Assembly: GCA_018334495.1 (NCBI GenBank)
Contig: JAGXLV010000001.1
Coordinates: 62,001 to 126,000 of the forward strand
Reading direction: 5' to 3'
DNA length: 64,000 nt
Source: Oleiphilaceae bacterium
GTDB lineage: Bacteria > Pseudomonadota > Gammaproteobacteria > Pseudomonadales > Oleiphilaceae
Of the stretch, positions 1-64,000 are shown one piece after another. Both the position numbers and the translations under genes were made by a program. The notes beneath the pieces were generated by a model. That model saw only the letters and a list, made by a program, of their open reading frames with translations. It had not been told where the DNA came from and did not search any database. The stretch's first letter is position 1, and every line of letters starts with the position of its first letter.

Positions 1-68
1 CCCGCGCCCAGAACCAGGCAAACTGGCGGGTCCGGCCGGTGCACGGAGGATTCCGGGGAGGCCATTAT

Positions 69-2921
69 CTACATCGCCTCTATGGCATTCCGCTGGTTTT
101 TCAGGCGCTCTTGGCTGCCGAGGGCGTCCTTGAGCTTGGCTTTCTCTTTGTCCACCACCTCCGCCGGCGCCTTGGCAGTGAACTTTTCATTGCCAAGCTT
201 GCCTTCGAGGCGCGCGATCTCCTTGTCCAGCCGTTCCAGTTCCCGGTCCAGCCGCGCCATCTCGGCGTCTTTATCAATCAGGCCTGCCATGGGCACCAGT
301 ACTTCCATGTCACCCACCAGCTGGGTTGCCGACATGGGCGCTTTGCAATCACCAAGCCATTGCAGGCTTTCAAGCTTGGCCAGGGAGCTGAGGAACTGGT
401 GGTTCTCGCGGCTACGGCGCTGATCCTGTTCATCACCGCCACGCAACAGAACCGGAATCTTCTTCGCAGGCGAGATATTCATTTCGCCGCGAATGTTGCG
501 CACGGCCTCGATGACGCCTTTGACCCATTGAATATCGCTGGTGGCGCCGGCGTCTTCCTGATCCTTGTCGGGTACCGGGTAGGGCTGCAGCATGATGCTG
601 TCACCGGTTTTACCCGCCAAAGGCGCGATGCGTTGCCATATTTCCTCGGTGATGAAGGGCATGATGGGGTGGGCCAGGCGCAAAACCGTTTCCAGTACAC
701 GCACCAGGGTGCGACGGGTGCCGCGCTTGGCCTCAGCCGTTGCGTTTTCATCGTTCAAGACTGGCTTGGAAAGCTCCAGGTACCAGTCGCAGTACTCATT
801 CCAGATGAATTCGTAAAGCGCGTAGGCGGCCAGATCGAAGCGGTACTGGTCAAGGTGCCGGATAACATCCTGCTCGCAGCGCTGGATTTCGCTGATAACC
901 CAGCGGTCCGCCAGGGAAAGGCTAACGTCGGAATTCTCGATGCCGCAATCCTCGCCCTCGGTGTTCATCAGCACATAACGAGCGGCATTCCACAGCTTGT
1001 TGCAGAAGTTGCGGTAGCCTTCCAGGCGCTTCATGTCCCAGTTGATGTCCCGGCCGGTGGTGGCCATGGCCGCGAGGGTAAAGCGCAGGGCATCGGTGCC
1101 GTGGGCGGCGATACCTTCCGGGAACTCCTTCTCCGTGCGCTTGCCAATTTTTTTGGCTAACTTTGGCTGCATCAGGTTGCCGGTGCGCTTTTCCAGCAGC
1201 TTGTCCAGTTCGATACCGTCGATCATGTCCAGAGGGTCCAGTACGTTGCCCTTGGATTTGGACATCTTGTCGCCGTGTTCGTCCCGGATCAGACCGGTAA
1301 CATACACCGTCTTGAAGGGAACCTGGGGCGTGCCGTCGTCGTTTTTCATGAAGTGCATGGTCATCATGATCATGCGGGCAACCCAGAAGAAAATAATGTC
1401 AAAGCCGGTGACCAGAACGTCGGTGGGGTGGAACGTTTTCAGGCGATCGGTCGTCTCGGGCCAGCCCAGGGTGGCGAATGTCCAGAGCGCGGAACTGAAC
1501 CAGGTATCCAGGACGTCGGCGTCCTGTGTCAGTGTCAGATCGCCCGCGAGACTGTATTTTTCACGTACGGCGGCTTCGTCACGGCCCACATAGATGTTGC
1601 CCTCGGCATCGTACCAGGCCGGAATCCGGTGGCCCCACCAGAGCTGGCGGGAGATGCACCAGTCCTGGATGTCCCGCATCCAGGAAAAATACATGTTCTC
1701 GTACTGCCTGGGCACGAACTCGATGCGACCGTCTTCTACCGCGGCAATGGCCGGTCCGGCCAGTTTTTTGGCGTCGGCGAACCACTGGTCCGTCAGCATG
1801 GGTTCAATAATGAGACCGGAGCGGTCGCCACGGGGGACGCTGAGCAGATGGTCCTCCACCTGGTGGACCAGGCCTTTAGCTTCCATGGCGGCGACTATGG
1901 CGGTGCGGGCGTCTTCCCGGCTCAGGCCCGCAAAAGCCGCGGGCAGGGTGCTGTCGATCCCGGTGTTCTCGCTGCCGTCACTGTTGAATACTTCAGCGAC
2001 AGCCAGGATGTTGGCGTCCTGGGTCAGCACATTGATCATGGGCAACTGGTTGCGCTTGCCTACGGCGTAGTCGTTGAAATCGTGGGCCGGGGTGATCTTG
2101 ACGCAGCCGCTGCCTTTTTCCGGATCGGCGTGCTCGTCGGCGATGATGGGAATATCGCGGTTGACCAGGGGCAGGCGCACGGTTTTGCCGATCAGGTGCT
2201 GGTAGCGTGTGTCCGTGGGGTGGACAGCCACCGCGGTGTCGCCCAGCATGGTTTCAGGCCGGGTGGTAGCAACGATCAGGTAGTCCTTGCCATCCTCGGT
2301 TTTGGCACCGTCGGCCAGGGGGTAGCGAAGGTGCCAGAAGTGGCCCTTTTCTTCCTTGTTCTCCACTTCCAGGTCGGAAATGGCGGTGTGCAGTTTGGGA
2401 TCCCAGTTGACCAGGCGTTTACCACGATAGACCAGGCCCTCGTCAAATAGCCGGATAAAGACTTCCTGCACGGCCTTGTAGAAACCCTCATCCATGGTGA
2501 AGCGTTCGTGCTCCCAGTCCACGGAGTTGCCCAGGCGACGCATCTGGCGGGTGATGTTGCCGCCGGATTCGGCCTTCCATTCCCAGATGCGTTTGATGAA
2601 CTCTTCCCGGCCCAGATCGTGGCGGGTTTTGTCTTCTTCGACGGCGATTTTGCGTTCCACCACCATTTGGGTGGCAATGCCGGCGTGATCGGTGCCTACC
2701 TGCCAAAGGGTGTTGCGGCCCTGCATGCGTTTGTAGCGGGTCAGGGTGTCCATGATGGTGTGCTGGAAGGCGTGACCCATGTGGAGACTGCCGGTGACAT
2801 TCGGCGGCGGGATCACCTGGCTGAAGGAGTCGCCCTGCCCGGAGGGGCGGAAGTAGCCTTTGGCTTCCCAGTTGTCGTACCACGGCTGTTCGATGTTTTC
2901 GGGCTGGTAGGTTTTTTCCAT
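69..2921 (-). CDS. valS: Valyl-tRNA synthetase
   Basis: Charges tRNA-Val with valine in the cytoplasm and hydrolyses mischarged Thr-tRNA-Val. The 950-residue protein is the usual length for bacterial ValRS. The class I signature HMGH is at residues 47-50 within [23 protein letters not shown] follows, and the KMSKS loop is at residues 552-556. The C-terminal 80 residues are rich in Glu, Lys and Leu and form the tRNA-binding coiled coil typical of ValRS. It is the last gene of a pepA-holC-valS order that is conserved in gammaproteobacteria. A 393-bp gap separates it from holC, so it may also have its own promoter: a TATAAT hexamer lies on the minus strand at 2976-2981, without a convincing -35. 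The stop codon is at 69-71, and nothing recognisable lies in positions 1-68. Confidence 0.98.
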
Positions 2922-3314
2922 GGGTGTCTGCTAATGGCCGGTTATGGGTAAAAAATGAGGCATTTGAGTCGGCTAATTATACATAGTCCTGGGTTGGGCG
3001 GCGAACCCTGAGCTTGGCATTTGGTTCTATGTAGGACTGAGGGCCGGGAGTCGGCGGGCAAGTGGGGTACCTCTTTCCCGGACACGCCCGCAAGTACATC
3101 CATGTAGGGCTCGGCTGTGGCCATCCCTGGCCACAGACGGTCCGGGAAAGAGGTACCCCGCTTACGCGCTTCTTACTGTTTGCTATTCGCGTGATCGGTC
3201 AAAACTTTAAATTCTAGGATTAATGGATTGAGCACAGGGGAGTCTGGCGATGAGCAAGGAAGAGGCCGTCCCATCCTTGCGTACTCCGAAGTCTGGAAAC
3301 CAGAAAAACCTGAG
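2922..3314. other. Intergenic region between holC and valS with a palindromic repeat
   Basis: This 393-bp non-coding stretch holds a possible valS -10 hexamer (TATAAT on the minus strand, 2976-2981) and the large inverted repeat listed separately at about 3058-3166. I see no convincing small gene; the short frames here are only the two sides of the palindrome. Confidence 0.6.
3058..3166. repeat. Dispersed long palindromic repeat, copy 1
   Basis: A perfect 19-bp outer stem pairs 3064-3082 with 3141-3159. It extends to about 24 bp with two mismatches. An inner 9-bp hairpin pairs 3115-3123 with 3128-3136 around a TCCC loop. Between the stems is the segment ACGCCCGCAAGTAC, then TGTAGGGCTCGG, which recurs at 14040-14072 in the same arrangement of nested stems. 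The stem sequences differ between the copies while the core is conserved, which suggests a mobile or structured intergenic element rather than a simple terminator. Confidence 0.75.
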
Positions 3315-3800
3315 TCAAAGTTGTTTTGAGCTGGCTTTGGTCTTGCGCTGGTCATGCACTCGGGGCTCGATGCCCATGGCGCGTAACTGCTTGAAATGCT
3401 GCCGCGCCTGGTTGAGAACCTCGGGGTCATTCTGGGCCACCAGAGCCAGCCGTTTGAACTGATCGGCATCGGCCGGCAGCTTGGCCGACAGGATTATGAC
3501 CGTGTCCCAGTCCTGGGCTGTTGGTTGGTTCAGCAGTATTCCGACGGGGTCGGAGCAGGGGGTGCCTGGCTCGGAGATGAGGGTGTGGGGAATAAAAGCA
3601 TCCGGACGGACCTGCCAGAGCAGGTCGTCCAGTTCTTCGGCCTGGGCGGCCGAGTCGCAGATTATGCCGACCCGGTCACCCTGTAGATAGGCTTTTTCCG
3701 CAAGCCGCGCCGCGTGAATCAGGCGGGCGGCCGGGGTGGTCTGAGCGAGGATGTGAAACCAGTAGGACCGGTCGCTCTCCGCGGCTTTATTTGCCGACAT
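3315..3800 (-). CDS. holC: DNA polymerase III chi subunit
   Basis: Chi subunit of the DNA polymerase III clamp loader. In the family it binds psi (HolD) and contacts single-strand binding protein. The protein has 161 residues, close to the E. coli HolC length of 147. It shows the HolC pattern: a short N-terminal strand (FHILAQTT), a conserved Leu/Ala helix with GDRVGIICDS, then LDDLLWQ and FIPH. Its start overlaps the pepA stop by 14 bp (3787-3800), so translation is probably coupled to pepA. The order pepA-holC-valS supports the call. The 20-residue basic C-terminal tail is less conserved in the family. Confidence 0.93.
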   Translation of the reverse strand: MSANKAAESDRSYWFHILAQTTPAARLIHAARLAEKAYLQGDRVGIICDSAAQAEELDDLLWQVRPDAFIPHTLISEPGTPCSDPVGILLNQPTAQDWDTVIILSAKLPADADQFKRLALVAQNDPEVLNQARQHFKQLRAMGIEPRVHDQRKTKASSKQL

Positions 3801-5274
3801 GGGACAGCACGTAATCTACCAGCAAGGGTACCGGACGGCCGGAGGAACCCTTGGCTGCGCCCGTGTGCCAGGCGGTGCCGGCGATGTCCAGATGGGCCCA
3901 GCGGTAGTCTTTGGTGAATCGTGACAGGAAGCAGGCGGCGGTTATGGAACCGGCGGGGCGACCGCCAATGTTCTGCATGTCGGCAAAATTGCTATCCAGT
4001 TGCGACTGGTATTCGTCCCAGATCGGCAGGCGCCAGACCCGGTCACAGGAGCTCTCACCGGCAGATGTCAGTTGTTCGGCCAGGGCGTCGTCGTTGCTGA
4101 ACAGGCCGGTGGCTTGACGGCCCAGGGCCATGATGACCGCGCCGGTTAGAGTGGCCAGGTCGACGACAGTGGCCGGGTCGAATTTCTTGACGTAAGTGAG
4201 GGCGTCGCAAAGTACCAGGCGGCCTTCCGCGTCAGTGTTCAGTATTTCGATGGTCTGGCCCGACATCGACGTGACAATATCACCGGGTCGCGTCGCGGTG
4301 CCGCTGGGCATGTTTTCGGCGGCGGCAATAACGGCGACGACATTCAGGGCCGGCTTGATTTCCGCGATGGCCTGCATGGCACCGAAAACACTGGCGGCGC
4401 CGCCCATGTCGTATTTCATCTCGTCCATGCCTTCGCCGGGCTTGATGCTGATGCCGCCACTGTCGAAGGTGATGCCTTTGCCTACCAGAACATGGGGTTT
4501 GTCGTCGGCCTTGCCACCGCGATATTCCATAACGATCAATCTGGCGGGCTGGGCGCTGCCGGCGGATACCGACAAAAGACTGCCCATGCCCAGTTTTGCC
4601 ATTTGCTCTTCATCGAGTATCTCGGTTTTGATGACATCGTGATCTTTGCTGAGCTTCTGTGCCTGCTCGCCGAGCCATGTCGGGTGGCAGACGTTAGGCG
4701 GGGTATTGCCCAGATCACGGGTCAGGTTCATGCCACGGCCGGTGGCCAATCCCAGGTCAAGGGCATTCTGCAACGCTCCGCTGGAGTCAGATGCGGCCAC
4801 GGTTATGTCAGTCAGTTTGCGCTCAGGCGGCGCTTCGCTTTTAAAACCGGTAAAGCGGTAGGTGTGTTCTTCAATGCTGCGCCCGATCCGGCTCAGGTTC
4901 TGGGCTTCGCTGGCGTCAGCGTTGTTGGTGGTGGTGTCGGCCAGTGCCAGCACGGCGTGTTTTGACGGCGCCTCTCTCAGTTCCTTGACGACTGCAGCCA
5001 GGACTTTGAAATAGTTGGAGGGCGAACGGTCGCTGTCGGCGCCGGTGCCTACGATCAGAACGCGGCTCCAGGGTTGCCCGCTGACCGGCACCATGAGGGT
5101 GGAGGCCAGCTTGCCGGAGACATCGCCGGCCTTGTTGAGTTCGCCAATGAGCCCGCCCAGAAGCTCATCCGCTTTCAGGGTGGAGTCAGGCCATGTGCCT
5201 TTTTCGGGCACAGCCAGAGCCAGGCAGTCAGCTTTGGTGCTGATAATGGATTCGCTGCTCAGGTTTACGTTCAT
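3787..5274 (-). CDS. pepA: Leucyl aminopeptidase (M17 family)
   Basis: Two-metal cytosolic exopeptidase that releases N-terminal residues, preferring Leu. E. coli PepA is also a DNA-binding protein used in Xer recombination and carAB control. The family signature NTDAEGRL lies near residues 345-352, and the metal-ligand stretch GKGITFDSGG is upstream. I chose the ATG at 5274 (495 residues) because GGAGAG lies just upstream. An earlier in-frame ATG at 5316 would add 14 residues that are poor in conserved features. The gene is divergent from lptF, as in E. coli, and overlaps holC by 14 bp. Confidence 0.95.
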   Translation of the reverse strand: MNVNLSSESIISTKADCLALAVPEKGTWPDSTLKADELLGGLIGELNKAGDVSGKLASTLMVPVSGQPWSRVLIVGTGADSDRSPSNYFKVLAAVVKELREAPSKHAVLALADTTTNNADASEAQNLSRIGRSIEEHTYRFTGFKSEAPPERKLTDITVAASDSSGALQNALDLGLATGRGMNLTRDLGNTPPNVCHPTWLGEQAQKLSKDHDVIKTEILDEEQMAKLGMGSLLSVSAGSAQPARLIVMEYRGGKADDKPHVLVGKGITFDSGGISIKPGEGMDEMKYDMGGAASVFGAMQAIAEIKPALNVVAVIAAAENMPSGTATRPGDIVTSMSGQTIEILNTDAEGRLVLCDALTYVKKFDPATVVDLATLTGAVIMALGRQATGLFSNDDALAEQLTSAGESSCDRVWRLPIWDEYQSQLDSNFADMQNIGGRPAGSITAACFLSRFTKDYRWAHLDIAGTAWHTGAAKGSSGRPVPLLVDYVLSHVGK

Positions 5275-5639
5275 AAACTCTCCGGTGCTCGGTGCTGTCA
5301 TAAATGGATGCGTCAACTGGACGGACGCTATTCTTGATGCACCATAGGATTATGGTTATGGCGACATTTATCAAGCGTATTGGCAGTTTTGGCAGCTTAC
5401 CGCCGCCCGCCGGTTGTCCCCCTCCGCTGTTATTCGGGGCACAGGTTTCATAGTATAGTTGCGGCCTCAGTCATTGTGTCGTCCGGTTAGCGAATTTATC
5501 AGGCAGTACACGATGGCCATTGCCTATAGACTGACCCGCTGGCGCCATGAATAATACCCGGCCCTGGCATTTACGATTATAAGGCCCGGACAGACTGCCG
5601 GGTGCCAGAACTTCCTTTGCCATTTGGATTGAAATCGCT
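5275..5639. other. Divergent promoter region pepA / lptF
   Basis: The 365 bp between the divergent pepA and lptF must hold promoters for both. A TATAGT hexamer on the plus strand at 5454-5459 is a possible lptF -10, but no good -35 accompanies it. On the minus strand TTGATA near 5370 could be part of a pepA promoter. No open frame here looks coding. Confidence 0.4.
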
Positions 5640-6743
5640 TTGACCCTCATTTTTCGCTATCTGACCCGACAAGTGATGATCAGCATGCTGGCGGTATCCA
5701 GTATTTTGCTGTTGGTGTTCATGAGTGGGCGGTTTATCAAGTATCTGGCGGATGCCGCTGCTGGAGAGCTTTCCGGTGATGTGCTGTTCCAGATTATGGC
5801 CTACCGTTTTCCGGGTTTTCTGGAGCTCATTCTGCCGCTGGGATTTTTTATCGGCATTCTGTTGGCCTACGGCCGCATGTATCTGGAAAGCGAAATGACG
5901 GTGCTTTTTGCCTGCGGTGTCAGTGAGCGCCAGGTGGTGGGGCAAACATTGGTCGGAAGTCTGCTGGTCATGTTGGTTGTCGGCGCGACCAGTCTTTATA
6001 TCTCGCCCTGGGGAATGGAAAAGGTCGAAGCTATTTTTAACGAACAGCGCCAGGCTACTGAATTCGAAATGCTCGCTCCCGGTCGGTTTCAGGAGTTGGG
6101 GTCTGGTAACCGGGTAACTTATACGCAATCCCTGAGCGACGACAAACAGGAGCTCAGGGGTGTCTTTATTGCCGAATTTTCGCCCGATGACAATCAGTTA
6201 ACCCTGATTTCCGCTGATACCGGCTCCCAGTTTGTTGATGATGAAACCGGTAGTCGTTTTCTCGTGCTTGAAAACGGCACCCGGTTTCAAGGCGTACCTG
6301 GCCGGCTGGATTATGATGTCGCCGAGTACGACGCTTACGGCCTTAAAGTGAGTGGTGGCGAGGGCCGTACTCGCAGGTTGGACGAGGCCATCAGTACCCG
6401 GGCGTTGATGGAATCGACGGATCCCGACCATCGTGCCACCTTGCACTGGCGCTTTTCCCTGCCATTGATCGTACCGATTGTTACGCTTTTGGCGGTCCGG
6501 CTGAGTCGTGTTAATCCGCGTCAGGGCCGATTTTTCCACCTTTTGCCGGCCATGCTGCTTTATATAATGTACCTCGGGTTACTTATTGTCGCCAGGGATG
6601 CTCTGGCTGCGGAACAAGTGCCTGAGTGGGTTGGCATGTTCTGGGTGCATTTGCTCTTTCTCGGCCTTGCCCTGTGGCTGCAGCTAGGGCCGGCCTGGTT
6701 GAGGCGTCGCCGCTTACAACGCGAGGCCGAGCCCCATGCGTAA
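5640..6743 (+). CDS. lptF: LPS export ABC transporter permease LptF
   Basis: Inner-membrane half of the LptB2FG exporter, which extracts lipopolysaccharide and feeds the Lpt bridge to the outer membrane. The 367 residues show three N-terminal membrane segments (about 12-32, 55-75 and 95-120), a periplasmic beta-jellyroll-type middle, and three C-terminal segments including the family motif VNPRQGR. The start is TTG at 5640: the translated N-terminus MTLIFRYLTRQ lines up with E. coli LptF, and no ATG lies upstream in frame. The first internal ATG would delete the conserved start. It overlaps lptG by 8 bp (6736-6743), so the pair is a translationally coupled operon. Confidence 0.95.
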   Translation: MTLIFRYLTRQVMISMLAVSSILLLVFMSGRFIKYLADAAAGELSGDVLFQIMAYRFPGFLELILPLGFFIGILLAYGRMYLESEMTVLFACGVSERQVVGQTLVGSLLVMLVVGATSLYISPWGMEKVEAIFNEQRQATEFEMLAPGRFQELGSGNRVTYTQSLSDDKQELRGVFIAEFSPDDNQLTLISADTGSQFVDDETGSRFLVLENGTRFQGVPGRLDYDVAEYDAYGLKVSGGEGRTRRLDEAISTRALMESTDPDHRATLHWRFSLPLIVPIVTLLAVRLSRVNPRQGRFFHLLPAMLLYIMYLGLLIVARDALAAEQVPEWVGMFWVHLLFLGLALWLQLGPAWLRRRRLQREAEPHA

Positions 6744-7797
6744 GATTGATCGCTATGTGATGAGCTCCGTGGGCTCAGCCACTTTTCTTGTCATGGTCGT
6801 GGTGCTCTCGCTGGACTTTATTTTTGCGTTCATCGCCGAACTGGATGATACCCGCAACGACTATCAGACTCTGGAAGCTCTGATGTTCGTAGTCATGACC
6901 CTGCCCAGGCGTATCTACGAGTTTCTCCCATTGGGGGCTTTTATGGGATGCCTTGTAGGCCTGGGGGCCATGGCCAGTTCTTCTGAGTTGACTGTCATTC
7001 GGGCGGCCGGTGTATCAATCCGGCGCATTGTCTGGTCGGCCATGAAGCCTACGTTGCTGGTGGTGGTGATGGGGCTGCTGATTGGCGAATACCTGGCGCC
7101 ACCGTTTGAGCGCATGGCGCAAAGCCAGAAGGCAATTGCCGAAGGGGCGGGCCAGAACGTCCCCTCGGCATCCGGTGTATGGCACAGAGAAGGTGACACC
7201 TTTATTCACCTGAACGCGGTGCAACCCAACGGTGATATCCGTGGGGTGTCGCTTTTCCGGTTTGAAGAGGAACACTGGATGGCCTCGGCAACTCATGCCA
7301 AACAGGCGATTTATCAGGGTGATCATTGGCAATTGCGAGACGTTTCCACGACAGAACTGAGCAGGGATGGCGCTACACTGGACACCCGGTCGACTCAGCG
7401 CTGGGACAGCGGGCTGTCGCCGGACGTGCTCAGCGTGCTTATCGTCGACCCGGATGACCTGTCTATCGCCGGCCTGTTTACCTACGCGTCCTACCTGGAT
7501 GAACAGGGCCTGCTCGCATCTACTTACTGGCTGGCTTTTTGGAAAAAGGTGTTGATGCCTCTGGGTACGGCGGTGATGGTGCTGGTCGCCATTTCCTTTA
7601 TTTTTGGCCCGCTGCGATCAGTGACCATGGGGTTTCGGGTCTTCACCGGGTTGATCGTCGGTCTGCTGTTCAAGTACATGCAGGATTTGTTGGGACCGAT
7701 GAGCGTGGTTTACGGTTTTAATCCGGTCCTGGCGATTCTGTTGCCAATCGCGATCAGCGCCATCGCCGGCTTTGTGCTGATGCGCAGGGCTGGATAG
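6736..7797 (+). CDS. lptG: LPS export ABC transporter permease LptG
   Basis: Partner permease of LptF in the LptB2FG lipopolysaccharide exporter. The 353 residues have the typical layout: MRKIDRYVMSSVG start, a first membrane segment at about 13-33, two more before residue 130, a periplasmic domain, and three C-terminal segments. The signature near 295 (FGPLRSVTMGFRV) matches the LptG region that precedes the fifth membrane helix. The ATG at 6736 lies inside the end of lptF. The ATPase LptB is not in this window. The gene ends 7 bp before the convergent RDD gene. Confidence 0.96.
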   Translation: MRKIDRYVMSSVGSATFLVMVVVLSLDFIFAFIAELDDTRNDYQTLEALMFVVMTLPRRIYEFLPLGAFMGCLVGLGAMASSSELTVIRAAGVSIRRIVWSAMKPTLLVVVMGLLIGEYLAPPFERMAQSQKAIAEGAGQNVPSASGVWHREGDTFIHLNAVQPNGDIRGVSLFRFEEEHWMASATHAKQAIYQGDHWQLRDVSTTELSRDGATLDTRSTQRWDSGLSPDVLSVLIVDPDDLSIAGLFTYASYLDEQGLLASTYWLAFWKKVLMPLGTAVMVLVAISFIFGPLRSVTMGFRVFTGLIVGLLFKYMQDLLGPMSVVYGFNPVLAILLPIAISAIAGFVLMRRAG

Positions 7798-7803
7798 CGG
7801 GTC

Positions 7804-8286
7804 TCAGTCCTTGGGTACGCTCACAACGCGGCTTTCCGAGAAACGGTCGTGCCAGGTTGCCCGCTGGGGGTCAAACAGCATCCACCAGTAGCCCAGTCCT
7901 GCTGCGAGCCAGCTCACCCAGCTCATCATGAATCTAAGCAGGGCCTGCAGCCAGCTTATGGAGGTGCCATTGTTGTTCTCGACGCGAATACGCCAGACCT
8001 GCATGCCCAGGGTTTGGCCACTGCGGGTCCAGAAGTAGCCGAAAAAAAGGTAGAGAGAGACGAGCAACACCAACGTAAGCAGTGGGTCGGTGTTCAGTTT
8101 ACCGCCTTCGGCCAGTGCCTGGTATTGATCAAAACCGATGGTCCAGGCCGCGAGAAGAGTGTACGCCCAGGTAATGACCAGCAGCACCGCGATACAGATC
8201 AGGCCATCATAAAGCATTGCCAGTAGACGTTTAAGCAGGCTGGCGGGGGGCAGGATTTCTTCCTGGTCATGAAAGCGGCGTGGCAT
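7804..8286 (-). CDS. RDD family membrane protein
   Basis: Small integral membrane protein of the RDD family (160 residues), function unknown. The opening LLKRLLAMLYDGLICIAVLL contains the Arg-x-x-x-x-x-Asp pattern (R19...D27) that names the family. It is followed by hydrophobic segments at about 30-50, 70-90 and 120-140, and the family's C-terminal WHDRFSESRVV is present. GGAG lies 6 bp upstream of the ATG. It converges on lptG with a 6-bp gap and diverges from alaS. Some RDD proteins have been proposed as Na+/H+ antiporters; nothing in this sequence tests that. Confidence 0.85.
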   Translation of the reverse strand: MPRRFHDQEEILPPASLLKRLLAMLYDGLICIAVLLVITWAYTLLAAWTIGFDQYQALAEGGKLNTDPLLTLVLLVSLYLFFGYFWTRSGQTLGMQVWRIRVENNNGTSISWLQALLRFMMSWVSWLAAGLGYWWMLFDPQRATWHDRFSESRVVSVPKD

Positions 8287-8575
8287 GAAGGCTCCGAAAG
8301 GGTCGTGCTGCTACAAGGGATGAGTGGGTGACAAAAACGCCCACCAGTATAACCTATTCCTCATTGCGTTTTCTGCGGGGGTGGCCGGAACGCATTCGCT
8401 TTGAGGGCCAACCGGGTCAAGTTGCTGGCAGCGGCTGGTTTTCTCATTTTTACTCCCCGCGGCCTATGTTAAAGTGTCATCATTCTGTCGCCTGACCGGC
8501 GTCATTTGCTGCTATTGTGCCGGTCTTGTATCCAAAATATTCATTATTGAGTGACTAATCAGTCAGGACGATTCT
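8287..8575. promoter_or_regulatory. Divergent promoter region RDD gene / alaS
   Basis: This 289-bp gap lies between two divergent genes, so promoters for both must lie here. AGGA precedes the alaS ATG by about 9 bases. TATGTT at 8464-8469 is a possible alaS -10 with only weak upstream support. I see no small gene. Confidence 0.35.
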
Positions 8576-11206
8576 ATGAAGACCGCAGAGTTGCGAAGGG
8601 CGTTTCTGGACTATTTCCAACAGCAGGGCCATACCATTGTACCCAGCAGTTCGCTGGTGCCGGAAGATGATCCCACACTGTTATTTACCAATGCAGGCAT
8701 GAACCAGTTCAAGGATGCGTTCCTGGGCCGTGAAGACCGGGGCTACAGTCGCGCGACATCGACCCAGAAATGCGTTCGTGCCGGCGGTAAACACAATGAT
8801 CTGGAGAATGTCGGTTATACGGCTCGGCATCACACCTTTTTCGAGATGCTGGGCAACTTCAGTTTCGGTGACTATTTCAAGCGTGAAGCCATCAATTTCG
8901 CATGGACTTTTTTGACCGGCGACGAATGGCTGGCTCTGTCCAAAGACAAACTCTGGGTCACGGTTTATGCCTCGGACGACGAAGCATTCGATATCTGGTC
9001 GAAAGAGATCGGAGTGCCCGAAGAGCGCATCGTGCGTATTGGCGACAAAGATGGCGTGGCCTATGCCTCCGACAACTTCTGGCAAATGGGTGAGACCGGG
9101 CCCTGTGGTCCGTGCACTGAAATATTCTATGATCATGGCCCTGACGTGGCAGGTGGCCCGCCTGGAAGTCCGGAGGAAGACGGCGACCGCTACATTGAAA
9201 TTTGGAATGTGGTGTTCATGCAGTTCAACCGAACGGTTGACGGTGAGATGAACCCGTTGCCCAAGCCTTCGGTCGACACCGGCATGGGGTTGGAGCGAAT
9301 TACTGCCGTCATGCAGGGCGTGCACAGTAATTATGAAATTGATCTGTTTCAGGATCTTTTGAAAGCGGCTTCGGATCTGCTTGGCGGAACAGCTACCACG
9401 GAAGCCTCCTTGCGGGTGGTCGCCGATCACATCCGTTCCTGCGCATTTCTGATCGCCGACGGCGTGATGCCCTCAAACGAGGGCCGGGGTTTCGTTTTGC
9501 GGCGCATCATTCGACGCGCGGCGCGTCATGGCAACAAGCTGGGCTCGACGCAGCCTTTCTTTTACCGGCTCACGGGCGCTTTGGTCGAGTTGATGGGGGA
9601 AGCCTTCCCGCAACTCGATAAAAGCCAGACCCAGATTGAGAAGGTGTTGCAGCAGGAGGAAGAGCAGTTCGCCAAAACACTCGACAAGGGGCTGCGCTTG
9701 CTGGAGCAGGATATTCTGGCCCTCGACAGCCGGGTTATTCCCGGCGAAACCATATTTACCCTCTACGATACTTATGGTTTTCCCGTGGACCTTACCAATG
9801 ACATTGCTCGGGAGCGCGGTCTGGCCCTGGATTATGAAGGGTACGAGCAAGCCATGAATGCCCAGCGTGAACGGGCCCGGGCCGCGAGTAAATTTGGTAT
9901 TGATTACAACGCCGGCGGTCTGCAGCTGGACGGCAGCACTGAGTTTACCGGCTATGAGCAGATTGATGGCCACGAGACCGTCCGCAATGTGCTGGTTGAC
10001 GGCGTAGAAAAGTCCGCCGAGGCGGGTGACGAAGCGGTGATCGTGCTTGAGCGCACACCGTTTTACGCCGAAGCCGGCGGTCAGGTGGGCGACACGGGTC
10101 TGCTGACCTGGAGTGGCGGCCGCTTCAAGGTCGATGACACCCGCAAGGAAGGCGACCATCATTTGCACATAGGTGCAGTGATCGAAGGCGAATTTTTCGC
10201 CGGCCTGGAGGTGGATGCCCGGATTGATCACAGTCGTCGTCAAGCGACAGCGCTGAACCATTCCGCCACCCATTTGCTGCATGCCGCCTTACGTCGGGTG
10301 TTGGGCGAGCATGTGACGCAAAAGGGTTCCCTGGTGGATCCGGATAAATTGCGTTTTGATTTCTCCCATTACGATTCGGTGAAGCCGGAACAACTGCGGG
10401 AAATCGAGCATCAGGTCAATGAACAGATTCTCGCTAATACCGTGGTAGCCACCGAAATTACCGATATGGAGCAGGCCCAGAAGAAAGGCGCCATGGCGCT
10501 TTTCGGCGAGAAATACGGTGATCGCGTGCGTGTGCTCAGTATGGGGACCGATGACTACTCAGTCGAACTCTGCGGCGGCACGCATGTCTCCAGAACTGGC
10601 GATATCGGTGTGCTGAAAATAACCTCCGAAGCCGGTGTTTCCTCCGGCGTGCGCCGTATCGAAGCGGTTACCGGTCAGGGCGCTTTGCGGTGGATGGAGA
10701 AGACCGACAATGCCCTGCGCGAGGTGGCAAGCCTGGTCAAGGGCAGTCGCGACAGTGCTGTTGAAAAAGTGGCGGTCCTGGTTGATCGTTCCCGTCAGAT
10801 GGAAAAAGAGCTGGAACAGCTCAAACAGAAACTGGCCACTTCGGCGGGTACTGACCTGGTCAGTGCGGCTGTTGAAGTAAACGGTTTGAAAGTTGTTGCC
10901 GCCGAATTGGCAGGCGCTGACCGTAAAGCACTGATGGATACCGCCGATCAGCTCAAGAACAAACTGGGCGAAGGTGTGGTCGTATTGGCCAGCGTTGAAG
11001 ACGGCAAAGTCACCCTCGTTGCTGGTGTGACCAAGGCTGCAACCAGCCGCATCAAAGCCGGTGATCTGATGAAGCACCTGGCAGAGCAGGTGGGTGGCAA
11101 AGGCGGCGGACGCCCTGATATGGCGCAGGGTGGCGGCAACGATCCCGCCCGTCTTGCGGCGGCGCTGGAAGGTGTGACCGACTGGATTTCTCGGAAGACA
11201 GCATAA
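8576..11206 (+). CDS. alaS: Alanyl-tRNA synthetase
   Basis: Charges tRNA-Ala and edits Ser- and Gly-tRNA-Ala. Its 876 residues match E. coli AlaRS (876). The class II catalytic core starts at once ([12 protein letters not shown], then [15 protein letters not shown]). The editing domain has the zinc-binding HSATH motif near residues 562-566 and CGGTHV near 666-671. The glycine-rich C-Ala tail carries [15 protein letters not shown]. The order alaS-lysC-csrA followed by tRNA-Ser is shared with many Pseudomonas relatives. lysC follows after 89 bp. Confidence 0.98.
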
Positions 11207-11295
11207 TTGCTCTTTTGTTCAGTGAGGTGGGGCTTTATACTTCGCCGCTTTATTGGGTAGCGGGAACCCGTTACCGTTGACGGAATGGGAATGAC

Positions 11296-12528
11296 ATGGC
11301 GTTGTTGGTCCAAAAATTCGGTGGTACCTCGGTGGGCACGACCGCCCGCATCGAGGCTGTTGCAGAAAAGGTGTGCCGTTTTCGCAGTGAGGGCCATGAC
11401 ATCGTTGTAGTGGTGTCGGCCATGAGCGGGGAAACCAACCGCCTGATCGGTCTCGCCAACGAGATTATGGATGAGCCGACTCCCCGCGAAATGGATGTGC
11501 TGGTGTCGACCGGAGAGCAGGTCACGATTGCCCTGCTGACAATGGCGCTTAAAAAGCGCCAATGCGACGCCCGTTCTTATACCGGCTCCCAGGTGCGTAT
11601 CCTGACCGATAGCGCGCATACCAAGGCACGTATCCGGAATATCGACGAAGAACGCATGCGTGAAGACCTGGCGGCGGGTCGCGTAGTGGTTGTGGCGGGC
11701 TTTCAGGGCATGGATGAGCTGGGCAACATCACCACTCTCGGACGTGGCGGCTCGGATACAACGGCAGTCGCGCTGGCGGCGGCACTGAAGGCAGATGAGT
11801 GTCAGATTTACACCGATGTGGATGGGGTCTACACCACCGATCCCCGGATGGTGGACAGCGCCCGTCGCCTGGATCACATCACGTTTGAAGAAATGCTGGA
11901 GATGGCCAGTCTTGGCTCCAAAGTACTGCAGATTCGGGCAGTGGAATTCGCAGGCAAATACAATGTCCCACTGCGGGTATTGTCCAGTTTTGAAGAGGGT
12001 AGCGGCACACTCATCACACTTGAGGAAGATAGCGCCATGGAACAAGCGGTTGTTTCCGGAATAGCGTTTAATCGCGACGAAGCCAAGCTTACAATCTCCG
12101 GCGTACCGGACACTCCGGGTATTGCCTCGCGTATTCTCAAACCAATCAGTAACGCTAACATCGAAGTCGATATGATTGTGCAAAATGTCGGCGCCGATAA
12201 CCGGACTGACTTTACTTTCACTGTGCATAGAAACGATTTCAAGCGCGCCAGGGAAGTTCTGGAAGGTGTTGCCAGCGAGCTGAAGGCTCGTGAGGTCAGC
12301 GGTGACAGTAAAATCGCAAAGGTGAGCATTGTCGGCGTTGGCATGCGATCCCACGCCGGGGTTGCCACCAAAATGTTCGAGGCCCTGTCGGATGAAAGAA
12401 TCAATATTCAGATGATATCCACGTCCGAAATCAAAGTTTCGGTGGTTATTAACGAGAAGTATCTTGAGCTGGCCGTTCGAGCACTGCACAGTGTATTCGA
12501 ATTGGATAAGTCTGAGATTGAGGCCTGA
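11296..12528 (+). CDS. lysC: Aspartate kinase
   Basis: Phosphorylates aspartate, the first committed step to lysine, methionine, threonine and diaminopimelate. The 410-residue monofunctional enzyme has the kinase motif KFGGTSVG near the N-terminus, then GRGGSDTTAVALA. It has two C-terminal ACT domains (about residues 265-340 and 345-410) that usually bind lysine or threonine for feedback inhibition. This is the alpha2beta2-type class found in Pseudomonas and Bacillus, in which a shorter beta polypeptide can start inside the gene. It sits between alaS and csrA. Confidence 0.97.
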   Translation: MALLVQKFGGTSVGTTARIEAVAEKVCRFRSEGHDIVVVVSAMSGETNRLIGLANEIMDEPTPREMDVLVSTGEQVTIALLTMALKKRQCDARSYTGSQVRILTDSAHTKARIRNIDEERMREDLAAGRVVVVAGFQGMDELGNITTLGRGGSDTTAVALAAALKADECQIYTDVDGVYTTDPRMVDSARRLDHITFEEMLEMASLGSKVLQIRAVEFAGKYNVPLRVLSSFEEGSGTLITLEEDSAMEQAVVSGIAFNRDEAKLTISGVPDTPGIASRILKPISNANIEVDMIVQNVGADNRTDFTFTVHRNDFKRAREVLEGVASELKAREVSGDSKIAKVSIVGVGMRSHAGVATKMFEALSDERINIQMISTSEIKVSVVINEKYLELAVRALHSVFELDKSEIEA

Positions 12529-12698
12529 CGGCGGGGGGAGTCGAATCGATTCGCCGGGGCCTCACAAAAAGGGTGCCATTCATCCAGAATTGTCTGTGGG
12601 AGGCTTTCCATGCTTGTCTGGAGTGCGTGTCCCCGTTATAAATGGGGTAAGTACTAGCTTATATTGGAACATAAAGCTCTGAAAAGGGAGTACAGGAC
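12529..12698 (+). promoter_or_regulatory. csrA leader with GGA motifs
   Basis: This 170-bp region upstream of csrA holds three GGA triplets close to the start codon: 12666-12668, 12687-12689 (within AAAGGGAG, the likely ribosome binding site) and 12695-12697. CsrA proteins bind GGA in leaders, and E. coli csrA is known to repress its own translation, so autoregulation is a reasonable inference. A 12-bp palindrome CGAATCGATTCG lies at 12542-12553; its role is unknown. Confidence 0.4.
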
Positions 12699-12899
12699 AT
12701 GTTAATTCTAACTCGCCGCGTCGGCGAAACCCTGATGGTCGGTGACGAAGTAACCGTCACCGTCCTCGGGGTGAAAGGGAACCAGGTACGTATCGGTGTT
12801 AACGCACCGAAAGAAGTCGCCGTGCATCGGGAAGAAATATACCAGCGCATTCAGAGCGAGAAAAGCGGTTCTGATGAGCCGGAGCCTGGTAACACGTAA
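12699..12899 (+). CDS. csrA: Carbon storage regulator CsrA/RsmA
   Basis: Small homodimeric RNA-binding protein that controls translation and decay of mRNAs by covering GGA motifs. The 66 residues begin [20 protein letters not shown], the near-invariant CsrA N-terminus with the RNA-contacting R6/R7 pair. [12 protein letters not shown] follows, carrying the second RNA-contacting arginine (R44). The C-terminal tail [13 protein letters not shown] is variable in the family. The small RNAs that would antagonise it are not in this window. Confidence 0.98.
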
Positions 12900-12903
12900 G
12901 AGT

Positions 12904-12934
12904 AAAGCCGTCCGGAAATTGGGGCGGTTTTTCC
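12904..12934 (+). terminator. Probable rho-independent terminator after csrA
   Basis: An imperfect GC stem (CCGTCC with GGGCGG, one G-U pair and a bulged base) is followed by a T run at 12928-12932. It lies immediately downstream of the csrA stop and upstream of the tRNA-Ser promoter region. Confidence 0.55.
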
Positions 12935-13018
12935 TTCTTTATACCGGTGAATTTACAAAAACCTCGTGTCAACCCTATGAAAATAGAAAATATCTGTTAG
13001 TATACGCGGCGTTCTCAA

Positions 13019-13108
<90 letters not shown>

Positions 13109-13190
13109 CTTCGCTTTCTGGCGGAAAACGAGAATAATCTGGCGACAAATCAGAGAATCGAGAGTTTGGTCAGAGTTGGAAAAGTCTTGT

Positions 13191-13270
13191 GTGGTTGTAG
13201 CTCCCCGAGCGCCGGCCGACTGGATAAAGTACTCGGCTACGAACCGAGCGGTCGAGAGTTTCGACCAGAG
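13191..13270 (+). pseudogene. Degenerate tRNA-Arg copy 1
   Basis: The segment keeps the anticodon arm of the adjacent tRNA-Arg(ACG) exactly (ACTCGGCTACGAACCGAGCG). It has about 15 extra bases in the D-loop region (CCCGAGCGCCGGCCG), T-stem arms GAGAG and CAGAG that no longer pair, and no acceptor 3' half or CCA. It is 80 bp long and lies 16 bp before the intact tRNA-Arg at 13286. It is unlikely to give a working tRNA. Confidence 0.75.
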
Positions 13271-13285
13271 TTTAGAGTGTGTTGC

Positions 13286-13362
13286 GCGGCTGTAGCTCAG
13301 CTGGATAGAGTACTCGGCTACGAACCGAGCGGTCGGAGGTTCGAATCCTCCCAGCCGCACCA
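13286..13362 (+). tRNA. tRNA-Arg (anticodon ACG), copy 1
   Basis: The acceptor stem GCGGCTG pairs with CAGCCGC. The D arm, the anticodon ACG at 13320-13322 (A34 is expected to become inosine and read CGU/CGC/CGA), the T arm GGAGG-TTCGAAT-CCTCC, discriminator A and an encoded CCA are all intact. It is 77 nt and identical to the copy at 13692. Confidence 0.98.
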
Positions 13363-13595
13363 TATTGAATACCCGAAGCCTGAAACCACTTGAGGCCGAG
13401 GTTAGAAAAAAGTCAGACGGGATTCGAACCGAAAGAGGTTCGACCGTAGCAGGTGCAACCTGCGGAGGAACGCCAGAGCGCAGCGACGGCGACCCCAGAG
13501 GGGTGAGGGCCAAAAGGCCCGAATAATCCTCCCTGGAAGTATCTGCCAGTTTGATAGGCAGAAAGTTTTAAAAGCAGTGGTTGAAAATGTCTTGC

Positions 13596-13676
13596 GCGGT
13601 TGTAGCTCCCCGGAGCGCCGGCCGACTGGATAAAGTACTCGGCTAAGAACCGAGCGGTCGAGAGTTTCGACCAGAG
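13596..13676 (+). pseudogene. Degenerate tRNA-Arg copy 2
   Basis: This is the counterpart of the element at 13191. It has the same D-loop insertion (one base longer) and the same unpaired T-stem remnants, and it lacks a CCA end. Its anticodon loop reads CTAAGAA instead of CTACGAA, so the anticodon-like triplet is AAG rather than ACG. The intact tRNA-Arg follows after 15 bp. Confidence 0.75.
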
Positions 13677-13691
13677 TTTAGAGTGTGTTGC

Positions 13692-13768
13692 GCGGCTGTA
13701 GCTCAGCTGGATAGAGTACTCGGCTACGAACCGAGCGGTCGGAGGTTCGAATCCTCCCAGCCGCACCA
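13692..13768 (+). tRNA. tRNA-Arg (anticodon ACG), copy 2
   Basis: Identical over all 77 nt to the tRNA at 13286, with an intact cloverleaf, anticodon ACG and an encoded CCA at 13766-13768. It is followed by the rtT-like spacer that ends in a second copy of its own 3' end. Confidence 0.98.
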
Positions 13769-13951
13769 TATTGAACACCCGAAGCCTGAAATCACTTGAG
13801 GCTGAGGTTAGAAAAAAGTCAGACGGGATTTGAACCGAAAGAGGTTCGACCGTAGCAGGTTCAACCTGCGAAGGAACGCCAGAGCGCAGCGACGGCGGCC
13901 CCGAAGGGGTGAGGGCCGAAGGCCCGAATAATCCTCCCAGCCGCACCATAT
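13769..13951 (+). ncRNA. rtT-like repeat unit downstream of tRNA-Arg
   Basis: The 22-bp string at 13750-13771, the tRNA 3' end plus CATAT, is repeated exactly at 13930-13951. The two CCA ends are therefore 180 bp apart. The spacer holds inverted stretches (for example CCCCGAAGGGG at 13896-13906 and GGGCCGAAGGCCC near 13913). This matches the organisation of the E. coli tyrT operon, where repeats of about 178 bp follow tRNA-Tyr and each ends in tRNA 3' sequence; their processed product is rtT RNA. That these bases make a stable RNA here is inference from that layout. Confidence 0.55.
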
Positions 13952-13961
13952 CAAACAAAAG

Positions 13962-13985
13962 ACCCCGCCGAGAGCGGGGTTTTTT
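13962..13985 (+). terminator. Rho-independent terminator of the tRNA operon
   Basis: A perfect 7-bp stem ACCCCGC/GCGGGGT with a CGAGA loop is followed by a run of six T (13980-13985). It lies 11 bp after the second copy of the tRNA-Arg 3' end, so it closes the tRNA-Ser/tRNA-Arg transcription unit beyond the rtT-like element. Confidence 0.9.
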
Positions 13986-14008
13986 GTTTTTCGTGACCCT
14001 ATCTTGGA

Positions 14009-14133
14009 GTTTGCATGGGCGCTGCGAGCCCTTTTCCGGAGACGCCCGCAAGTACGGTCCCTGTAGGGCTCGGTCGCAGCCATCCATGGCTGCTCACGCT
14101 CCGTGAAAGGACTCCCAACTCCCATGCCCCAAC
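14009..14133. repeat. Dispersed long palindromic repeat, copy 2
   Basis: It shares with copy 1 (3058-3166) the core ACGCCCGCAAGTAC followed by TGTAGGGCTCGG, and the same nested-stem plan. Outer arms: GCATGGG at 14013-14019 with CCCATGC at 14121-14127, and 14026-14041 with 14099-14114 (13 of 16 pairs). The inner hairpin is GCAGCCAT/ATGGCTGC around a CC loop at 14075-14092. Stem bases differ from copy 1 but stay complementary, which points to selection for structure. Confidence 0.7.
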
Positions 14134-14289
14134 CTTTGTAATAGCCAAGCGTTAATGATCAAGGACTCTTTATTTCAACGTTGGGGGAAACGTTAAGCTG
14201 GCGAAAACTGGTGGTTCGAAAAAGGCCTCCGGCGCGGCGTCTCCCGCCAACCCAGGAAGTCTTCCGTTTGTTTGCTTCATTCGAATTCC
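14134..14289. other. Non-coding stretch before the DUF2058 gene
   Basis: Together with the preceding terminator and palindrome this makes a gap of more than 300 bp without a protein gene (13952-14289). I see no further feature in 14134-14289 apart from a short AACGTT direct/inverted pair near 14178-14194. Confidence 0.4.
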
Positions 14290-14826
14290 CTACCACATCA
14301 AATCATCAGGAATCTGATAATCCGCATAAGGGTCATCAGCCCCAACATCGTCCTGAGTACGATCGTGCAGAACCACGACCGCGTTCGCGTCACGCTCCAT
14401 GATCTTCCGCGCCACGCCCTCGGCGACAATTTCATAGTCATCGTTGACGAATACCACCGCAAGGCGACCCCTTGAAAGTTGATCGACCATGGTTTCGACC
14501 ACAAAGATCTTCTTGATCTTTTTGTCATGAACAAACTGGTAGGCGGTGTCACCGTATTTCCGCTCGAGGCGATTGGCCGCCACTAACTGTTTGATCTGGG
14601 CCTTGACGGCCTTGCGCTCAGCCTCTTCCTGCCGCTTCTGGTTGAGTTGCCGGTCACGTTCGGCTTTCTCGGTCCGCGCCTGTTGGGCTCTTTGCTGGGT
14701 CTCGTTGACTTCGGCGCTTCCTTTGGGCTGCTGCTTGCGCTGCTTGTGTTTTTCTTTTTTGAGCGCTTTGGCTTTTTGCTCGTCGGCGAGACCTGCTTTC
14801 AAAAGCTGGTCCTGAAGTGATGGCAT
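14290..14826 (-). CDS. DUF2058 family protein (YaiL-like)
   Basis: The 178-residue protein matches the DUF2058/YaiL family, sometimes called nucleoprotein or polynucleotide-associated enzyme; its biochemical role is not established. The N-terminus MPSLQDQLLKAGL is followed by a highly charged Lys/Glu/Gln-rich helix (about residues 18-75). A compact C-terminal domain follows, with YGDTAYQFVHDKKIKKIFV and RGRLAVVFVNDDYEIV. The strongly basic helical N-terminal half suggests nucleic acid binding, which is inference. It is divergent from dbpA with 92 bp between starts, so the two may share a control region. Confidence 0.85.
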   Translation of the reverse strand: MPSLQDQLLKAGLADEQKAKALKKEKHKQRKQQPKGSAEVNETQQRAQQARTEKAERDRQLNQKRQEEAERKAVKAQIKQLVAANRLERKYGDTAYQFVHDKKIKKIFVVETMVDQLSRGRLAVVFVNDDYEIVAEGVARKIMERDANAVVVLHDRTQDDVGADDPYADYQIPDDLMW

Positions 14827-14918
14827 GGTTCAGTGTCCTGTCTGGTTGTGACTGCAATGAGTTAGTATACGCGCAGATAATCCCATTCGGGACCAGTATG
14901 GTTATTCAAGGTTTTAAT

Positions 14919-16292
14919 ATGTCGTCTTTCGATCAGCTTAATTTATCCAGCGCCATGGTAAAGAATTTGAAGCGGTTGGGGTATGAAACCCCGACACCGG
15001 TTCAGTCTGCAAGTATCCCCCCTATTTTGTCGGGTCAGGATGTGATTGCCATGGCTAAAACGGGCAGCGGCAAGACGGCCGCTTTTGGCATTGGTCTTAT
15101 TGAACAGTTGAACGTGCGTCATTTTGCGGTTCAGGGACTGGTGCTTTGCCCGACCCGGGAGCTGGCGGATCAGGTAGCCAAGGCGTTGCGTGAGTTGGCC
15201 CGGGGCCGGCAAAACATAAAAGTTGTCACTTTATGCGGCGGCGTGGGAATCGGGCCACAGATTGGCTCTCTGAGTCATGGTGCGCACCTGGTTGTGGGAA
15301 CCCCCGGCCGCGTTCAGGACCACTTGCGCAAGGGGACCCTGGTTCTGGACCATCTCCGGGCGCTGGTGCTGGACGAAGCCGACCGTATGCTCGACATGGG
15401 GTTCCAGGACTCGATAGACGATATTATTGCCAAGTTGCCGGAGACCCGCCAGACTCTTTTGTTTTCGGCGACCTGGCCGGGCAGTATCCGGTCTCTCAGT
15501 CACAGTTATCAACACAATCCGATTGATATCCGGGTAACTGATGATGAGCCTGCCCCGGATATAGAGCAGACGTTTTACGAAATTCAGCCGGGGCAACAGG
15601 CCGACACGCTGGCGGCCATATTGTCCGAACGCCAGCCGGCATCCTGCCTTGCCTTTTGTTCTACCCGCCAGCAATGTGATGAGTTGGCAGCCACGCTCAG
15701 TCACAGAGGTTTCAGTGCGGCGGCTTTGCATGGTGATCTGGACCAGAAAGAGCGGGATGCGGTGCTTGTTCGGTTTTCCAATCAGAGTGTCACGGTATTG
15801 GTCGCAACGGATGTTGCCGCCCGCGGCCTCGATATCAAGTCGTTGCCTTTAGTGGTAAACGTAGAGCCAGCGCGAGATAGTGAGATTCATACCCACCGTG
15901 TCGGACGTACCGGCCGTGCTGGGGAGCAAGGCCAGGCGATTACCTTATGTACTCCGGCGCAAGGGCATCGGGTGTCGCGTCTGGAGAAAAAATACGAGAG
16001 CGCATTGAGCTGGGGCAACATCGAAACCCTTCTCACGGTCGCTGATCAGCCGGTCAGGCCACCAATGCGAACCCTGTGTGTTGCCGGTGGCCGTAAAGAC
16101 AAAGTACGGCCGGGAGATTTGCTCGGAGCACTGACCGGTGAGGCGGGAATACCCGGTGATGCGGTCGGGAAAATCGATCTTTCTGATTATCAGTGCTTTG
16201 TTGCAGTGAAGGCAGAGCTCGCCGGTAAAGCGCTCCAGCGCCTGGAGGCGGGGAGAATCAAGGGCCGCAAATTTCGGGTCAGGATGGTGTGA
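14919..16292 (+). CDS. dbpA: ATP-dependent RNA helicase DbpA
   Basis: DEAD-box helicase that in E. coli is activated by 23S rRNA hairpin 92 and acts in large-subunit assembly. The 457 residues equal the E. coli length. Visible motifs: AKTGSGKTAAFG near residues 45-56, PTRELADQV, VLDEADRMLD near 150, SAT near 184, and THRVGRTGRAG. The C-terminal domain (about 382-457, from TLCVAGGRKDKVRPGD) is the DbpA-specific RRM-like RNA-binding domain that sets it apart from other DEAD-box proteins. An upstream in-frame ATG exists at 14817 but would overlap the divergent gene's start. The ATG at 14919 has AAGG upstream and matches the family N-terminus. Confidence 0.96.
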   Translation: MSSFDQLNLSSAMVKNLKRLGYETPTPVQSASIPPILSGQDVIAMAKTGSGKTAAFGIGLIEQLNVRHFAVQGLVLCPTRELADQVAKALRELARGRQNIKVVTLCGGVGIGPQIGSLSHGAHLVVGTPGRVQDHLRKGTLVLDHLRALVLDEADRMLDMGFQDSIDDIIAKLPETRQTLLFSATWPGSIRSLSHSYQHNPIDIRVTDDEPAPDIEQTFYEIQPGQQADTLAAILSERQPASCLAFCSTRQQCDELAATLSHRGFSAAALHGDLDQKERDAVLVRFSNQSVTVLVATDVAARGLDIKSLPLVVNVEPARDSEIHTHRVGRTGRAGEQGQAITLCTPAQGHRVSRLEKKYESALSWGNIETLLTVADQPVRPPMRTLCVAGGRKDKVRPGDLLGALTGEAGIPGDAVGKIDLSDYQCFVAVKAELAGKALQRLEAGRIKGRKFRVRMV

Positions 16293-16439
16293 GGGAGGCG
16301 GCCAGGAGTCCTATTCAGTTGCTCCTAAAACCGGAAACCGGTAAATTACGCAAGATTTTGCCCCCCGAAGACAGTTTCCATCCCATGACTATGGATGGAT
16401 GGCCGGGGGAAATCAGACAACCGTCAAGGTAGCACCTAT

Positions 16440-16694
16440 ATGAGTGATCTGATGTCACAAGCCATCGATCTGATGGTCGCAGGCATGGGATTTGTTTTTA
16501 CATTTCTCGTGATTCTCGTGTTTGCCACATTATTCATGTCAAAGCTGATTAATCGCTTTGCGCCGTCCGAGCCAGAAGCTCCGGTCCGCGCCCCGCGTGC
16601 GAAGAAGCCGTCAGCACCGGCGTCAGTTGATCCTGACGTAGCGGAAGCAATCAAAAAAGCGATTGCACAGTACCGCTCACGCGATAAAAAGTGA
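16440..16694 (+). CDS. oadG: Oxaloacetate decarboxylase gamma subunit
   Basis: Small membrane anchor that holds the sodium-pumping oxaloacetate decarboxylase together and, in characterised enzymes, binds zinc through its C-terminus. The 84 residues have one membrane helix (about 12-34, [19 protein letters not shown]) and a soluble Ala/Pro/Lys-rich tail ending in [15 protein letters not shown]. The ATG at 16440 gives the expected family N-terminus [17 protein letters not shown]; an ATG 45 bp upstream in frame has no family support. oadA follows after 40 bp and oadB after that, so this is the first gene of an oadGAB operon. Confidence 0.93.
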
Positions 16695-16734
16695 CCTGAA
16701 ACGAATTAGAACCTTTAAACAGAAGGCCCACACG

Positions 16735-18528
16735 ATGACAGACACAAAAAAACCGTTGGGGATTACGGACGTCATTCTGCGCGACGCCCATCAATCCCTG
16801 CTCGCCACCCGCATGCGCCTGGACGACATGCTACCCATCGCCGACAAGCTCGATCAGGTCGGCTTCTGGTCTGTTGAATCGTGGGGTGGGGCGACATTCG
16901 ATGCCTGCATACGCTATCTGGGCGAAGACCCCTGGGACCGCATCCGGCAGTTGAAGAAAGCCATGCCAAAAACGCCGCAGCAGATGCTTTTGCGCGGCCA
17001 GAATCTGCTCGGCTATCGTCATTACGCTGATGACGTGGTGGAGCGCTTTGTTGATCGTGCGTCAGAAAACGGCGTTGATGTGTTTCGTATCTTCGATGCC
17101 ATGAACGATCCGCGTAACCTGGAAACGGCGATTGCCGCGGTCCGGAAAACCGGCAAGCATGCCCAGGGCACCATTGCCTACACCACCAGTCCGGTGCATA
17201 CCATTGAAATGTGGGTTGAACTGGCAAAGGAAGTGGAATCGATGGGGGCCGACTCCATTGCGATCAAGGACATGGCCGGGCTGCTGAAGCCTTACGTGGC
17301 GTTTGATCTGGTTAGCCGCTTGAAGAAAACCCTGAAAATACCGATCCACATGCAGTGTCATGCCACCACGGGCATGTCGACGGCCACCGCGCTCAAGGCC
17401 GCGGAAGCGGGCATTGATAATGTTGATACCGCCATTTCCTCCATGAGCATGACTTACGGCCATTCGCCCACCGAAGCGGTAGTCGCAATTCTGGAAGGTA
17501 CGGAGCGTGATACCGGCCTTGACCTTAAACTCCTGGAAGAAATTGCCGGTTATTTTCGCGAAGTGCGCAAAAAATATGGCAAATTCGAAGGCAGCTTGCG
17601 TGGCATCGACTCCCGCATACTGACGGCGCAAGTGCCGGGCGGCATGCTGACCAACATGGAAGGCCAGCTGCGCGAGCAGAACGCCGCCAACAAGTTCGAT
17701 GAGGTGCTTGCCGAAATTCCCAGAGTGCGTGAAGACCTGGGCTTCATCCCCCTGGTAACGCCCACATCCCAGATTGTCGGCACCCAGGCCGTGCTGAACG
17801 TCCTGACCGGTGAGCGCTACAAGTCCATTTCCAAGGAAACCGCCGCGATCCTCAAAGGCGAGTACGGTTCGGCGCCTGCGGACTTCAACAAGGAGCTTCA
17901 AGACAAGGTCCTGGACGGCAAAGAGCCCGTTACCTGCCGACCAGCGGATTTGCTTGAGCCTGAGATGGACCGCCTGACCGAAGAACTGAAAAAGATTGCT
18001 GCCGAGAAAGGGATCAAGCTGGCGGATAACGTGGTCGACGATGTTCTGACCTATGCGCTGTTTCCGCAAATCGGCCTCAAGTTTCTTGAGAACCGGGGCA
18101 ATCCTGATGCCTTCGAGCCCGTGCCCAGCGCCGATGATGTGCCAGCTACTACCGGCAAGAAGAAGGGTATGGCGGAAAACTACACGGTGACGGTCAACGG
18201 TAAGGAATTTGTTGTGGTCGTCACCGAGGGTGGCGAAATCAGCAACATTGAGCCTAAAGGTGGCAAGGTCACTGCTGAAGCACCGACAGCACCTTCTGCG
18301 CCGGCGGCCGGGGAGGGGAAGCCTGTGTTGGCGCCCCTGGGAGGTAATATTTTCAAGATCCTGGTTTCTCCCGGCGACGAGGTCGAGGAAGGAGATGTGC
18401 TTATTATCCTGGAAGCCATGAAAATGGAAACCGAGGTTCGCGCGGCTGAATCGGGAACCATCGGTGAAGTCTTCATCAAGGTCGGCGACGCTGTCAGTGT
18501 CGATGATGAAATGCTGACAATCGCATAA
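16735..18528 (+). CDS. oadA: Oxaloacetate decarboxylase alpha subunit
   Basis: Biotin-dependent carboxyltransferase subunit that moves CO2 from oxaloacetate to biotin, giving pyruvate; OadB then decarboxylates the carrier while exporting Na+. The 597 residues have three parts. An N-terminal TIM barrel starts [19 protein letters not shown] and carries metal-ligand segments QCHATTG and [10 protein letters not shown] conserved carboxyltransferase domain runs to about 460. A Pro/Ala-rich linker (about 500-525) then leads to a biotinyl domain with EAMKMET, placing the biotinylated lysine at residue 563. The ATG at 16735 is preceded by AAGG; a longer frame would overlap oadG. Confidence 0.97.
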
Positions 18529-18541
18529 GGACCAGCAGTTT

Positions 18542-19864
18542 ATGGAAAAGTTAATGACGCTTTGGACGGGCAGCGGTCTGTTCAATATCGAAATGGGTCA
18601 GGTGGTGATGATTGTCGTCTGCCTGACTCTACTGGTTCTTGCGATCCGCAAGGGCTTTGAACCCTTACTGCTGGTTCCGATCGGATTCGGCGGTATTCTG
18701 GCCAATATTCCCGAGGCGGGACTTGCCTTGTCCGCCGCCGAGAACGCCATCCATTTCGCCAAACCGCAAGTGATGGCGGCCCTGGCGGGCGCTCTGGATG
18801 TGTCTTATCAGGCGGGTCAGGCGGTTACGCCTGAAGTAAAGGAGATGTTCAAGGAAGCCTACGAGAATGCCACGTATGGAATGGTGAGTTCTGCCAATAG
18901 CATCGCCCAGAACCTTGGTTACGGTAATGGCATGCTTTATAACTTCTACACAGTGGTTATCGGCAGCACAATCGGACCTTTGCTTATTTTCATGGGTGTG
19001 GGTGCCATGACGGACTTCGGACCGCTGCTGGCGAACCCGAAAACCCTGTTGCTCGGTGCTGCGGCCCAATTTGGCATCTTTGGCACGGTCATAGGTGCGG
19101 CCTTGCTGGACTGGCTTGGCATTCTGGAATTCACCATTCTGGAAGCGGCTGCCATCGGTATCATCGGTGGTGCTGATGGTCCCACATCCATCTATGTGTC
19201 CAGTGTGCTGGCGCCTCATCTTCTGGGTGCCATCGCGGTCTCGGCCTACGCCTATATGGCACTGGTGCCGATGATCCAGCCGCCCATCATGAAGTTGCTG
19301 ACCAGCAAGAAAGAACGGGCGATTAAAATGTCGCAGCTGCGGCCGGTCAGTCGCAAGGAAAAGATTATTTTCCCGCTTGTGGTGCTGATTGCCGTCGCTC
19401 TCTTTCTGCCCGATGCAGCGCCGCTACTGGGTATGTTCACCTTCGGTAATCTGATGCGTGAATGTGGTGTGGTGGAGCGCCTGAGCGACACCGCCCAGAA
19501 TGCGCTGATCAATATAGTCACCATTTTTCTGGGCCTGTCGGTTGGCTCCAAGCTGATGGCCGACAAGTTCCTTGATGGTCAGACCCTCGGGATTCTGGGG
19601 CTGGGTATTGTGGCCTTCGGTGTCGGTACCGCCACAGGCATACTGATGGCGAAGCTGATGAACGCCCTGACAAAGGAGCAGATCAATCCGCTCATTGGGT
19701 CTGCCGGTGTATCGGCGGTGCCAATGGCGGCCCGGGTATCCAACAAGGTCGGCCTGGAGGCGAATCCCCAGAACTTCCTGCTGATGCACGCGATGGGGCC
19801 CAACGTGGCAGGGGTTATTGGCTCGGCGGTTGCCGCCGGCGTCATGATCAAATTGCTGGGCTGA
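18542..19864 (+). CDS. oadB: Oxaloacetate decarboxylase beta subunit (Na+ pump)
   Basis: Polytopic membrane subunit that couples decarboxylation of carboxybiotin to Na+ export. The 440 residues include many hydrophobic segments and the conserved stretch [16 protein letters not shown] near residue 205, which carries the Asp known as Na+ and proton ligand in Klebsiella OadB. The C-terminal [19 protein letters not shown] is also family-typical. AAGGA precedes the ATG, 13 bp after the oadA stop. A strong terminator follows, so it closes the operon. Confidence 0.97.
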
Positions 19865-19879
19865 TAACCGTCCGTGAGG

Positions 19880-19915
19880 AAAAACCCCCGTCCGGTTCGC
19901 CGGGCGGGGGTTTTT
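19880..19915 (+). terminator. Rho-independent terminator after oadB
   Basis: A-tract, then a GC-rich hairpin (CCCCCGTCCGG, TTCG loop, CCGGGCGGGGG) and a T5 run. The A and T tracts make it usable from both strands. It lies between the convergent oadB and dnaE2. Confidence 0.92.
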
Positions 19916-19950
19916 GTTGTTTGGTGGTTGCTCAGTGACTTAATGATGAC

Positions 19951-22900
19951 TTAATGAAAGTCCCGGGAATCCACCTTCAGGGTCTGAATCAGGTGGCTCA
20001 GGTCCGACAGCTTTCCCGCCATCACGTGAATGATGTCCCCCTCGCGCTCAAGAATGCCTTTCACATGCAGTAATCGGGCGGTGAGCAGCGGTTTACGCTG
20101 TCGCCTTGCCGTGTCCAGCCACACCACCACGTTGATGTTGCCGGTTTCGTCTTCCAGGGTGACAAAAGTCACCCCTGATGCCGTGCCGGGCCTTTGCCGG
20201 CCGGTGACCAGCCCTGCCACCTGCACCGGACGGCCAGGCTCAACATCCAGTAGGGCGTTGGCACTCAGGCAATGTTTCAGGTGCCCCTGTTCCCTGAGCA
20301 AAGCCAGGAGATGGCGTTGCAGGGAAAGCCCCTGGGTGGCGTAATCCTCCATAATAGCCTGGCCTTCGGAGGGTGCGGGTAGCTCGACCCGGCTGGCGTT
20401 GTAATCGTCGTGATCTTCGCTGGCAAACAGTGCCGGCGGTGCCTGATGACCCAGGAGTTGCCAATAGGCCTGACGACGGTTGCCGGTCAGGCCCCCCAGG
20501 GCGTTGGCTCCGGCCAGGGCTTCCAGATCCCGCTGGTTGAGCCCCGGAATACGGCGCAATTCGTTCGCCGACAGATAACCAGCCGCAGGCCGCTGCCGGA
20601 CCAGCTCACAGGCAGGGTCACGGGCGAGCCCGCGGATCAGCCGCAATCCCAGCCGAAGAGCCGGCCCGGGCTTGTCAGGGCTGGCGGGCTCCAGGGTATG
20701 ATCCCAGGCACTGGCGTTTATATCCGCCGGCAGAACCTCGACGCCGTGGCGGCGGGCGTCCTGCACCAGCTGAGAGGGCGAGTAGAAACCCATGGGTTGA
20801 CTGTTCAGCAGACCGCAATAGAATTCGGCAGGGTAATGGCACTTGATCCAGGCCGACACATACACCAGCAGGGCAAAACTGGCGGCGTGGGATTCGGGAA
20901 AACCATAGCCGCCGAAGCCGCAGATCTGCTGATACAGACGTTCGGCAAAATCAGCGCCGTGGCCTCTTTCCAGCATGCCTTTGATCAGCTTGTCACGGAA
21001 GGGCGACATATCACCATGGGACTTCCAGGCCGCCATGGCCCGGCGCAGCTGGTCAGCCTCGCCGGCGCTGAAGCCGGCCGCCACCATGGCCAGCTTGATG
21101 ACCTGTTCCTGGAAGATCGGCACTCCCAGGGTGCGTTCCAGCACACCCCGTATGGCTTCATTGGGATAATTGACCGGCTCCTGGCCGTGCTTGCGTTTGA
21201 GGTAAGGATGCACCATATCGCCCTGGATAGGGCCGGGGCGCACAATGGCGACCTGTACCACCAGATCGTAATAGGTTTCCGGGCGCAGGCGCGGCAACAT
21301 GTTGATCTGGGCCCGGGATTCCACCTGAAAGACCCCGATGCTGTCACCTTTTTGGAGCATGGCGTAGGTGGCAGGGTCTTCCGGGGGAATAGCCTGCATT
21401 GTCATGGGTTGGCCGCGGCGCTGGCCGATCAGGTCCAGGGCCCGGCGAATGGCGGACAACATACCCAGGGCGAGGATGTCCACTTTCATCAGGCCCAGGC
21501 TTTCCAGGTCGGTCTTGTCCCACTGGATAACGGTGCGATCCGCCATGGTGGCGTTCTCCACCGGTACCAGTTCCGCCAGGGGGCCGGCGCTGATCACAAA
21601 GCCTCCGACGTGCTGTGACAGGTGGCGGGGGAATCCCAACAGGGTGTTCACCAGAGTGAAAAACTGCTCAGCAACCCGGGGGTTGCGGGTCAGTCTCTTG
21701 TCCAGTATCTGTTGGCGCCAGTCGTTGTCCCGGTCGCGCCAGTCGATGCCGTTGAGCAGTTGTTCCACCAGTGCCGGATCAAACCCCAGGGCCTTGCCCA
21801 CATCCCGGATGGCGCTGCGGGGCCGGTAACGTATCACGGTTGCCGCCAAAGCCGCGCGCTCCCGTGTGTAACGCCGGTAAATGTACTGCATGACTTCTTC
21901 CCGGCGATCGTGTTCGAAATCCACATCGATGTCGGGCGGTTCGTTCCGGTCTTTGGAGATAAAGCGTTCGAAAAGTAGTTCGACCTTACGTGGGTCCACC
22001 TCGGTAATACCAAGGCAGTAACAGACGGCGGAATTGGCGGCAGAGCCCCGGCCCTGGCAGAGAATCCCCCGCCCGCGGGCAAAACGGACAATGTCTTCCA
22101 GGGTCAGGAAATAATGCTCATAGCCCATCTCGGCGATCAGCCGCAGCTCTTTTCGGATCAGTGCCTGGATGGGCAGAGGCGTGCCGTCGGGAAAGCGGGC
22201 TTTTTCCCCTTCACGGGTCAGTCTCAACAGGTGCTCGCCCGCAGAAATGCCTGTGGGTACCAGATCGGGTGGGTACTCGTAGCGCAGGCTGCCCGGCTCA
22301 AAGCTGCACTGCTCGGCAATACGGCAGCTTTCAGTCAACCAGGCCTCGGGGTAAAGGCGTTTTAGAAATTTTAGCGGTCTGAGGTAGCGTTCGCCGTTCT
22401 GGAATAAATGCAGGCCGGCTTCTTCCAGTGTGCAGCCATGACGAATCGCGGTCAGCACATCCTGCAGTGGTTGGCGGTCGCGGCGATGATTGTGAACATT
22501 GCCGGCGGCGGTCACCGCACACTTGAGATCGGCCGCCAGTTCCCGCAAGTGATAGAGATGCTCCTCCTCCTTATTTTCCAACGCCCGCTCTGCCGCCAGC
22601 CAGAAACGTGAGCCAAATTGCTCCCGCAGCCATTGGCCGCATTCAAGGGCTTCCTCAAAAGGGACCTGATGCAAGGCGGGGGGCGGCCACAGACACAGGC
22701 AATGGCTGAGGGTGTTTTCCTGGACATCGTCCCGGTACAGGCGGTATTCGCCTTTGGGTGCGCGTCGCCGGGCGGTGGTGATGAGCTGGCAGAGCTGGCC
22801 GTAGCCCTGGCGGTCCCGGGCCAGCAACACAATGGCTACAGGCACGCCACCGATATTGACGTCATGCAACTGGAAATGGCTGCCGGTAATCAGCTTGACG

Positions 22901-23073
22901 GGGCTGCCCTTCAGTGTGGCCCAGGCGCGGGGAATGCCGGCGACAGAACAGACATCGGTAATCGCCAACGCCTTGTAGTTCAGCTCACGAGCGCGCTCCG
23001 CCAGTTCCTCCGGATGGGACGCGCCGGTCAGAAAGGTGAAATTGCTGAAGCAGTGGAGTTCCGCGTAAGCCAT
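19951..23073 (-). CDS. dnaE2: Error-prone DNA polymerase DnaE2 (ImuC)
   Basis: Alternative C-family polymerase alpha subunit that performs translesion synthesis within the ImuA-ImuB-DnaE2 mutasome. The 1040 residues are shorter than replicative DnaE, as expected for DnaE2. An N-terminal PHP domain (YAELHCFSNFTFLTGAS) leads to the palm with catalytic Asp residues in PDIDVDF (about 379-385) and GRGSAANSAVCYCLG. A helix-hairpin-helix segment (RRIPGLNQRDLEALAG) and an OB fold follow at the C-terminus. I chose the ATG at 23073 because it gives MAYAELHCFSN, the family N-terminus, with AGGA upstream. It lies 20 bp after the imuB stop. Confidence 0.96.
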   Translation of the reverse strand: MAYAELHCFSNFTFLTGASHPEELAERARELNYKALAITDVCSVAGIPRAWATLKGSPVKLITGSHFQLHDVNIGGVPVAIVLLARDRQGYGQLCQLITTARRRAPKGEYRLYRDDVQENTLSHCLCLWPPPALHQVPFEEALECGQWLREQFGSRFWLAAERALENKEEEHLYHLRELAADLKCAVTAAGNVHNHRRDRQPLQDVLTAIRHGCTLEEAGLHLFQNGERYLRPLKFLKRLYPEAWLTESCRIAEQCSFEPGSLRYEYPPDLVPTGISAGEHLLRLTREGEKARFPDGTPLPIQALIRKELRLIAEMGYEHYFLTLEDIVRFARGRGILCQGRGSAANSAVCYCLGITEVDPRKVELLFERFISKDRNEPPDIDVDFEHDRREEVMQYIYRRYTRERAALAATVIRYRPRSAIRDVGKALGFDPALVEQLLNGIDWRDRDNDWRQQILDKRLTRNPRVAEQFFTLVNTLLGFPRHLSQHVGGFVISAGPLAELVPVENATMADRTVIQWDKTDLESLGLMKVDILALGMLSAIRRALDLIGQRRGQPMTMQAIPPEDPATYAMLQKGDSIGVFQVESRAQINMLPRLRPETYYDLVVQVAIVRPGPIQGDMVHPYLKRKHGQEPVNYPNEAIRGVLERTLGVPIFQEQVIKLAMVAAGFSAGEADQLRRAMAAWKSHGDMSPFRDKLIKGMLERGHGADFAERLYQQICGFGGYGFPESHAASFALLVYVSAWIKCHYPAEFYCGLLNSQPMGFYSPSQLVQDARRHGVEVLPADINASAWDHTLEPASPDKPGPALRLGLRLIRGLARDPACELVRQRPAAGYLSANELRRIPGLNQRDLEALAGANALGGLTGNRRQAYWQLLGHQAPPALFASEDHDDYNASRVELPAPSEGQAIMEDYATQGLSLQRHLLALLREQGHLKHCLSANALLDVEPGRPVQVAGLVTGRQRPGTASGVTFVTLEDETGNINVVVWLDTARRQRKPLLTARLLHVKGILEREGDIIHVMAGKLSDLSHLIQTLKVDSRDFH

Positions 23074-23093
23074 GAACAAAAATTCCTGGAGCC

Positions 23094-24512
23094 TCAGGCA
23101 AAGAGGCCGTGTATGAACCAACCACCACTGACGTCACGAAACACCCAGGCCAGTTGTCCGGAGCCCAGTTGCGCCACGTAATAATCACGTTGTACCCGCT
23201 CACCGTCCCACCAGCCGCCACTGATACGCTCCGGGCCGGTCAGCCAGGCTTGCGGCAGGTGAACAACCGGTTGCGGTGTATTGAGAAGCCAAAGCGGCCG
23301 TGAGGGACCTGAATCCTTCTCGGTAGCTTTGACGGAGGCCGGGCAGCTCAGGCGTCCCCGGGTCCAGGCCCGTTCCGGCCTGTGATCGGCGTGCGGAGCC
23401 AGGATTTTAAGGGCCTGATCACCAAGACGGGCCTGCAGCCGGCTGATCAGAGCCTGCCAGGCTTCGACAGTATTGGTTCCACTGTCCAGCAGGTCGTCTC
23501 CAATAGCTTTGTCGCGATCGATGAAACGGCTGACAGCCAGGGTCATGGCTTCAACGGGTGCGGCCAGTGTTTGCTGCTCCAAACGGAGCCGGATCAGTGC
23601 CAGAAAACTGGTCGCCCGGTGCTCGGGGCCGGCGGTTCTCAACAGTATTCGGGTTTCCTGCCGGCCACGGTGATGCAGGCTGAGTTTCAGGCTGTCAGTA
23701 TCCTGCTGCCGCCATTGCAGGTCCTCTTGCAGTTCGGTCAGGATTCGCTGGAGGGGGAACAGCAGACTTGAGGTCTGTTCTATGTCCCGGGCGAAATCCA
23801 GATGCTGGTGGAAGCGGTGGGGTGGTGACCAGGGCGTTTGTGGATCGGCACGGCTACCCTGTAATTGCTGGATCAGCTTCAGGGTTTCCGGCTCCAGGCG
23901 GCGTGCGGTTTCTTCCGCTGGCAGTTTAAACAGGTCATCCAGGGTAATCAGTCCCAGACGGTCCAGGCGTTCTGTGGTTTTGGCCGGTAATCCCGATTGT
24001 TGAACGGGCAGGGCGCCCAGAAGGGCCTGAAGGGTTTCTTTGGCCTCCGTGCAACGGCCACTGTTGGCTTGGGCCAGTCGCTGGGCTGCCTTTGGCGTCA
24101 GTCCGGTGGCCATCCAGCCGGTGAGCTGGCGCTGTTCCAGCGCCTGGGTCAGGATTTGCCACAGGCCTTCGATGCCGCCGTGAAGCCGGTTCATGCTGCC
24201 GGCTTCAGTCAATAGGCCATGAGGGGGGCACAGGCTGATATGGGCCATGTAACGATAGAGCCAGCGAGCCTGCTGCTCCAGTGCCTGGTGTTCCCGTTCC
24301 GGCTCGGGGCGCACAATGGCCAGCTCCGGTGCCAGGCTGATGGCGGTTTTCAATTGCATGTCCGGATGGATGCCGAGTTCACGGGCTTCCGGGCTGGCCT
24401 GGTAAACCGTCTGCTGACCGGGATCACTGATGACCAGTGCTTCCCGCTTTTCGCGGCTACTGAGGACCTGGTCCAGTAATAATTGCGGGAAATGGATATA
24501 AAGCCAAAGCAT
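23094..24512 (-). CDS. imuB: Mutasome scaffold protein ImuB (inactive Y-family polymerase)
   Basis: Y-family polymerase homologue that in Caulobacter, Pseudomonas and mycobacteria lacks catalytic residues. It acts as a hub linking ImuA, DnaE2 and the beta clamp. The 472-residue protein starts MLWLYIHFPQLLLDQ, where an active enzyme would carry a D-x-D/E metal-binding motif I, so polymerase activity is not expected. The helix-hairpin-helix region (ERLDRLGLITLDDLFKLPAE) is intact. Its start overlaps the imuA stop by one base pair (ATGA), so the three genes form one coupled operon under the LexA box at 25226. Confidence 0.94.
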   Translation of the reverse strand: MLWLYIHFPQLLLDQVLSSREKREALVISDPGQQTVYQASPEARELGIHPDMQLKTAISLAPELAIVRPEPEREHQALEQQARWLYRYMAHISLCPPHGLLTEAGSMNRLHGGIEGLWQILTQALEQRQLTGWMATGLTPKAAQRLAQANSGRCTEAKETLQALLGALPVQQSGLPAKTTERLDRLGLITLDDLFKLPAEETARRLEPETLKLIQQLQGSRADPQTPWSPPHRFHQHLDFARDIEQTSSLLFPLQRILTELQEDLQWRQQDTDSLKLSLHHRGRQETRILLRTAGPEHRATSFLALIRLRLEQQTLAAPVEAMTLAVSRFIDRDKAIGDDLLDSGTNTVEAWQALISRLQARLGDQALKILAPHADHRPERAWTRGRLSCPASVKATEKDSGPSRPLWLLNTPQPVVHLPQAWLTGPERISGGWWDGERVQRDYYVAQLGSGQLAWVFRDVSGGWFIHGLFA

Positions 24513-25207
24513 CAGCTACCACCCGCTTCCGACCAGGGACCGTGAACCACGCGGGGAACGTTTTTTGAAGCGACTGGAGTGTTGCGTTCGGGCAGCGCCA
24601 AAGTGCAAGTGTCGGCGGCCCAGCCCCCGCGACGCTTAAGCACCTCAACCTGTAATGTTCCATGGCTTTGCGGTGTCAGTTGCAGGCGCAAAGCCGCCGG
24701 CGAGCTTTCAGTGGCGGCCCTTACCGGCCGGAAAAGCACACAGAGGCTGCCGCCGGTCTCTGCGGCCAGTTGTAGCCGCCGAATCTGTCGTTGCTTCAGT
24801 GTCCCTGGCCAGGCCAGCACCAGACCGGTCACCGATGAGCGCAGGCAGTTTTCCAGGGACCAGAGGGCATCGGTCTGGTCTTCGGTCTGGATAACCACCA
24901 CCCGGGACAAGTCAAGGCCTTCCCGCTGAAGCGCTGGAGCATAGGGCGTATGGGGCGGGTTTATCCAGAACAGGGTCTTGCCGGCTGCTATCTGGCGTCG
25001 CATCAGGGGCAGCAGTAGCTGAAGTTCGCCAATGCCGGGGGTTTCAAGCAAGCATTCAGTCAGGGCGCCGCGGGGCCAGCCGGTGCCTTTTAATTGCTGG
25101 TCCAGGGCTTCAAAGCCAGTGGGTTCTGCCGCCTGGGCGATTTGCACATGCTCTTTGGCCTGCCACACCCGGGCATCTTGAATCAGGGTGTCGAGAAGTT
25201 CTTTCAT
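24512..25207 (-). CDS. imuA: ImuA, RecA-like SOS mutagenesis protein
   Basis: First gene of the imuA-imuB-dnaE2 cassette. The 231-residue protein is a RecA-fold relative (TGFEALDQQLKGTGWPRGAL, then ETPGIGELQLLLPL) whose P-loop is degenerate, as in many ImuA proteins. ImuA is required with ImuB for damage-induced mutagenesis in bacteria that lack UmuDC, and it interacts with RecA and ImuB. The ATG at 25207 lies 18 bp downstream of a perfect LexA operator. Expression after DNA damage is therefore expected. Confidence 0.92.
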   Translation of the reverse strand: MKELLDTLIQDARVWQAKEHVQIAQAAEPTGFEALDQQLKGTGWPRGALTECLLETPGIGELQLLLPLMRRQIAAGKTLFWINPPHTPYAPALQREGLDLSRVVVIQTEDQTDALWSLENCLRSSVTGLVLAWPGTLKQRQIRRLQLAAETGGSLCVLFRPVRAATESSPAALRLQLTPQSHGTLQVEVLKRRGGWAADTCTLALPERNTPVASKNVPRVVHGPWSEAGGS

Positions 25208-25225
25208 GAGATTGCCGTTCCATAA

Positions 25226-25245
25226 TACTGTTTAAATATACAGTA
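25226..25245. promoter_or_regulatory. LexA operator (SOS box) upstream of imuA
   Basis: The sequence TACTGTTTAAATATACAGTA contains CTGT-N8-ACAG at 25228-25243, exactly the gammaproteobacterial LexA consensus with an AT-rich centre and TA flanks on both sides. It lies between the divergent imuA and phhB, 18 bp from the imuA start and 118 bp from phhB, so imuA-imuB-dnaE2 is the obvious target. Confidence 0.95.
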
Positions 25246-25363
25246 TATTGAGTCTGACAAGATTTCAATGAATCCATTATTACCTTTTGCGGAGGCTCCC
25301 TTGATTTGAAAATGCGTCAGGTTCAGGCTAAGCGTCAGGATAAGTGCCAAAGGAGGCCTGGCT

Positions 25364-25720
25364 ATGAGCAATCTTAAAGACCTACCCTGTGAGCCCTGCT
25401 CGAAAGACACGCCACCCCTGCTGCCGCATCAGCAAAAAGAACTGCTGGACAGGCTAGCGGGTTGGCAGATAGTCGAGTACGGCGGCGAAAAACAACTGGA
25501 GCGGACCATCAAGCTGAAGAATTTTGCCGATGCCTTGGGCCTTACCAATCGGATAGGGGCGCTGGCCGAAGCAGAGGGTCATCACCCGGCTATTCTCCTG
25601 GAGTACGGCAAGGTCAGGGTCAATTGGTGGACCCACGCCATTGGCGGGCTTCACCAGAATGATTTCATTATGGCGGCCCGGACAAATCAGATTGCCAGCG
25701 AATTTGGTGGCAATCGGTAA
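25364..25720 (+). CDS. phhB: Pterin-4a-carbinolamine dehydratase
   Basis: Dehydrates 4a-hydroxytetrahydrobiopterin, recycling the cofactor of phenylalanine hydroxylase; the family also doubles as a transcriptional coactivator (DCoH). The 118 residues carry the family pattern E-x-x-x-H-H-P with EAEGHHPAILLEYGKVRVNW, then the downstream TH and D of THAIGGLHQND. A ribosome site AAAGGAGG lies 10 bp before the ATG. phhA is not next to it, so it appears to be a single-gene unit. It diverges from imuA. Confidence 0.95.
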   Translation: MSNLKDLPCEPCSKDTPPLLPHQQKELLDRLAGWQIVEYGGEKQLERTIKLKNFADALGLTNRIGALAEAEGHHPAILLEYGKVRVNWWTHAIGGLHQNDFIMAARTNQIASEFGGNR

Positions 25721-25901
25721 TCCGGATCAGCGGTGCCGACACGGTGATGGATAATTGCCAAAGTAACTTCGACAGATTGTCATATTTAGCATAGCCTTAT
25801 AGCTTTGCGTTATCATCGATAATACAATTCTTGAGCGAGTGTCTTTTTTGTTTTCCTCGATTAAGGCACTCCCTGTGACGTACCACACATAGAGGAATGC
25901 A

Positions 25902-26771
25902 ATGTCTTATTTTACGATCGCCGGGGTGCAGATGCATGCCCTGCACCACGGTGACAATGTTGAAACCATGCGTCACCGTATTGACCTCCTTATGTCGCGC
26001 TTCCCCCAGGTGCAGATGGTGTTATTCAGCGAGCTGGTCGTCACGGGGGCCTCAACCCACCATGCCGAGCCTTTGCCCAGCAATAAGGAAAACCTGTTTT
26101 GTGAAATTGCCCAACATCACGGTATCTGGTTGATTCCCGGCTCTATGTTTGAACGGGTCGATGACAAAATCTACAACACCACGAGCGTAATTAACCCGCA
26201 AGGCCATGTGGTCTGCCGTTATCGTAAAATGTTTCCGTTCCGGCCCTATGAAGAGGGTGTGGAAGCTGGTACTGAGTTTGTGGTTTTTGACGTACCGGAC
26301 ATCGGTCGTTTCGGCGTTTCCATCTGCTATGACATGTGGTTCCCAGAAACAACCCGCACACTGGCCGCCATGGGGGCCGAGGTCATACTCCACCCCACTA
26401 TGACCGATACCATCGACCGGGATATCGAACTTTCGATCGCACGCACCAACGCCGCAATCAATCAGTGTTTCTTTTTTGATTTCAACGGTGCCGGTGCCAT
26501 GGGCAATGGCCGTTCAATCGTGGTGGGCCCGTCCGGAGACGTTATCCATCAGTCGGGTATCGGCGACGAGATTGTACCGATAGAAATTGATCTCCAGAGA
26601 GTTCGTCGGGAGCGAGAGCGGGGCCTTCGGGGTCTGGGGCAGCCACTGAAAAGCTTCCGCGACCGCGACGTCGATTTCACGCTTTATCAAGATGGAAACA
26701 AATCGAGTCCTTTTCTTGACAGCCTGGGACCCCTGGGCAAACCGGTCAGGGATGACGTCATCCAGCATTAA
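25902..26771 (+). CDS. Carbon-nitrogen hydrolase (nitrilase superfamily)
   Basis: Cytoplasmic amidohydrolase of 289 residues. The nitrilase-superfamily triad is visible: Glu in VLFSELVVTG (about residue 47), Lys in CRYRKMFPF (about 109) and Cys in GVSICYDMWFPE (about 147). Relatives hydrolyse amides, nitriles or carbamoyl amines such as N-carbamoylputrescine; the substrate here cannot be read from the sequence. AGAGGA precedes the ATG. The gene starts a co-directional set with an ATP-grasp ligase, a C45 Ntn hydrolase and an amino acid decarboxylase. That context suggests it trims or deamidates an amine conjugate made by its neighbours (inference). Confidence 0.88.
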   Translation: MSYFTIAGVQMHALHHGDNVETMRHRIDLLMSRFPQVQMVLFSELVVTGASTHHAEPLPSNKENLFCEIAQHHGIWLIPGSMFERVDDKIYNTTSVINPQGHVVCRYRKMFPFRPYEEGVEAGTEFVVFDVPDIGRFGVSICYDMWFPETTRTLAAMGAEVILHPTMTDTIDRDIELSIARTNAAINQCFFFDFNGAGAMGNGRSIVVGPSGDVIHQSGIGDEIVPIEIDLQRVRRERERGLRGLGQPLKSFRDRDVDFTLYQDGNKSSPFLDSLGPLGKPVRDDVIQH

Positions 26772-26991
26772 CCTTAACTTGAAGGTGGCCTGATCCGGCG
26801 CCGACAAGGTGGAGAAAAGCGTGATTCGTGATTTGCTGAATCTACTGCGTCAACGTGTTGCCGACTGGCTGTCGCCGGAGGCGGAAAACCGGCCGGCGTC
26901 AACTGCGCCGGGATTTGAGGCCGAGCGGGACAAGCGGGAAAGTTATGCTGGATTCCGGCAGGGCAGTTCCAATAATAAAGGAGTGACAGGA

Positions 26992-28458
26992 ATGGCTACA
27001 ATAAAAAGTATTTCCGATATTCGCCGTTATTTTCACAACAACAAGGAGCCGGTGTATTTTATATCGGCAACCAACTTTAATCTGTTGGGCATTGGTGACT
27101 GGGTCGGCAACTTCCGCCATATCAACTATATAAACTGTTTTGAAGGCAAGCAGAAAAACGTCTTTGTCCCCAAAGAGAAGTTTCCCCGCGATTTCGAAAG
27201 CATCGAAGACATCAATAATTATCTCCTGGAGCACAAGGAAGTCATCGACTACCTGCAGTCCCGTGGTGGCAAGGGCACTGCAGCCTTTCTGATGTTCGAT
27301 GAGCGCACGGAAGAGATCTGTGAGCAGTTGGGCCTCAAGATTGCCTTCCCGCCCGCCAAATTACGTTCTCGCATGGACAACAAAATCGAGACTGTCCGGA
27401 TTGGCAACAAGGTCGGTGTGCCGAGCGTACCCAATGTCCTGGCAAAGGTTAATAATTACGAGCACCTTGTCGAAGTCTGTGAACCCCTGGGCACCAACGA
27501 TCTGGTCATTCAGTCGGCCTATGGCGATTCCGGCCATACCACTTATTTCGTTTCCAACGAAGATGAATACTATAAATACGCCGAAGAGATCGAGGCGGAA
27601 CCTGAAGTCAAGATCATGAAGCGTATCAATTGTCGGGGTTCCGCCATCGAGGCCTGTACCACCCGCTGCGGTACTGTCGTGGGCCCTCTGATGACAGAGT
27701 TGGTGGGGTTCAAAGCGCTGACACCTTATAAGGGCGGTTGGTGCGGTAACGAAATGTTTGCCGGCGCTTTCTCTCAGGAAGTTCGCGACAAGGCCCGCGA
27801 GTATACGTTCCAGTATGGTGAAGCCCTGCGTGAAGAGGGTTACCGGGGTTATTTCGAACTCGACTTCCTGATCGATCAGGACACCAACGAAGTCTATCTG
27901 GGCGAGCTTAATCCCCGGGTGACCGGCGCCAGTTCCCTGACTAACGTGGCGGCGTTCGCCCACTCGGATGTGCCTCTGTTTCTGTTCCATCTGCTTGAGT
28001 TCTCCGGCGAGGACTTCGATGTCGATATCGAAGAACTGAACGAGCGCTGGTCTCATCCGGACAGTATTGACAGCTGGAGCCAGCTTGTCATCAAGCACAC
28101 GGATGAGTCGGTGGATTTGCTGACTGAAGCACCGCAATCCGGTGTCTGGAGAATGGCTGCCGACAGCAGTATCAGCTATGACCACTACAGCTACCACCCC
28201 CATGCCGCAGAAAGCGAGCAGGAAGCTTTCTTCATGCGCATCAGTGGCGTTGGTGATTTCCGGTACGAAGGCGCCGATCTGGGCATCCTGATTACCCGGG
28301 GGCGCCTGATGGACGACAATTTCCAGCTCACACCCAGAGCCAAGGCCTGGATTGATGGAGTTCGCGGTCAGTTCAAAGGCCAGGCTTTGCAGGATCCAGT
28401 CGTTGAAGCGGTGGCGGTCGAGCACGCCATTGGCGGCGGCAACTTCAAGATTCTGTGA
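26992..28458 (+). CDS. ATP-grasp ligase (biotin carboxylase-like)
   Basis: ATP-grasp enzyme of 488 residues from the ATG at 26992. Such enzymes join a carboxylate to an amine through an acyl-phosphate. ATP-grasp features visible: VIQSAYGDSGHTTYFVS (P-loop-like glycine stretch), a Lys in VKIMKRINCRG, and the Mg-ligand pair in GYFELDFLID and YLGELNPRVTGAS. No biotin carboxyl-carrier domain is present, so a ligase is likelier than a carboxylase. Start choice: ATG 26992 has AAAGGAG eight bases upstream. A GTG at 26821 with AAGGTGGAG would add 57 residues that look unstructured and may be leader. It lies between the nitrilase-like gene and the C45 gene in the same direction. Confidence 0.82.
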   Translation: MATIKSISDIRRYFHNNKEPVYFISATNFNLLGIGDWVGNFRHINYINCFEGKQKNVFVPKEKFPRDFESIEDINNYLLEHKEVIDYLQSRGGKGTAAFLMFDERTEEICEQLGLKIAFPPAKLRSRMDNKIETVRIGNKVGVPSVPNVLAKVNNYEHLVEVCEPLGTNDLVIQSAYGDSGHTTYFVSNEDEYYKYAEEIEAEPEVKIMKRINCRGSAIEACTTRCGTVVGPLMTELVGFKALTPYKGGWCGNEMFAGAFSQEVRDKAREYTFQYGEALREEGYRGYFELDFLIDQDTNEVYLGELNPRVTGASSLTNVAAFAHSDVPLFLFHLLEFSGEDFDVDIEELNERWSHPDSIDSWSQLVIKHTDESVDLLTEAPQSGVWRMAADSSISYDHYSYHPHAAESEQEAFFMRISGVGDFRYEGADLGILITRGRLMDDNFQLTPRAKAWIDGVRGQFKGQALQDPVVEAVAVEHAIGGGNFKIL

Positions 28459-28522
28459 TAATTTTGCGACTGTGGCTGACGCCTTCGTCGATCCCTTTTT
28501 CGGGGCTGGCGGGGCTAAAGGC

Positions 28523-29527
28523 ATGACAAGGCAGAAACGTCTGGTTTTTCGTACTGTGCACGAACCTGAGCCGGGACCAAAATGGCAGAGTCTTTTCGAT
28601 CTGCACTGGCCGGCTTTCGAGCGCTGGTATCTGTCTGAAACCGAACGCGAGCGTCCCAGCTATCTGGCTTGCTTCAACTCTCTCAGTGAGCACATGCCGG
28701 AGTTGGTGCCCACCTATAAAAAGCTCTGCGAGTTGGCCGGGGGCGGTGATCTTTCGTCGCGCATGCTTAGCTTGTACCGCCCACCTCCCTACATTACAGG
28801 TTGTTCGCAAGCGGTGATGGCCAATGGCCAGAGCAACGTTCTGGTGCGAAATTACGATTATCCGCCGGAGTTGTGCGAGGGCACCATACTGTCGACCTGC
28901 TGGAACGATCGACGGGTTATCGCCATGTCGGACTGTTTGTGGGGCGTGCTTGATGGCATGAACGACCGCGGCCTGACTGTGTCGCTTGCCTTCGGTGGGC
29001 GAAAAACCGTGGGCGACGGTTTTGGTGCGCCGATAATACTGCGCTATATCCTTGAGTTTTGTGATACCACGGATGAGGCTGCAGAGGTGTTGGCGAGGGT
29101 GCCTACTCACATGGCCTATAATATAACCGTAACCGATGCCCTGGGCCGTTATGTTACCGCCATGATCGGACCGGATCGGCGAGCGTCCATCAAGCGGACT
29201 CCGATGGCGACCAATCATCAGAAAAAAATTGAGTGGTATGCCCATGCCCTGGCATCAGAAACCCTGATACGGGAACGCCAGCTGGCTATACTGCTGGAGG
29301 ACGACGCAACCACGGAGGAGCGCCTGATATCAGCCTTTTTTTCGCCCCCGCTGTTTCGTAGCGATTACCGGCGTGGCCTGGGCACTATTTACACGGGGGT
29401 TTATTATCCTGTGGAAAGGCGAGCGCAATATCATTGGTCAAACTATTCAGTGGAGGTGTCGTTCGAGCAATTTGAGGAAAAGACGATAGACATTCGCTAC
29501 ACCAGCCATCCCGACGCTATGGGATAA
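28523..29527 (+). CDS. C45-family Ntn hydrolase / acyltransferase-like protein
   Basis: The 334-residue protein resembles the C45 (acyl-CoA:6-aminopenicillanate acyltransferase-like) Ntn-hydrolase superfamily. Members self-cleave before a Cys that becomes the N-terminal nucleophile, then hydrolyse or transfer acyl-amide bonds. The expected cleavage point is Gly-Cys in PYITGCSQAVMANG (Cys near residue 95), followed by the family stretch NVLVRNYDYPPEL and later AFGGRKTVGDGFG. The predicted fragments are about 10 and 27 kDa. The ATG at 28523 has AAGG upstream and lies 64 bp after the ATP-grasp stop. Substrate unknown; the context suggests an amide made by the neighbouring ligase. Confidence 0.8.
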   Translation: MTRQKRLVFRTVHEPEPGPKWQSLFDLHWPAFERWYLSETERERPSYLACFNSLSEHMPELVPTYKKLCELAGGGDLSSRMLSLYRPPPYITGCSQAVMANGQSNVLVRNYDYPPELCEGTILSTCWNDRRVIAMSDCLWGVLDGMNDRGLTVSLAFGGRKTVGDGFGAPIILRYILEFCDTTDEAAEVLARVPTHMAYNITVTDALGRYVTAMIGPDRRASIKRTPMATNHQKKIEWYAHALASETLIRERQLAILLEDDATTEERLISAFFSPPLFRSDYRRGLGTIYTGVYYPVERRAQYHWSNYSVEVSFEQFEEKTIDIRYTSHPDAMG

Positions 29528-29765
29528 CTGCTGGCCAAGCACGACGCACTATTTTGTGAGTAGCAAAACAAAAACAGGGAGCCTCTGAAAAGTACTGATG
29601 GGGATGACGTGTCAGGCGATTGAGCGCAGAAAATTAAGAGGGCCTGGTGATCAGAAGTAGGGTCGGGTTTGTGTTCGAAGTTTCGTGATACGACGCAGTT
29701 CACCGAAAAAACTTTTCCAGAAGCTCCGCATCATCCTTATATAAAGCCGGTTTAGAGGTTTCGCT
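29528..29765 (+). promoter_or_regulatory. Intergenic region upstream of the decarboxylase
   Basis: This 238-bp gap separates the C45 gene from the decarboxylase, long enough for a separate promoter. TATATAAAG at 29738-29746 is a possible -10 element. AGAGG precedes the next ATG. I see no strong terminator. Confidence 0.3.
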
Positions 29766-32564
29766 ATGGCAGTTAAAATCACGGGTGACACAACAGAATC
29801 AGAAGCGTCCTACAGTGCTCTGGGTTTTTATCATAAGATTTCCCAGCTGCGAGCGGATACCTGGAATGCCTTAAAGCGCGAACTGGGGCGACTGGCGAAG
29901 ACCCAGGATGAGACAGAAAAGCGTCATCTGGTTAAATCGGTGGATGTGAAGTTAACCCGTCTGGAAATTATCGAGGATTATCACGCCTTTCCCTCCCAGG
30001 AAGATTTCCGCCACGTTTGGGCCCTGTTCCGCAACGGCGAATATGTCTCCCTGGAAAAGGTAATCAAACGCCTGGTGCGGACCCTGATCAGCGAATCCTA
30101 TCGCCGCCGGCAGGTCGATCTCAGTGACAGCGATTCTGAGTCGGAGGACCTGGAGGCACTCGACGCGCTGGCGCAACTCCGCCGTGGCCACCCCACCTCC
30201 AACAGTTCATCGCAACCTTATTTCGAACTCTTGATTGTCGATGCCATGTCACGGCAGGAAGAAGAGGTTGTGCGTGAAGCTTTCCACAGCCTGCGCCGGC
30301 CGGAGGATAAATTTGTCTATGACGTCGTGACGGTTCGAAGCTTTGAAGATGCGCTTATCGCTATCCTGGTCAATCCCAATATTCAGGCTTGCCTGATCCG
30401 GTATGAGTTTCCTTATAAATCCAAATACAACCTCAGTGCCTTGCGCAATTATCTTGAGGGGCTTTCCGAAATCGAGATGGGCCACAAGAGCGAAGCGGAG
30501 CGAAGCCTTCTGCTGGGCTCAATGATTCGCGAGATCCGGCCCGAGATTGACCAGTTTCTGGTCACCAGCGGGGATGTGGAAGTGACCGCCAGTCGGGACA
30601 TTCGTCACTTCAACCGCATTTTCTATCGGGAAACCGATTACATTGAGCAGCACCACACCATTTTAAGGGCCATCGACAACCGTTACCGCACCCCGTTCTT
30701 CGATGCTTTGCGGGAATACAGCCGTAAACCCACCGGTGTTTTCCATGCCATGCCCATCTCCCGGGGCAAATCCGTGACCCGTTCCCACTGGGCCGGGCAG
30801 ATGATCGATTTCTATGGCATCAATATCTTTCTTGCCGAAACCTCGGCGACGTCAGGTGGCCTGGACTCGCTTCTGCAGCCATACGGCCCCATCAAGAAAG
30901 CTCAGGAATACGCCGCCAGGGCATTCGGTTCCCGCCAGAGCTACTTTGTGACCAATGGCACCTCGACGGCCAACAAGATCGTGGTGCAAGCATTGATCAA
31001 ACCTGGCGATATTGTGTTGGTTGACCGCGACTGCCATAAATCCCATCACTACGGCATGGTTTTGTCAGGGGCTCATGTGGTTTACCTGGATTCCTACCCC
31101 CTCAACGATTATTCCATGTACGGCGCGGTCCCCCTGCGGGAGATAAAAAAATCCCTGCTTGCCCTCAAGCGAACCGGACAGCTCGACAAGGTCAAGATGC
31201 TGTTGCTAACCAACTGCACGTTTGATGGTGTGGTTTATAACGTCCGCCGTGTAATGGAAGAGTGCCTGGCCATCAAACCGGATCTGGTCTTCCTCTGGGA
31301 TGAAGCCTGGTTTGCATTTGCCACATTCAATCCCACCTACAGGCCGAGGACAGCGATGCACGCTGCCCGTACCCTGCGCGACCGTCATTACAGCGAAGCT
31401 TACAGAAAAGAGTACGCCGAATGGCGCGCCGACTTTGACAAACTTGACCCGGATGATGACGCCACCTGGCTGGACAACCGGTTGCTTCCAGATCCCGAAA
31501 TTTCCCGTATCCGGGCTTATGCGACCCATTCCACCCACAAGACCCTGACGTCATTGCGCCAGGGCTCGATGATCCATGTGTATGATCAGGAATATCGCCA
31601 GAAGGTCGAAGCAAGCTTCCACGAAGCCTATATGACCCACACCTCCACTTCGCCCAACTACCAGATTCTGGCGTCGCTGGATGTGGGGCGCATGCAGGCG
31701 GAAATGGAAGGCTTCGAGTTGGTCCATGCCCAGGTCGAAACGGCCCTGTCACTGCGTGAGCAGCTTTACACCAACCCCCTGTTGCAGAAGTATTTCCAGG
31801 TGCTGGTCAACAAGGACATGATTCCCCTCAAATACCGTCAGTCCGGCGTGGATACGTTTTACGATCCGGTCAGTGGCTGGAACAAGATGGAGGAGGCCTG
31901 GGCTCATGATGAATTCGTGGTCGATCCCAGCCGTATTACCATGGCAATTGGTAAAACCGGTATTGATGGCGACACCTTCAAGAACGAATACCTGATGAAT
32001 CAATACGGTATCCAGATCAACAAGACCTCCCGTAATACCGTTCTGTTCATGACCAATATCGGCACCAGCCGTGGCTCCATTGCGTATCTGCTTGATGTGT
32101 TGATCAAGCTGGCCAAAGATTTCGACCGCCGCTGGGACGAGAGCAGCCGGCCTGAACGCAAGATTATCGAGCATCACGTCAAGTCGCTGACTGAAGACCT
32201 GCCGCCGTTACCGGATTTCAGTCGCTTTCATGATGCTTTCCGTCCCCGCAAGGATTCGGCGCAGGGGGACATTCGCCGCGCCTATTTCCTGAGTTACGAC
32301 GAGGAACACACGGAATACCTGCGCTTCGACAACGAAGCTCTGCAGAAAGTGATGGCTCAGGGCCGCGATGTGGTGTCGGCCAGCTTTGTGATCCCTTACC
32401 CGCCGGGCTTTCCGGTGTTGGTGCCGGGCCAGGTCGTCAGCGATGAAATCATCGATTTCCTGCAGGCCCTGGATGTTACTGAAATCCACGGCTATCGCCC
32501 TGAACTCGGTTTGTTGGTCTTTAACGAAGAAGCCCTGTTGGCGACGCATAAGCTGCGGGAGTAG
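29766..32564 (+). CDS. Orn/Lys/Arg-type PLP decarboxylase, long form
   Basis: Fold-type I PLP-dependent amino acid decarboxylase that should make a diamine or agmatine. At 932 residues it is longer than E. coli AdiA, LdcC or SpeC (about 710-755) and nearer the size of the mycobacterial Rv2531c type. The first 300 residues or so include a charged start and a response-regulator-like wing domain. The PLP core runs from about 335: SATSGGLDSLLQPYG, YFVTNGTSTANKIV, DRDCHKSHHYG, LFLWDEAWFAF, and the Schiff-base Lys in ATHSTHKTLTSLRQGSMIH (near residue 600). A C-terminal domain follows. Which amino acid it uses cannot be told from the sequence. AGAGG precedes the ATG. Confidence 0.88.
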   Translation: MAVKITGDTTESEASYSALGFYHKISQLRADTWNALKRELGRLAKTQDETEKRHLVKSVDVKLTRLEIIEDYHAFPSQEDFRHVWALFRNGEYVSLEKVIKRLVRTLISESYRRRQVDLSDSDSESEDLEALDALAQLRRGHPTSNSSSQPYFELLIVDAMSRQEEEVVREAFHSLRRPEDKFVYDVVTVRSFEDALIAILVNPNIQACLIRYEFPYKSKYNLSALRNYLEGLSEIEMGHKSEAERSLLLGSMIREIRPEIDQFLVTSGDVEVTASRDIRHFNRIFYRETDYIEQHHTILRAIDNRYRTPFFDALREYSRKPTGVFHAMPISRGKSVTRSHWAGQMIDFYGINIFLAETSATSGGLDSLLQPYGPIKKAQEYAARAFGSRQSYFVTNGTSTANKIVVQALIKPGDIVLVDRDCHKSHHYGMVLSGAHVVYLDSYPLNDYSMYGAVPLREIKKSLLALKRTGQLDKVKMLLLTNCTFDGVVYNVRRVMEECLAIKPDLVFLWDEAWFAFATFNPTYRPRTAMHAARTLRDRHYSEAYRKEYAEWRADFDKLDPDDDATWLDNRLLPDPEISRIRAYATHSTHKTLTSLRQGSMIHVYDQEYRQKVEASFHEAYMTHTSTSPNYQILASLDVGRMQAEMEGFELVHAQVETALSLREQLYTNPLLQKYFQVLVNKDMIPLKYRQSGVDTFYDPVSGWNKMEEAWAHDEFVVDPSRITMAIGKTGIDGDTFKNEYLMNQYGIQINKTSRNTVLFMTNIGTSRGSIAYLLDVLIKLAKDFDRRWDESSRPERKIIEHHVKSLTEDLPPLPDFSRFHDAFRPRKDSAQGDIRRAYFLSYDEEHTEYLRFDNEALQKVMAQGRDVVSASFVIPYPPGFPVLVPGQVVSDEIIDFLQALDVTEIHGYRPELGLLVFNEEALLATHKLRE

Positions 32565-32755
32565 CGGCGCGGACTGTGTAATCAACATGCCCGGAGGCCC
32601 CGGCCGAGGTGTCCGGGCGTCGTATCGGTTATTAACATGGGGTATCATGCTGGTCTTTCAGGCATGCCCGAATCTTGCGGTCTGGCCAGTGATAGCCGGT
32701 CAGACAAAAGCAAATAGAGGGCGGGCCTTTATCTGCATAAGAGAGCGAAGTCTTA

Positions 32756-33610
32756 ATGGAGCACACATACCGTCTGGTTATTTCCTGTCCCGACCGGGTG
32801 GGTATCGTCGCAAAAGTCAGTAATTTCCTGGCCACTTATAATGGTTGGATTACCGAAGCCAGCCATCATGCTGATAACCAGGCCGGCTGGTTTTTTATGC
32901 GCCACGAACTCAAGGCCAGCTCCATTCCTTTTGGACTTGATCAATTCCGTGCGGCGTTTGAGCCCATTGCCCGTGAATTCGACATGCAGTGGCATGTGGC
33001 CGATTCGGCCCAGCCCAAGCGTGTGGTTCTGATGTGCAGCAAAGAGTCCCATTGCCTGGTCGATCTTTTGCATCGGTGGCACAGCAAAGAGCTCAATGTG
33101 GAGGTCGCCGCGGTCGTATCAAACCATGACGATCTGCGGCGCATGGTTGACTGGCATGACATTCCCTACCATCACGTGCCGGTGTCACGGGACAACCGTC
33201 AGGAGGCCTTTGCCGAGATCAGCCGGCTGATGGAGCATTACCAGACCGATGTCATCGTGCTGGCCCGCTACATGCAGATACTCCCTCCCGAGCTCTGCAA
33301 GCGTTATACCGGCCGTATTATCAATATCCATCACAGTTTTCTGCCGTCGTTCGCCGGTGCAAAACCCTACCACCAGGCTTACAGTCGCGGCGTTAAACTG
33401 ATTGGCGCCACTTGCCACTATGTGACCGAAGATCTGGACGAAGGCCCGATTATCGAACAGGACGTCATCCGTGTGAATCACAGCGATGCCATTGAAGATA
33501 TGGTCCGGCTGGGCAAGGACGTGGAGAAAAATGTCCTGGCACGCGGGCTGCGGGCGCATGTGGAAGACCGGGTCATTACCCACGAAAACAAAACCGTGGT
33601 CTTCGGTTGA
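32756..33610 (+). CDS. purU: Formyltetrahydrofolate deformylase
   Basis: Hydrolyses 10-formyl-THF to formate and THF, balancing one-carbon pools. Its 284 residues equal the usual PurU length. An N-terminal ACT domain (about 5-85, starting YRLVISCPDRVGIVAKVS) is followed by a formyltransferase-fold catalytic domain with INIHHSFLPSF and GATCHYVTEDLDEGPII, which supply the Asn, His and Asp catalytic residues. It is 191 bp downstream of the decarboxylase in the same direction. There is no sign that the two act together, although released formate and free THF could matter to the same cell state. Confidence 0.96.
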   Translation: MEHTYRLVISCPDRVGIVAKVSNFLATYNGWITEASHHADNQAGWFFMRHELKASSIPFGLDQFRAAFEPIAREFDMQWHVADSAQPKRVVLMCSKESHCLVDLLHRWHSKELNVEVAAVVSNHDDLRRMVDWHDIPYHHVPVSRDNRQEAFAEISRLMEHYQTDVIVLARYMQILPPELCKRYTGRIINIHHSFLPSFAGAKPYHQAYSRGVKLIGATCHYVTEDLDEGPIIEQDVIRVNHSDAIEDMVRLGKDVEKNVLARGLRAHVEDRVITHENKTVVFG

Positions 33611-33831
33611 TTTTCGACCCCTGTCCGGATGTCCAAATCCGTACTTTGCAGCGCTGATTGTGTTATAGTTTTGCGCTTGTTAATGGCCGTCCAGAGAAGC
33701 TGTGTCCGGATATTCACCTGCTTGGATAAATACCCGACCCCATCTCGTTTTGCCTTTACATCATGAGTGTGCCGCTATCATGCGGCTTCATAAAACGATG
33801 ACTTCCAGAAAACGCAAAGGAACCTTTCTCG
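33611..33831 (+). promoter_or_regulatory. gyrA upstream region
   Basis: These 221 bp before gyrA include a TATAGT hexamer at 33664-33669, a possible -10 without a well-spaced -35. AAAGGAA lies nine bases before the gyrA ATG. In E. coli gyrA is induced by relaxation of DNA; I cannot confirm that element here. Confidence 0.35.
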
Positions 33832-36453
33832 ATGGGTGAATTAGCCAAAGAGATCCTGCCGGTAAATATTGAAGACGAGCTTAAGCAGTCCTACCTAGAC
33901 TACGCCATGAGCGTTATTGTCGGTCGGGCGCTTCCGGATGTCCGTGACGGCCTCAAGCCGGTTCACCGCCGCGTGCTCTTCGCCATGTCCGAGTTGAACA
34001 ACGACTGGAACAAGTCCTACAAGAAGTCCGCCCGTGTCGTAGGCGACGTGATTGGTAAGTATCACCCCCATGGTGACTCCGCGGTTTACGACACCATCGT
34101 TCGTATGGCGCAGCCCTTCTCGCTACGCTATCCCCTGGTAGACGGGCAGGGCAACTTTGGTTCCATCGATGGTGATAACGCAGCGGCCATGCGTTACACC
34201 GAAATTCGGATGAAGAAGATTGCCCATTCCCTGCTGGCTGATCTGGATAAAGAAACCGTCGATTTCGTGCCCAACTACGATGGCACCGAGCAGATTCCCG
34301 ATGTCATGCCCACGCGGGTGCCGAATCTCCTGGTTAACGGCTCTTCCGGTATTGCAGTGGGGATGGCGACCAATATTCCGCCCCACAACCTCACGGAAAT
34401 TGTTAACGGTTGTCTGGCTCTGATCGACAATCCGGATATGACGGTCGACGACCTCATGGAATACATACCCGGCCCGGATTTCCCGACCGAGGCGATCATC
34501 AATGGCCGTGCCGGCATAGTCGAAGCCTACCGCACGGGGCGGGGTCGCGTTTACATCCGCGCCCGCCATGAGATCGAGCACGACGATAAAACCGGCAAGG
34601 ATGCGGTTATCATTACCGAGCTGCCTTATCAGCTTAACAAGGCCCGGCTAATCGAGAAAATCGCCGAGCTGGTCAAGGAAAAGCGTCTGGAAGGCATCAC
34701 CGAGCTTCGGGACGAGTCCAACAAAGAAGGCATCCGGGTCGTGATTGAGCTGCGCCGGGGCGAAAATCCCGACGTTGTGGTCAATAACCTGTTCGCCCAT
34801 ACCCAGCTTCAAACCGTATTCGGTATCAACATGGTGGCGCTGATTGACGGCGAACCCCGGATACTGAACCTGAAGGAAATGCTGGACGCCTTCGTGCGTC
34901 ACAGGCGCGAGGTGGTCACCCGTCGCACCATTTACGAGCTGCGCAAAGCCCGTGAACGTGGTCATATCCTGGAAGGCCTGTCGGTCGCGCTGGCGAATAT
35001 TGATGAGATTATTGAGCTGATCAAGCAGTCGCCTTCGTCTGCCGAAGCCAAGGTAAAGCTCATGGACCAGGGCTGGCCGCCAGGGGATGTGATGGCCATG
35101 CTCGAAAAGGCCGGCGCCGATGTCTGCCGTCCTGATGACCTGCCCGAGTATCTTGGTTTGCGCAGCGGCCTTTATCACCTGTCGCCGGAACAGGCTCAGG
35201 CGATTCTTGATCTGCGTCTGCATCGTTTGACCGGACTGGAAACTGAAAAGCTGCAAAACGAATATCGTGAGATCGTCGAGAAGATTGCCGATTTGCTGGA
35301 TATTCTTGCCGATCCCGAGCGCCTGCTGACCGTTATCCGCGAAGAGTTGCAGGCGGTCGTCGAAGAATACGGGGATGAGCGCCGCACCGAGATCACCAGT
35401 TCCAAGCGTGATCTCACCGTCGCTGACCTGATTGCTGAAGAAGAGCTGGTGGTCACCATTTCCCATGGTGGCTACGCCAAGACTCAGGCCATCGAGGATT
35501 ACGCGGCCCAGCGTCGCGGTGGCCGGGGCAAGGCCTCGACCGGGATGAAGGAAGAAGACTTCATCGAAAAACTGCTGGTGGCCAATTCCCACGACACGAT
35601 TCTGTGCTTTACCAGTCGTGGCAAGGTTTACTGGTTACGGGTATTCGAGATTCCGCGTGCCAGTCGGGCTTCCCGTGGCCGGCCCATGGTGAATATTCTG
35701 CCGCTGGAGGAGGGTGAGCGGGTCACCACCTTCCTGCCGGTCAGGGATTACCCGGAAGATCACTACGTGCTGATGGCGACTTCCGCCGGTATCGTGAAGA
35801 AGACGCCGCTGCCGAACTTCTCCCGGCCCCGCTCCAGCGGTCTGATCGCTTTGTCACTGGACGAAGGCGATACCCTGATTGGTGCGGAAATTACCGTGGG
35901 CACCAGCGAAGTCATGCTGTTTTCCACCGCCGGTAAGGCTGTGCGCTTTGGTGAGGATCAAATCCGGCCGCTGAGTCGCACGGCACGGGGCGTTCGAGGT
36001 ATCCGGATGCCGCCACAACATCATGTGGTGTCACTGATCGTGCCTCAGGAGGGCGGTATCATCCTGACAGCAAGCGAGAACGGTTATGGTAAGCGTACCC
36101 TCCTGGAAGAATTCCCGACCTATAGTCGCGGCAGTCAGGGCGTGATTGCCATGCAGTGCTCGGACCGAAACGGTAATCTGGTTACGGCGCTTCAGGTTTT
36201 TGAAGGCGACGAGATGATGCTGATCTCCGACAAGGGCACCCTGGTGCGCACGCGTGTTGATGAGGTATCGGTGTTGAGCCGAAATACCCAGGGTGTGCGG
36301 CTGATCAAATTGAGCCAGGAAGACGAGCGTCTTGTCGGCGTTGAACGGATTGCCGATACCGGCGTAGAGGCGCTTGACGCCGAAGTCGAAGGCGAAGCCA
36401 AAAGTGCAGAGGCCGACAGTGACAATACGGACGAAGACGCCGGCGCGGAATAA
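33832..36453 (+). CDS. gyrA: DNA gyrase subunit A
   Basis: Breakage-reunion subunit of DNA gyrase, which introduces negative supercoils with GyrB. The 873 residues include the catalytic Tyr122 in [10 protein letters not shown]. The quinolone pocket has Ser83 and Asp87 (GDSAVYDT), so it is the susceptible type at the two main sites. The GyrA box QRRGGRGK near residue 560 separates gyrase from topoisomerase IV. Six C-terminal beta-pinwheel blades follow, and the acidic tail [19 protein letters not shown] is typical of gammaproteobacterial GyrA. serC follows after 66 bp. Confidence 0.98.
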
Positions 36454-36519
36454 GCGCCAGTCCGTAGGGCTGTTTTAGCTTTCCTGTGTAACGAGAAACA
36501 GACGAGATCAGGTTGCGCC

Positions 36520-37602
36520 ATGAGCAGGGCATATAATTTTTGTGCAGGGCCGGCGGCACTGCCGGAGAGCGTACTTCGGCAGGCGCGGGACGAAATGCTG
36601 GATTGGCATGGCACCGGAATGTCGGTGATGGAAATGAGCCATCGCGGCGATGCCTTCGTCAGTATTGCCGAGGCCGCCGAGCAGGATCTGCGTGATCTGG
36701 CCGGTGTTCCGGACGATTATGCGGTGCTGTTCATGCAGGGCGGCGCCAGCAGCCAGTTTGCGACTGTCCCGCTGAATCTTTTGGGAGAGAAAAACTCCGC
36801 GGATTACGTCAACACCGGTATCTGGTCTACCAAGGCCATCGCCGAGGCCCGTCGTTACGGCGATATCAATGTGGCCGCCAGCAGCGAGGCCAGCGGCTTT
36901 ATTGAGGTGCCGGATCAAGACCAGTGGCACTGCAATCCGGAGGCGGCTTACCTGCATTACACCCCCAACGAAACCATTGGCGGACTGGAGTTCGACTTTG
37001 TTCCGGATACTGGCAATGTCCCACTGGTGGCGGATATGTCGTCCACGATTCTTTCGCGGCCACTGGACGTCTCCCGGTTCGACCTGATCTATGCCGGCGC
37101 CCAAAAGAACATCGGGCCTTCCGGTTTGGTCGTCGTCATTGTTCATAAAGACCTTTTGGGCAGGGCCCGCAAAGAAACGCCAACCATGATGAACTATCGG
37201 GTCACGGCGGATAACGCTTCGATGTATAACACGCCTGCTACCTATTCCTGGTACCTGGCCGGCCTGGTGTTCAAGTGGCTGAAAGCCCAGGGCGGCTTGA
37301 CGGCCATGGGCGAGGTGAACACCCGTAAAGCCCGCAAACTCTATGACTTCATTGATCGCAGCGATTTATACGCCAACCCCATCAGGCCCCGTTTTCGATC
37401 CTGGATGAACGTCCCTTTCACCCTGGCGGACGCAGCGCTCAATACGGCCTTTCTTGAGGGCGCGGAAGCGCGCCGGCTGCTCAATCTCAAAGGCCACCGT
37501 TCCGTGGGCGGTATGCGAGCCAGTATTTACAACGCCATGCCGGAAGCCGGTGTGGATGCTTTGATTGAATACATGGTCACCTTTGAGAAGGAGCGTGCCT
37601 GA
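36520..37602 (+). CDS. serC: Phosphoserine aminotransferase
   Basis: PLP enzyme that makes 3-phosphoserine for serine synthesis and also serves in pyridoxal phosphate synthesis. Its 360 residues match SerC. The N-terminal RAYNFCAGPAALP is the family signature. The Schiff-base lysine is Lys196 in YAGAQKNIGPSG, and RSVGGMRASIYNAMP closes the family pattern. It precedes pheA by one base (TGAGATG), so the two are translationally linked. This gyrA-serC-pheA-hisC order is the mixed-function supraoperon known from Pseudomonas. Confidence 0.98.
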   Translation: MSRAYNFCAGPAALPESVLRQARDEMLDWHGTGMSVMEMSHRGDAFVSIAEAAEQDLRDLAGVPDDYAVLFMQGGASSQFATVPLNLLGEKNSADYVNTGIWSTKAIAEARRYGDINVAASSEASGFIEVPDQDQWHCNPEAAYLHYTPNETIGGLEFDFVPDTGNVPLVADMSSTILSRPLDVSRFDLIYAGAQKNIGPSGLVVVIVHKDLLGRARKETPTMMNYRVTADNASMYNTPATYSWYLAGLVFKWLKAQGGLTAMGEVNTRKARKLYDFIDRSDLYANPIRPRFRSWMNVPFTLADAALNTAFLEGAEARRLLNLKGHRSVGGMRASIYNAMPEAGVDALIEYMVTFEKERA

Positions 37603-37603
37603 G

Positions 37604-38701
37604 ATGAGTGATGAGCAGGCCCGCCTGGCCGAATTACGTGACGAAATTGACGATATCGACCAGCAGATCATGGCGCTGATCAGCGCCCGGGCGAGTTGCG
37701 CACAGGAAGTTGCCCGTGTGAAACTCGCGGCCCATCCGGAGGACGCGGTGTTTTTTTACCGCCCCGAGCGGGAAGCTCAGGTTTTAAGGCGCATACAGGA
37801 AGAAAACCCGGGGCCACTGTCCGGTGAGGAGATGGCGCGCCTGTTCCGTGAAATCATGTCGGCTTGTCTGGCGCTGGAAAAGCCCATGCATATCGCCTTC
37901 TTGGGCCCGGCGGGCACTTTCACCCAGTCTGCTGCGCTTAAGCATTTTGGCCACTCGGTGGTCAGTGTGCCTCTGCCGGCCATTGATGCGGTTTTTCGCG
38001 AGGTGGAATCGGGCTCCGCCCATTACGGTGTGGTGCCGGTGGAAAACTCAACGGAAGGCATGATCAGCCATACCCTCGACATGTTTATGTCCTCACCTCT
38101 GAAAATCTGCGGTGAAGTCCAGCTGCGCATTCATCACCATCTGCTGGCGGCGCCGGGTACAGACAGCGCTGAACTGACCCGCATCTACTCGCATCAGCAA
38201 TCGTTTGCCCAGTGTCGACAATGGCTTGACGCCCATCGTTATGGCGTCGAACGGGTGGCTGTCAGCAGTAACGCCGAAGCGGCTCGTCGCGCCGCGGAAG
38301 AGCCTGGCACGGCGGCCATTGCCGGTGACATGGCGGCTGAGCTGTACGGCCTGAACAAGTTGTCCGACAAGATTGAAGACCGGCCGGACAACACCACCCG
38401 GTTTCTCATTATCGGTCGCGAGTCGGTCAGCCCCAGCGGCCACGACAAGACATCGATCCTGGTCTCCATGCGTAACAAACCGGGTGCTCTTTATCATTTG
38501 CTGGAACCTTTCCACCTTAAAGATATCAGTTTGACCAGGATCGAAACCCGCCCGTCCCCCAGTGGCACCTGGGCGTACGTGTTTTATATTGATTTCGAGG
38601 GCCACATGGAGGACAGGGGGGTGGCCGACCTGCTTGCGGATCTCGAAGGTGAGGCCGTCGAACTGAAGCGTTTGGGGTCTTATCCGATTGGCGTACTTTA
38701 G
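37604..38701 (+). CDS. pheA: Chorismate mutase / prephenate dehydratase (P-protein)
   Basis: Bifunctional enzyme that turns chorismate into phenylpyruvate. The 365 residues divide into an AroQ-type mutase (about 1-90, LAELRDEIDDIDQQIMALI), a dehydratase domain (about 95-270, AFLGPAGTFTQSAA and the catalytic TRF of NTTRFLIIG) and a C-terminal ACT domain with GALYHLLEPF and ETRPS, which normally binds phenylalanine for feedback inhibition. I chose the ATG at 37604 because AAGGAG lies upstream inside serC; a longer frame would overlap serC further. hisC follows after 91 bp. Confidence 0.97.
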   Translation: MSDEQARLAELRDEIDDIDQQIMALISARASCAQEVARVKLAAHPEDAVFFYRPEREAQVLRRIQEENPGPLSGEEMARLFREIMSACLALEKPMHIAFLGPAGTFTQSAALKHFGHSVVSVPLPAIDAVFREVESGSAHYGVVPVENSTEGMISHTLDMFMSSPLKICGEVQLRIHHHLLAAPGTDSAELTRIYSHQQSFAQCRQWLDAHRYGVERVAVSSNAEAARRAAEEPGTAAIAGDMAAELYGLNKLSDKIEDRPDNTTRFLIIGRESVSPSGHDKTSILVSMRNKPGALYHLLEPFHLKDISLTRIETRPSPSGTWAYVFYIDFEGHMEDRGVADLLADLEGEAVELKRLGSYPIGVL

Positions 38702-38792
38702 CCGTTTATGAACAAAGTGCTCTTGGAGTCTGTCGGGCGTTAACATGAAATTGCAGCGACAGGCTGAGCTGTCGGTCACTTAGGGGCGTGCT

Positions 38793-39926
38793 ATGTCAAT
38801 CGATTATCAAACACTCGCGGTTGCCGGCGTCCAGGGCATGATGCCTTACCAGCCCGGCAAGCCTATAGATGAACTGGCCCGGGAGTTGGGGCTGGATCCT
38901 GCCAGCATTGTCAAACTGGCCAGCAACGAAAACCCGCTGGGGCCGAGTCAGGCGGCGCTGGCGGCTGCCCGGGCCGAACTGGATTCCCTGTGCCGCTACC
39001 CGGACGGCAACGGCTTTAATCTCAAAGCCAGATTAGCTGAAAAATTGAACGTGGGCCCGGCCCAGATCACTCTGGGTAACGGCTCCAATGACGTCCTCGA
39101 AATCATTGCCCGCAGTTTTGCCGATCGTGACAGCGAAGTGGTGTATTCGCAACATGCGTTTGCCGTCTATTCGCTGGTGACTCGGGCTCTCGGCGCGCAG
39201 GGCGTGGAGGTGCCAGGCCGGCACTGGGGTCATGATCTGGATGCCATGGCTGCCGCGGTTACCGAAAAAACCCGACTGGTGTTTGTGGCTAACCCGAACA
39301 ACCCCACCGGTACGGTGCACAATGCCCGCGACATCAAGGCGTTTCTCGGCCAAATCCCCGAACGGGTGTTGGTGGTGCTTGATGAGGCCTACTTTGAATA
39401 CCTTGAGGGCGACGGTTTTCCTGACGGCGTTGCCTTGCTGAAACAGTTCCCCAATCTGATCGTGACCCGGACCTTTTCCAAGGCTTGGGGTCTGGCGGCT
39501 TTGCGGGTAGGTTACAGCCTGTCATCACCGGCCATCGCCGATATCCTGAATCGTGTCAGACAGCCGTTTAACGTGGATGCCATTGCCTTGGCGGCGGCCA
39601 CCGCCGTCCTGGACGATGATGAGTATCTGGCTCGGGCACGGCAGGCCAATGCCGACGGTCTCAGGCAGTTGGAGCAGGGTTTTGAGCGTCTGGGCCTGGA
39701 TTACGTGCCTTCAGCGGGTAATTTTATCGCCGTTGATGTGGGCGAGGAGGCCGGTTCTGTATTCCAGCGGCTCCTGGAACAGGGCGTGATTGTACGCCCC
39801 ATTGCCGGTTACGGTATGCCTCGTCACTTGCGTGTTTCTGTGGGGCTGCACGAGGAGAACCTTCGACTGCTTGAGGCTCTGCCGGAAGCCCTGAACCCTA
39901 AAGTGGATGAGGCCCTTCATGGTTGA
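38793..39926 (+). CDS. hisC: Histidinol-phosphate aminotransferase
   Basis: PLP aminotransferase, 377 residues, for histidine synthesis. In organisms with this gene order the same type of enzyme often also transaminates aromatic precursors, consistent with its place between pheA and tyrA. Visible features: KLASNENPLGPS, NPNNPTGT, VLDEAYFEY, and the PLP lysine in TRTFSKAWGLAALRVGY. AGGGG precedes the ATG. It overlaps the tyrA-aroA gene by 8 bp. This is the HisC2 form located outside the main his operon; other his genes are not in the window. Confidence 0.95.
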   Translation: MSIDYQTLAVAGVQGMMPYQPGKPIDELARELGLDPASIVKLASNENPLGPSQAALAAARAELDSLCRYPDGNGFNLKARLAEKLNVGPAQITLGNGSNDVLEIIARSFADRDSEVVYSQHAFAVYSLVTRALGAQGVEVPGRHWGHDLDAMAAAVTEKTRLVFVANPNNPTGTVHNARDIKAFLGQIPERVLVVLDEAYFEYLEGDGFPDGVALLKQFPNLIVTRTFSKAWGLAALRVGYSLSSPAIADILNRVRQPFNVDAIALAAATAVLDDDEYLARARQANADGLRQLEQGFERLGLDYVPSAGNFIAVDVGEEAGSVFQRLLEQGVIVRPIAGYGMPRHLRVSVGLHEENLRLLEALPEALNPKVDEALHG

Positions 39927-42144
39927 TCAGCCCGCCCCGTTTCGGCGTGTCGCCATCATCGGCCTTGGGTTGATTGGAGGCTCGCTCGGCAGCGCCATTC
40001 GTAAGCACCGTCTGGCTCAGCATGTGGTAGCGGCCGATCAGCGCGCAGACGAGCTGGCGCTGGGGCTCAAGCTGGGCATTATCGATGAGGCCGCCGAGTC
40101 TGTTGCGGCCGCCGTCACAGGGGCTGACCTGGTGGTGATCGCGGTCCCGGTGCGGGCCACCGAGCAGGTCCTGCGTGAGGTCAAGCCTGCCTTGGGCAAA
40201 GACGCACTGCTGACGGACGTCGGCAGCACCAAGGCCAGTTTTGTTGATTCGGTGCGGCAGGTGTTTGGGCAGGCTCCGATTACCGTGATTCCGGGCCACC
40301 CAATTGCCGGTTCTGAAAAAAGTGGCGTGACCGCTGCTAACCCGGATCTATTTGTCGGCCACAAGGTGATTCTGACACCGCCGGATTCTGTGGACGAACC
40401 CCAGCTCAGTCGACTTCGGGCGCTCTGGGAAGGCTGCGGCGCCAATGTCCTCACCATGTCCGTGGCTCACCATGATGACGTGCTGGCCGCCACCAGTCAT
40501 CTGCCTCATCTGATCGCCTTTTCGCTGGTGGACACGCTTGCCGGCGAAGACGAGAACCTTGAGATTTTCCGGTATGCAGCCGGCGGTTTTCGGGACTTTA
40601 CCCGCATCGCCGCCAGCGATCCGGTGATGTGGCATGATATTTTTCTTTCCAACCAGCAGGCCGTATTGCGGGTGGTGGATCACTTCGCCCGCGACCTCGA
40701 CCAGCTCAGGAACGCTATCGCAAACCAGGACAGCGCCATGCTGCTCCGGGTGTTCAGTCGCGCCAAGGCGGCGCGTGATCATTTTTCCAAGATGCTTTCA
40801 GGACAGGCCTACGTGACCACCATGAGCCAAAAGAAACTCAAGTTCCGGCTTCAGCCGGGCAGTTGTGTAACCGGAGACATTCGTGTTCCCGGTGATAAAT
40901 CCATTTCCCATCGATCCATCATGCTGGGCGCTCTCGCGGATGGCGAGACTCAAATTGAGGGCTTTCTGGAAGGAGAGGATAGCCTGGCCACCCTGCAAGC
41001 TTTCAGGGATATGGGCGTGACCATCGAAGGGCCGGATAATGGCCGAGTTCGCATTCATGGCGTCGGCATTGACGGTCTTCAGGCACCCCGGGGGCCTTTA
41101 TATCTGGGTAATTCCGGCACTGCCATGCGTTTGTTTTCCGGCCTTCTCGCCGCTCAGCCATTCGATTCCGAGTTAGTGGGCGACGCCAGTCTGTCAGGGC
41201 GCCCCATGGGGCGGGTCGCGGAGCCGCTGCGCTTGATGGGTGCCGTAATCGACACCGCCGAGGGTGGCCGGCCGCCGCTCAGGATTCAGGGCGGGCGCGT
41301 CATTAAGGGCATTCATTACGATATGCCGGTGGCCAGTGCCCAGGTCAAATCCTGTCTTTTGCTGGCCGGGCTTTATGCCGATGGCGTGACTTCCGTGACT
41401 GAGCCGGCGCCCACCCGTGATCATACGGAGCGAATGCTGGCCGGATTCGGCTATGAGGTTGAGCGCGAGGGCGCCACAGCCAGCCTTACCGGTGGCGGAC
41501 GACTGACCGGAACCAGTATCGACGTGCCCGCGGACATTTCCTCGGCGGCATTTTTCCTGGTGGCCGGCAGTATTGCCCCCGACTCCGATCTGGTTCTGCG
41601 CCACGTCGGTATGAATCCCACGCGGGTCGGTGTTATCAATATCTTGCGCCTCATGGGTGCCAATATTGAGGTGCTGGATGAGCGCGAAGTGGGGGGTGAG
41701 CCGGTGGCCGATCTGCGGGTCCGCTCGGCAAAGCTCAAAGGCATCGACATACCGGTTGCCCAGGTACCTCTGGCCATTGACGAGTTTCCGGTACTGTTTA
41801 TAGCGGCTACCTGCGCCAGTGGCGAAACCGTTCTCCGCGGAGCGGAAGAATTGCGGGTCAAGGAGAGTGATCGCATTCAGGTCATGGCCGACGGTCTTGC
41901 GAATCTCGGGGTCAACACTACCGTAACCGAGGATGGCATTGTTATTGCCGGTGGTCAGATCATTGGCGGCGGCCAGGTCGACAGTCACGGCGATCACCGT
42001 ATCGCCATGGCCTTCTCAGTAGCCTCGCTGGTTGCCACTGATGATATTGAAGTCACTGATTGCGCCAATGTGGCCACGTCATTCCCGGGCTTCGTGGAGC
42101 TGGCCCGGAGCGTCGGTATAAAAGTAACAGCAGCGGGAGAGTAA
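39919..42144 (+). CDS. aroA: Fused prephenate dehydrogenase / EPSP synthase (TyrA-AroA)
   Basis: One 741-residue protein with two enzymes. Residues about 1-295 are an NAD-binding prephenate/arogenate dehydrogenase (VAIIGLGLIGGSLGSAIRK, IPGHPIAGSEKSG, HDDVLAATSHLPH), the tyrosine branch. Residues from about 303 (MSQKKLKFRLQPGSC) are EPSP synthase (VPGDKSISHRSIMLGAL, LGNSGTAMRLF, PMASAQVKS-like PVASAQVKS, LRVKESDR), the shikimate step before chorismate. No stop codon or frameshift separates the halves. The same fusion is known in Pseudomonas. In the glyphosate-contact loop the usual Pro after GTAMR is Leu. The ATG at 39919 lies inside the end of hisC. Confidence 0.97.
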   Translation: MVDQPAPFRRVAIIGLGLIGGSLGSAIRKHRLAQHVVAADQRADELALGLKLGIIDEAAESVAAAVTGADLVVIAVPVRATEQVLREVKPALGKDALLTDVGSTKASFVDSVRQVFGQAPITVIPGHPIAGSEKSGVTAANPDLFVGHKVILTPPDSVDEPQLSRLRALWEGCGANVLTMSVAHHDDVLAATSHLPHLIAFSLVDTLAGEDENLEIFRYAAGGFRDFTRIAASDPVMWHDIFLSNQQAVLRVVDHFARDLDQLRNAIANQDSAMLLRVFSRAKAARDHFSKMLSGQAYVTTMSQKKLKFRLQPGSCVTGDIRVPGDKSISHRSIMLGALADGETQIEGFLEGEDSLATLQAFRDMGVTIEGPDNGRVRIHGVGIDGLQAPRGPLYLGNSGTAMRLFSGLLAAQPFDSELVGDASLSGRPMGRVAEPLRLMGAVIDTAEGGRPPLRIQGGRVIKGIHYDMPVASAQVKSCLLLAGLYADGVTSVTEPAPTRDHTERMLAGFGYEVEREGATASLTGGGRLTGTSIDVPADISSAAFFLVAGSIAPDSDLVLRHVGMNPTRVGVINILRLMGANIEVLDEREVGGEPVADLRVRSAKLKGIDIPVAQVPLAIDEFPVLFIAATCASGETVLRGAEELRVKESDRIQVMADGLANLGVNTTVTEDGIVIAGGQIIGGGQVDSHGDHRIAMAFSVASLVATDDIEVTDCANVATSFPGFVELARSVGIKVTAAGE

Positions 42145-42146
42145 TC

Positions 42147-42827
42147 ATGATGGATTCCGGGGCTCCGGTAATCACTATTGACGGGCCCAGCGGCGCAGGC
42201 AAGGGAACCGTTGCTCAGATGGCGGCGGCTCGCCTGGGTTGGCATTTGCTTGATAGCGGTTCTTTGTACCGGCTGACCGCCTTGGCGGCTATGCGCCAGG
42301 GTATTGCCTTTGATGATGAGGCGGGCCTGGCACGGGTGGCGTTGAACCTCAACGTATCCTTCAAGCCCACCAATGCCGACGAGCCGGCGCGGGTTTTATT
42401 GAAAGGCGAAGACGTTACCGCAGAGCTTCGCACAGAGGGTTGTGGCAACAACGCCTCCCGGATCGCCGCCTTGCAGCCAGTTCGGGATGCACTCCTGCAA
42501 CGGCAACGGGACTTCCAGCAGTTGCCCGGCCTGGTAGCCGATGGCCGGGACATGGGCACCGTTGTTTTCCCCAATGCCGGGGCCAAGGTTTTTTTGACCG
42601 CCAGCGCCGAAGTACGGGCAGAACGGCGTTATCGTCAGTTGAAGGATGCGGGCGTCAGTGTTAATATTGGCGACGTTTTAGAAGAAATACGGGCGCGGGA
42701 TGATCGGGATATGAATCGTTCCGCGGCTCCGCTCAAACCTGCAGAAGATGCGCAAGTCATTGACTCGTCGGGTTTGAGCATAGAAGAGGTGTTGGACAGA
42801 GTTATGGTCGCAGCCGGCCAGGCCTGA
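42147..42827 (+). CDS. cmk: Cytidylate kinase
   Basis: Phosphorylates CMP and dCMP for nucleotide recycling. The 226 residues carry the P-loop ITIDGPSGAGKGTV (about 9-22), the LDSGSLYRLTALAA substrate helix, VADGRDMGTVVFP, and the C-terminal RDDRDMNRSAAPL, all CMP kinase signatures. The ATG at 42147 is 2 bp after the aroA stop with GGGAG upstream; a second ATG is the next codon. Its position directly before rpsA is conserved across gammaproteobacteria. Confidence 0.97.
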   Translation: MMDSGAPVITIDGPSGAGKGTVAQMAAARLGWHLLDSGSLYRLTALAAMRQGIAFDDEAGLARVALNLNVSFKPTNADEPARVLLKGEDVTAELRTEGCGNNASRIAALQPVRDALLQRQRDFQQLPGLVADGRDMGTVVFPNAGAKVFLTASAEVRAERRYRQLKDAGVSVNIGDVLEEIRARDDRDMNRSAAPLKPAEDAQVIDSSGLSIEEVLDRVMVAAGQA

Positions 42828-42956
42828 CCGCACCTTTTTATTGTTGGAAGCAGGAGGCAATGCTAACAGCCAGCCCTGGTTGTATCCTGCCACTATTAAT
42901 AAGACCGTGCCGCTGGCAGCACGGAGTAAACTTGCGTTGATCACATAGGACATATA

Positions 42957-44645
42957 ATGAGCGAGAGCTTTGCGGATCTATTTGAAGAAAGCCTAAAAGA
43001 AATTGACATGCAACCCGGTTCCATCGTCCAGGGAACCGTGGTTGATATCGACAGCGACTGGGTAACGGTTAACGCCGGTCTCAAGTCCGAGGGTGTTATT
43101 CCTGCCTCACAGTTCCTTAATGACAAGGGTGAGATGGAAGTCCAGATCGGCGATGTTGTCGACGTGGCTCTCGATGCAGTTGAAGATGGTTTCGGGGAAA
43201 CCCGTCTGTCACGTGAGAAAGCCAAGCGTGCAGAAGCCTGGAAGGTCCTTGAGAAATCCTTCGAAGCTGAAGAAGTCGTCAAAGGTGTGATCAACGGCAA
43301 GGTCAAAGGTGGTTTCACAGTCGATCTGGCCGGCATTCGTGCCTTCCTGCCAGGTTCGCTGGTTGACGTTCGTCCGGTTCGCGATACCGCGCACCTGGAG
43401 AACAAGGAGCTCGAATTCAAGGTTATCAAGCTCGACCAGAAGCGCAATAACGTGGTTGTTTCCCGCCGTGCGGTTCTCGAGGCCGAGAACAGTGCCGAGC
43501 GTGATGCGTTGCTTGAAACCCTGACCGAAGGTATGGAAATCAAGGGCATCGTCAAGAACCTCACCGACTACGGCGCGTTCGTGGATCTGGGCGGTGTTGA
43601 CGGCCTGCTGCACATCACCGATATGGCCTGGAAGCGCATCAAGCATCCGAGCGAAATCGTTAATGTCGGCGACGAAATCAGCGTCAAGGTACTCAAGTTC
43701 GATCGCGAGCGTAACCGCGTATCACTGGGTCTGAAGCAGCTGGGCGAAGATCCCTGGGTCAACATCAAAGGTCGCTACCCGGAGAGCAGCCGGGTCAAGG
43801 CTACTGTGACCAATCTGACCGACTACGGCTGCTTTGCCGAGTTGGAAGAAGGCGTGGAAGGCCTGGTTCACGTTTCTGAAATGGACTGGACCAACAAAAA
43901 CATCCACCCCTCAAAGGTAGTGAATGTTGGTGACGAAGTTGAGGTAATGATCCTCGATATTGACGAAGAGCGTCGTCGTATTTCTTTGGGTATCAAGCAG
44001 TGTGTCTCGAACCCATGGGAAGACTTCTCCGGCAACTTCAATAAAGGCGATCGTATTTCGGGCAAGATCAAGTCGATTACCGATTTCGGTATCTTCATCG
44101 GTCTGGACGGCGGTATAGACGGTTTGGTCCATCTGTCTGACATCAGCTGGAACGAAACCGGCGAAGAAGCCGTTCGTGAATACAAGAAAGGCGACGAAGT
44201 TGAAACCGTTATCCTGTCCGTTGATCCGGAGCGTGAACGCATCTCGCTGGGTATCAAGCAGTTGGAAAGCGATCCGTTTGCCGAGTTTGTTCAGCTCAAC
44301 GATAAAGGCTCCATCGTCAAGGGCAAGGTTTCTGCCATTGATGCCAAGCAGGCGACTGTCGCTTTGAATGACGAAGTCGAAGCTGTCCTGAAAGCCTCTG
44401 AAATCAGCCGCGACCGCATCGAAGATGCTCGCAACGTGCTGAACGAAGGCGATGAAGTTGAAGCGAAGATCATTAGCATCGATCGTAAAAACCGTGTAAT
44501 TAACCTGTCGGTCAAGTCCAAGGACGTTGAGGAAGACAAGCAGGCTTTGCAGAGTGTTCGCGAGAAAGCTTCTGATTCAAGTGCGACCACCATCGGTGAT
44601 CTCATTAAAGAACAGATGCAGCAACAAAACACTCCCAAGGAATAA
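42957..44645 (+). CDS. rpsA: 30S ribosomal protein S1
   Basis: Large RNA-binding ribosomal protein that recruits mRNA to the 30S subunit. The 562 residues contain six S1 motifs at roughly 20-90, 105-172, 190-262, 277-348, 364-435 and 451-522. The repeated signatures include [18 protein letters not shown] and [23 protein letters not shown] precedes the ATG. The 129-bp leader (42828-42956) could hold the autoregulatory structure known in E. coli rpsA, but I cannot confirm its fold. A strong terminator follows. Confidence 0.98.
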
Positions 44646-44665
44646 TTATTCCGGTAGTGAAAAAA

Positions 44666-44692
44666 ACGGGCTGTAAGAGCCCGTTTTTTTTG
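44666..44692 (+). terminator. Rho-independent terminator after rpsA
   Basis: The 7-bp stem ACGGGCT/AGCCCGT with a GTAAG loop is preceded by A6 and followed by T8. It lies 21 bp after the rpsA stop. Confidence 0.93.
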
Positions 44693-44773
44693 TGTTTTTT
44701 TGGGGTTTAGCTAAACTGGAAAAGTAGTTTCACGTTGCAGTCGTGCAATAAGAACGAAAAAGGAATAAACCTC

Positions 44774-45070
44774 ATGACGAAGTCTGAATTGGTCGAATTG
44801 ATTGCGTCCAAGCAGGCCCAGCTTTCCGTGAAAGATGTGGAGTTGGCTGTAAAGACCATCATTGAACATATGTCCCAGTCGCTGGCTGAAGGTCAGCGCA
44901 TTGAGATCCGTGGCTTCGGGAGCTTTTCTTTACATCATCGTGCCGCCCGTACTGGCCGAAATCCCAAAACCGGTGAGGCAGTGCAACTGCCGGCCAAGCA
45001 GGTTCCTCATTTCAAACCCGGTAAAGAGTTGCGAGAGCAGGTCAACGACAGCATGAAAAAAGGTTATTGA
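44774..45070 (+). CDS. ihfB: Integration host factor beta subunit
   Basis: DNA-bending nucleoid protein that pairs with IhfA. The 98 residues show the HU/IHF fold: [14 protein letters not shown], the IHF-beta [14 protein letters not shown] helix, [10 protein letters not shown] and the DNA-intercalating arm tip [15 protein letters not shown] with its proline. I chose the ATG at 44774, with AGGAAT upstream, because it gives the family N-terminus; the 13 codons before it are unrelated. Position after rpsA is conserved in the group. Confidence 0.98.
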
Positions 45071-45121
45071 ATTTCGAAGGCATTGCCCTGCAGAATGAGT
45101 GATTAAAGGAGCGCTTAGCCT

Positions 45122-45424
45122 ATGTCCGGTATACGGAAGATTCTGATCATTCTGCTGGTTTTATTCCTGATTCTGGTAGTTTTGGTTTTTTCACTGAATA
45201 ACCAGGAGCGGGTTGCGCTGGATTTTCTGGCATTCCAAACCGAATCCAGAAATATTGTTGTCTGGATAACCTTGTCCTTCGTCATCGGAGCCTTGTTGGG
45301 CATAGTACTTGCGTTGCTTTCGACGGTAAAAACCTCTGTATCGAAGCGCCACTTGCAAAAACGTCTTAACCGGGCAGAGCAAGCGTTGGAAAAATCCAGG
45401 AATACCAATAACCGGGCAGTCTGA
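45122..45424 (+). CDS. lapA: Lipopolysaccharide assembly protein A
   Basis: Small inner-membrane protein (100 residues, DUF1049) with two membrane segments, about 6-26 and 41-63, and a basic cytoplasmic tail (KRHLQKRLNRAEQALEKS). In E. coli LapA is encoded with LapB, and the pair act in lipopolysaccharide synthesis control. AAAGGAG lies before the ATG. Its stop overlaps the lapB start (TGATG), so the two are coupled. Confidence 0.92.
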   Translation: MSGIRKILIILLVLFLILVVLVFSLNNQERVALDFLAFQTESRNIVVWITLSFVIGALLGIVLALLSTVKTSVSKRHLQKRLNRAEQALEKSRNTNNRAV

Positions 45425-46593
45425 TGGATATCGTTTTTCAGTGGCTGCTATTAACAGCGGCCGTTGCTGCTGGCTGGTTTGTTGGGCGCTCCGGACAGTC
45501 TTCCTCCCGCGCCGATTCAGTAATCTCCGATGAAGAGTCCGTCAGGGATCGTCTCCAGTTCCTGTTTACCAACTACTCGGACCAGGCCGTTGAAAATTTT
45601 GTGCAATCCCTGGCGGTCACCCCTGATACGGTCAATCTCCATCTTTCAATCGGGGCTCAGTTTCGTCAGAAGGGCGAGAGTGATCGTGCCATTCTCATTC
45701 ACCAGAATCTCCTGGCACGGCCGGAATTACCTTCCCGCTTTTCTCCTCAGGTGACCTATGAGCTGGCACTGGATTATCTTGCAGCAGGCCTGTTGGACCG
45801 TGCCGAAGCACTTCTCCAGGAGTTGATGGGTGAGCGTAATTATGGCCTTCGGGCCTCATCCCATCTGATTGAGTTGTATCAACGGGAAAAAGAATGGGAT
45901 AAAGCCTGTGACGTCGCTCGCACTTTGACGGTAGGAGCTGAAGATCCCGGCGTGAACATACAGTTGGCTTATCTTACTTGTGAAAAAGCCGACGAGGCGC
46001 TGAATCAGGACGACCGATGGCGTGCTCAGAAGTTGGCTCGCGAGGCGCTTGAATACGACAAGACCTGTGTACGGGCAACGTTCATCCTGAGTAAGCTACA
46101 GAGCCGGCAAGGCAATTATAAGGCGGCCTCTTCTGCTGTTTTGAAGGTGTTTGATCAAAATCCGGAGTTTGGCCCTGAAGCCATCGATTGGTTGATGAAC
46201 CTTGAGCGAGAACATGGGGACGTCAGTCGCCTGGGTAAGAAATTGCGTAAACTCTACGACAACTGGCCCAGTACCACGCTTTTGCTGGCCCTGGTGGAAT
46301 CGGTTGAGCGTTCAGCTGGAAAATCCGCGGCTGCGGAGCTTTTGCGCGAGAAACTGGAAGTCAGGCCCAGTGTGAGAGGGCTGTTGCGTTTGGTGGAAAT
46401 GACGGGGTTTGAAACGGGCGGTTCAACGGATGAAGGACGTCTGGTGAGGCAGATTGGCCAGCTTCTTTTATCGGATCGTCCGCTTTACCGCTGTGTTAAC
46501 TGTGGTTTTGCCGGGCAGCAGTTGCATTGGCTCTGCCCCAGCTGTAAACACTGGGAGACCGTCCGCCCCATTCAGGGTGTTGAGGCTGAATAA
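45424..46593 (+). CDS. lapB: Lipopolysaccharide assembly protein B (TPR, rubredoxin-like)
   Basis: Membrane-anchored adaptor that in E. coli presents LpxC to the FtsH protease and so sets the rate of lipid A synthesis. The 389 residues start with one membrane segment (about 3-20), followed by TPR repeats from about 45 to 330. A C-terminal rubredoxin-type zinc site follows, with CVNC near 357-360 and CPSC near 372-375 (YRCVNCGFAGQ, LCPSCKHW). Overlaps lapA by 1-2 bases. This is E. coli YciM by synteny and motif. Confidence 0.94.
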   Translation: MDIVFQWLLLTAAVAAGWFVGRSGQSSSRADSVISDEESVRDRLQFLFTNYSDQAVENFVQSLAVTPDTVNLHLSIGAQFRQKGESDRAILIHQNLLARPELPSRFSPQVTYELALDYLAAGLLDRAEALLQELMGERNYGLRASSHLIELYQREKEWDKACDVARTLTVGAEDPGVNIQLAYLTCEKADEALNQDDRWRAQKLAREALEYDKTCVRATFILSKLQSRQGNYKAASSAVLKVFDQNPEFGPEAIDWLMNLEREHGDVSRLGKKLRKLYDNWPSTTLLLALVESVERSAGKSAAAELLREKLEVRPSVRGLLRLVEMTGFETGGSTDEGRLVRQIGQLLLSDRPLYRCVNCGFAGQQLHWLCPSCKHWETVRPIQGVEAE

Positions 46594-46655
46594 CCTCGCC
46601 TCCCAGTCGTGGCTCCGACCTCCCTTGATGATGCTTTAACCAGGAATAATGCCCT

Positions 46656-47372
46656 GTGCAGACAAATAATGACCCGAAAATAATTGTGGCGCTGGATTTT
46701 GCTTCAGAGCGACCGGCACTTGAGCTTGCGGATAATCTTGACCCGGCCTTGTGCCGTGTCAAAGTCGGTAAAGAGTTGTTTACCCGGTCTGGCCCGGCGC
46801 TGGTTCGCAAGCTTCAGGATCGTGGCCTTGAGGTTTTTCTTGACCTGAAATTTCACGACATTCCCAATACAACGTCCGCTGCTGTTGCCGCCGCTGCCGA
46901 CATGGGTGTCTGGATGGTCAATGTGCATGCCTCAGGCGGCGAAAAAATGCTGCTCGCCTGTCGGGAGCGGTTGCAGTCTTTCGGCCCTGGCCGCCCCTGG
47001 CTGATTGCTGTGACCGTGCTCACCAGCATGACGGAGTCTGATTTTGAGGCCATTGGCATTGCTGGCACGCCAGCGGATCAGGTCGCGCGATTGGCCGCGC
47101 TGACAGCACGTTGCGGGCTCGATGGTGTGGTCTGCTCGGCTAAGGAGGCGGCTATGCTAAAGCGTGAGCAGGGCGCCGGATTCAAATTGATAACTCCCGG
47201 AATTCGCCCCGCAGAGGCAAGTCATGGCGACCAGAAGCGCGTCGTGACACCCGCAGAGGCCATTGCCGCCGGCAGCGACTACCTGGTGATCGGCAGGCCT
47301 GTCACCCAAGCGGATAACCCCCTGACAGCCTTGCAGGCTATCCATCAGGATCTCGGCACCCCAGCCGGCTGA
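46656..47372 (+). CDS. pyrF: Orotidine 5'-phosphate decarboxylase
   Basis: Makes UMP from OMP, the last step of pyrimidine synthesis. The 238-residue barrel has the catalytic [10 protein letters not shown] (Lys-x-x-Asp) and KVGKELF, and ends with [13 protein letters not shown] for phosphate binding. The start is GTG at 46656 with AGGA ten bases upstream; no ATG fits the frame nearby. It follows lapAB as in E. coli (yciM-pyrF). A bidirectional terminator follows. Confidence 0.97.
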
Positions 47373-47384
47373 TTGCCCAATAAA

Positions 47385-47416
47385 AAAGCCGCTGCCCTTA
47401 TCAGGCCAGCGGCTTT
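47385..47416. terminator. Bidirectional terminator of pyrF and tRNA-Asn
   Basis: The stem GCCGCTG at 47388-47394 pairs with CAGCGGC at 47407-47413. It is flanked by A6 on the left and TTT on the right, so it serves pyrF on the plus strand and, with better U-tract, tRNA-Asn on the minus strand. Confidence 0.8.
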
Positions 47417-47425
47417 CTGCAATAG

Positions 47426-47501
47426 TGGCTCCCCGAGCTGGGCTCGAACCAGCGACAAACGGATTAACAGTCCGTTGCTCTACCAACTGAGCTATCGGGG
47501 A
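47426..47501 (-). tRNA. tRNA-Asn (anticodon GTT), copy 1
   Basis: On the minus strand the acceptor TCCCCGA pairs with TCGGGGA. D arm GCTCAGTTGGTAGAGC, anticodon GTT (AAC on the plus strand at 47466-47468), T arm GCTGGTTCGAGCCCAGC, discriminator G and encoded CCA are all present. It is 76 nt and identical to the copy at 60832-60907. Confidence 0.98.
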
Positions 47502-47601
47502 ACAGCGTTGAACGAAAGCTTCGGATCATGCGACCCGGCCGCCCCGCGGCTCAACGTGGCGCGTATATTAAGGCGACCGGCCTGAATCGTCAACCCTGAA
47601 T

Positions 47602-48792
47602 TCAGGTTTCCAACAATGCCTGTTTGAGTCTCTTTATGGCTTCCTTCAGTGTGGCCATGTCGGTGGCAAAACTCAGGCGCATATGGCCTGGTGCGCCAAA
47701 GGCGGAGCCGGGAACCAGAGCAACGCCGGCCTCGCGCAGGAGTACCTCGGCAAACTCCACATCATTTTCCACGCCAGGCTTGGCGTCGATGGCGCCCTGG
47801 AAACTGGGAAATGCATAGAAAGTACCATCGCCGTGCTCGCAGGTGACGCCGGGCAGGTCGTTCAGTGCCTCCACGAGGTAATCGTGGCGTTCCTTGAAGG
47901 CTTTGACCATCTCGCCAACACAATCCTGTGGCCCGTTGAGCGCGGCCTCGGCGGCGGCCTGGGAGATCGACGCCGGGTTAGAGGTGCTCTGTGACTGGAT
48001 CTTTTTCATGGCCCCGATCACATTTGCCGGGCCGGCGGCATAGCCGATGCGCCAGCCGGTCATGGAATAGGCTTTGGAAACGCCGTTCAGTACGAAGGTG
48101 CGATCGTATAGCTCCGGCGCCACATCCAGGATATTGCAGAACGGCTTGTCGGTCCAAAGGATGGGCTCGTACATGTCGTCGGTGGCAATCATTACATCCG
48201 GATAGCGCAGCAGCACATCAGCGATGGGCTTGAGCTCCTCACGTGAGTAGGCCATGCCGCTGGGGTTGGAGGGGCTGTTGATAACGAACAGTCGGGTACG
48301 ATCCGTGAGTGCGTTTTCCAACTGATCGGCAGTAATCTTGAAGCGGGTATCAGCACCCGTTTCGATAATCACCGGCTTGCCCTCGGCGACCAGGACCATG
48401 TCCGGGTAAGATACCCAGTAAGGTGCCGGAATGACGACCTCATCACCGGGGTTCAGGGTCGCGAGTGCCAGGTTGAAGAAACTCTGTTTGCCGCCGCTGG
48501 AGACCAGGATCTGGTTGGCTTCGTAATCGAGGTCATTGTCCCGTTTGAACTTGGCGATGATCGCCTTTTTCAGGCCGGGCGTACCATCCACCGCAGTGTA
48601 TTTGGTCTGGCCATTTTTAATGGCTGTAATCGCCGCCTCTTTAATATGATCCGGAGTGTCAAAATCCGGTTCGCCCGCGCCCAGCCCGATAATGTTCTGG
48701 CCGGCAGCCCGGAGTTCAGCTGCCTTGTTAGTGACCGCGAGGGTGGGGGACGGCTTGATAGCCTTTACACGGGTGGATAGTTGAAGGTCCAA
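47602..48792 (-). CDS. Class I aminotransferase (aspartate aminotransferase type)
   Basis: PLP-dependent aminotransferase of 396 residues, class I subgroup gamma, most likely an aspartate (or broad-range) aminotransferase. Visible: KPSPTLAVTNKAAELRAAG, GAGEPDFDTP, INSPSNPSGMAYS, and PLP lysine in NGVSKAYSMTGWRIGY. The best start is TTG at 48792: AAGGAG lies about 8 bases upstream and the resulting DLQLSTRVKAIKPSP lines up with the family. An ATG at 48810 would add six residues and lacks a ribosome site. It diverges from uvrB with about 160 bp between. Confidence 0.92.
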   Translation of the reverse strand: MDLQLSTRVKAIKPSPTLAVTNKAAELRAAGQNIIGLGAGEPDFDTPDHIKEAAITAIKNGQTKYTAVDGTPGLKKAIIAKFKRDNDLDYEANQILVSSGGKQSFFNLALATLNPGDEVVIPAPYWVSYPDMVLVAEGKPVIIETGADTRFKITADQLENALTDRTRLFVINSPSNPSGMAYSREELKPIADVLLRYPDVMIATDDMYEPILWTDKPFCNILDVAPELYDRTFVLNGVSKAYSMTGWRIGYAAGPANVIGAMKKIQSQSTSNPASISQAAAEAALNGPQDCVGEMVKAFKERHDYLVEALNDLPGVTCEHGDGTFYAFPSFQGAIDAKPGVENDVEFAEVLLREAGVALVPGSAFGAPGHMRLSFATDMATLKEAIKRLKQALLET

Positions 48793-48953
48793 ACTTGCGC
48801 TCCTTAGCAATACGTCATAGAAGGCCCATCCGGTTCCGGCCGCACGCTGTGCCGGAATCCGTGGCTGCTCAGACCGCAGATGTTATCATGAAGCAATGGC
48901 AACGATAAGGCTGCTTGCACTACCTCAAACGTTCCGGAGGACGTTCAAACCCT

Positions 48954-50978
48954 ATGTTCAAAGTTGATTCGCCTTTCGAACCCGCCGGCGACCAGCCCAA
49001 GGCTATCGCTGAATTGGTGGACGGTATCGAATCCGGTCTGGCTCATCAGACTCTGCTGGGCGTGACCGGATCGGGCAAGACGTTTACCGTGGCCAACGTG
49101 ATCGAGAAGATCCAGCGCCCGACCATCGTCATGGCTCACAACAAGACCCTGGCGGCCCAGCTTTATGGTGAGTTCCGGGAGTTTTTCCCCGACAATGCGG
49201 TCGAGTATTTCGTATCCTACTACGATTACTACCAGCCTGAAGCCTATGTGCCATCGTCGGACACCTTCATCGAGAAAGACGCCTCCATCAACGAGCACAT
49301 CGAGCAGATGCGCCTGTCGGCAACCAAGGCCCTGCTGGAAAGGCCGGACGCCATCATCGTGGCCACGGTTTCGTCCATATACGGCCTGGGCGATCCCCAG
49401 TCTTACCTGAAAATGATGCTGCACCTGGACCGTGGCGACCGGATCGACCAGCGCACTATCATCCGGCGCCTGGCGGAACTCCAGTACACTCGCAACGATA
49501 TCGAGTTTCACCGGGCCAATTATCGGGTCCGGGGGGATGTTATCGATGTGTTTCCGGCGGAATCGGAGAAGGAAGCCGTCCGCATCGAACTGTTCGATGA
49601 CGAAGTGGAAAACCTGAGTTATTTCGACCCGCTCACCGGCGAAGTGTTTCGCCGGGTGCCCCGGGTCACCATTTACCCGAAATCTCATTACGTCACGCCC
49701 CGGCAGAAAGTCCTGGATGCTATCGAGCACATCAAGGTGGAGCTTGAGGAACGCCTGAAGTTGTTGCGGGACAACAACCGTCTGGTGGAAGCCCAGAGAT
49801 TGGAGGAACGAACCCGGTACGACATCGAAATGATGCTGGAGTTGGGCTATTGCAACGGTATCGAAAACTACTCCCGCTATCTGTCCGGCCGCCTTCCCGG
49901 CGAGGCACCTCCGACCCTGTTTGACTATTTGCCACCCAATGCCTTGCTGGTGGTGGATGAGTCCCACGTGACAATTTCCCAGATTGGCGCCATGTACAAG
50001 GGCGACCGGTCCCGCAAGGAAACCCTGGTGGAATATGGCTTTCGCCTGCCATCGGCGCTGGATAACCGGCCCATGCGATTTGACGAATGGGAGCGCATGG
50101 CACCCCAGATGATTTTCGTCTCCGCCACGCCGGGCAATTACGAGGCCGAACACTCCGGCCAGGTGGTGGAGCAGGTGGTTCGGCCCACCGGTTTGCTGGA
50201 CCCTGAAATCGAGGTTCGCCCGGCCTCCACCCAGGTTGACGATCTGGTGTCCGAAATAGGCAAGCGCACCGCGGTCGGCGAACGCGTGCTGGTGACCACA
50301 TTGACCAAGCGTATGTCGGAGGATCTGACCGACTTTCTCATGGAGCATAATATTCGCGTGCGTTACCTGCACTCGGACATCGATACCGTCGAGCGGGTGG
50401 AAATCATTCGCGATTTGCGCCGTGGCGTCTTCGATGTGCTGGTCGGCATCAATCTGCTGCGTGAAGGCCTGGATATGCCGGAGGTGTCGCTGGTGACGAT
50501 TCTGGACGCGGACAAGGAAGGTTTTCTGCGCTCCGAGCGCTCATTGATTCAGACTATTGGCCGGGCCGCCCGGAACCTGAATGGCAAGGCTATTCTGTAC
50601 GGAGACCGGGTGACGGGCTCCATGCAGCGGGCCATCGATGAAACCGAGCGCCGCCGTGCCACCCAGGCCGCTTACAATATCGAGCATAACATCACTCCAA
50701 TCGGACTCAGCAAGAAAGTGGCGGATGTGATGGAAGGTGCTGTTGCCAGCGGCGCCGCCAAGCGCCGGGGCGGCGAGCGGCCGGGACAGAAAGCCGCGGA
50801 AGAGGCCGAACATTACCGTGCCGAGGCCCATGGCCGAAGTCCGGAACAATTGCTCAAGGAAGTCAGCAAGCTCGAAGACGACATGTACAAGGCGGCATCG
50901 AACCTGGATTTCGAGCAGGCCGCACGTTTGCGCGACCAGATTTCGACATTGAAAGAAGCCGCCATCCGCACGGCCTGA
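48954..50978 (+). CDS. uvrB: Excinuclease ABC subunit B
   Basis: Damage-verifying helicase of nucleotide excision repair, working with UvrA and UvrC. The 674 residues match the family length. Walker A GVTGSGKT is at 36-43. The beta-hairpin segment [20 protein letters not shown] follows, then [17 protein letters not shown] and a C-terminal UVR domain ([22 protein letters not shown]) that binds UvrC. GGAGG precedes the ATG at 48954; a longer frame from 48915 has no family support. I see no LexA box upstream, unlike in E. coli. Confidence 0.98.
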
Positions 50979-51041
50979 GCCGTGAGCTTTATACCTCAAT
51001 GATGCAGGAATTCCTGTCACGGATGGAGGCAAACGGGAACG

Positions 51042-52196
51042 CTAATCCGCCGGGTGCCAGACGCGGAAGCTGCCCAGCCAGGGTCTGTCGCTGACATGTC
51101 TGGTCAGGTTGTGCACCCGGGTCGTATCCGGGGTGTCGGCTATGAAAAGCTCGATGTGCACCTTGCCTTCCAGGTAATGCAGCGCCAGACGGCTGCCCGT
51201 TGGCAATTTGCCGGTGGGCTCCTCAAGTAACTGCCACACCTCCATGCGACTGGGCAGCGTTGGGTCGGTGGCCAGTTCAGACTCAGCGTTCTCGGCATCA
51301 ATATGAAACGTGATGTCCTTGATGTTGCTGAACGTCTCCTTGAGCTGGCTCACCACTCGCATGCCAATCTGATGCCCCTCGGAAACACTGATTTTGGGGT
51401 CAACCAGCAAGTGGACATCGACCAGTATATCTCCAGCCATACGCCTGCTGCGCAGCTCGTGAACGTCACGAACGCCTTCGGTGTTCTTTGCCAATGCGGT
51501 CATGATGCGGATATCCCCGGCTGACAAAGCCGTATCAACCAGCTCCTTTGCGCTGGACCAGACGAACTGCCAACCTATATAACCGACAAAAGCAGCAATA
51601 AGCACCGCAGCCAGAACGTCAAGCCAGAGGTAGCCCATCATGGCGCCGACCGTGGACAGCAGCACCACCACGGAAGACAGGGCATCGGTGCGACTATGCC
51701 AGGCATTGGCCAGGATCAGATCAGACCCTATGGCAATGCCCACGCGCCGTGTGTAGTGATAGATCCATTCCTTGCCCATGACCGACACAGCCGCGACCAC
51801 CAGAACCGGCCAGCCCGGCATAAGGGCGGATTCAGGATTCGTCAGACGTTCGATGTTATCCCAGGCCAGGGCCGCGCCCACGGCGATCAGAACACTCCCC
51901 AGGGCCAGTGTGCCCATGGTTTCAAAGCGCTCGTGGCCATAGGGGTGAGACTGGTCGGGCGCCTGTCTGGAAAGGCGCATGACGCCAAGAACGAGCAGGT
52001 CGGACGCGACATCACTGAAGGAATGAATGCCATCGGCAATCATCGCCTGGGAGTGAAAAAGCGCTCCGATAATACATTTTCCGATTGCCAGAAAACCGTC
52101 AAGAAGCATCCCGACAAGGGTCACCCGGGCGGCAGCCGACAACTCTGCTCTGCGCCGGTCTTTGTCAGTCTTCTGGGATACTGGTTGTGGAGTCAT
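51042..52196 (-). CDS. Cation diffusion facilitator (cation efflux) transporter
   Basis: Membrane exporter of divalent metal ions, 384 residues. It shows six hydrophobic segments between about 20 and 220, the metal-site motif DGIHSFSDVASD (about 55-66), HPYGHERFE (about 84-92) and a second site near HSRTDALSSVV (about 166). A cytoplasmic C-terminal domain of about 160 residues includes the family stretch MAGDILVDVHLLVDP. Metal specificity (Fe, Mn, Zn or Co) cannot be judged. AAGG precedes the ATG. It is convergent with uvrB. Confidence 0.93.
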   Translation of the reverse strand: MTPQPVSQKTDKDRRRAELSAAARVTLVGMLLDGFLAIGKCIIGALFHSQAMIADGIHSFSDVASDLLVLGVMRLSRQAPDQSHPYGHERFETMGTLALGSVLIAVGAALAWDNIERLTNPESALMPGWPVLVVAAVSVMGKEWIYHYTRRVGIAIGSDLILANAWHSRTDALSSVVVLLSTVGAMMGYLWLDVLAAVLIAAFVGYIGWQFVWSSAKELVDTALSAGDIRIMTALAKNTEGVRDVHELRSRRMAGDILVDVHLLVDPKISVSEGHQIGMRVVSQLKETFSNIKDITFHIDAENAESELATDPTLPSRMEVWQLLEEPTGKLPTGSRLALHYLEGKVHIELFIADTPDTTRVHNLTRHVSDRPWLGSFRVWHPAD

Positions 52197-52277
52197 GCAC
52201 CTTAACCTGTTGTTTTGCAGCCCTCCGGGCCACTAGTGCCGTTAGTTTGCTGAATTTCCGGTAGCGGCGGTTGAAAT

Positions 52278-52286
52278 TTATGCACA
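52278..52286 (+). promoter_or_regulatory. DnaA box 1 (TTATGCACA)
   Basis: Exact match to the DnaA consensus TTATNCACA on the plus strand. Box 2 starts 10 bp further in the opposite direction. Confidence 0.6.
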
Positions 52287-52295
52287 AAAATGAGT

Positions 52296-52304
52296 TGTGT
52301 ATAA
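52296..52304 (-). promoter_or_regulatory. DnaA box 2 (TTATACACA on the minus strand)
   Basis: Plus-strand TGTGTATAA is the complement of TTATACACA, an exact consensus match facing box 1. Confidence 0.6.
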
Positions 52305-52462
52305 ATTGTGTCCATTAAAACGCTACATTGGCTCGTCTTGCAATTTTAGTTACTTAAGATGTTGATGTTAAACGATAAATTATATGATCAAAAAATGATC
52401 AATCTGTAGGCTGACTTGTTTCCCAAGGGTTTCCCACGTGGCGGCGGCCATTTTCAACAGGG

Positions 52463-52471
52463 TTATCCACA
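52463..52471 (+). promoter_or_regulatory. DnaA box 3 (TTATCCACA)
   Basis: Exact match to the strongest E. coli DnaA site (TTATCCACA). A one-mismatch box (TTTTCCACA on the minus strand) lies at 52545-52553 and a two-mismatch box at 52477-52485. Confidence 0.65.
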
Positions 52472-52624
52472 GAATCCGTGGAAAAGGTCACAAGATCTTA
52501 ACGATACAGTCATTTAACGGGCATGGGTTTACAGGGTGAGCGTCTGTGGAAAACTTTCGTTATACTTTTGCGCTCTCAGTACTCATCCATGACCATGTTT
52601 TTCAAGCATAGCAAGGAGTCCTCC

Positions 52625-53659
52625 ATGTACGGCCTGTTACGCAAACTTCTTTTTCGATTAGACCCGGAAAAGGCTCACGACCTTGCGCTCAGCAGTCTGG
52701 ATATGGCCCAGAAGCTTGGCTTGTTGCGACCTCTGACGCCACGGGTTCCCGCAATGCCGGTAAGTGTCATGGGGCTCAGTTTTCCTAATCCGGTCGGCTT
52801 GGCAGCAGGACTGGACAAAGATGCGGATCATATGGATGCGATGGGCGCTCTCGGCTTCGGTTTTATCGAGGTTGGAACCGTGACGCCATTGGCTCAGCCT
52901 GGAAACCCCAAGCCCAGAATGTTTCGCTTGCCTGAGCACCAGGCCATCATCAACCGAATGGGGTTCAATAATAAAGGTTTGCCGCATTTGTTGAGCCAGA
53001 TCGAGGGTGCCGGTTACACCGGCATTCTGGGGGTGAACGTGGGTAAAAATGCGATAACCCCGCTGGATGAAGCCGAGTCGGACTATCGTCGCGGTATCGC
53101 CGCAGTCTACGGCAGGGCGGATTACATTACGGTCAATGTGTCGTCGCCGAACACCCCGGGCCTGAGAGAGCTGCAATTCGGTAACTCATTGTCGGCCCTG
53201 CTTGAGGCCATCAAACATGAGCAAGGCGTCCAGGCCAGGCGGCACAAGCGTTACGTCCCCATAGCCATCAAAATAGCCCCGGACATGGAGGACGGAGCCA
53301 TTCGACATGTTGCCGAGGCGCTCACCAACACCGGTATGGATGGCGTTATCGCCACCAATACAACCATCTCCCGTGAGGCAGTCAGGGGGCATCCGCTTGC
53401 GGATGAAATTGGCGGGCTGAGTGGTGGCCCGGTGCGGGAACCGTCAACCCGGGTTATCCAGGCGCTGGCTGCGGAGCTTGGTGGTGATTTTCCGATTATT
53501 GGCGTGGGTGGCATAACGGACGGTGACAGTGCCGCCGAAAAAATACAGGCCGGCGCCAAACTGGTCCAGATTTACACAGGCTTTATTTATCGGGGGCCGG
53601 CGTTGATTGCGGAGGCAGTCGAAGCCATACGGGCTCTTGAGGAGTCGCGGAGCCGTTGA
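52625..53659 (+). CDS. pyrD: Dihydroorotate dehydrogenase (quinone), class 2
   Basis: Flavin enzyme of pyrimidine synthesis attached to the inner membrane, feeding electrons to quinone. The 344 residues start with an amphipathic membrane-associating helix (MYGLLRKLLFRLDPEKAHDL), typical of class 2. A barrel follows with FPNPVGLAAGLDKDA, NRMGFNNKGL, the catalytic serine in VNVSSPNTPGLR, and the C-terminal GVGGITDGDSAAEKIQAGA. AAGGAG precedes the ATG at 52625. The region between this gene and rmf, about 250 bp, holds terminators only. Confidence 0.97.
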   Translation: MYGLLRKLLFRLDPEKAHDLALSSLDMAQKLGLLRPLTPRVPAMPVSVMGLSFPNPVGLAAGLDKDADHMDAMGALGFGFIEVGTVTPLAQPGNPKPRMFRLPEHQAIINRMGFNNKGLPHLLSQIEGAGYTGILGVNVGKNAITPLDEAESDYRRGIAAVYGRADYITVNVSSPNTPGLRELQFGNSLSALLEAIKHEQGVQARRHKRYVPIAIKIAPDMEDGAIRHVAEALTNTGMDGVIATNTTISREAVRGHPLADEIGGLSGGPVREPSTRVIQALAAELGGDFPIIGVGGITDGDSAAEKIQAGAKLVQIYTGFIYRGPALIAEAVEAIRALEESRSR

Positions 53660-53718
53660 ATAACTAAGAGTGCCCGTTGGCTCTGGTGACACCGGGATGC
53701 ACCACCAAGCCGGAAATG

Positions 53719-53746
53719 AAAAAAAATGGGCCCGCCTGGCGGGCCC
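53719..53746 (-). terminator. Rho-independent terminator, minus strand (rmf side)
   Basis: A perfect 9-bp GC stem (53728-53736 with 53738-53746, GGGCCCGCC/GGCGGGCCC) is followed on the minus strand by a T8 run (plus-strand A8 at 53719-53726). The closest minus-strand gene is rmf, about 170 bp away. Confidence 0.75.
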
Positions 53747-53787
53747 TGGCGGGGAACGAACCCCGTGGCGTTTGGTCTGGTTGTTTC

Positions 53788-53810
53788 CCGGGCTGTGCCA
53801 GCCCGGTTTT
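53788..53810 (+). terminator. Possible terminator after pyrD
   Basis: The 7-bp stem CCGGGCT/AGCCCGG with a GTGCC loop (53788-53794 and 53800-53806) is followed by TTTT. It lies about 130 bp after the pyrD stop. Confidence 0.55.
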
Positions 53811-53911
53811 GCTGTGTGTTTGGTCGGAAGCAATCCGGGAGGTGCTAGGCGCGCCGCACCCGAGGCCGGACTGTCTTTGAAATGCATTGCCGAGATCTCA
53901 GAACCTGTCTG

Positions 53912-54121
53912 TTACGCCGTTACATTCGGCAATTTATGGATGCCGGATACCCCCGTCATACCGTCCCAGTGGTCTGTGCGTCCTTCCCGCCATCCGTTAA
54001 GCCACTCCTGCCGATGCTCAACCTGGTCGATGGGGCAGCTGTCTTTGGCTTTGCCGGACACGCCGGCCAGATAGCCTCGCTTGAATGCACGGGCGAACAT
54101 ATCTCTTTTCTGTCTCTTCAT
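53912..54121 (-). CDS. rmf: Ribosome modulation factor
   Basis: Small basic protein that dimerises ribosomes into inactive 100S particles in stationary phase. The 69-residue product begins MKRQKRDMFARAFKRGYLAG, the near-invariant RMF N-terminus, and continues with SCPIDQVEHRQEWLNGWREG. The E. coli form has 55 residues; this one has a longer C-terminal tail, with about 15 extra residues ending in LPNVTA. I chose the ATG at 54121 because GAGGAA precedes it; a longer frame to 54235 has no family support. It is divergent from rlmKL. Confidence 0.93.
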   Translation of the reverse strand: MKRQKRDMFARAFKRGYLAGVSGKAKDSCPIDQVEHRQEWLNGWREGRTDHWDGMTGVSGIHKLPNVTA

Positions 54122-54457
54122 GCCGTTCCTCACAATAGTGGTAACAGAATAAAGTGTGCACACCAGTCCGGAGCGATAATGGCGAATGCTGCCCAGCTCG
54201 TAGCTGGCTTGAGCACCCATGCCTTGATCGATCAAGACTGTTCAGGATCCTGTTTGGGGAAAACCAGGGTTTTCCGGAAACGACGCGTCACTAACAAGAT
54301 AAGACCAAAAATCGGTTCCTGTACACCATTTATTTCATCTATATAACGGATTACTTATATTTTTGTGACATAAAGCGCTTCCGCTTACCGTGCTAAACTA
54401 GCGTTAGCCAGTCATGACGCCGCATGTGGCGCCATTCAAAAATTGCCGGAGTAAACC
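54122..54457. promoter_or_regulatory. Divergent region between rmf and rlmKL
   Basis: This 336-bp non-coding region must hold promoters for rmf (minus) and rlmKL (plus). A GGAAAACC/GGTTTTCC inverted pair lies at 54258-54275. The half nearest rlmKL is AT-rich (54320-54370). TAAACT at 54393-54398 is a possible rlmKL -10. I see no small gene. Confidence 0.4.
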
Positions 54458-56641
54458 TTGCCCAGTCTTATCTTTTTTGTAACCTGCCCCAAAAGCCTTG
54501 AGTATCTGTTGGCGGACGAACTGGCCGGGTTCGGTTTGGAGTTGCTGCGCAATGCCCCCGCCGGAGCCTGGGTGCAGGGCACACTTGAAGCCGGCTACAG
54601 AGCTTGTTTGTGGTCGCGCCTGGCCAATCGGGTCATTCTGCATCTGGCCGACGTTGAGGCGACCAGTGACGAACAGCTTTATGAGGGGGTTAAGTCGATC
54701 GACTGGCCCGGGCACCTGAGGGCTACAGGCTGTTTCAAGGTTGCTTTTGTGGGCCAGAGTGATGCGATTCGCAACACACAGTACGGTGCCCAGAGAGTAA
54801 AGGACGCGGTGGTGGATCGACTTCGACTCGAAGACGGCACACGACCCTCCGTCGACACGGATAACCCGGATATTACGGTGTCGGCCCGACTGCATCGGGG
54901 CCGGTTGCAGGTAGGCGTCGACCTGAGTGGCGACAGTCTTCACAAACGCGGCTATCGCACCGAGAAAGGTGCTGCGCCCTTGAAAGAAAACCTGGCCGCC
55001 GCACTTCTTTTGCGCGCGGGCTGGCCGGAGATCGCGGCGGCCGGCGGCGATTTTGTCGACCCCATGTGCGGCTCCGGCACTCTGCTGATCGAAGCGGCGC
55101 TGATGGCAATGGATCAGGCCCCCGGGCTTCAGCGCGAACAGTTTGGTTTCACCCGTTGGCAGGGCCATCAGCCAGAACTTTGGGCAACGCTGCTGGAAGA
55201 AGCCACAAACAGGGCACAACTGGGCCGTGCCGGTAACAAAAGCGGCTTCTCGGGCTACGATGAGGATGCGGCTGTCATCAATACCGCCAAGCGCAATATC
55301 CAGCGCATTGACCTTGCGGAACGGGTGCAGGTGGAATGCCGGAAATTGAGCGATTTTGCCAGGCAATCGACCTGGGCAGACCAAGGGCTGGTGTTGACCA
55401 ACCCGCCCTACGGCGAGCGTCTGAGTGAACGCAAACTGTTGACCGGACTTTATCAACTGCTTGGCGAACAGGTTAAACTCCATTTGCCCGGTTGGCGCCT
55501 GGGTGTCTTTACCGGGGCGCCGGAAGTCGGTCACGCCATTGGCCTGCGCAGCTATAAACAGTACAAAATGTTCAACGGCAAGTTGCCCGCTCAACTTCTG
55601 CTGTTCAATGTGGATGAGGCCAGTGTCACGCGTTCCAAGGCCGTCAGGGACCCGGACGCAGTGCCTGACGTGCATCCCCGGGTATTTAATCGGGAAAGGG
55701 CTGAAATGCTCGGCAACCGCCTGCGCAAGAACCGTAAAAGCCTGGGCCAGTGGGCGCGGAAAAACGGTATTGAGTGTTATCGGCTGTACGATGCCGACAT
55801 TCCTGAATTTGCCCTGGCGGTGGATATTTACGGTGACCAGGTGCACGTTCAGGAATACGCGCCGCCCAAAACCGTTGACGCGCGCTCGGCACGGGAGCGT
55901 TTGGCAGAGGCCATGTCAGTGATTCCCCAGGCGTTGGACATAGACAACAGCGCCATGGTCTGCAAGCAGCGCCAGCGCCAGGCCGGCACTGCCCAGTATG
56001 AGAAACAGGCCATGACAGGGGACTTTTTTACCGTCGAGGAACATGGCTGTCGCCTGAAGGTGAATCTGAAAGACTACCTGGATACCGGGCTCTTTCTGGA
56101 CCATCGTCCGGTGCGTCGTTGGCTTCAGGAACACGCCGGCGGCAAGCGTTTTCTTAACCTGTTCTGTTATACCGCGGCGGCCAGCGTGCATGCGGTGGCG
56201 GGGGGCGCCGCCTCGTCACTCAGCCTGGACATGTCGAATACCTACGTGAAATGGGCCCGGGATAACCTGGCGCTAAACAAGGCCGACGCCAGAGTGCACA
56301 AGGTCGAACAGGTGGATTGCCTGGAGTGGCTGGCGGCCGGTCCCCGGTCGGGCGAGACCTTTGACCTGATTTTCATGGACCCGCCGACCTTCTCCAATTC
56401 CGCTCGAATGGAAGGCGTGCTGGATATCCAGCGGGACCACCGGCAGCTAGTGGAGCAGGCCATGACCCTGCTGGCTCCCGGGGGCTTGTTGATCTTCTCG
56501 AGCAATTTCCGTCGTTTCAAGCTCGACAACAGCCTGGAAGCGCAGTTCCAGGTCGAGGAAATCTCAAAGCAGACCCTGGACCGGGATTTTCAGCGCAATC
56601 CGCGCATCCATCGCTGTTGGCATATCCGGCACTCAGGCTAA
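54458..56641 (+). CDS. rlmL: Bifunctional 23S rRNA methyltransferase RlmKL
   Basis: Fused enzyme that methylates 23S rRNA at G2445 (N2, RlmL half) and G2069 (N7, RlmK half) during 50S assembly. The 727 residues hold a THUMP domain (about 45-155), a first methyltransferase with FVDPMCGSGTLLIEAAL near 200 and TNPPYGERL near 315, and a second Rossmann domain with FLNLFCYTAAASVHAV near 565 and FMDPPTFSNS near 640. E. coli RlmKL has 702 residues. The start is TTG at 54458 with GGAG seven bases upstream. Its stop overlaps the convergent gene by 4 bp. Confidence 0.97.
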   Translation: MPSLIFFVTCPKSLEYLLADELAGFGLELLRNAPAGAWVQGTLEAGYRACLWSRLANRVILHLADVEATSDEQLYEGVKSIDWPGHLRATGCFKVAFVGQSDAIRNTQYGAQRVKDAVVDRLRLEDGTRPSVDTDNPDITVSARLHRGRLQVGVDLSGDSLHKRGYRTEKGAAPLKENLAAALLLRAGWPEIAAAGGDFVDPMCGSGTLLIEAALMAMDQAPGLQREQFGFTRWQGHQPELWATLLEEATNRAQLGRAGNKSGFSGYDEDAAVINTAKRNIQRIDLAERVQVECRKLSDFARQSTWADQGLVLTNPPYGERLSERKLLTGLYQLLGEQVKLHLPGWRLGVFTGAPEVGHAIGLRSYKQYKMFNGKLPAQLLLFNVDEASVTRSKAVRDPDAVPDVHPRVFNRERAEMLGNRLRKNRKSLGQWARKNGIECYRLYDADIPEFALAVDIYGDQVHVQEYAPPKTVDARSARERLAEAMSVIPQALDIDNSAMVCKQRQRQAGTAQYEKQAMTGDFFTVEEHGCRLKVNLKDYLDTGLFLDHRPVRRWLQEHAGGKRFLNLFCYTAAASVHAVAGGAASSLSLDMSNTYVKWARDNLALNKADARVHKVEQVDCLEWLAAGPRSGETFDLIFMDPPTFSNSARMEGVLDIQRDHRQLVEQAMTLLAPGGLLIFSSNFRRFKLDNSLEAQFQVEEISKQTLDRDFQRNPRIHRCWHIRHSG

Positions 56642-57165
56642 TCAGCTTCGCCGGCGTCGTCGTCTGGCTGAGCCGGGTCGAGGACGCCGGCCTGGTTCGC
56701 CAGAATGAGCATCGCGTAAACGCCGGTTTCCGGGAGTCTGGGGTCCAGGCCTTCCTGGAAGATCAGGCTTTGACGCGCATCTTCCAGAGCTTCCCGGTCC
56801 AGATCGGTGATCAGTGCCGCGAGGGGCGCTATTTCGAACGGCTGCTCCATGCCGACCGCGTCGAAGATCATTTCCAGCAAGTCCTGATCCGGGTCCAGGC
56901 CGTCCACGAAAACAGTCTGGTCGGGCAAGTCTTCGTGCAGGTCCCGGGCCAGTTCCACCAGTGGCACACCCTGCTCACGGAGGTAGCGGGTGTCCACGTC
57001 AGCCGGGTCGCTGTCCTCTGGCAGCCAGTCCTCATCCGGCTCGATAACCACAACTTTCATCCGCCCGTCCTCAAGGGACCAGGCCATGGCGATGGGGAAA
57101 ATGCCTTCGTCGGACTCGGCATATTCAATGTCGAGAAAACGTGGAACGGGGATGGAATAGCCCAA
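56638..57165 (-). CDS. Acidic protein of unknown function, weakly exonuclease-like
   Basis: A 175-residue, strongly acidic protein I do not recognise with certainty. It starts MGYSIPVPRFLDIEYAESDE and has FPIAMAWSLEDG, VFVDGLDPDQDLLEMIFDAVG and a C-terminal DPAQPDDDAGEAD. The D-x-E in FLDIE followed later by D-x-x-x-D-L-L resembles motifs I and II of DEDD-type 3'-5' exonucleases, but the third motif with a His/Tyr and Asp is not clear, so an inactive or very distant relative is possible. The start is TTG at 57165 with AGGAG seven bases upstream. It converges on rlmKL with a 4-bp overlap and diverges from the M18 peptidase gene. Confidence 0.7.
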   Translation of the reverse strand: MGYSIPVPRFLDIEYAESDEGIFPIAMAWSLEDGRMKVVVIEPDEDWLPEDSDPADVDTRYLREQGVPLVELARDLHEDLPDQTVFVDGLDPDQDLLEMIFDAVGMEQPFEIAPLAALITDLDREALEDARQSLIFQEGLDPRLPETGVYAMLILANQAGVLDPAQPDDDAGEAD

Positions 57166-57256
57166 TGGTGGCTCCTGTGGCGATTGATGAAGGGGGTTAC
57201 CTGCGGCATCATGCCATACTGTTCATTTTATTATCAGCCGTTAACAAAGAGAGACC

Positions 57257-58555
57257 ATGGAACACGCCGAGTTTAATAACGACCTGCTTGAATTTCTGTC
57301 CCGCTCGCCGACGCCCTGGCACGCGGTCCGCAATATGACGGATAAACTGGATGCGGCCGGTTTCACCGCCCTGGATGAGCGTGACGAATGGCACCTGGAG
57401 CCGGGCTGTGGCTATTACACAGTGCGCAATGGCTCCGCACTGGTGGCCTTTCAGACCGGCCACCGTGACCCTGGTGACGCCGGAATCCGCATGGTCGGAG
57501 CACACACCGACAGCCCCTGTCTCAAGGTCAAGCCGAACCCGGAGCTGCGCCGCAACGGCTGCCTTGCGCTCGGCGTCGAAGTCTATGGCGGCGCTTTGCT
57601 GAACCCCTGGTTTGACCGCGATCTTTCACTGGCCGGGCGGGTCACTTATCGAAATGAGGCGGGCAAAGTGCTGGATACGCTGGTGGACTTTCATAAAGCC
57701 ATCGCCTTCATTCCCAGTCTGGCGATCCATCTCGACCGGGAAGCCAACAACAACCGGTCCATCAATAAACAGACGGATTTGCCGCCGGTACTCATGCAGA
57801 TGGAGGAGGGCGAAGAAACAAATTTTCACGGTCTCCTCAAGACTCAGATCGAGATTGACAATCCGGCTGCCGGCATTGAAAAAATCCTCGCCTATGAGCT
57901 CAATTTTTACGACAGCCAAACGGCCTCTGTGGTGGGCCTGAATGACGAATTTATCGCCTCCGCCCGGCTGGATAACCTGTTAAGTTGTCATATCGGCCTG
58001 CAGGCACTGCTTGACGCCTCCGGCCAGGAACCGGCGCTGCTGGTGTGCAATGACCACGAAGAGGTCGGCAGCGTATCAGCAGAAGGCGCCCAAGGCCCTT
58101 TCCTCGCCTCCGTTCTGGATCGCTGGTGCGGCACGGAGAAGCGCAATCGGGTCATCGCCCGATCCATGATGATTTCCGCCGACAACGCCCACGGCATACA
58201 TCCCAACTATGCCGACCGGCATGACGAAAATCACGGCCCGCTGCTGAACAAGGGCCCGGTGATCAAAGTCAATCATAACCAGCGTTATGCCACCAATAGC
58301 CGTTCGGCGGCACTTTACCGCCACATCAGCGATGAGCTGGGCCTGGCAAGCCAGACCTTTGTTGTGCGCAGCGACATGGGTTGCGGCAGCACCATTGGTC
58401 CTCTCACGGCTGCCAACCTGGGCATTACCACCCTCGATATTGGCGTTGCCCAGTGGGGCATGCATTCGATCCGTGAGATAGCCGGCGCAGACGATGGCCA
58501 TACCCTCTACCGGGTGTTGCGTCAATTCATGCAGTACCCGCACCTTAGCGACTGA
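57257..58555 (+). CDS. apeB: M18 family aminopeptidase (aspartyl aminopeptidase type)
   Basis: Two-zinc cytosolic aminopeptidase, 432 residues, of the type that removes N-terminal acidic residues. Metal and catalytic motifs: GAHTDSPCLKVKPNPE (His and Asp, about 80), NDHEEVGSVSAEGAQGPF (Glu-Glu, about 263), SADNAHGIHPNYADRHD (Asp, about 315) and a C-terminal region near DIGVAQWGMHSIRE (His). AGAGAG precedes the ATG. Its neighbours give no clue to a specific pathway. A weak hairpin AAGCC/GGCTT at 58693-58706 may terminate it. Confidence 0.95.
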   Translation: MEHAEFNNDLLEFLSRSPTPWHAVRNMTDKLDAAGFTALDERDEWHLEPGCGYYTVRNGSALVAFQTGHRDPGDAGIRMVGAHTDSPCLKVKPNPELRRNGCLALGVEVYGGALLNPWFDRDLSLAGRVTYRNEAGKVLDTLVDFHKAIAFIPSLAIHLDREANNNRSINKQTDLPPVLMQMEEGEETNFHGLLKTQIEIDNPAAGIEKILAYELNFYDSQTASVVGLNDEFIASARLDNLLSCHIGLQALLDASGQEPALLVCNDHEEVGSVSAEGAQGPFLASVLDRWCGTEKRNRVIARSMMISADNAHGIHPNYADRHDENHGPLLNKGPVIKVNHNQRYATNSRSAALYRHISDELGLASQTFVVRSDMGCGSTIGPLTAANLGITTLDIGVAQWGMHSIREIAGADDGHTLYRVLRQFMQYPHLSD

Positions 58556-58749
58556 TACCAGCGCAAATTGCATCCTCCGGGCACAGGCACCTTGAGCCGG
58601 AATGTGCATGGCCCGGCTATCCGGCAATGAAGCGCGGCGGAGCGGGCGCGACCGGTTGGGAGACAGTGCCTTACATTAATTAACCACCTCAAAAGCCTTA
58701 TTGGCTTAAAATGATAAAATAATGTCACCCGAGGCAAGTCCTACGTGGT

Positions 58750-60609
58750 GTGTCCGATGTCACCCCGGGGCCTTCCCCGACGTATAACGCGGGCATGATC
58801 CAAATCGTTTCGTCGTTCAATGCAGTAGGCAGTTCTATTATTACCAATAACCTCAAAAGTCGTCTTGTGCTGCTTTTTGGCAGTCTGACCGTGGCATTGA
58901 CAGTCATAATTGTCGCCTTTACATCGTCGATCGCTACCAGGGAACTCAGTGAAAGAGTCGGTCTGAAGTTGCAGGAGGCTTCGTTGCAGCTGCGCGACAA
59001 GGTGGAGATCCAGATCGCGGAGCGCTACACAGATCTTGCTATCGCGGCGAAGATGGCGGTGTCACTTGTTGAAAAACGCAGCTACGCCGAAATGACCGGA
59101 ATTATCGAAGAGATGAAAGCCGGCCTCAGCGATTACGCCTGGATCGGCTTTGTTTCGCTGTCCGGGGAGGTCAAAGCCAGCACCGGCGACCTGCTACTCG
59201 GCGCGGACGTCTCGGCCCAGCCGTGGTTTCAGGAAGCTTTGGAGGGGCCCTACCTGGGGGATATACACAAGGCGCTGTTGCTGGAAAAACTGATCAATCC
59301 CGAGGGCGAGGAACCGCTGCGTTTTATCGACGTTTCCGTTCCGTTGCTCGATTCGGAAGCCCAGATGCTAGGGGTCATGGGCGCTCACCTGGATCTGCGA
59401 TGGGTTCAGGAGATGCGGCGTTCGCTTCTCGACGGGCTGCGAAATCGCCTCGACGTTGATCTTTTGATCGCCAATGCCGAGGGCGAGCTTATTCTCGGGC
59501 CAGAGCGCCTGAAATCGTCGGACTTTTTGAGCAGCATATTAAAGGGCGCTGCCAATGACGGGTCGGGCTATGTCAAAGCCGCTTTGCCTGACGGTACCGA
59601 GCAATTGGTGGGCTACAGCCAATTAAGGCAAGACAGCCGTTACGACAATCTGGACTGGACAGTCATGGTCTACCAACCTGCAACCAGCGCTTTTACCCCG
59701 GTGGTGGATTTGCGTAATGCCATTATACTGGCGGGCATCGGCACGGCGGTTTTTTTCTGTCTGCTTGCCTGGCTTGCGGCGCACCGTGTTACCCGACCGC
59801 TCCTGAAACTCGCCAGGGAAGCCAAGGCGCTGAACCAGGGCCGATTGCGGAAATCCATAACGCTTCGCAGGGATTTTGCCGAGGTCGAAACTCTGACCCG
59901 TGCCCTGAGAAGCCTTGTTGATGGTCTCATGGCAAAGGAAACCGAGTTGACCAGCCTCAATGCCAGCCTTGAGCGGCGCGTTGACGCGCGTACTCTTGAA
60001 CTGGAATCGGTTAACAGTGCATTAATGGAGGAGATGCAGTTACGGGAGAATCTTTACAAGGAGCGTGAAGACCTCATAACAAAGCTCGAACACAGCGCCA
60101 ATACCGACTGGCTGACAGGCGTCGGCAACCGCCGTTATTTGTTTGAGGCTGGCGAACTGGCCCTCAAAAGAGCTATCCGCCATAAGCGGTCGCTGTCATT
60201 GTTGATATTCGACGTTGATCATTTTAAGACGATCAACGACAGCCATGGCCACGGTGCAGGTGATGAGGCGCTGCGCCACCTGATGAGGCTGGCGCGAGAG
60301 GCCCTCCGGGACATCGACCTTCTTGCCAGGATTGGGGGAGAAGAGTTTGTCGCGGTGCTCGAAGATGCGGATGAATCCCAGGCCGCGAAAGTGGCGGAGC
60401 GGCTGCGTCTGTCGGTGGCTTCGTCACCACTTGATACCCATGGCCGGCGAATCGGGATGACGGTCAGTGTTGGCGTGGCGACCATGGTGGACTGTCAGGC
60501 CCGCAATCTTGAGGTGCTGCTGGCGCAAGCTGACAAAGCGCTTTATGAGGCCAAGCAGTCTGGCCGCAATCGCGTGGTTCAGGTTTCGAGGTGTTCTGGC
60601 GATGCCTGA
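58750..60609 (+). CDS. Membrane-bound diguanylate cyclase with sensor domain
   Basis: Cyclic di-GMP synthase, 619 residues. A membrane helix at about 40-62 leads to a periplasmic sensor domain (about 65-320, dCache/PDC-like, with DISVPLLDSEAQMLGVMGAH-type core). A second helix (about 323-345), a HAMP-like linker (TRPLLKLAREAKALNQGRLRK), a coiled coil (about 395-440) and the GGDEF domain (about 445-619) follow. The active-site motif is GGEEF (in LARIGGEEFVAVLED). The inhibitory I-site R-x-x-D (RDID) lies five residues before it, so product feedback is likely. The start codon is GTG at 58750, with ATG 58795 as alternative. No EAL domain. Ligand unknown. Confidence 0.9.
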   Translation: MSDVTPGPSPTYNAGMIQIVSSFNAVGSSIITNNLKSRLVLLFGSLTVALTVIIVAFTSSIATRELSERVGLKLQEASLQLRDKVEIQIAERYTDLAIAAKMAVSLVEKRSYAEMTGIIEEMKAGLSDYAWIGFVSLSGEVKASTGDLLLGADVSAQPWFQEALEGPYLGDIHKALLLEKLINPEGEEPLRFIDVSVPLLDSEAQMLGVMGAHLDLRWVQEMRRSLLDGLRNRLDVDLLIANAEGELILGPERLKSSDFLSSILKGAANDGSGYVKAALPDGTEQLVGYSQLRQDSRYDNLDWTVMVYQPATSAFTPVVDLRNAIILAGIGTAVFFCLLAWLAAHRVTRPLLKLAREAKALNQGRLRKSITLRRDFAEVETLTRALRSLVDGLMAKETELTSLNASLERRVDARTLELESVNSALMEEMQLRENLYKEREDLITKLEHSANTDWLTGVGNRRYLFEAGELALKRAIRHKRSLSLLIFDVDHFKTINDSHGHGAGDEALRHLMRLAREALRDIDLLARIGGEEFVAVLEDADESQAAKVAERLRLSVASSPLDTHGRRIGMTVSVGVATMVDCQARNLEVLLAQADKALYEAKQSGRNRVVQVSRCSGDA

Positions 60610-60796
60610 CACCCGAAATGCCTATTTCGGCCGGACTAAAGCCGCAATAAGCTTTTTCTCTTTCTTGCGCAATGCAAAACCGCTAGCCTCAGAATAATAC
60701 CCGGGAAGCATGGCAATCGATCGCTGGAATTCAGGGAAGCCTGAACCTTTGTATTACTTTCGGGTTCCGGGTTCCGGATTTCTGAGCAGCATAAAA

Positions 60797-60822
60797 AAAG
60801 CCGCTAAAAGTAGCGGCTTTTT
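60797..60822. terminator. Terminator near tRNA-Asn copy 2
   Basis: The 7-bp stem GCCGCTA/TAGCGGC with an AAAG loop (60800-60806 and 60811-60817) is flanked by A7 on the left and T5 on the right. It can terminate tRNA-Asn on the minus strand and, weakly, transcription from the GGDEF gene on the plus strand. Confidence 0.8.
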
Positions 60823-60831
60823 CAGAAGAAG

Positions 60832-60907
60832 TGGCTCCCCGAGCTGGGCTCGAACCAGCGACAAACGGATTAACAGTCCGTTGCTCTACCAACTGAGCTA
60901 TCGGGGA
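60832..60907 (-). tRNA. tRNA-Asn (anticodon GTT), copy 2
   Basis: Identical over all 76 nt to the tRNA at 47426-47501, with encoded CCA. Its flanks differ apart from a few adjacent bases, so it is a separate locus rather than a local tandem copy. It too is followed by a GCCGCT-stem terminator. Confidence 0.98.
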
Positions 60908-60967
60908 ACAGCATCGTTGAGGCCGGCATGTTAGGGAGTTTGGGCTCCGTGGTCAAGAGGCAGACCC

Positions 60968-62068
60968 ATGAAATTATCAGCAGGGACAAAGGACTTGATG
61001 ACGGAAGCCAATCATGAACGTATATCCCCCCAACAAGGGCAGCCATTGACGGCCGCCGGATTAACGACCGCGGGCTTCAGACAGGCCCCGCATCCGTTGC
61101 CTTCGGGCAGCCCCCATCGCGCCCTGAATTACGAGCCTCCTGTCTGGCTTCGCAACGGCCATTTACAGTCGATCTGGCCGGCACTGTTCCGTCAGGTGTC
61201 CTTAACAACGCCGGAAACGGAAATCATTGCCACGGACGATGATGACGAGTTGCATCTCGACTGGTATCGCCAGGGCAGCGACAGACTGGCAATTTTATCT
61301 CACGGTCTTGAGGGTAACAGTCGTCGGCCTTATATCAGGGGTCTGGCGCGAGCCCTGTTGCGTGACGGGTGGGATGTGCTGGCCTGGAATTATCGCTCCT
61401 GCGGTGGCGTCATGAATCATCAACCCGTGTTTTACCACAGCGGCGCGACAGGGGATCTGTCGCAGGTGGTTCGTCACGGCCTGGAGCAGGGTTACCGTTC
61501 GCTCGCCCTGTCGGGTTTCAGCATGGGGGGTAATCTTAGTCTTCTGTATCTGGCGGAACAGGGAGAAGCCGTGGACTCCAGAATTGCCGGCGCGGTTACC
61601 TTCTCTGTGCCCTGTGACCTGGCAGGGGGTGCCCGAGTGCTGGCGCGCCCCAGCCGGCGGATTTATATGAAGCGGTTTCTCAGGGATCTGGAAACAAAGA
61701 TGACCATTAAGGCCGGTCTTTTCCCGGAGTTGATCACGGTGGCAGGCTTTGGCGACATCCGCAGTTTCAAGGAGTTTGATGACCGTTATACCGCGCCCCT
61801 TCACGGCTTCCGGGATGCGGAAGACTATTGGGCCCGATGCTCGGCTGTGTTCCGGTTGCGGGATATTCGTGTGCCCGCCTTGATGGTCAACGCCCTGGAC
61901 GATCCCTTTCTCTCAGAGCAATGCTTTCCTGCAAAAGACCTGTTGGGCGACCACGTCACCCTGGAGACGCTCCGGTGGGGAGGGCACGTCGGTTTTGTGG
62001 AGAGCGCGTCCGACGGATATTACTGGTCAGAACGACGCGCCACCGCCTTCTTCCGTCAGTTTTACTGA
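60968..62068 (+). CDS. YheT-like alpha/beta hydrolase
   Basis: The 366-residue hydrolase is similar to E. coli YheT, a putative carboxylesterase/lipase of unknown substrate. The catalytic triad is visible: Ser in LSGFSMGGNLSLLY (near residue 188), Asp in NALDDPFLSE (near 310) and His in GGHVGFVE (near 340). The family N-terminus YEPPVWLRNGHLQSIWPAL (about 53-71) is conserved, and the oxyanion motif SHGLEGNSRRPYIRG follows. The first 45 residues are low in conserved features. An alternative start is the ATG at 60998. GAGG precedes the ATG used. It converges on tesA with a 7-bp overlap. Confidence 0.93.
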   Translation: MKLSAGTKDLMTEANHERISPQQGQPLTAAGLTTAGFRQAPHPLPSGSPHRALNYEPPVWLRNGHLQSIWPALFRQVSLTTPETEIIATDDDDELHLDWYRQGSDRLAILSHGLEGNSRRPYIRGLARALLRDGWDVLAWNYRSCGGVMNHQPVFYHSGATGDLSQVVRHGLEQGYRSLALSGFSMGGNLSLLYLAEQGEAVDSRIAGAVTFSVPCDLAGGARVLARPSRRIYMKRFLRDLETKMTIKAGLFPELITVAGFGDIRSFKEFDDRYTAPLHGFRDAEDYWARCSAVFRLRDIRVPALMVNALDDPFLSEQCFPAKDLLGDHVTLETLRWGGHVGFVESASDGYYWSERRATAFFRQFY

Positions 62069-62745
62069 GCGCTAGAATTTGCCATGCTTTTTGCTTCGGT
62101 ACTGATGAGCAACTTGAGATGGGGCCAGACGTTATCCAGCAGTTGCTCCTGGGCCTCGGCAGTGGGGTGTATGCCGTCGGATTGCATCAATTCCTCGCGA
62201 TTGTAAATGTCCTGCAAAAAGAAGGGCACCAGAGCGACCGAATAGGTTTCCGCCAGGTCGGCATAGAGGTTGGCGAAAGCCTCTGTATAAGGTTTGCCGT
62301 AATTGGGCGGTATTTGCATGCCCACCAGGAGGACTTGGGCGCCGGCCTGTTTTGAGTGCTGGATCATGTCCGCCAGATTGTCCTTGATCACACTCGGTGG
62401 AAATCCCCGAAGACCGTCATTGCCACCCAGTTCAATCACAACAATCTCCGGCTCGTGGCGTTCCAGGAGGTCCGGCAGGCGTCGCACACCGCCATCGGTG
62501 GTCTCGCCGCTGATGCTGGCGTTCTTGACCTGCCAGGATTGCCAGCCACGCTTGTCGAGCCGCTCATCGAGGCGAGCGACCCAGGCACGCTCGGTCTCGA
62601 CGCCGTAAGCGGCGCTCAGGCTGTCGCCCATGATCAGGATAGTGCCGGAAACAGTGCCGGAACTTCCCCAGGTGGCGGCACTCAAAGCCAGCAATGTCAG
62701 GAAAACAGTTGATCTGACTGACGCAATTACCGTATTGATAGGCAT
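62062..62745 (-). CDS. tesA: Periplasmic SGNH lysophospholipase/thioesterase TesA
   Basis: Thioesterase I / protease I / lysophospholipase L1 type enzyme secreted to the periplasm. From the ATG at 62745 it has 227 residues. A signal peptide (about 1-27: VRSTVFLTLLALSAATWG) precedes the SGNH hydrolase domain: block I MGDSLSAAYG (Ser42), GGNDGLRG and the C-terminal SDGIHPT catalytic Asp-His. An earlier in-frame ATG at 62787 would overlap the divergent ABC ATPase gene, so the shorter start is preferred. The divergent pairing with the ybbA-ybbP type ABC genes matches E. coli (tesA-ybbA-ybbP). Confidence 0.94.
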   Translation of the reverse strand: MPINTVIASVRSTVFLTLLALSAATWGSSGTVSGTILIMGDSLSAAYGVETERAWVARLDERLDKRGWQSWQVKNASISGETTDGGVRRLPDLLERHEPEIVVIELGGNDGLRGFPPSVIKDNLADMIQHSKQAGAQVLLVGMQIPPNYGKPYTEAFANLYADLAETYSVALVPFFLQDIYNREELMQSDGIHPTAEAQEQLLDNVWPHLKLLISTEAKSMANSSAQ

Positions 62746-62778
62746 CTTTGTAATTAAACAATCCTTGCAGGAGTGAGC

Positions 62779-63519
62779 GTGAATCAAGCATCGCCGGAGT
62801 CCCAGTTTTCACCGCAGAGCATCGTTATGCTGCGGGCCAGCAATCTCAGCCACCGGGTCGATCTGGGGAATGATACGCTAACAATCTTGCAGGGGGTCAA
62901 TCTTGAAATCAAGCGCTCCGAGTCCGTGGCCATTGTGGGCCGCTCCGGTTCAGGCAAAACCACGCTGTTGGGTCTGTTGGCGGGATTGGATGTTCCCACC
63001 GAGGGTGTGGTGGAACTCGATGGTGCCAGGATCAGTGAGCTCAGCGAGGACGACCGGGCCCGCATGCGCGCCCAGAGAGTCGGGTTTATTTTTCAGTCAT
63101 TCCAGCTTTTGCCGGCCCTGACCGCCCTGGAAAACGTGATGCTGCCCCTGGAACTGGGCGATCACAAAGCGCCGGGAGCGAAAGCCCGGGAACTGCTGGA
63201 ACGCGTCGGCCTGGGCGATCGCCTGCGCCACACGCCCCGGCAACTGTCCGGGGGTGAGCAACAACGGGTGGCCATTGCCAGGGCATTTGCCGCCGATCCT
63301 ATCGTCCTGTTTGCTGATGAGCCTACCGGAAACCTGGACAACCAGACCGGTGAAACCATCTCCGATCTGTTGATGGCCCTGAACCGGGAGCAGGGCACGA
63401 CGCTGGTTATGGTGACGCATGATGAACCCCTGGCAGCACGCTGTCAGCGCCAGTTCAATATTGATGCCGGCCGGGTGTCGGAGGCGGACCAGGCGGCGGT
63501 GGAGGAGCTCACGCGATGA
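62779..63519 (+). CDS. ABC transporter ATP-binding protein (YbbA/LolD family)
   Basis: The 246-residue ATPase is most like YbbA, paired with a large permease of the YbbP/MacB-like group; E. coli YbbAP sits in the same place beside tesA. Walker A GRSGSGKTTLL (about 55-65), LSGGEQQR signature and Walker B FADEPTGNL are intact. I chose GTG 62779 because AGGAG lies five bases upstream; GTG 62773 would leave no spacing. It overlaps the permease start by 4 bp (ATGA). Substrate unknown; a role in lipid or lysophospholipid handling near TesA is only a neighbourhood guess. Confidence 0.88.
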   Translation: MNQASPESQFSPQSIVMLRASNLSHRVDLGNDTLTILQGVNLEIKRSESVAIVGRSGSGKTTLLGLLAGLDVPTEGVVELDGARISELSEDDRARMRAQRVGFIFQSFQLLPALTALENVMLPLELGDHKAPGAKARELLERVGLGDRLRHTPRQLSGGEQQRVAIARAFAADPIVLFADEPTGNLDNQTGETISDLLMALNREQGTTLVMVTHDEPLAARCQRQFNIDAGRVSEADQAAVEELTR

Positions 63520-64000
63520 TGAGTGCCACCCGAAAGCTGACGTCAGTCAGGCGCGACTGGCGCGAGCGGGATGTGCGTGTGGTGCTGGCGGCCCTGATTG
63601 TGGCGGTGGCCACGGTCGCGACCATTGCGCTTTTTGCCAGCCAGTTACAAAGCACACTGGTCACCTCGGCCAGCGCCTTCCTGGCGGGCGACCGTCAACT
63701 GGAGTCGGAAAACGGCGAGCCGATACCCGCGCAATGGCGCGAAGAGGCCCGAAGCCGCGGGCTTGAAACCGCCCAAATGGTTGAATTTTCCACCATGGTG
63801 CTGGCTGGGGACGAGTTTCAATTGGTCTCTGTCAAAGCCGTCAACAAACAGTATCCGTTGCGTGGTGAAATCGAGTTTCAGAAAGAGCCCGATGCCTCCA
63901 GGCAGATGGTCTCCCGCGGCCCTGAACAGGGCGAGGTCTGGCTTAACCCGCGCCTGCTCAAGCTTTTGAATGTGAGTGTTGGAGACAGCATCGAGGTCGG
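63516..64000 (+). CDS. ABC transporter permease (YbbP-like), partial at the window end
   Basis: An open frame starts at the ATG at 63516, overlapping the ATPase stop. It has GGAGG upstream and runs to the end of the window without a stop. About 161 residues are visible: a membrane helix (about 24-44, VVLAALIVAVATVATIALFA) followed by periplasmic sequence (LLNVSVGDSIEV). This matches the N-terminus of the MacB/FtsX-like permease family that partners YbbA. Confidence 0.85.
   Translation, partial: MMSATRKLTSVRRDWRERDVRVVLAALIVAVATVATIALFASQLQSTLVTSASAFLAGDRQLESENGEPIPAQWREEARSRGLETAQMVEFSTMVLAGDEFQLVSVKAVNKQYPLRGEIEFQKEPDASRQMVSRGPEQGEVWLNPRLLKLLNVSVGDSIEV

What the first reader, a model, noticed from the sequence alone, without database searches (positions are those of the whole stretch)
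25902..33610. Candidate amine-conjugate pathway: amidohydrolase, ATP-grasp ligase, C45 Ntn hydrolase and long decarboxylase
Four enzymes in one direction, with gaps of 64 to 238 bp, could build an amide-linked amine. The decarboxylase would make a diamine or agmatine, the ATP-grasp enzyme would ligate a carboxylate to it, the C45 protein would transfer or cleave an acyl-amide, and the nitrilase-type enzyme would hydrolyse an amide or carbamoyl group. Seen: motifs and order. Known: reaction classes of these families. Inferred: one shared pathway. I do not know a described pathway with this exact set.
Basis: partly seen in the sequence, partly recalled or inferred. Interest (0 to 1): 0.8.

Follow-up and report, generated by a model that had tools for sequence, protein, structure and literature searches.

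The report
Conserved four-gene GABA-linked enzyme cassette
Four neighbouring genes that travel together through many bacteria encode an unstudied enzyme set that probably makes or handles the small amino acid GABA, and its decarboxylase looks retuned away from the basic amino acids it is usually annotated for.

Summary
The four genes are real, intact and one unit. In the 80 closest loci picked by the ATP-grasp gene (mostly halomonads), C45 is present in 80, the decarboxylase in 79, the nitrilase-type gene in 75; in 36 more diverse loci, 13 of them among the 80, in 35, 32 and 24. In one draw of 398 genomes all 11 with the ATP-grasp gene have the decarboxylase beside it. The stated end is too far: 32756-33610 is purU. 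In a sister species phhB and purU are adjacent and the cassette lies elsewhere.

The diamine/agmatine reading is doubtful. The decarboxylase belongs with M. tuberculosis Rv2531c (activity unknown). A Glu kept by three solved Arg/Lys decarboxylases is Asn in 103 of 103 sequences. A sister clade sits beside AspT-type antiporters. A GABA transaminase gene is near in 12 of the 36 loci, SpeB in 5; in 59 of 62 halomonad loci the cassette lies within ectoine-degradation genes. Best reading: a glutamate decarboxylase makes GABA; ligase, Ntn hydrolase and amidase form and cleave a GABA-type amide. Nothing is assayed.

The parts
25902..26771 (+). Carbon-nitrogen hydrolase (nitrilase superfamily), 289 aa; predicted amidase
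   Evidence: PF00795 112.7 bits; E44, K109, C142 in 95 of 95 sequences; absent from L094, L096, L098, where an amidase-signature gene lies instead
26809..28458 (+). ATP-grasp enzyme, 549 aa from GTG 26809; conserved domain from ATG 26992; labelled biotin carboxylase by NCBIfam PRK06524
   Evidence: 745 bits over cut-off 684; predicted model is biotin-carboxylase-like, Z 19-21
28523..29527 (+). C45 N-terminal-nucleophile hydrolase/acyltransferase, 334 aa
   Evidence: NF040521 174 bits, cut-off 85; model matches isopenicillin N acyltransferase 2x1c Z 28.6
28802..28804 (+). codon of catalytic Cys94 (Gly-Cys-Ser-Gln)
   Evidence: Cys in 106 of 106 sequences
29766..32564 (+). Long Orn/Lys/Arg-fold PLP decarboxylase, 932 aa; predicted acidic amino-acid (glutamate) decarboxylase
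   Evidence: PF01276; closest solved chain is 9n0n/9n0o, 832 bits; residue and context evidence
31539..31541 (+). codon of PLP-binding Lys592 (Ser-Thr-His-Lys)
   Evidence: Lys in 103 of 103
30762..30764 (+). codon of Arg333, in the loop that is PGHxGG in solved basic-amino-acid decarboxylases
   Evidence: Arg in 103 of 103; alignment
32019..32021 (+). codon of Asn752, aligned with a Glu in solved Arg and Lys decarboxylases
   Evidence: Asn in 103 of 103; alignment
25364..25720 (+). phhB-like gene: left flank, not part of the cassette
   Evidence: In G006 the phhB and purU matches lie about 70 bp apart with no cassette between (L190); name recalled from sequence, not scanned
32756..33610 (+). 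purU, formyltetrahydrofolate deformylase: right flank, not part of the cassette
   Evidence: TIGR00655 372 bits over cut-off 286

Best explanation
A mobile four-enzyme cassette centred on GABA. Step 1 (inferred): the long decarboxylase, of the Orn/Lys/Arg fold but with a changed substrate pocket, removes the alpha-carboxylate of an acidic amino acid, most likely glutamate, giving GABA. Step 2 (inferred): the ATP-grasp enzyme activates a carboxylate, most likely that of GABA, and joins it to an unknown amine. Step 3 (inferred): the C45 Ntn enzyme cleaves or transfers that amide, and the nitrilase-type enzyme (or an amidase-signature enzyme that seems to replace it in 3 loci) hydrolyses a simple amide, releasing GABA. 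Where present, GabT and GabD, or DoeD and DoeC in halomonads, would burn the product to a TCA-cycle acid. Shown: the linkage, intact catalytic residues, the changed pocket residues and the GABA/AspT contexts. Not shown: any substrate or product.
For: Linkage: 80/80, 79/80, 75/80, 35/36, 32/36, 24/36 in the diverse set; 11 of 11 ATP-grasp genomes hold the decarboxylase, which occurs in 17 of 398 (hypergeometric 1e-17, not corrected for kinship). GABA context: GABA transaminase gene in 12 of 36 loci, 11 of them full-length and above TIGR00700's cut-off; SSADH above cut-off in L097 and L099; SpeB in 5 of 36, in L020 and L158 inside a 2-ketoarginine operon like that of L019, a route that would end in GABA. 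Pocket: Asn752, Arg333, Arg756 in 103 of 103 against Glu, Gly and Leu or Pro in the solved Arg and Lys decarboxylases. Sister clade (support 1.0) next to AspT-family antiporters in 10 of 10 loci, twice with AspD (L127; L180). An amidase-signature gene in place of the nitrilase in 3 loci.
Against: No activity is known for the decarboxylase family and none was found for the cassette. GabT is absent near 24 of 36 loci, near all 4 named Marinobacter loci and all 62 halomonad loci. SpeB could equally be agmatinase, which would fit arginine. Arg756 is Ile in Rv2531c. The role of the Glu that became Asn752 is recalled; a paper search for it found nothing. An AspT partner would also suit aspartate, and some of these AspT pass the Asp/Ala cut-off. 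ATP-grasp and C45 occur without the decarboxylase nearby at L014, L019, L020, L158 and L159, and ATP-grasp without either at L157, so they may act on something else. The nitrilase is missing from 12 of 36 loci. A free-glutamate decarboxylase does not by itself explain why a ligase is needed.
Confidence: 0.38

Rival explanations
1. Basic-amine pathway, close to the first reader's: arginine or ornithine is decarboxylated to agmatine or putrescine, the ATP-grasp enzyme conjugates the amine, C45 and the amidase release GABA, as a Puu-like route with other enzymes.
For: SpeB-family genes near 5 of 36 loci; the 3 scanned (L154, L155, L019) pass the TIGR01230 agmatinase cut-off; PuuR-like regulator gene near 6 of 36 loci, though the one scanned has 158.8 bits, below its cut-off of 211; best NCBIfam model of the nitrilase is N-carbamoylputrescine amidase, 76 bits, cut-off 410; GabT near 12 of 36.
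Against: Glu to Asn752 and PGHxGG to Pro-x-x-Arg-Gly in the family; AspT partners in the sister clade; no amine oxidase among the four genes.
Confidence: 0.2
2. Aspartate version: the decarboxylase makes beta-alanine, the ATP-grasp enzyme makes beta-alanyl amides, C45 cleaves them (as insect Tan does) and the nitrilase acts like beta-ureidopropionase.
For: AspT antiporters, one above the Asp/Ala equivalog cut-off right beside a decarboxylase of the sister clade (L180, 700.7 of 547), another in L126 (641.7); aspartate is the end product of the ectoine route that surrounds the halomonad cassettes (route as given in PMC5320631, passages). Tan and beta-ureidopropionase family memberships are recalled.
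Against: GabT, GabD and 2-ketoarginine contexts point to a C4 amino acid; the AspT beside the decarboxylase in L181, L182, L184, L185 is a divergent paralogue, 371-379 bits, below cut-off.
Confidence: 0.15
3. Adjunct of ectoine/hydroxyectoine breakdown: the enzymes process 2,4-diaminobutyrate or an acyl derivative.
For: DoeA upstream and DoeC downstream of the cassette in 59 of 62 halomonad loci; a sister-clade decarboxylase lies in the ectoine cluster of Phyllobacterium.
Against: No DoeA match at E 1e-80 in 41 of 41 genomes of the window's genus; no DoeA at 45% identity or more in the 4 Marinobacter and 14 other loci.
Confidence: 0.1
4. Conjugate decarboxylation: the ATP-grasp enzyme first makes a gamma-glutamyl amide, the decarboxylase acts on that conjugate, and C45 releases GABA, a logic like butirosin's BtrJ/BtrK.
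For: A pocket that has lost its acidic residue; decarboxylase and ATP-grasp genes overlap or abut in several loci outside the halomonads. BtrK acting on a glutamate residue is mentioned in PMC8503589 (passages); BtrJ is recalled.
Against: The sister clade keeps the same pocket residues and has AspT antiporters but no ligase nearby, which suits a free amino acid.
Confidence: 0.1

Closest known systems
Rv2531c-type long amino acid decarboxylase (PDB 9n0n, 9n0o)
   Same: Whole-length match, 832 bits over residues 17-926; Arg333 and Asn752 shared
   Different: Rv2531c has Ile at the Arg756 position. Its activity was not clarified (PMC12910592, passages)
AdiA / LdcI / SpeF, biodegradative Arg, Lys and Orn decarboxylases
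   Same: PLP fold, STHK lysine, (D/E)-A-W and C-terminal YPPG segments
   Different: Far below the NCBIfam cut-offs; pocket Glu is Asn; PGHxGG lost
Biotin carboxylase (NCBIfam PRK06524 label)
   Same: Predicted model aligns over about residues 13-466, Z 19-21
   Different: Positions of E. coli BC Gln294 and Glu296 (recalled) are Thr312 and Ala314; no biotin carrier or carboxyltransferase among the four genes
Isopenicillin N acyltransferase (C45/AAT, 2x1c)
   Same: Fold Z 28.6 over 305 residues, Gly-Cys cleavage site
   Different: 12% identity; substrate unknown
E. coli Puu pathway (gamma-glutamylputrescine route; recalled)
   Same: Ligase plus amide hydrolase, with a PuuR-like regulator, GabT and GabD in some loci
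   Different: Ligase and hydrolase are unrelated families; no PuuB oxidase among the four genes; a decarboxylase instead
AspD-AspT aspartate/alanine antiport system
   Same: Sister-clade decarboxylases sit beside AspT, twice with AspD
   Different: No AspT was seen in the 36 cassette loci

Membership tests
Orn/Lys/Arg decarboxylase fold family (PF01276) | Profile match and PLP lysine | tested here: met
   268.2 bits, cut-off 27; Lys592 103 of 103
Arg, Lys or Orn decarboxylase (AdiA, LdcI/LdcC, SpeF) | Score above the NCBIfam cut-off of the equivalog or subfamily | tested here: not met
   220.2 of 968, 198 of 1167, 194.4 of 1056, 188.9 of 794, 177.1 of 1310 bits
Arg, Lys or Orn decarboxylase (AdiA, LdcI/LdcC, SpeF) | Glu of the VEKTG/VEKSG segment, seen in three solved enzymes | tested here: not met
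   Asn752 in 103 of 103 sequences, alignment; role of the Glu recalled
Arg, Lys or Orn decarboxylase (AdiA, LdcI/LdcC, SpeF) | Activity on a basic amino acid | not testable with these tools
   Needs an enzyme assay
Rv2531c-type long decarboxylase | Full-length sequence match | tested here: met
   831.9 bits, 17-926 of 932
Biotin carboxylase | Biotin-carboxylase fold | tested here: met
   Model pLDDT 82.4; the 50 entries shown are all biotin-dependent carboxylases, Z 19.4-21.1, rmsd 3.9-6.2
Biotin carboxylase | Gln294/Glu296 of the catalytic loop (recalled) and a biotin carrier partner | tested here: not met
   Thr (99 of 109) and Ala (104 of 109) at these positions (read off by motif, not by superposition); no carrier gene among the four
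C45 autoproteolytic acyltransferase/hydrolase | Profile match and nucleophile Cys after Gly | tested here: met
   174 bits, cut-off 85; Cys94 106 of 106, Gly93 104 of 106; Z 28.6 to 2x1c
Nitrilase superfamily | Profile match and Glu-Lys-Cys triad | tested here: met
   112.7 bits, cut-off 23.2; triad 95 of 95
N-carbamoylputrescine amidase (AguB) | Score above the equivalog cut-off | tested here: not met
   76.1 of 410.25 bits
Puu pathway | PuuA-type ligase, PuuB oxidase, PuuD-type hydrolase (recalled) | tested here: not met
   The four cassette proteins match other families; a genome-wide search for Puu genes was not done
Ectoine catabolism cluster | DoeA/DoeB present wherever the cassette is | tested here: not met
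   59 of 62 halomonad loci have DoeA; 0 of 41 genomes of the window's genus at E 1e-80

The most novel reading that the evidence does not exclude
An undescribed GABA-amide pathway: an Orn/Lys/Arg-fold enzyme that has become a glutamate decarboxylase supplies GABA; a biotin-carboxylase-shaped ATP-grasp enzyme works as a carboxylate-amine ligase on it; and a C45 Ntn enzyme plus an amidase turn the conjugate over. The same pocket change would explain the orphan Rv2531c family and would define a second, AspT-coupled amino-acid antiport system in soil and symbiotic bacteria.
Probability: 0.3. Interest if true: 0.78.

Novelty: new variant of a known kind. Interest (0 to 1): 0.6.

Why it matters
If the acidic-substrate reading is right, this decarboxylase family, including an M. 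tuberculosis enzyme with a solved structure and no known activity, carries the wrong substrate class on its label. It would also add a GABA-forming route to marine, halophilic and rhizobial bacteria. One assay with Glu, Asp and Gln against Arg, Orn and Lys would decide this.

Tried and rejected
Biotin carboxylase as function: rejected on loop residues and lack of partners; the fold match alone does not decide it. No other ATP-grasp family appears in the 50 rows, which does not exclude them.

purU as a fifth member: rejected, it accompanies gyrA without the cassette.

Arginine route replacing the decarboxylase in Shinella-type loci: first thought so, then dropped for Roseateles XES5, whose plasmid carries the decarboxylase elsewhere; for the other such loci I did not search the rest of the genome.

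Ectoine-specific function: rejected for the family as a whole.

Gene fusion in L104: looked like one, but the decarboxylase and ATP-grasp parts are in different frames.

Extra GabT in cassette-bearing Marinobacter: more than one match in 3 of 5 cassette genomes against 5 of 36 others, 4 of which were not searched for the cassette (counted by eye); too weak to use.

Variant loci L157 and L159 (ATP-grasp with other neighbours) gave no pathway.

ATP-grasp matches not followed up: of the genomes with a match, I did not read G622 and G708 (partial matches) nor G844, G878, G902, G923 and G928.

Literature: searches. Passages were seen in PMC12910592, PMC10385936, PMC13327599, PMC5320631, PMC8503589, PMC6297170, PMC7866039 and PMC2922099; the rest are listings. 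No paper on this cassette was found. The library lacks most subscription journals. The cryo-EM paper on Rv2531c and a 2009 survey of ATP-grasp amidoligase neighbourhoods, recalled by its DOI, are not held, so an earlier prediction of this neighbourhood cannot be excluded.
Full report
Observation. The four genes lie where stated and match the named families. The finding's end coordinate includes purU (32756-33610), which is not one of the four. Order and spacing: nitrilase-type 25902-26771, ATP-grasp 26809-28458 (the conserved part begins at ATG 26992), C45 28523-29527, decarboxylase 29766-32564. Catalytic residues are intact and conserved: nitrilase triad 95 of 95, C45 Cys94 106 of 106, PLP Lys592 103 of 103; the window is one of the sequences in each count.

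One unit. These 80 are close relatives: 62 halomonads, 4 Marinobacter, 14 others. C45 is present in 80, the decarboxylase in 79 and the nitrilase in 75. The one locus without decarboxylase is a cut contig (L043). Of the five without nitrilase, two end shortly upstream of the genes (L101, L104) and three (L094, L096, L098) carry an amidase-signature gene. Gene order is nitrilase-ATP-grasp-C45-decarboxylase in 66; in the other complete ones the decarboxylase precedes ATP-grasp and C45, with the nitrilase before, after or opposite.

A more diverse set of 36 loci (L013, L017, L018, L020, L091-L099, L101-L104, L116-L122, L151-L162; 13 of them among the 80, and L102 and L153 the same region) gives C45 in 35, decarboxylase in 32 and nitrilase in 24 (several contigs are cut). 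Lacking the decarboxylase nearby: L020, L157, L158, L159; lacking C45: L157. In an even draw of 398 genomes of the phylum, 11 have the ATP-grasp gene (E 1e-30) and 17 the decarboxylase (E 1e-80); all 11 are among the 17, with both genes within about 1.4 kb on one contig by their listed positions. The chance figure is 1e-17, uncorrected for kinship. Pairwise distances of the four proteins correlate at 0.83-0.92 over 31 loci, which shared descent alone could give.

Mobility. Of the 37 genomes of the genus, 5 have a full-length ATP-grasp match (the window's own, G006, G025, G027, G034). In G006 the phhB and purU matches are about 70 bp apart with no cassette (L190), while its cassette is on another contig. 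M. caseinilyticus (L026) shares the window's site. The cassette therefore moves, or is lost, as a block.

Halomonad context. In 59 of 62 halomonad loci DoeA lies upstream and DoeC downstream of the cassette. In L034, DoeA, DoeB and EhuR pass their NCBIfam cut-offs; DoeX, DoeC and DoeD are named from position and from weaker or broader matches. The cassette thus sits within the ectoine catabolic genes described in PMC5320631 (passages). Yet no DoeA match was found in 41 of 41 genomes of the window's genus, so ectoine is not the general substrate.

GABA context. Of the 36 loci, a GabT homologue is nearby in 12 (L013, L091, L092, L095, L097, L098, L099, L103, L118, L152, L161, L162). Eleven pass the GABA transaminase cut-off of TIGR00700; L118 is cut by the locus end. 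SSADH passes its cut-offs in L097 and L099. SpeB is near in 5 (L020, L154, L155, L156, L158); in L020, L158 and the annotated L014 and L019 the ATP-grasp and C45 genes lie inside an operon with 2-ketoarginine decarboxylase, aldehyde dehydrogenase, SpeB and D-amino acid dehydrogenase, a route that, from known chemistry, ends in GABA and urea. TAXI/TRAP transporter genes are near in 8 and a PuuR-like regulator in 6 of the 36. No GabT is near in the other 24, nor, at 45% identity or more, in 62 halomonad and 4 Marinobacter loci.

The decarboxylase. Its closest solved relative is Rv2531c (832 bits), whose activity a 2026 review calls unclarified (PMC12910592, passages). Against three solved Arg or Lys decarboxylases, the Glu of VEKTG/VEKSG is Asn752, and the PGHxGG loop is Pro-x-x-Arg-Gly with Arg333. 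Asn752, Arg333, Arg756 and Asn757 are invariant in 103 of 103 sequences and 47 of 47 in a second, overlapping set. Rv2531c keeps Arg333 and Asn752 but not Arg756. That the Glu contacts the far end of a basic substrate is recalled, not tested (one search found no paper). In a Vibrio lysine decarboxylase, E387A and E391A cut activity to about 15% (PMC6297170, passages); if its numbering is that of LdcI, the window has Ala at the first position and Glu at the second.

Sister clade. Twelve loci with the decarboxylase but none of the other three genes were read: six of the 39 plasmid records and the six extra genomes. Ten have one or two AspT-family antiporters beside it and form one clade with support 1.0; the two without (L123, L128) fall in the cassette clade. 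L180 reads decarboxylase-AspT-AspD-AspT; L127 has AspT and AspD. In L181, L182, L184 and L185 the adjacent AspT is divergent (371-379 bits, cut-off 547), while in L180 it passes the cut-off. AspT exchanges an acidic for a neutral amino acid (established for aspartate/alanine), which argues for an acidic substrate; Glu to GABA fits the cassette's GABA contexts best, Asp to beta-alanine is the main alternative.

ATP-grasp and C45. The ATP-grasp model (pLDDT 82.4) matches biotin-dependent carboxylases only in the 50 rows shown (Z 19.4-21.1), but the loop ELNPR-V/I-T-G-A lacks the residues recalled for bicarbonate activation and no biotin carrier is among the four genes. A carboxylate-amine ligase is the better guess. 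The C45 model (pLDDT 91.5) matches isopenicillin N acyltransferase at Z 28.1-28.6, more than four above the next family. Its substrate is open.

Judgement. Shown: a conserved, mobile four-enzyme unit with intact active sites, a changed decarboxylase pocket and GABA or AspT neighbours. Inferred: glutamate decarboxylation, GABA as the acid joined by the ligase, and amide turnover by C45 and the amidase. Likelihoods, by judgement: substrate not basic 0.65; GABA is the node 0.6; ATP-grasp enzyme is an amide ligase 0.75; GABA is its acid 0.35.

Noticed in passing
L180-L185 and L124-L127: Relatives of the decarboxylase without the cassette lie beside one or two AspT-type antiporters, in L127 also near aspD and an annotated HdeA/HdeB chaperone gene: a possible second acid-resistance system.
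   Followed up: partly
L159 9899-12451: A divergent ATP-grasp/C45 pair stands near one citrate synthase gene (scanned, PF00285) and a second that looks like one, with no decarboxylase.
   Followed up: partly
L157 9902-11434: A divergent ATP-grasp gene without C45 or decarboxylase nearby, close to a DoeD-like aminotransferase and a Rieske oxygenase.
   Followed up: partly
L015, L016: Rhizobial plasmid copies look decayed: decarboxylase or C45 split over two frames or cut short, insertion-sequence genes beside L015.
   Followed up: no
L092, L094, L096, L098, L161, L162: A small conserved protein (c34, about 135-177 aa) recurs near the cassette; the three copies scanned (L092, L098, L161) have no Pfam match.
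   Followed up: partly
L019 13788-15575: A 595-aa 'alanine racemase' in the arginine operon: only its first 350 or so residues match the ornithine racemase model.
   Followed up: no
window 19951-25207, minus strand: Three genes that look like the DnaE2-ImuB-ImuA mutagenic repair set (named from sequence, not scanned).
   Followed up: no
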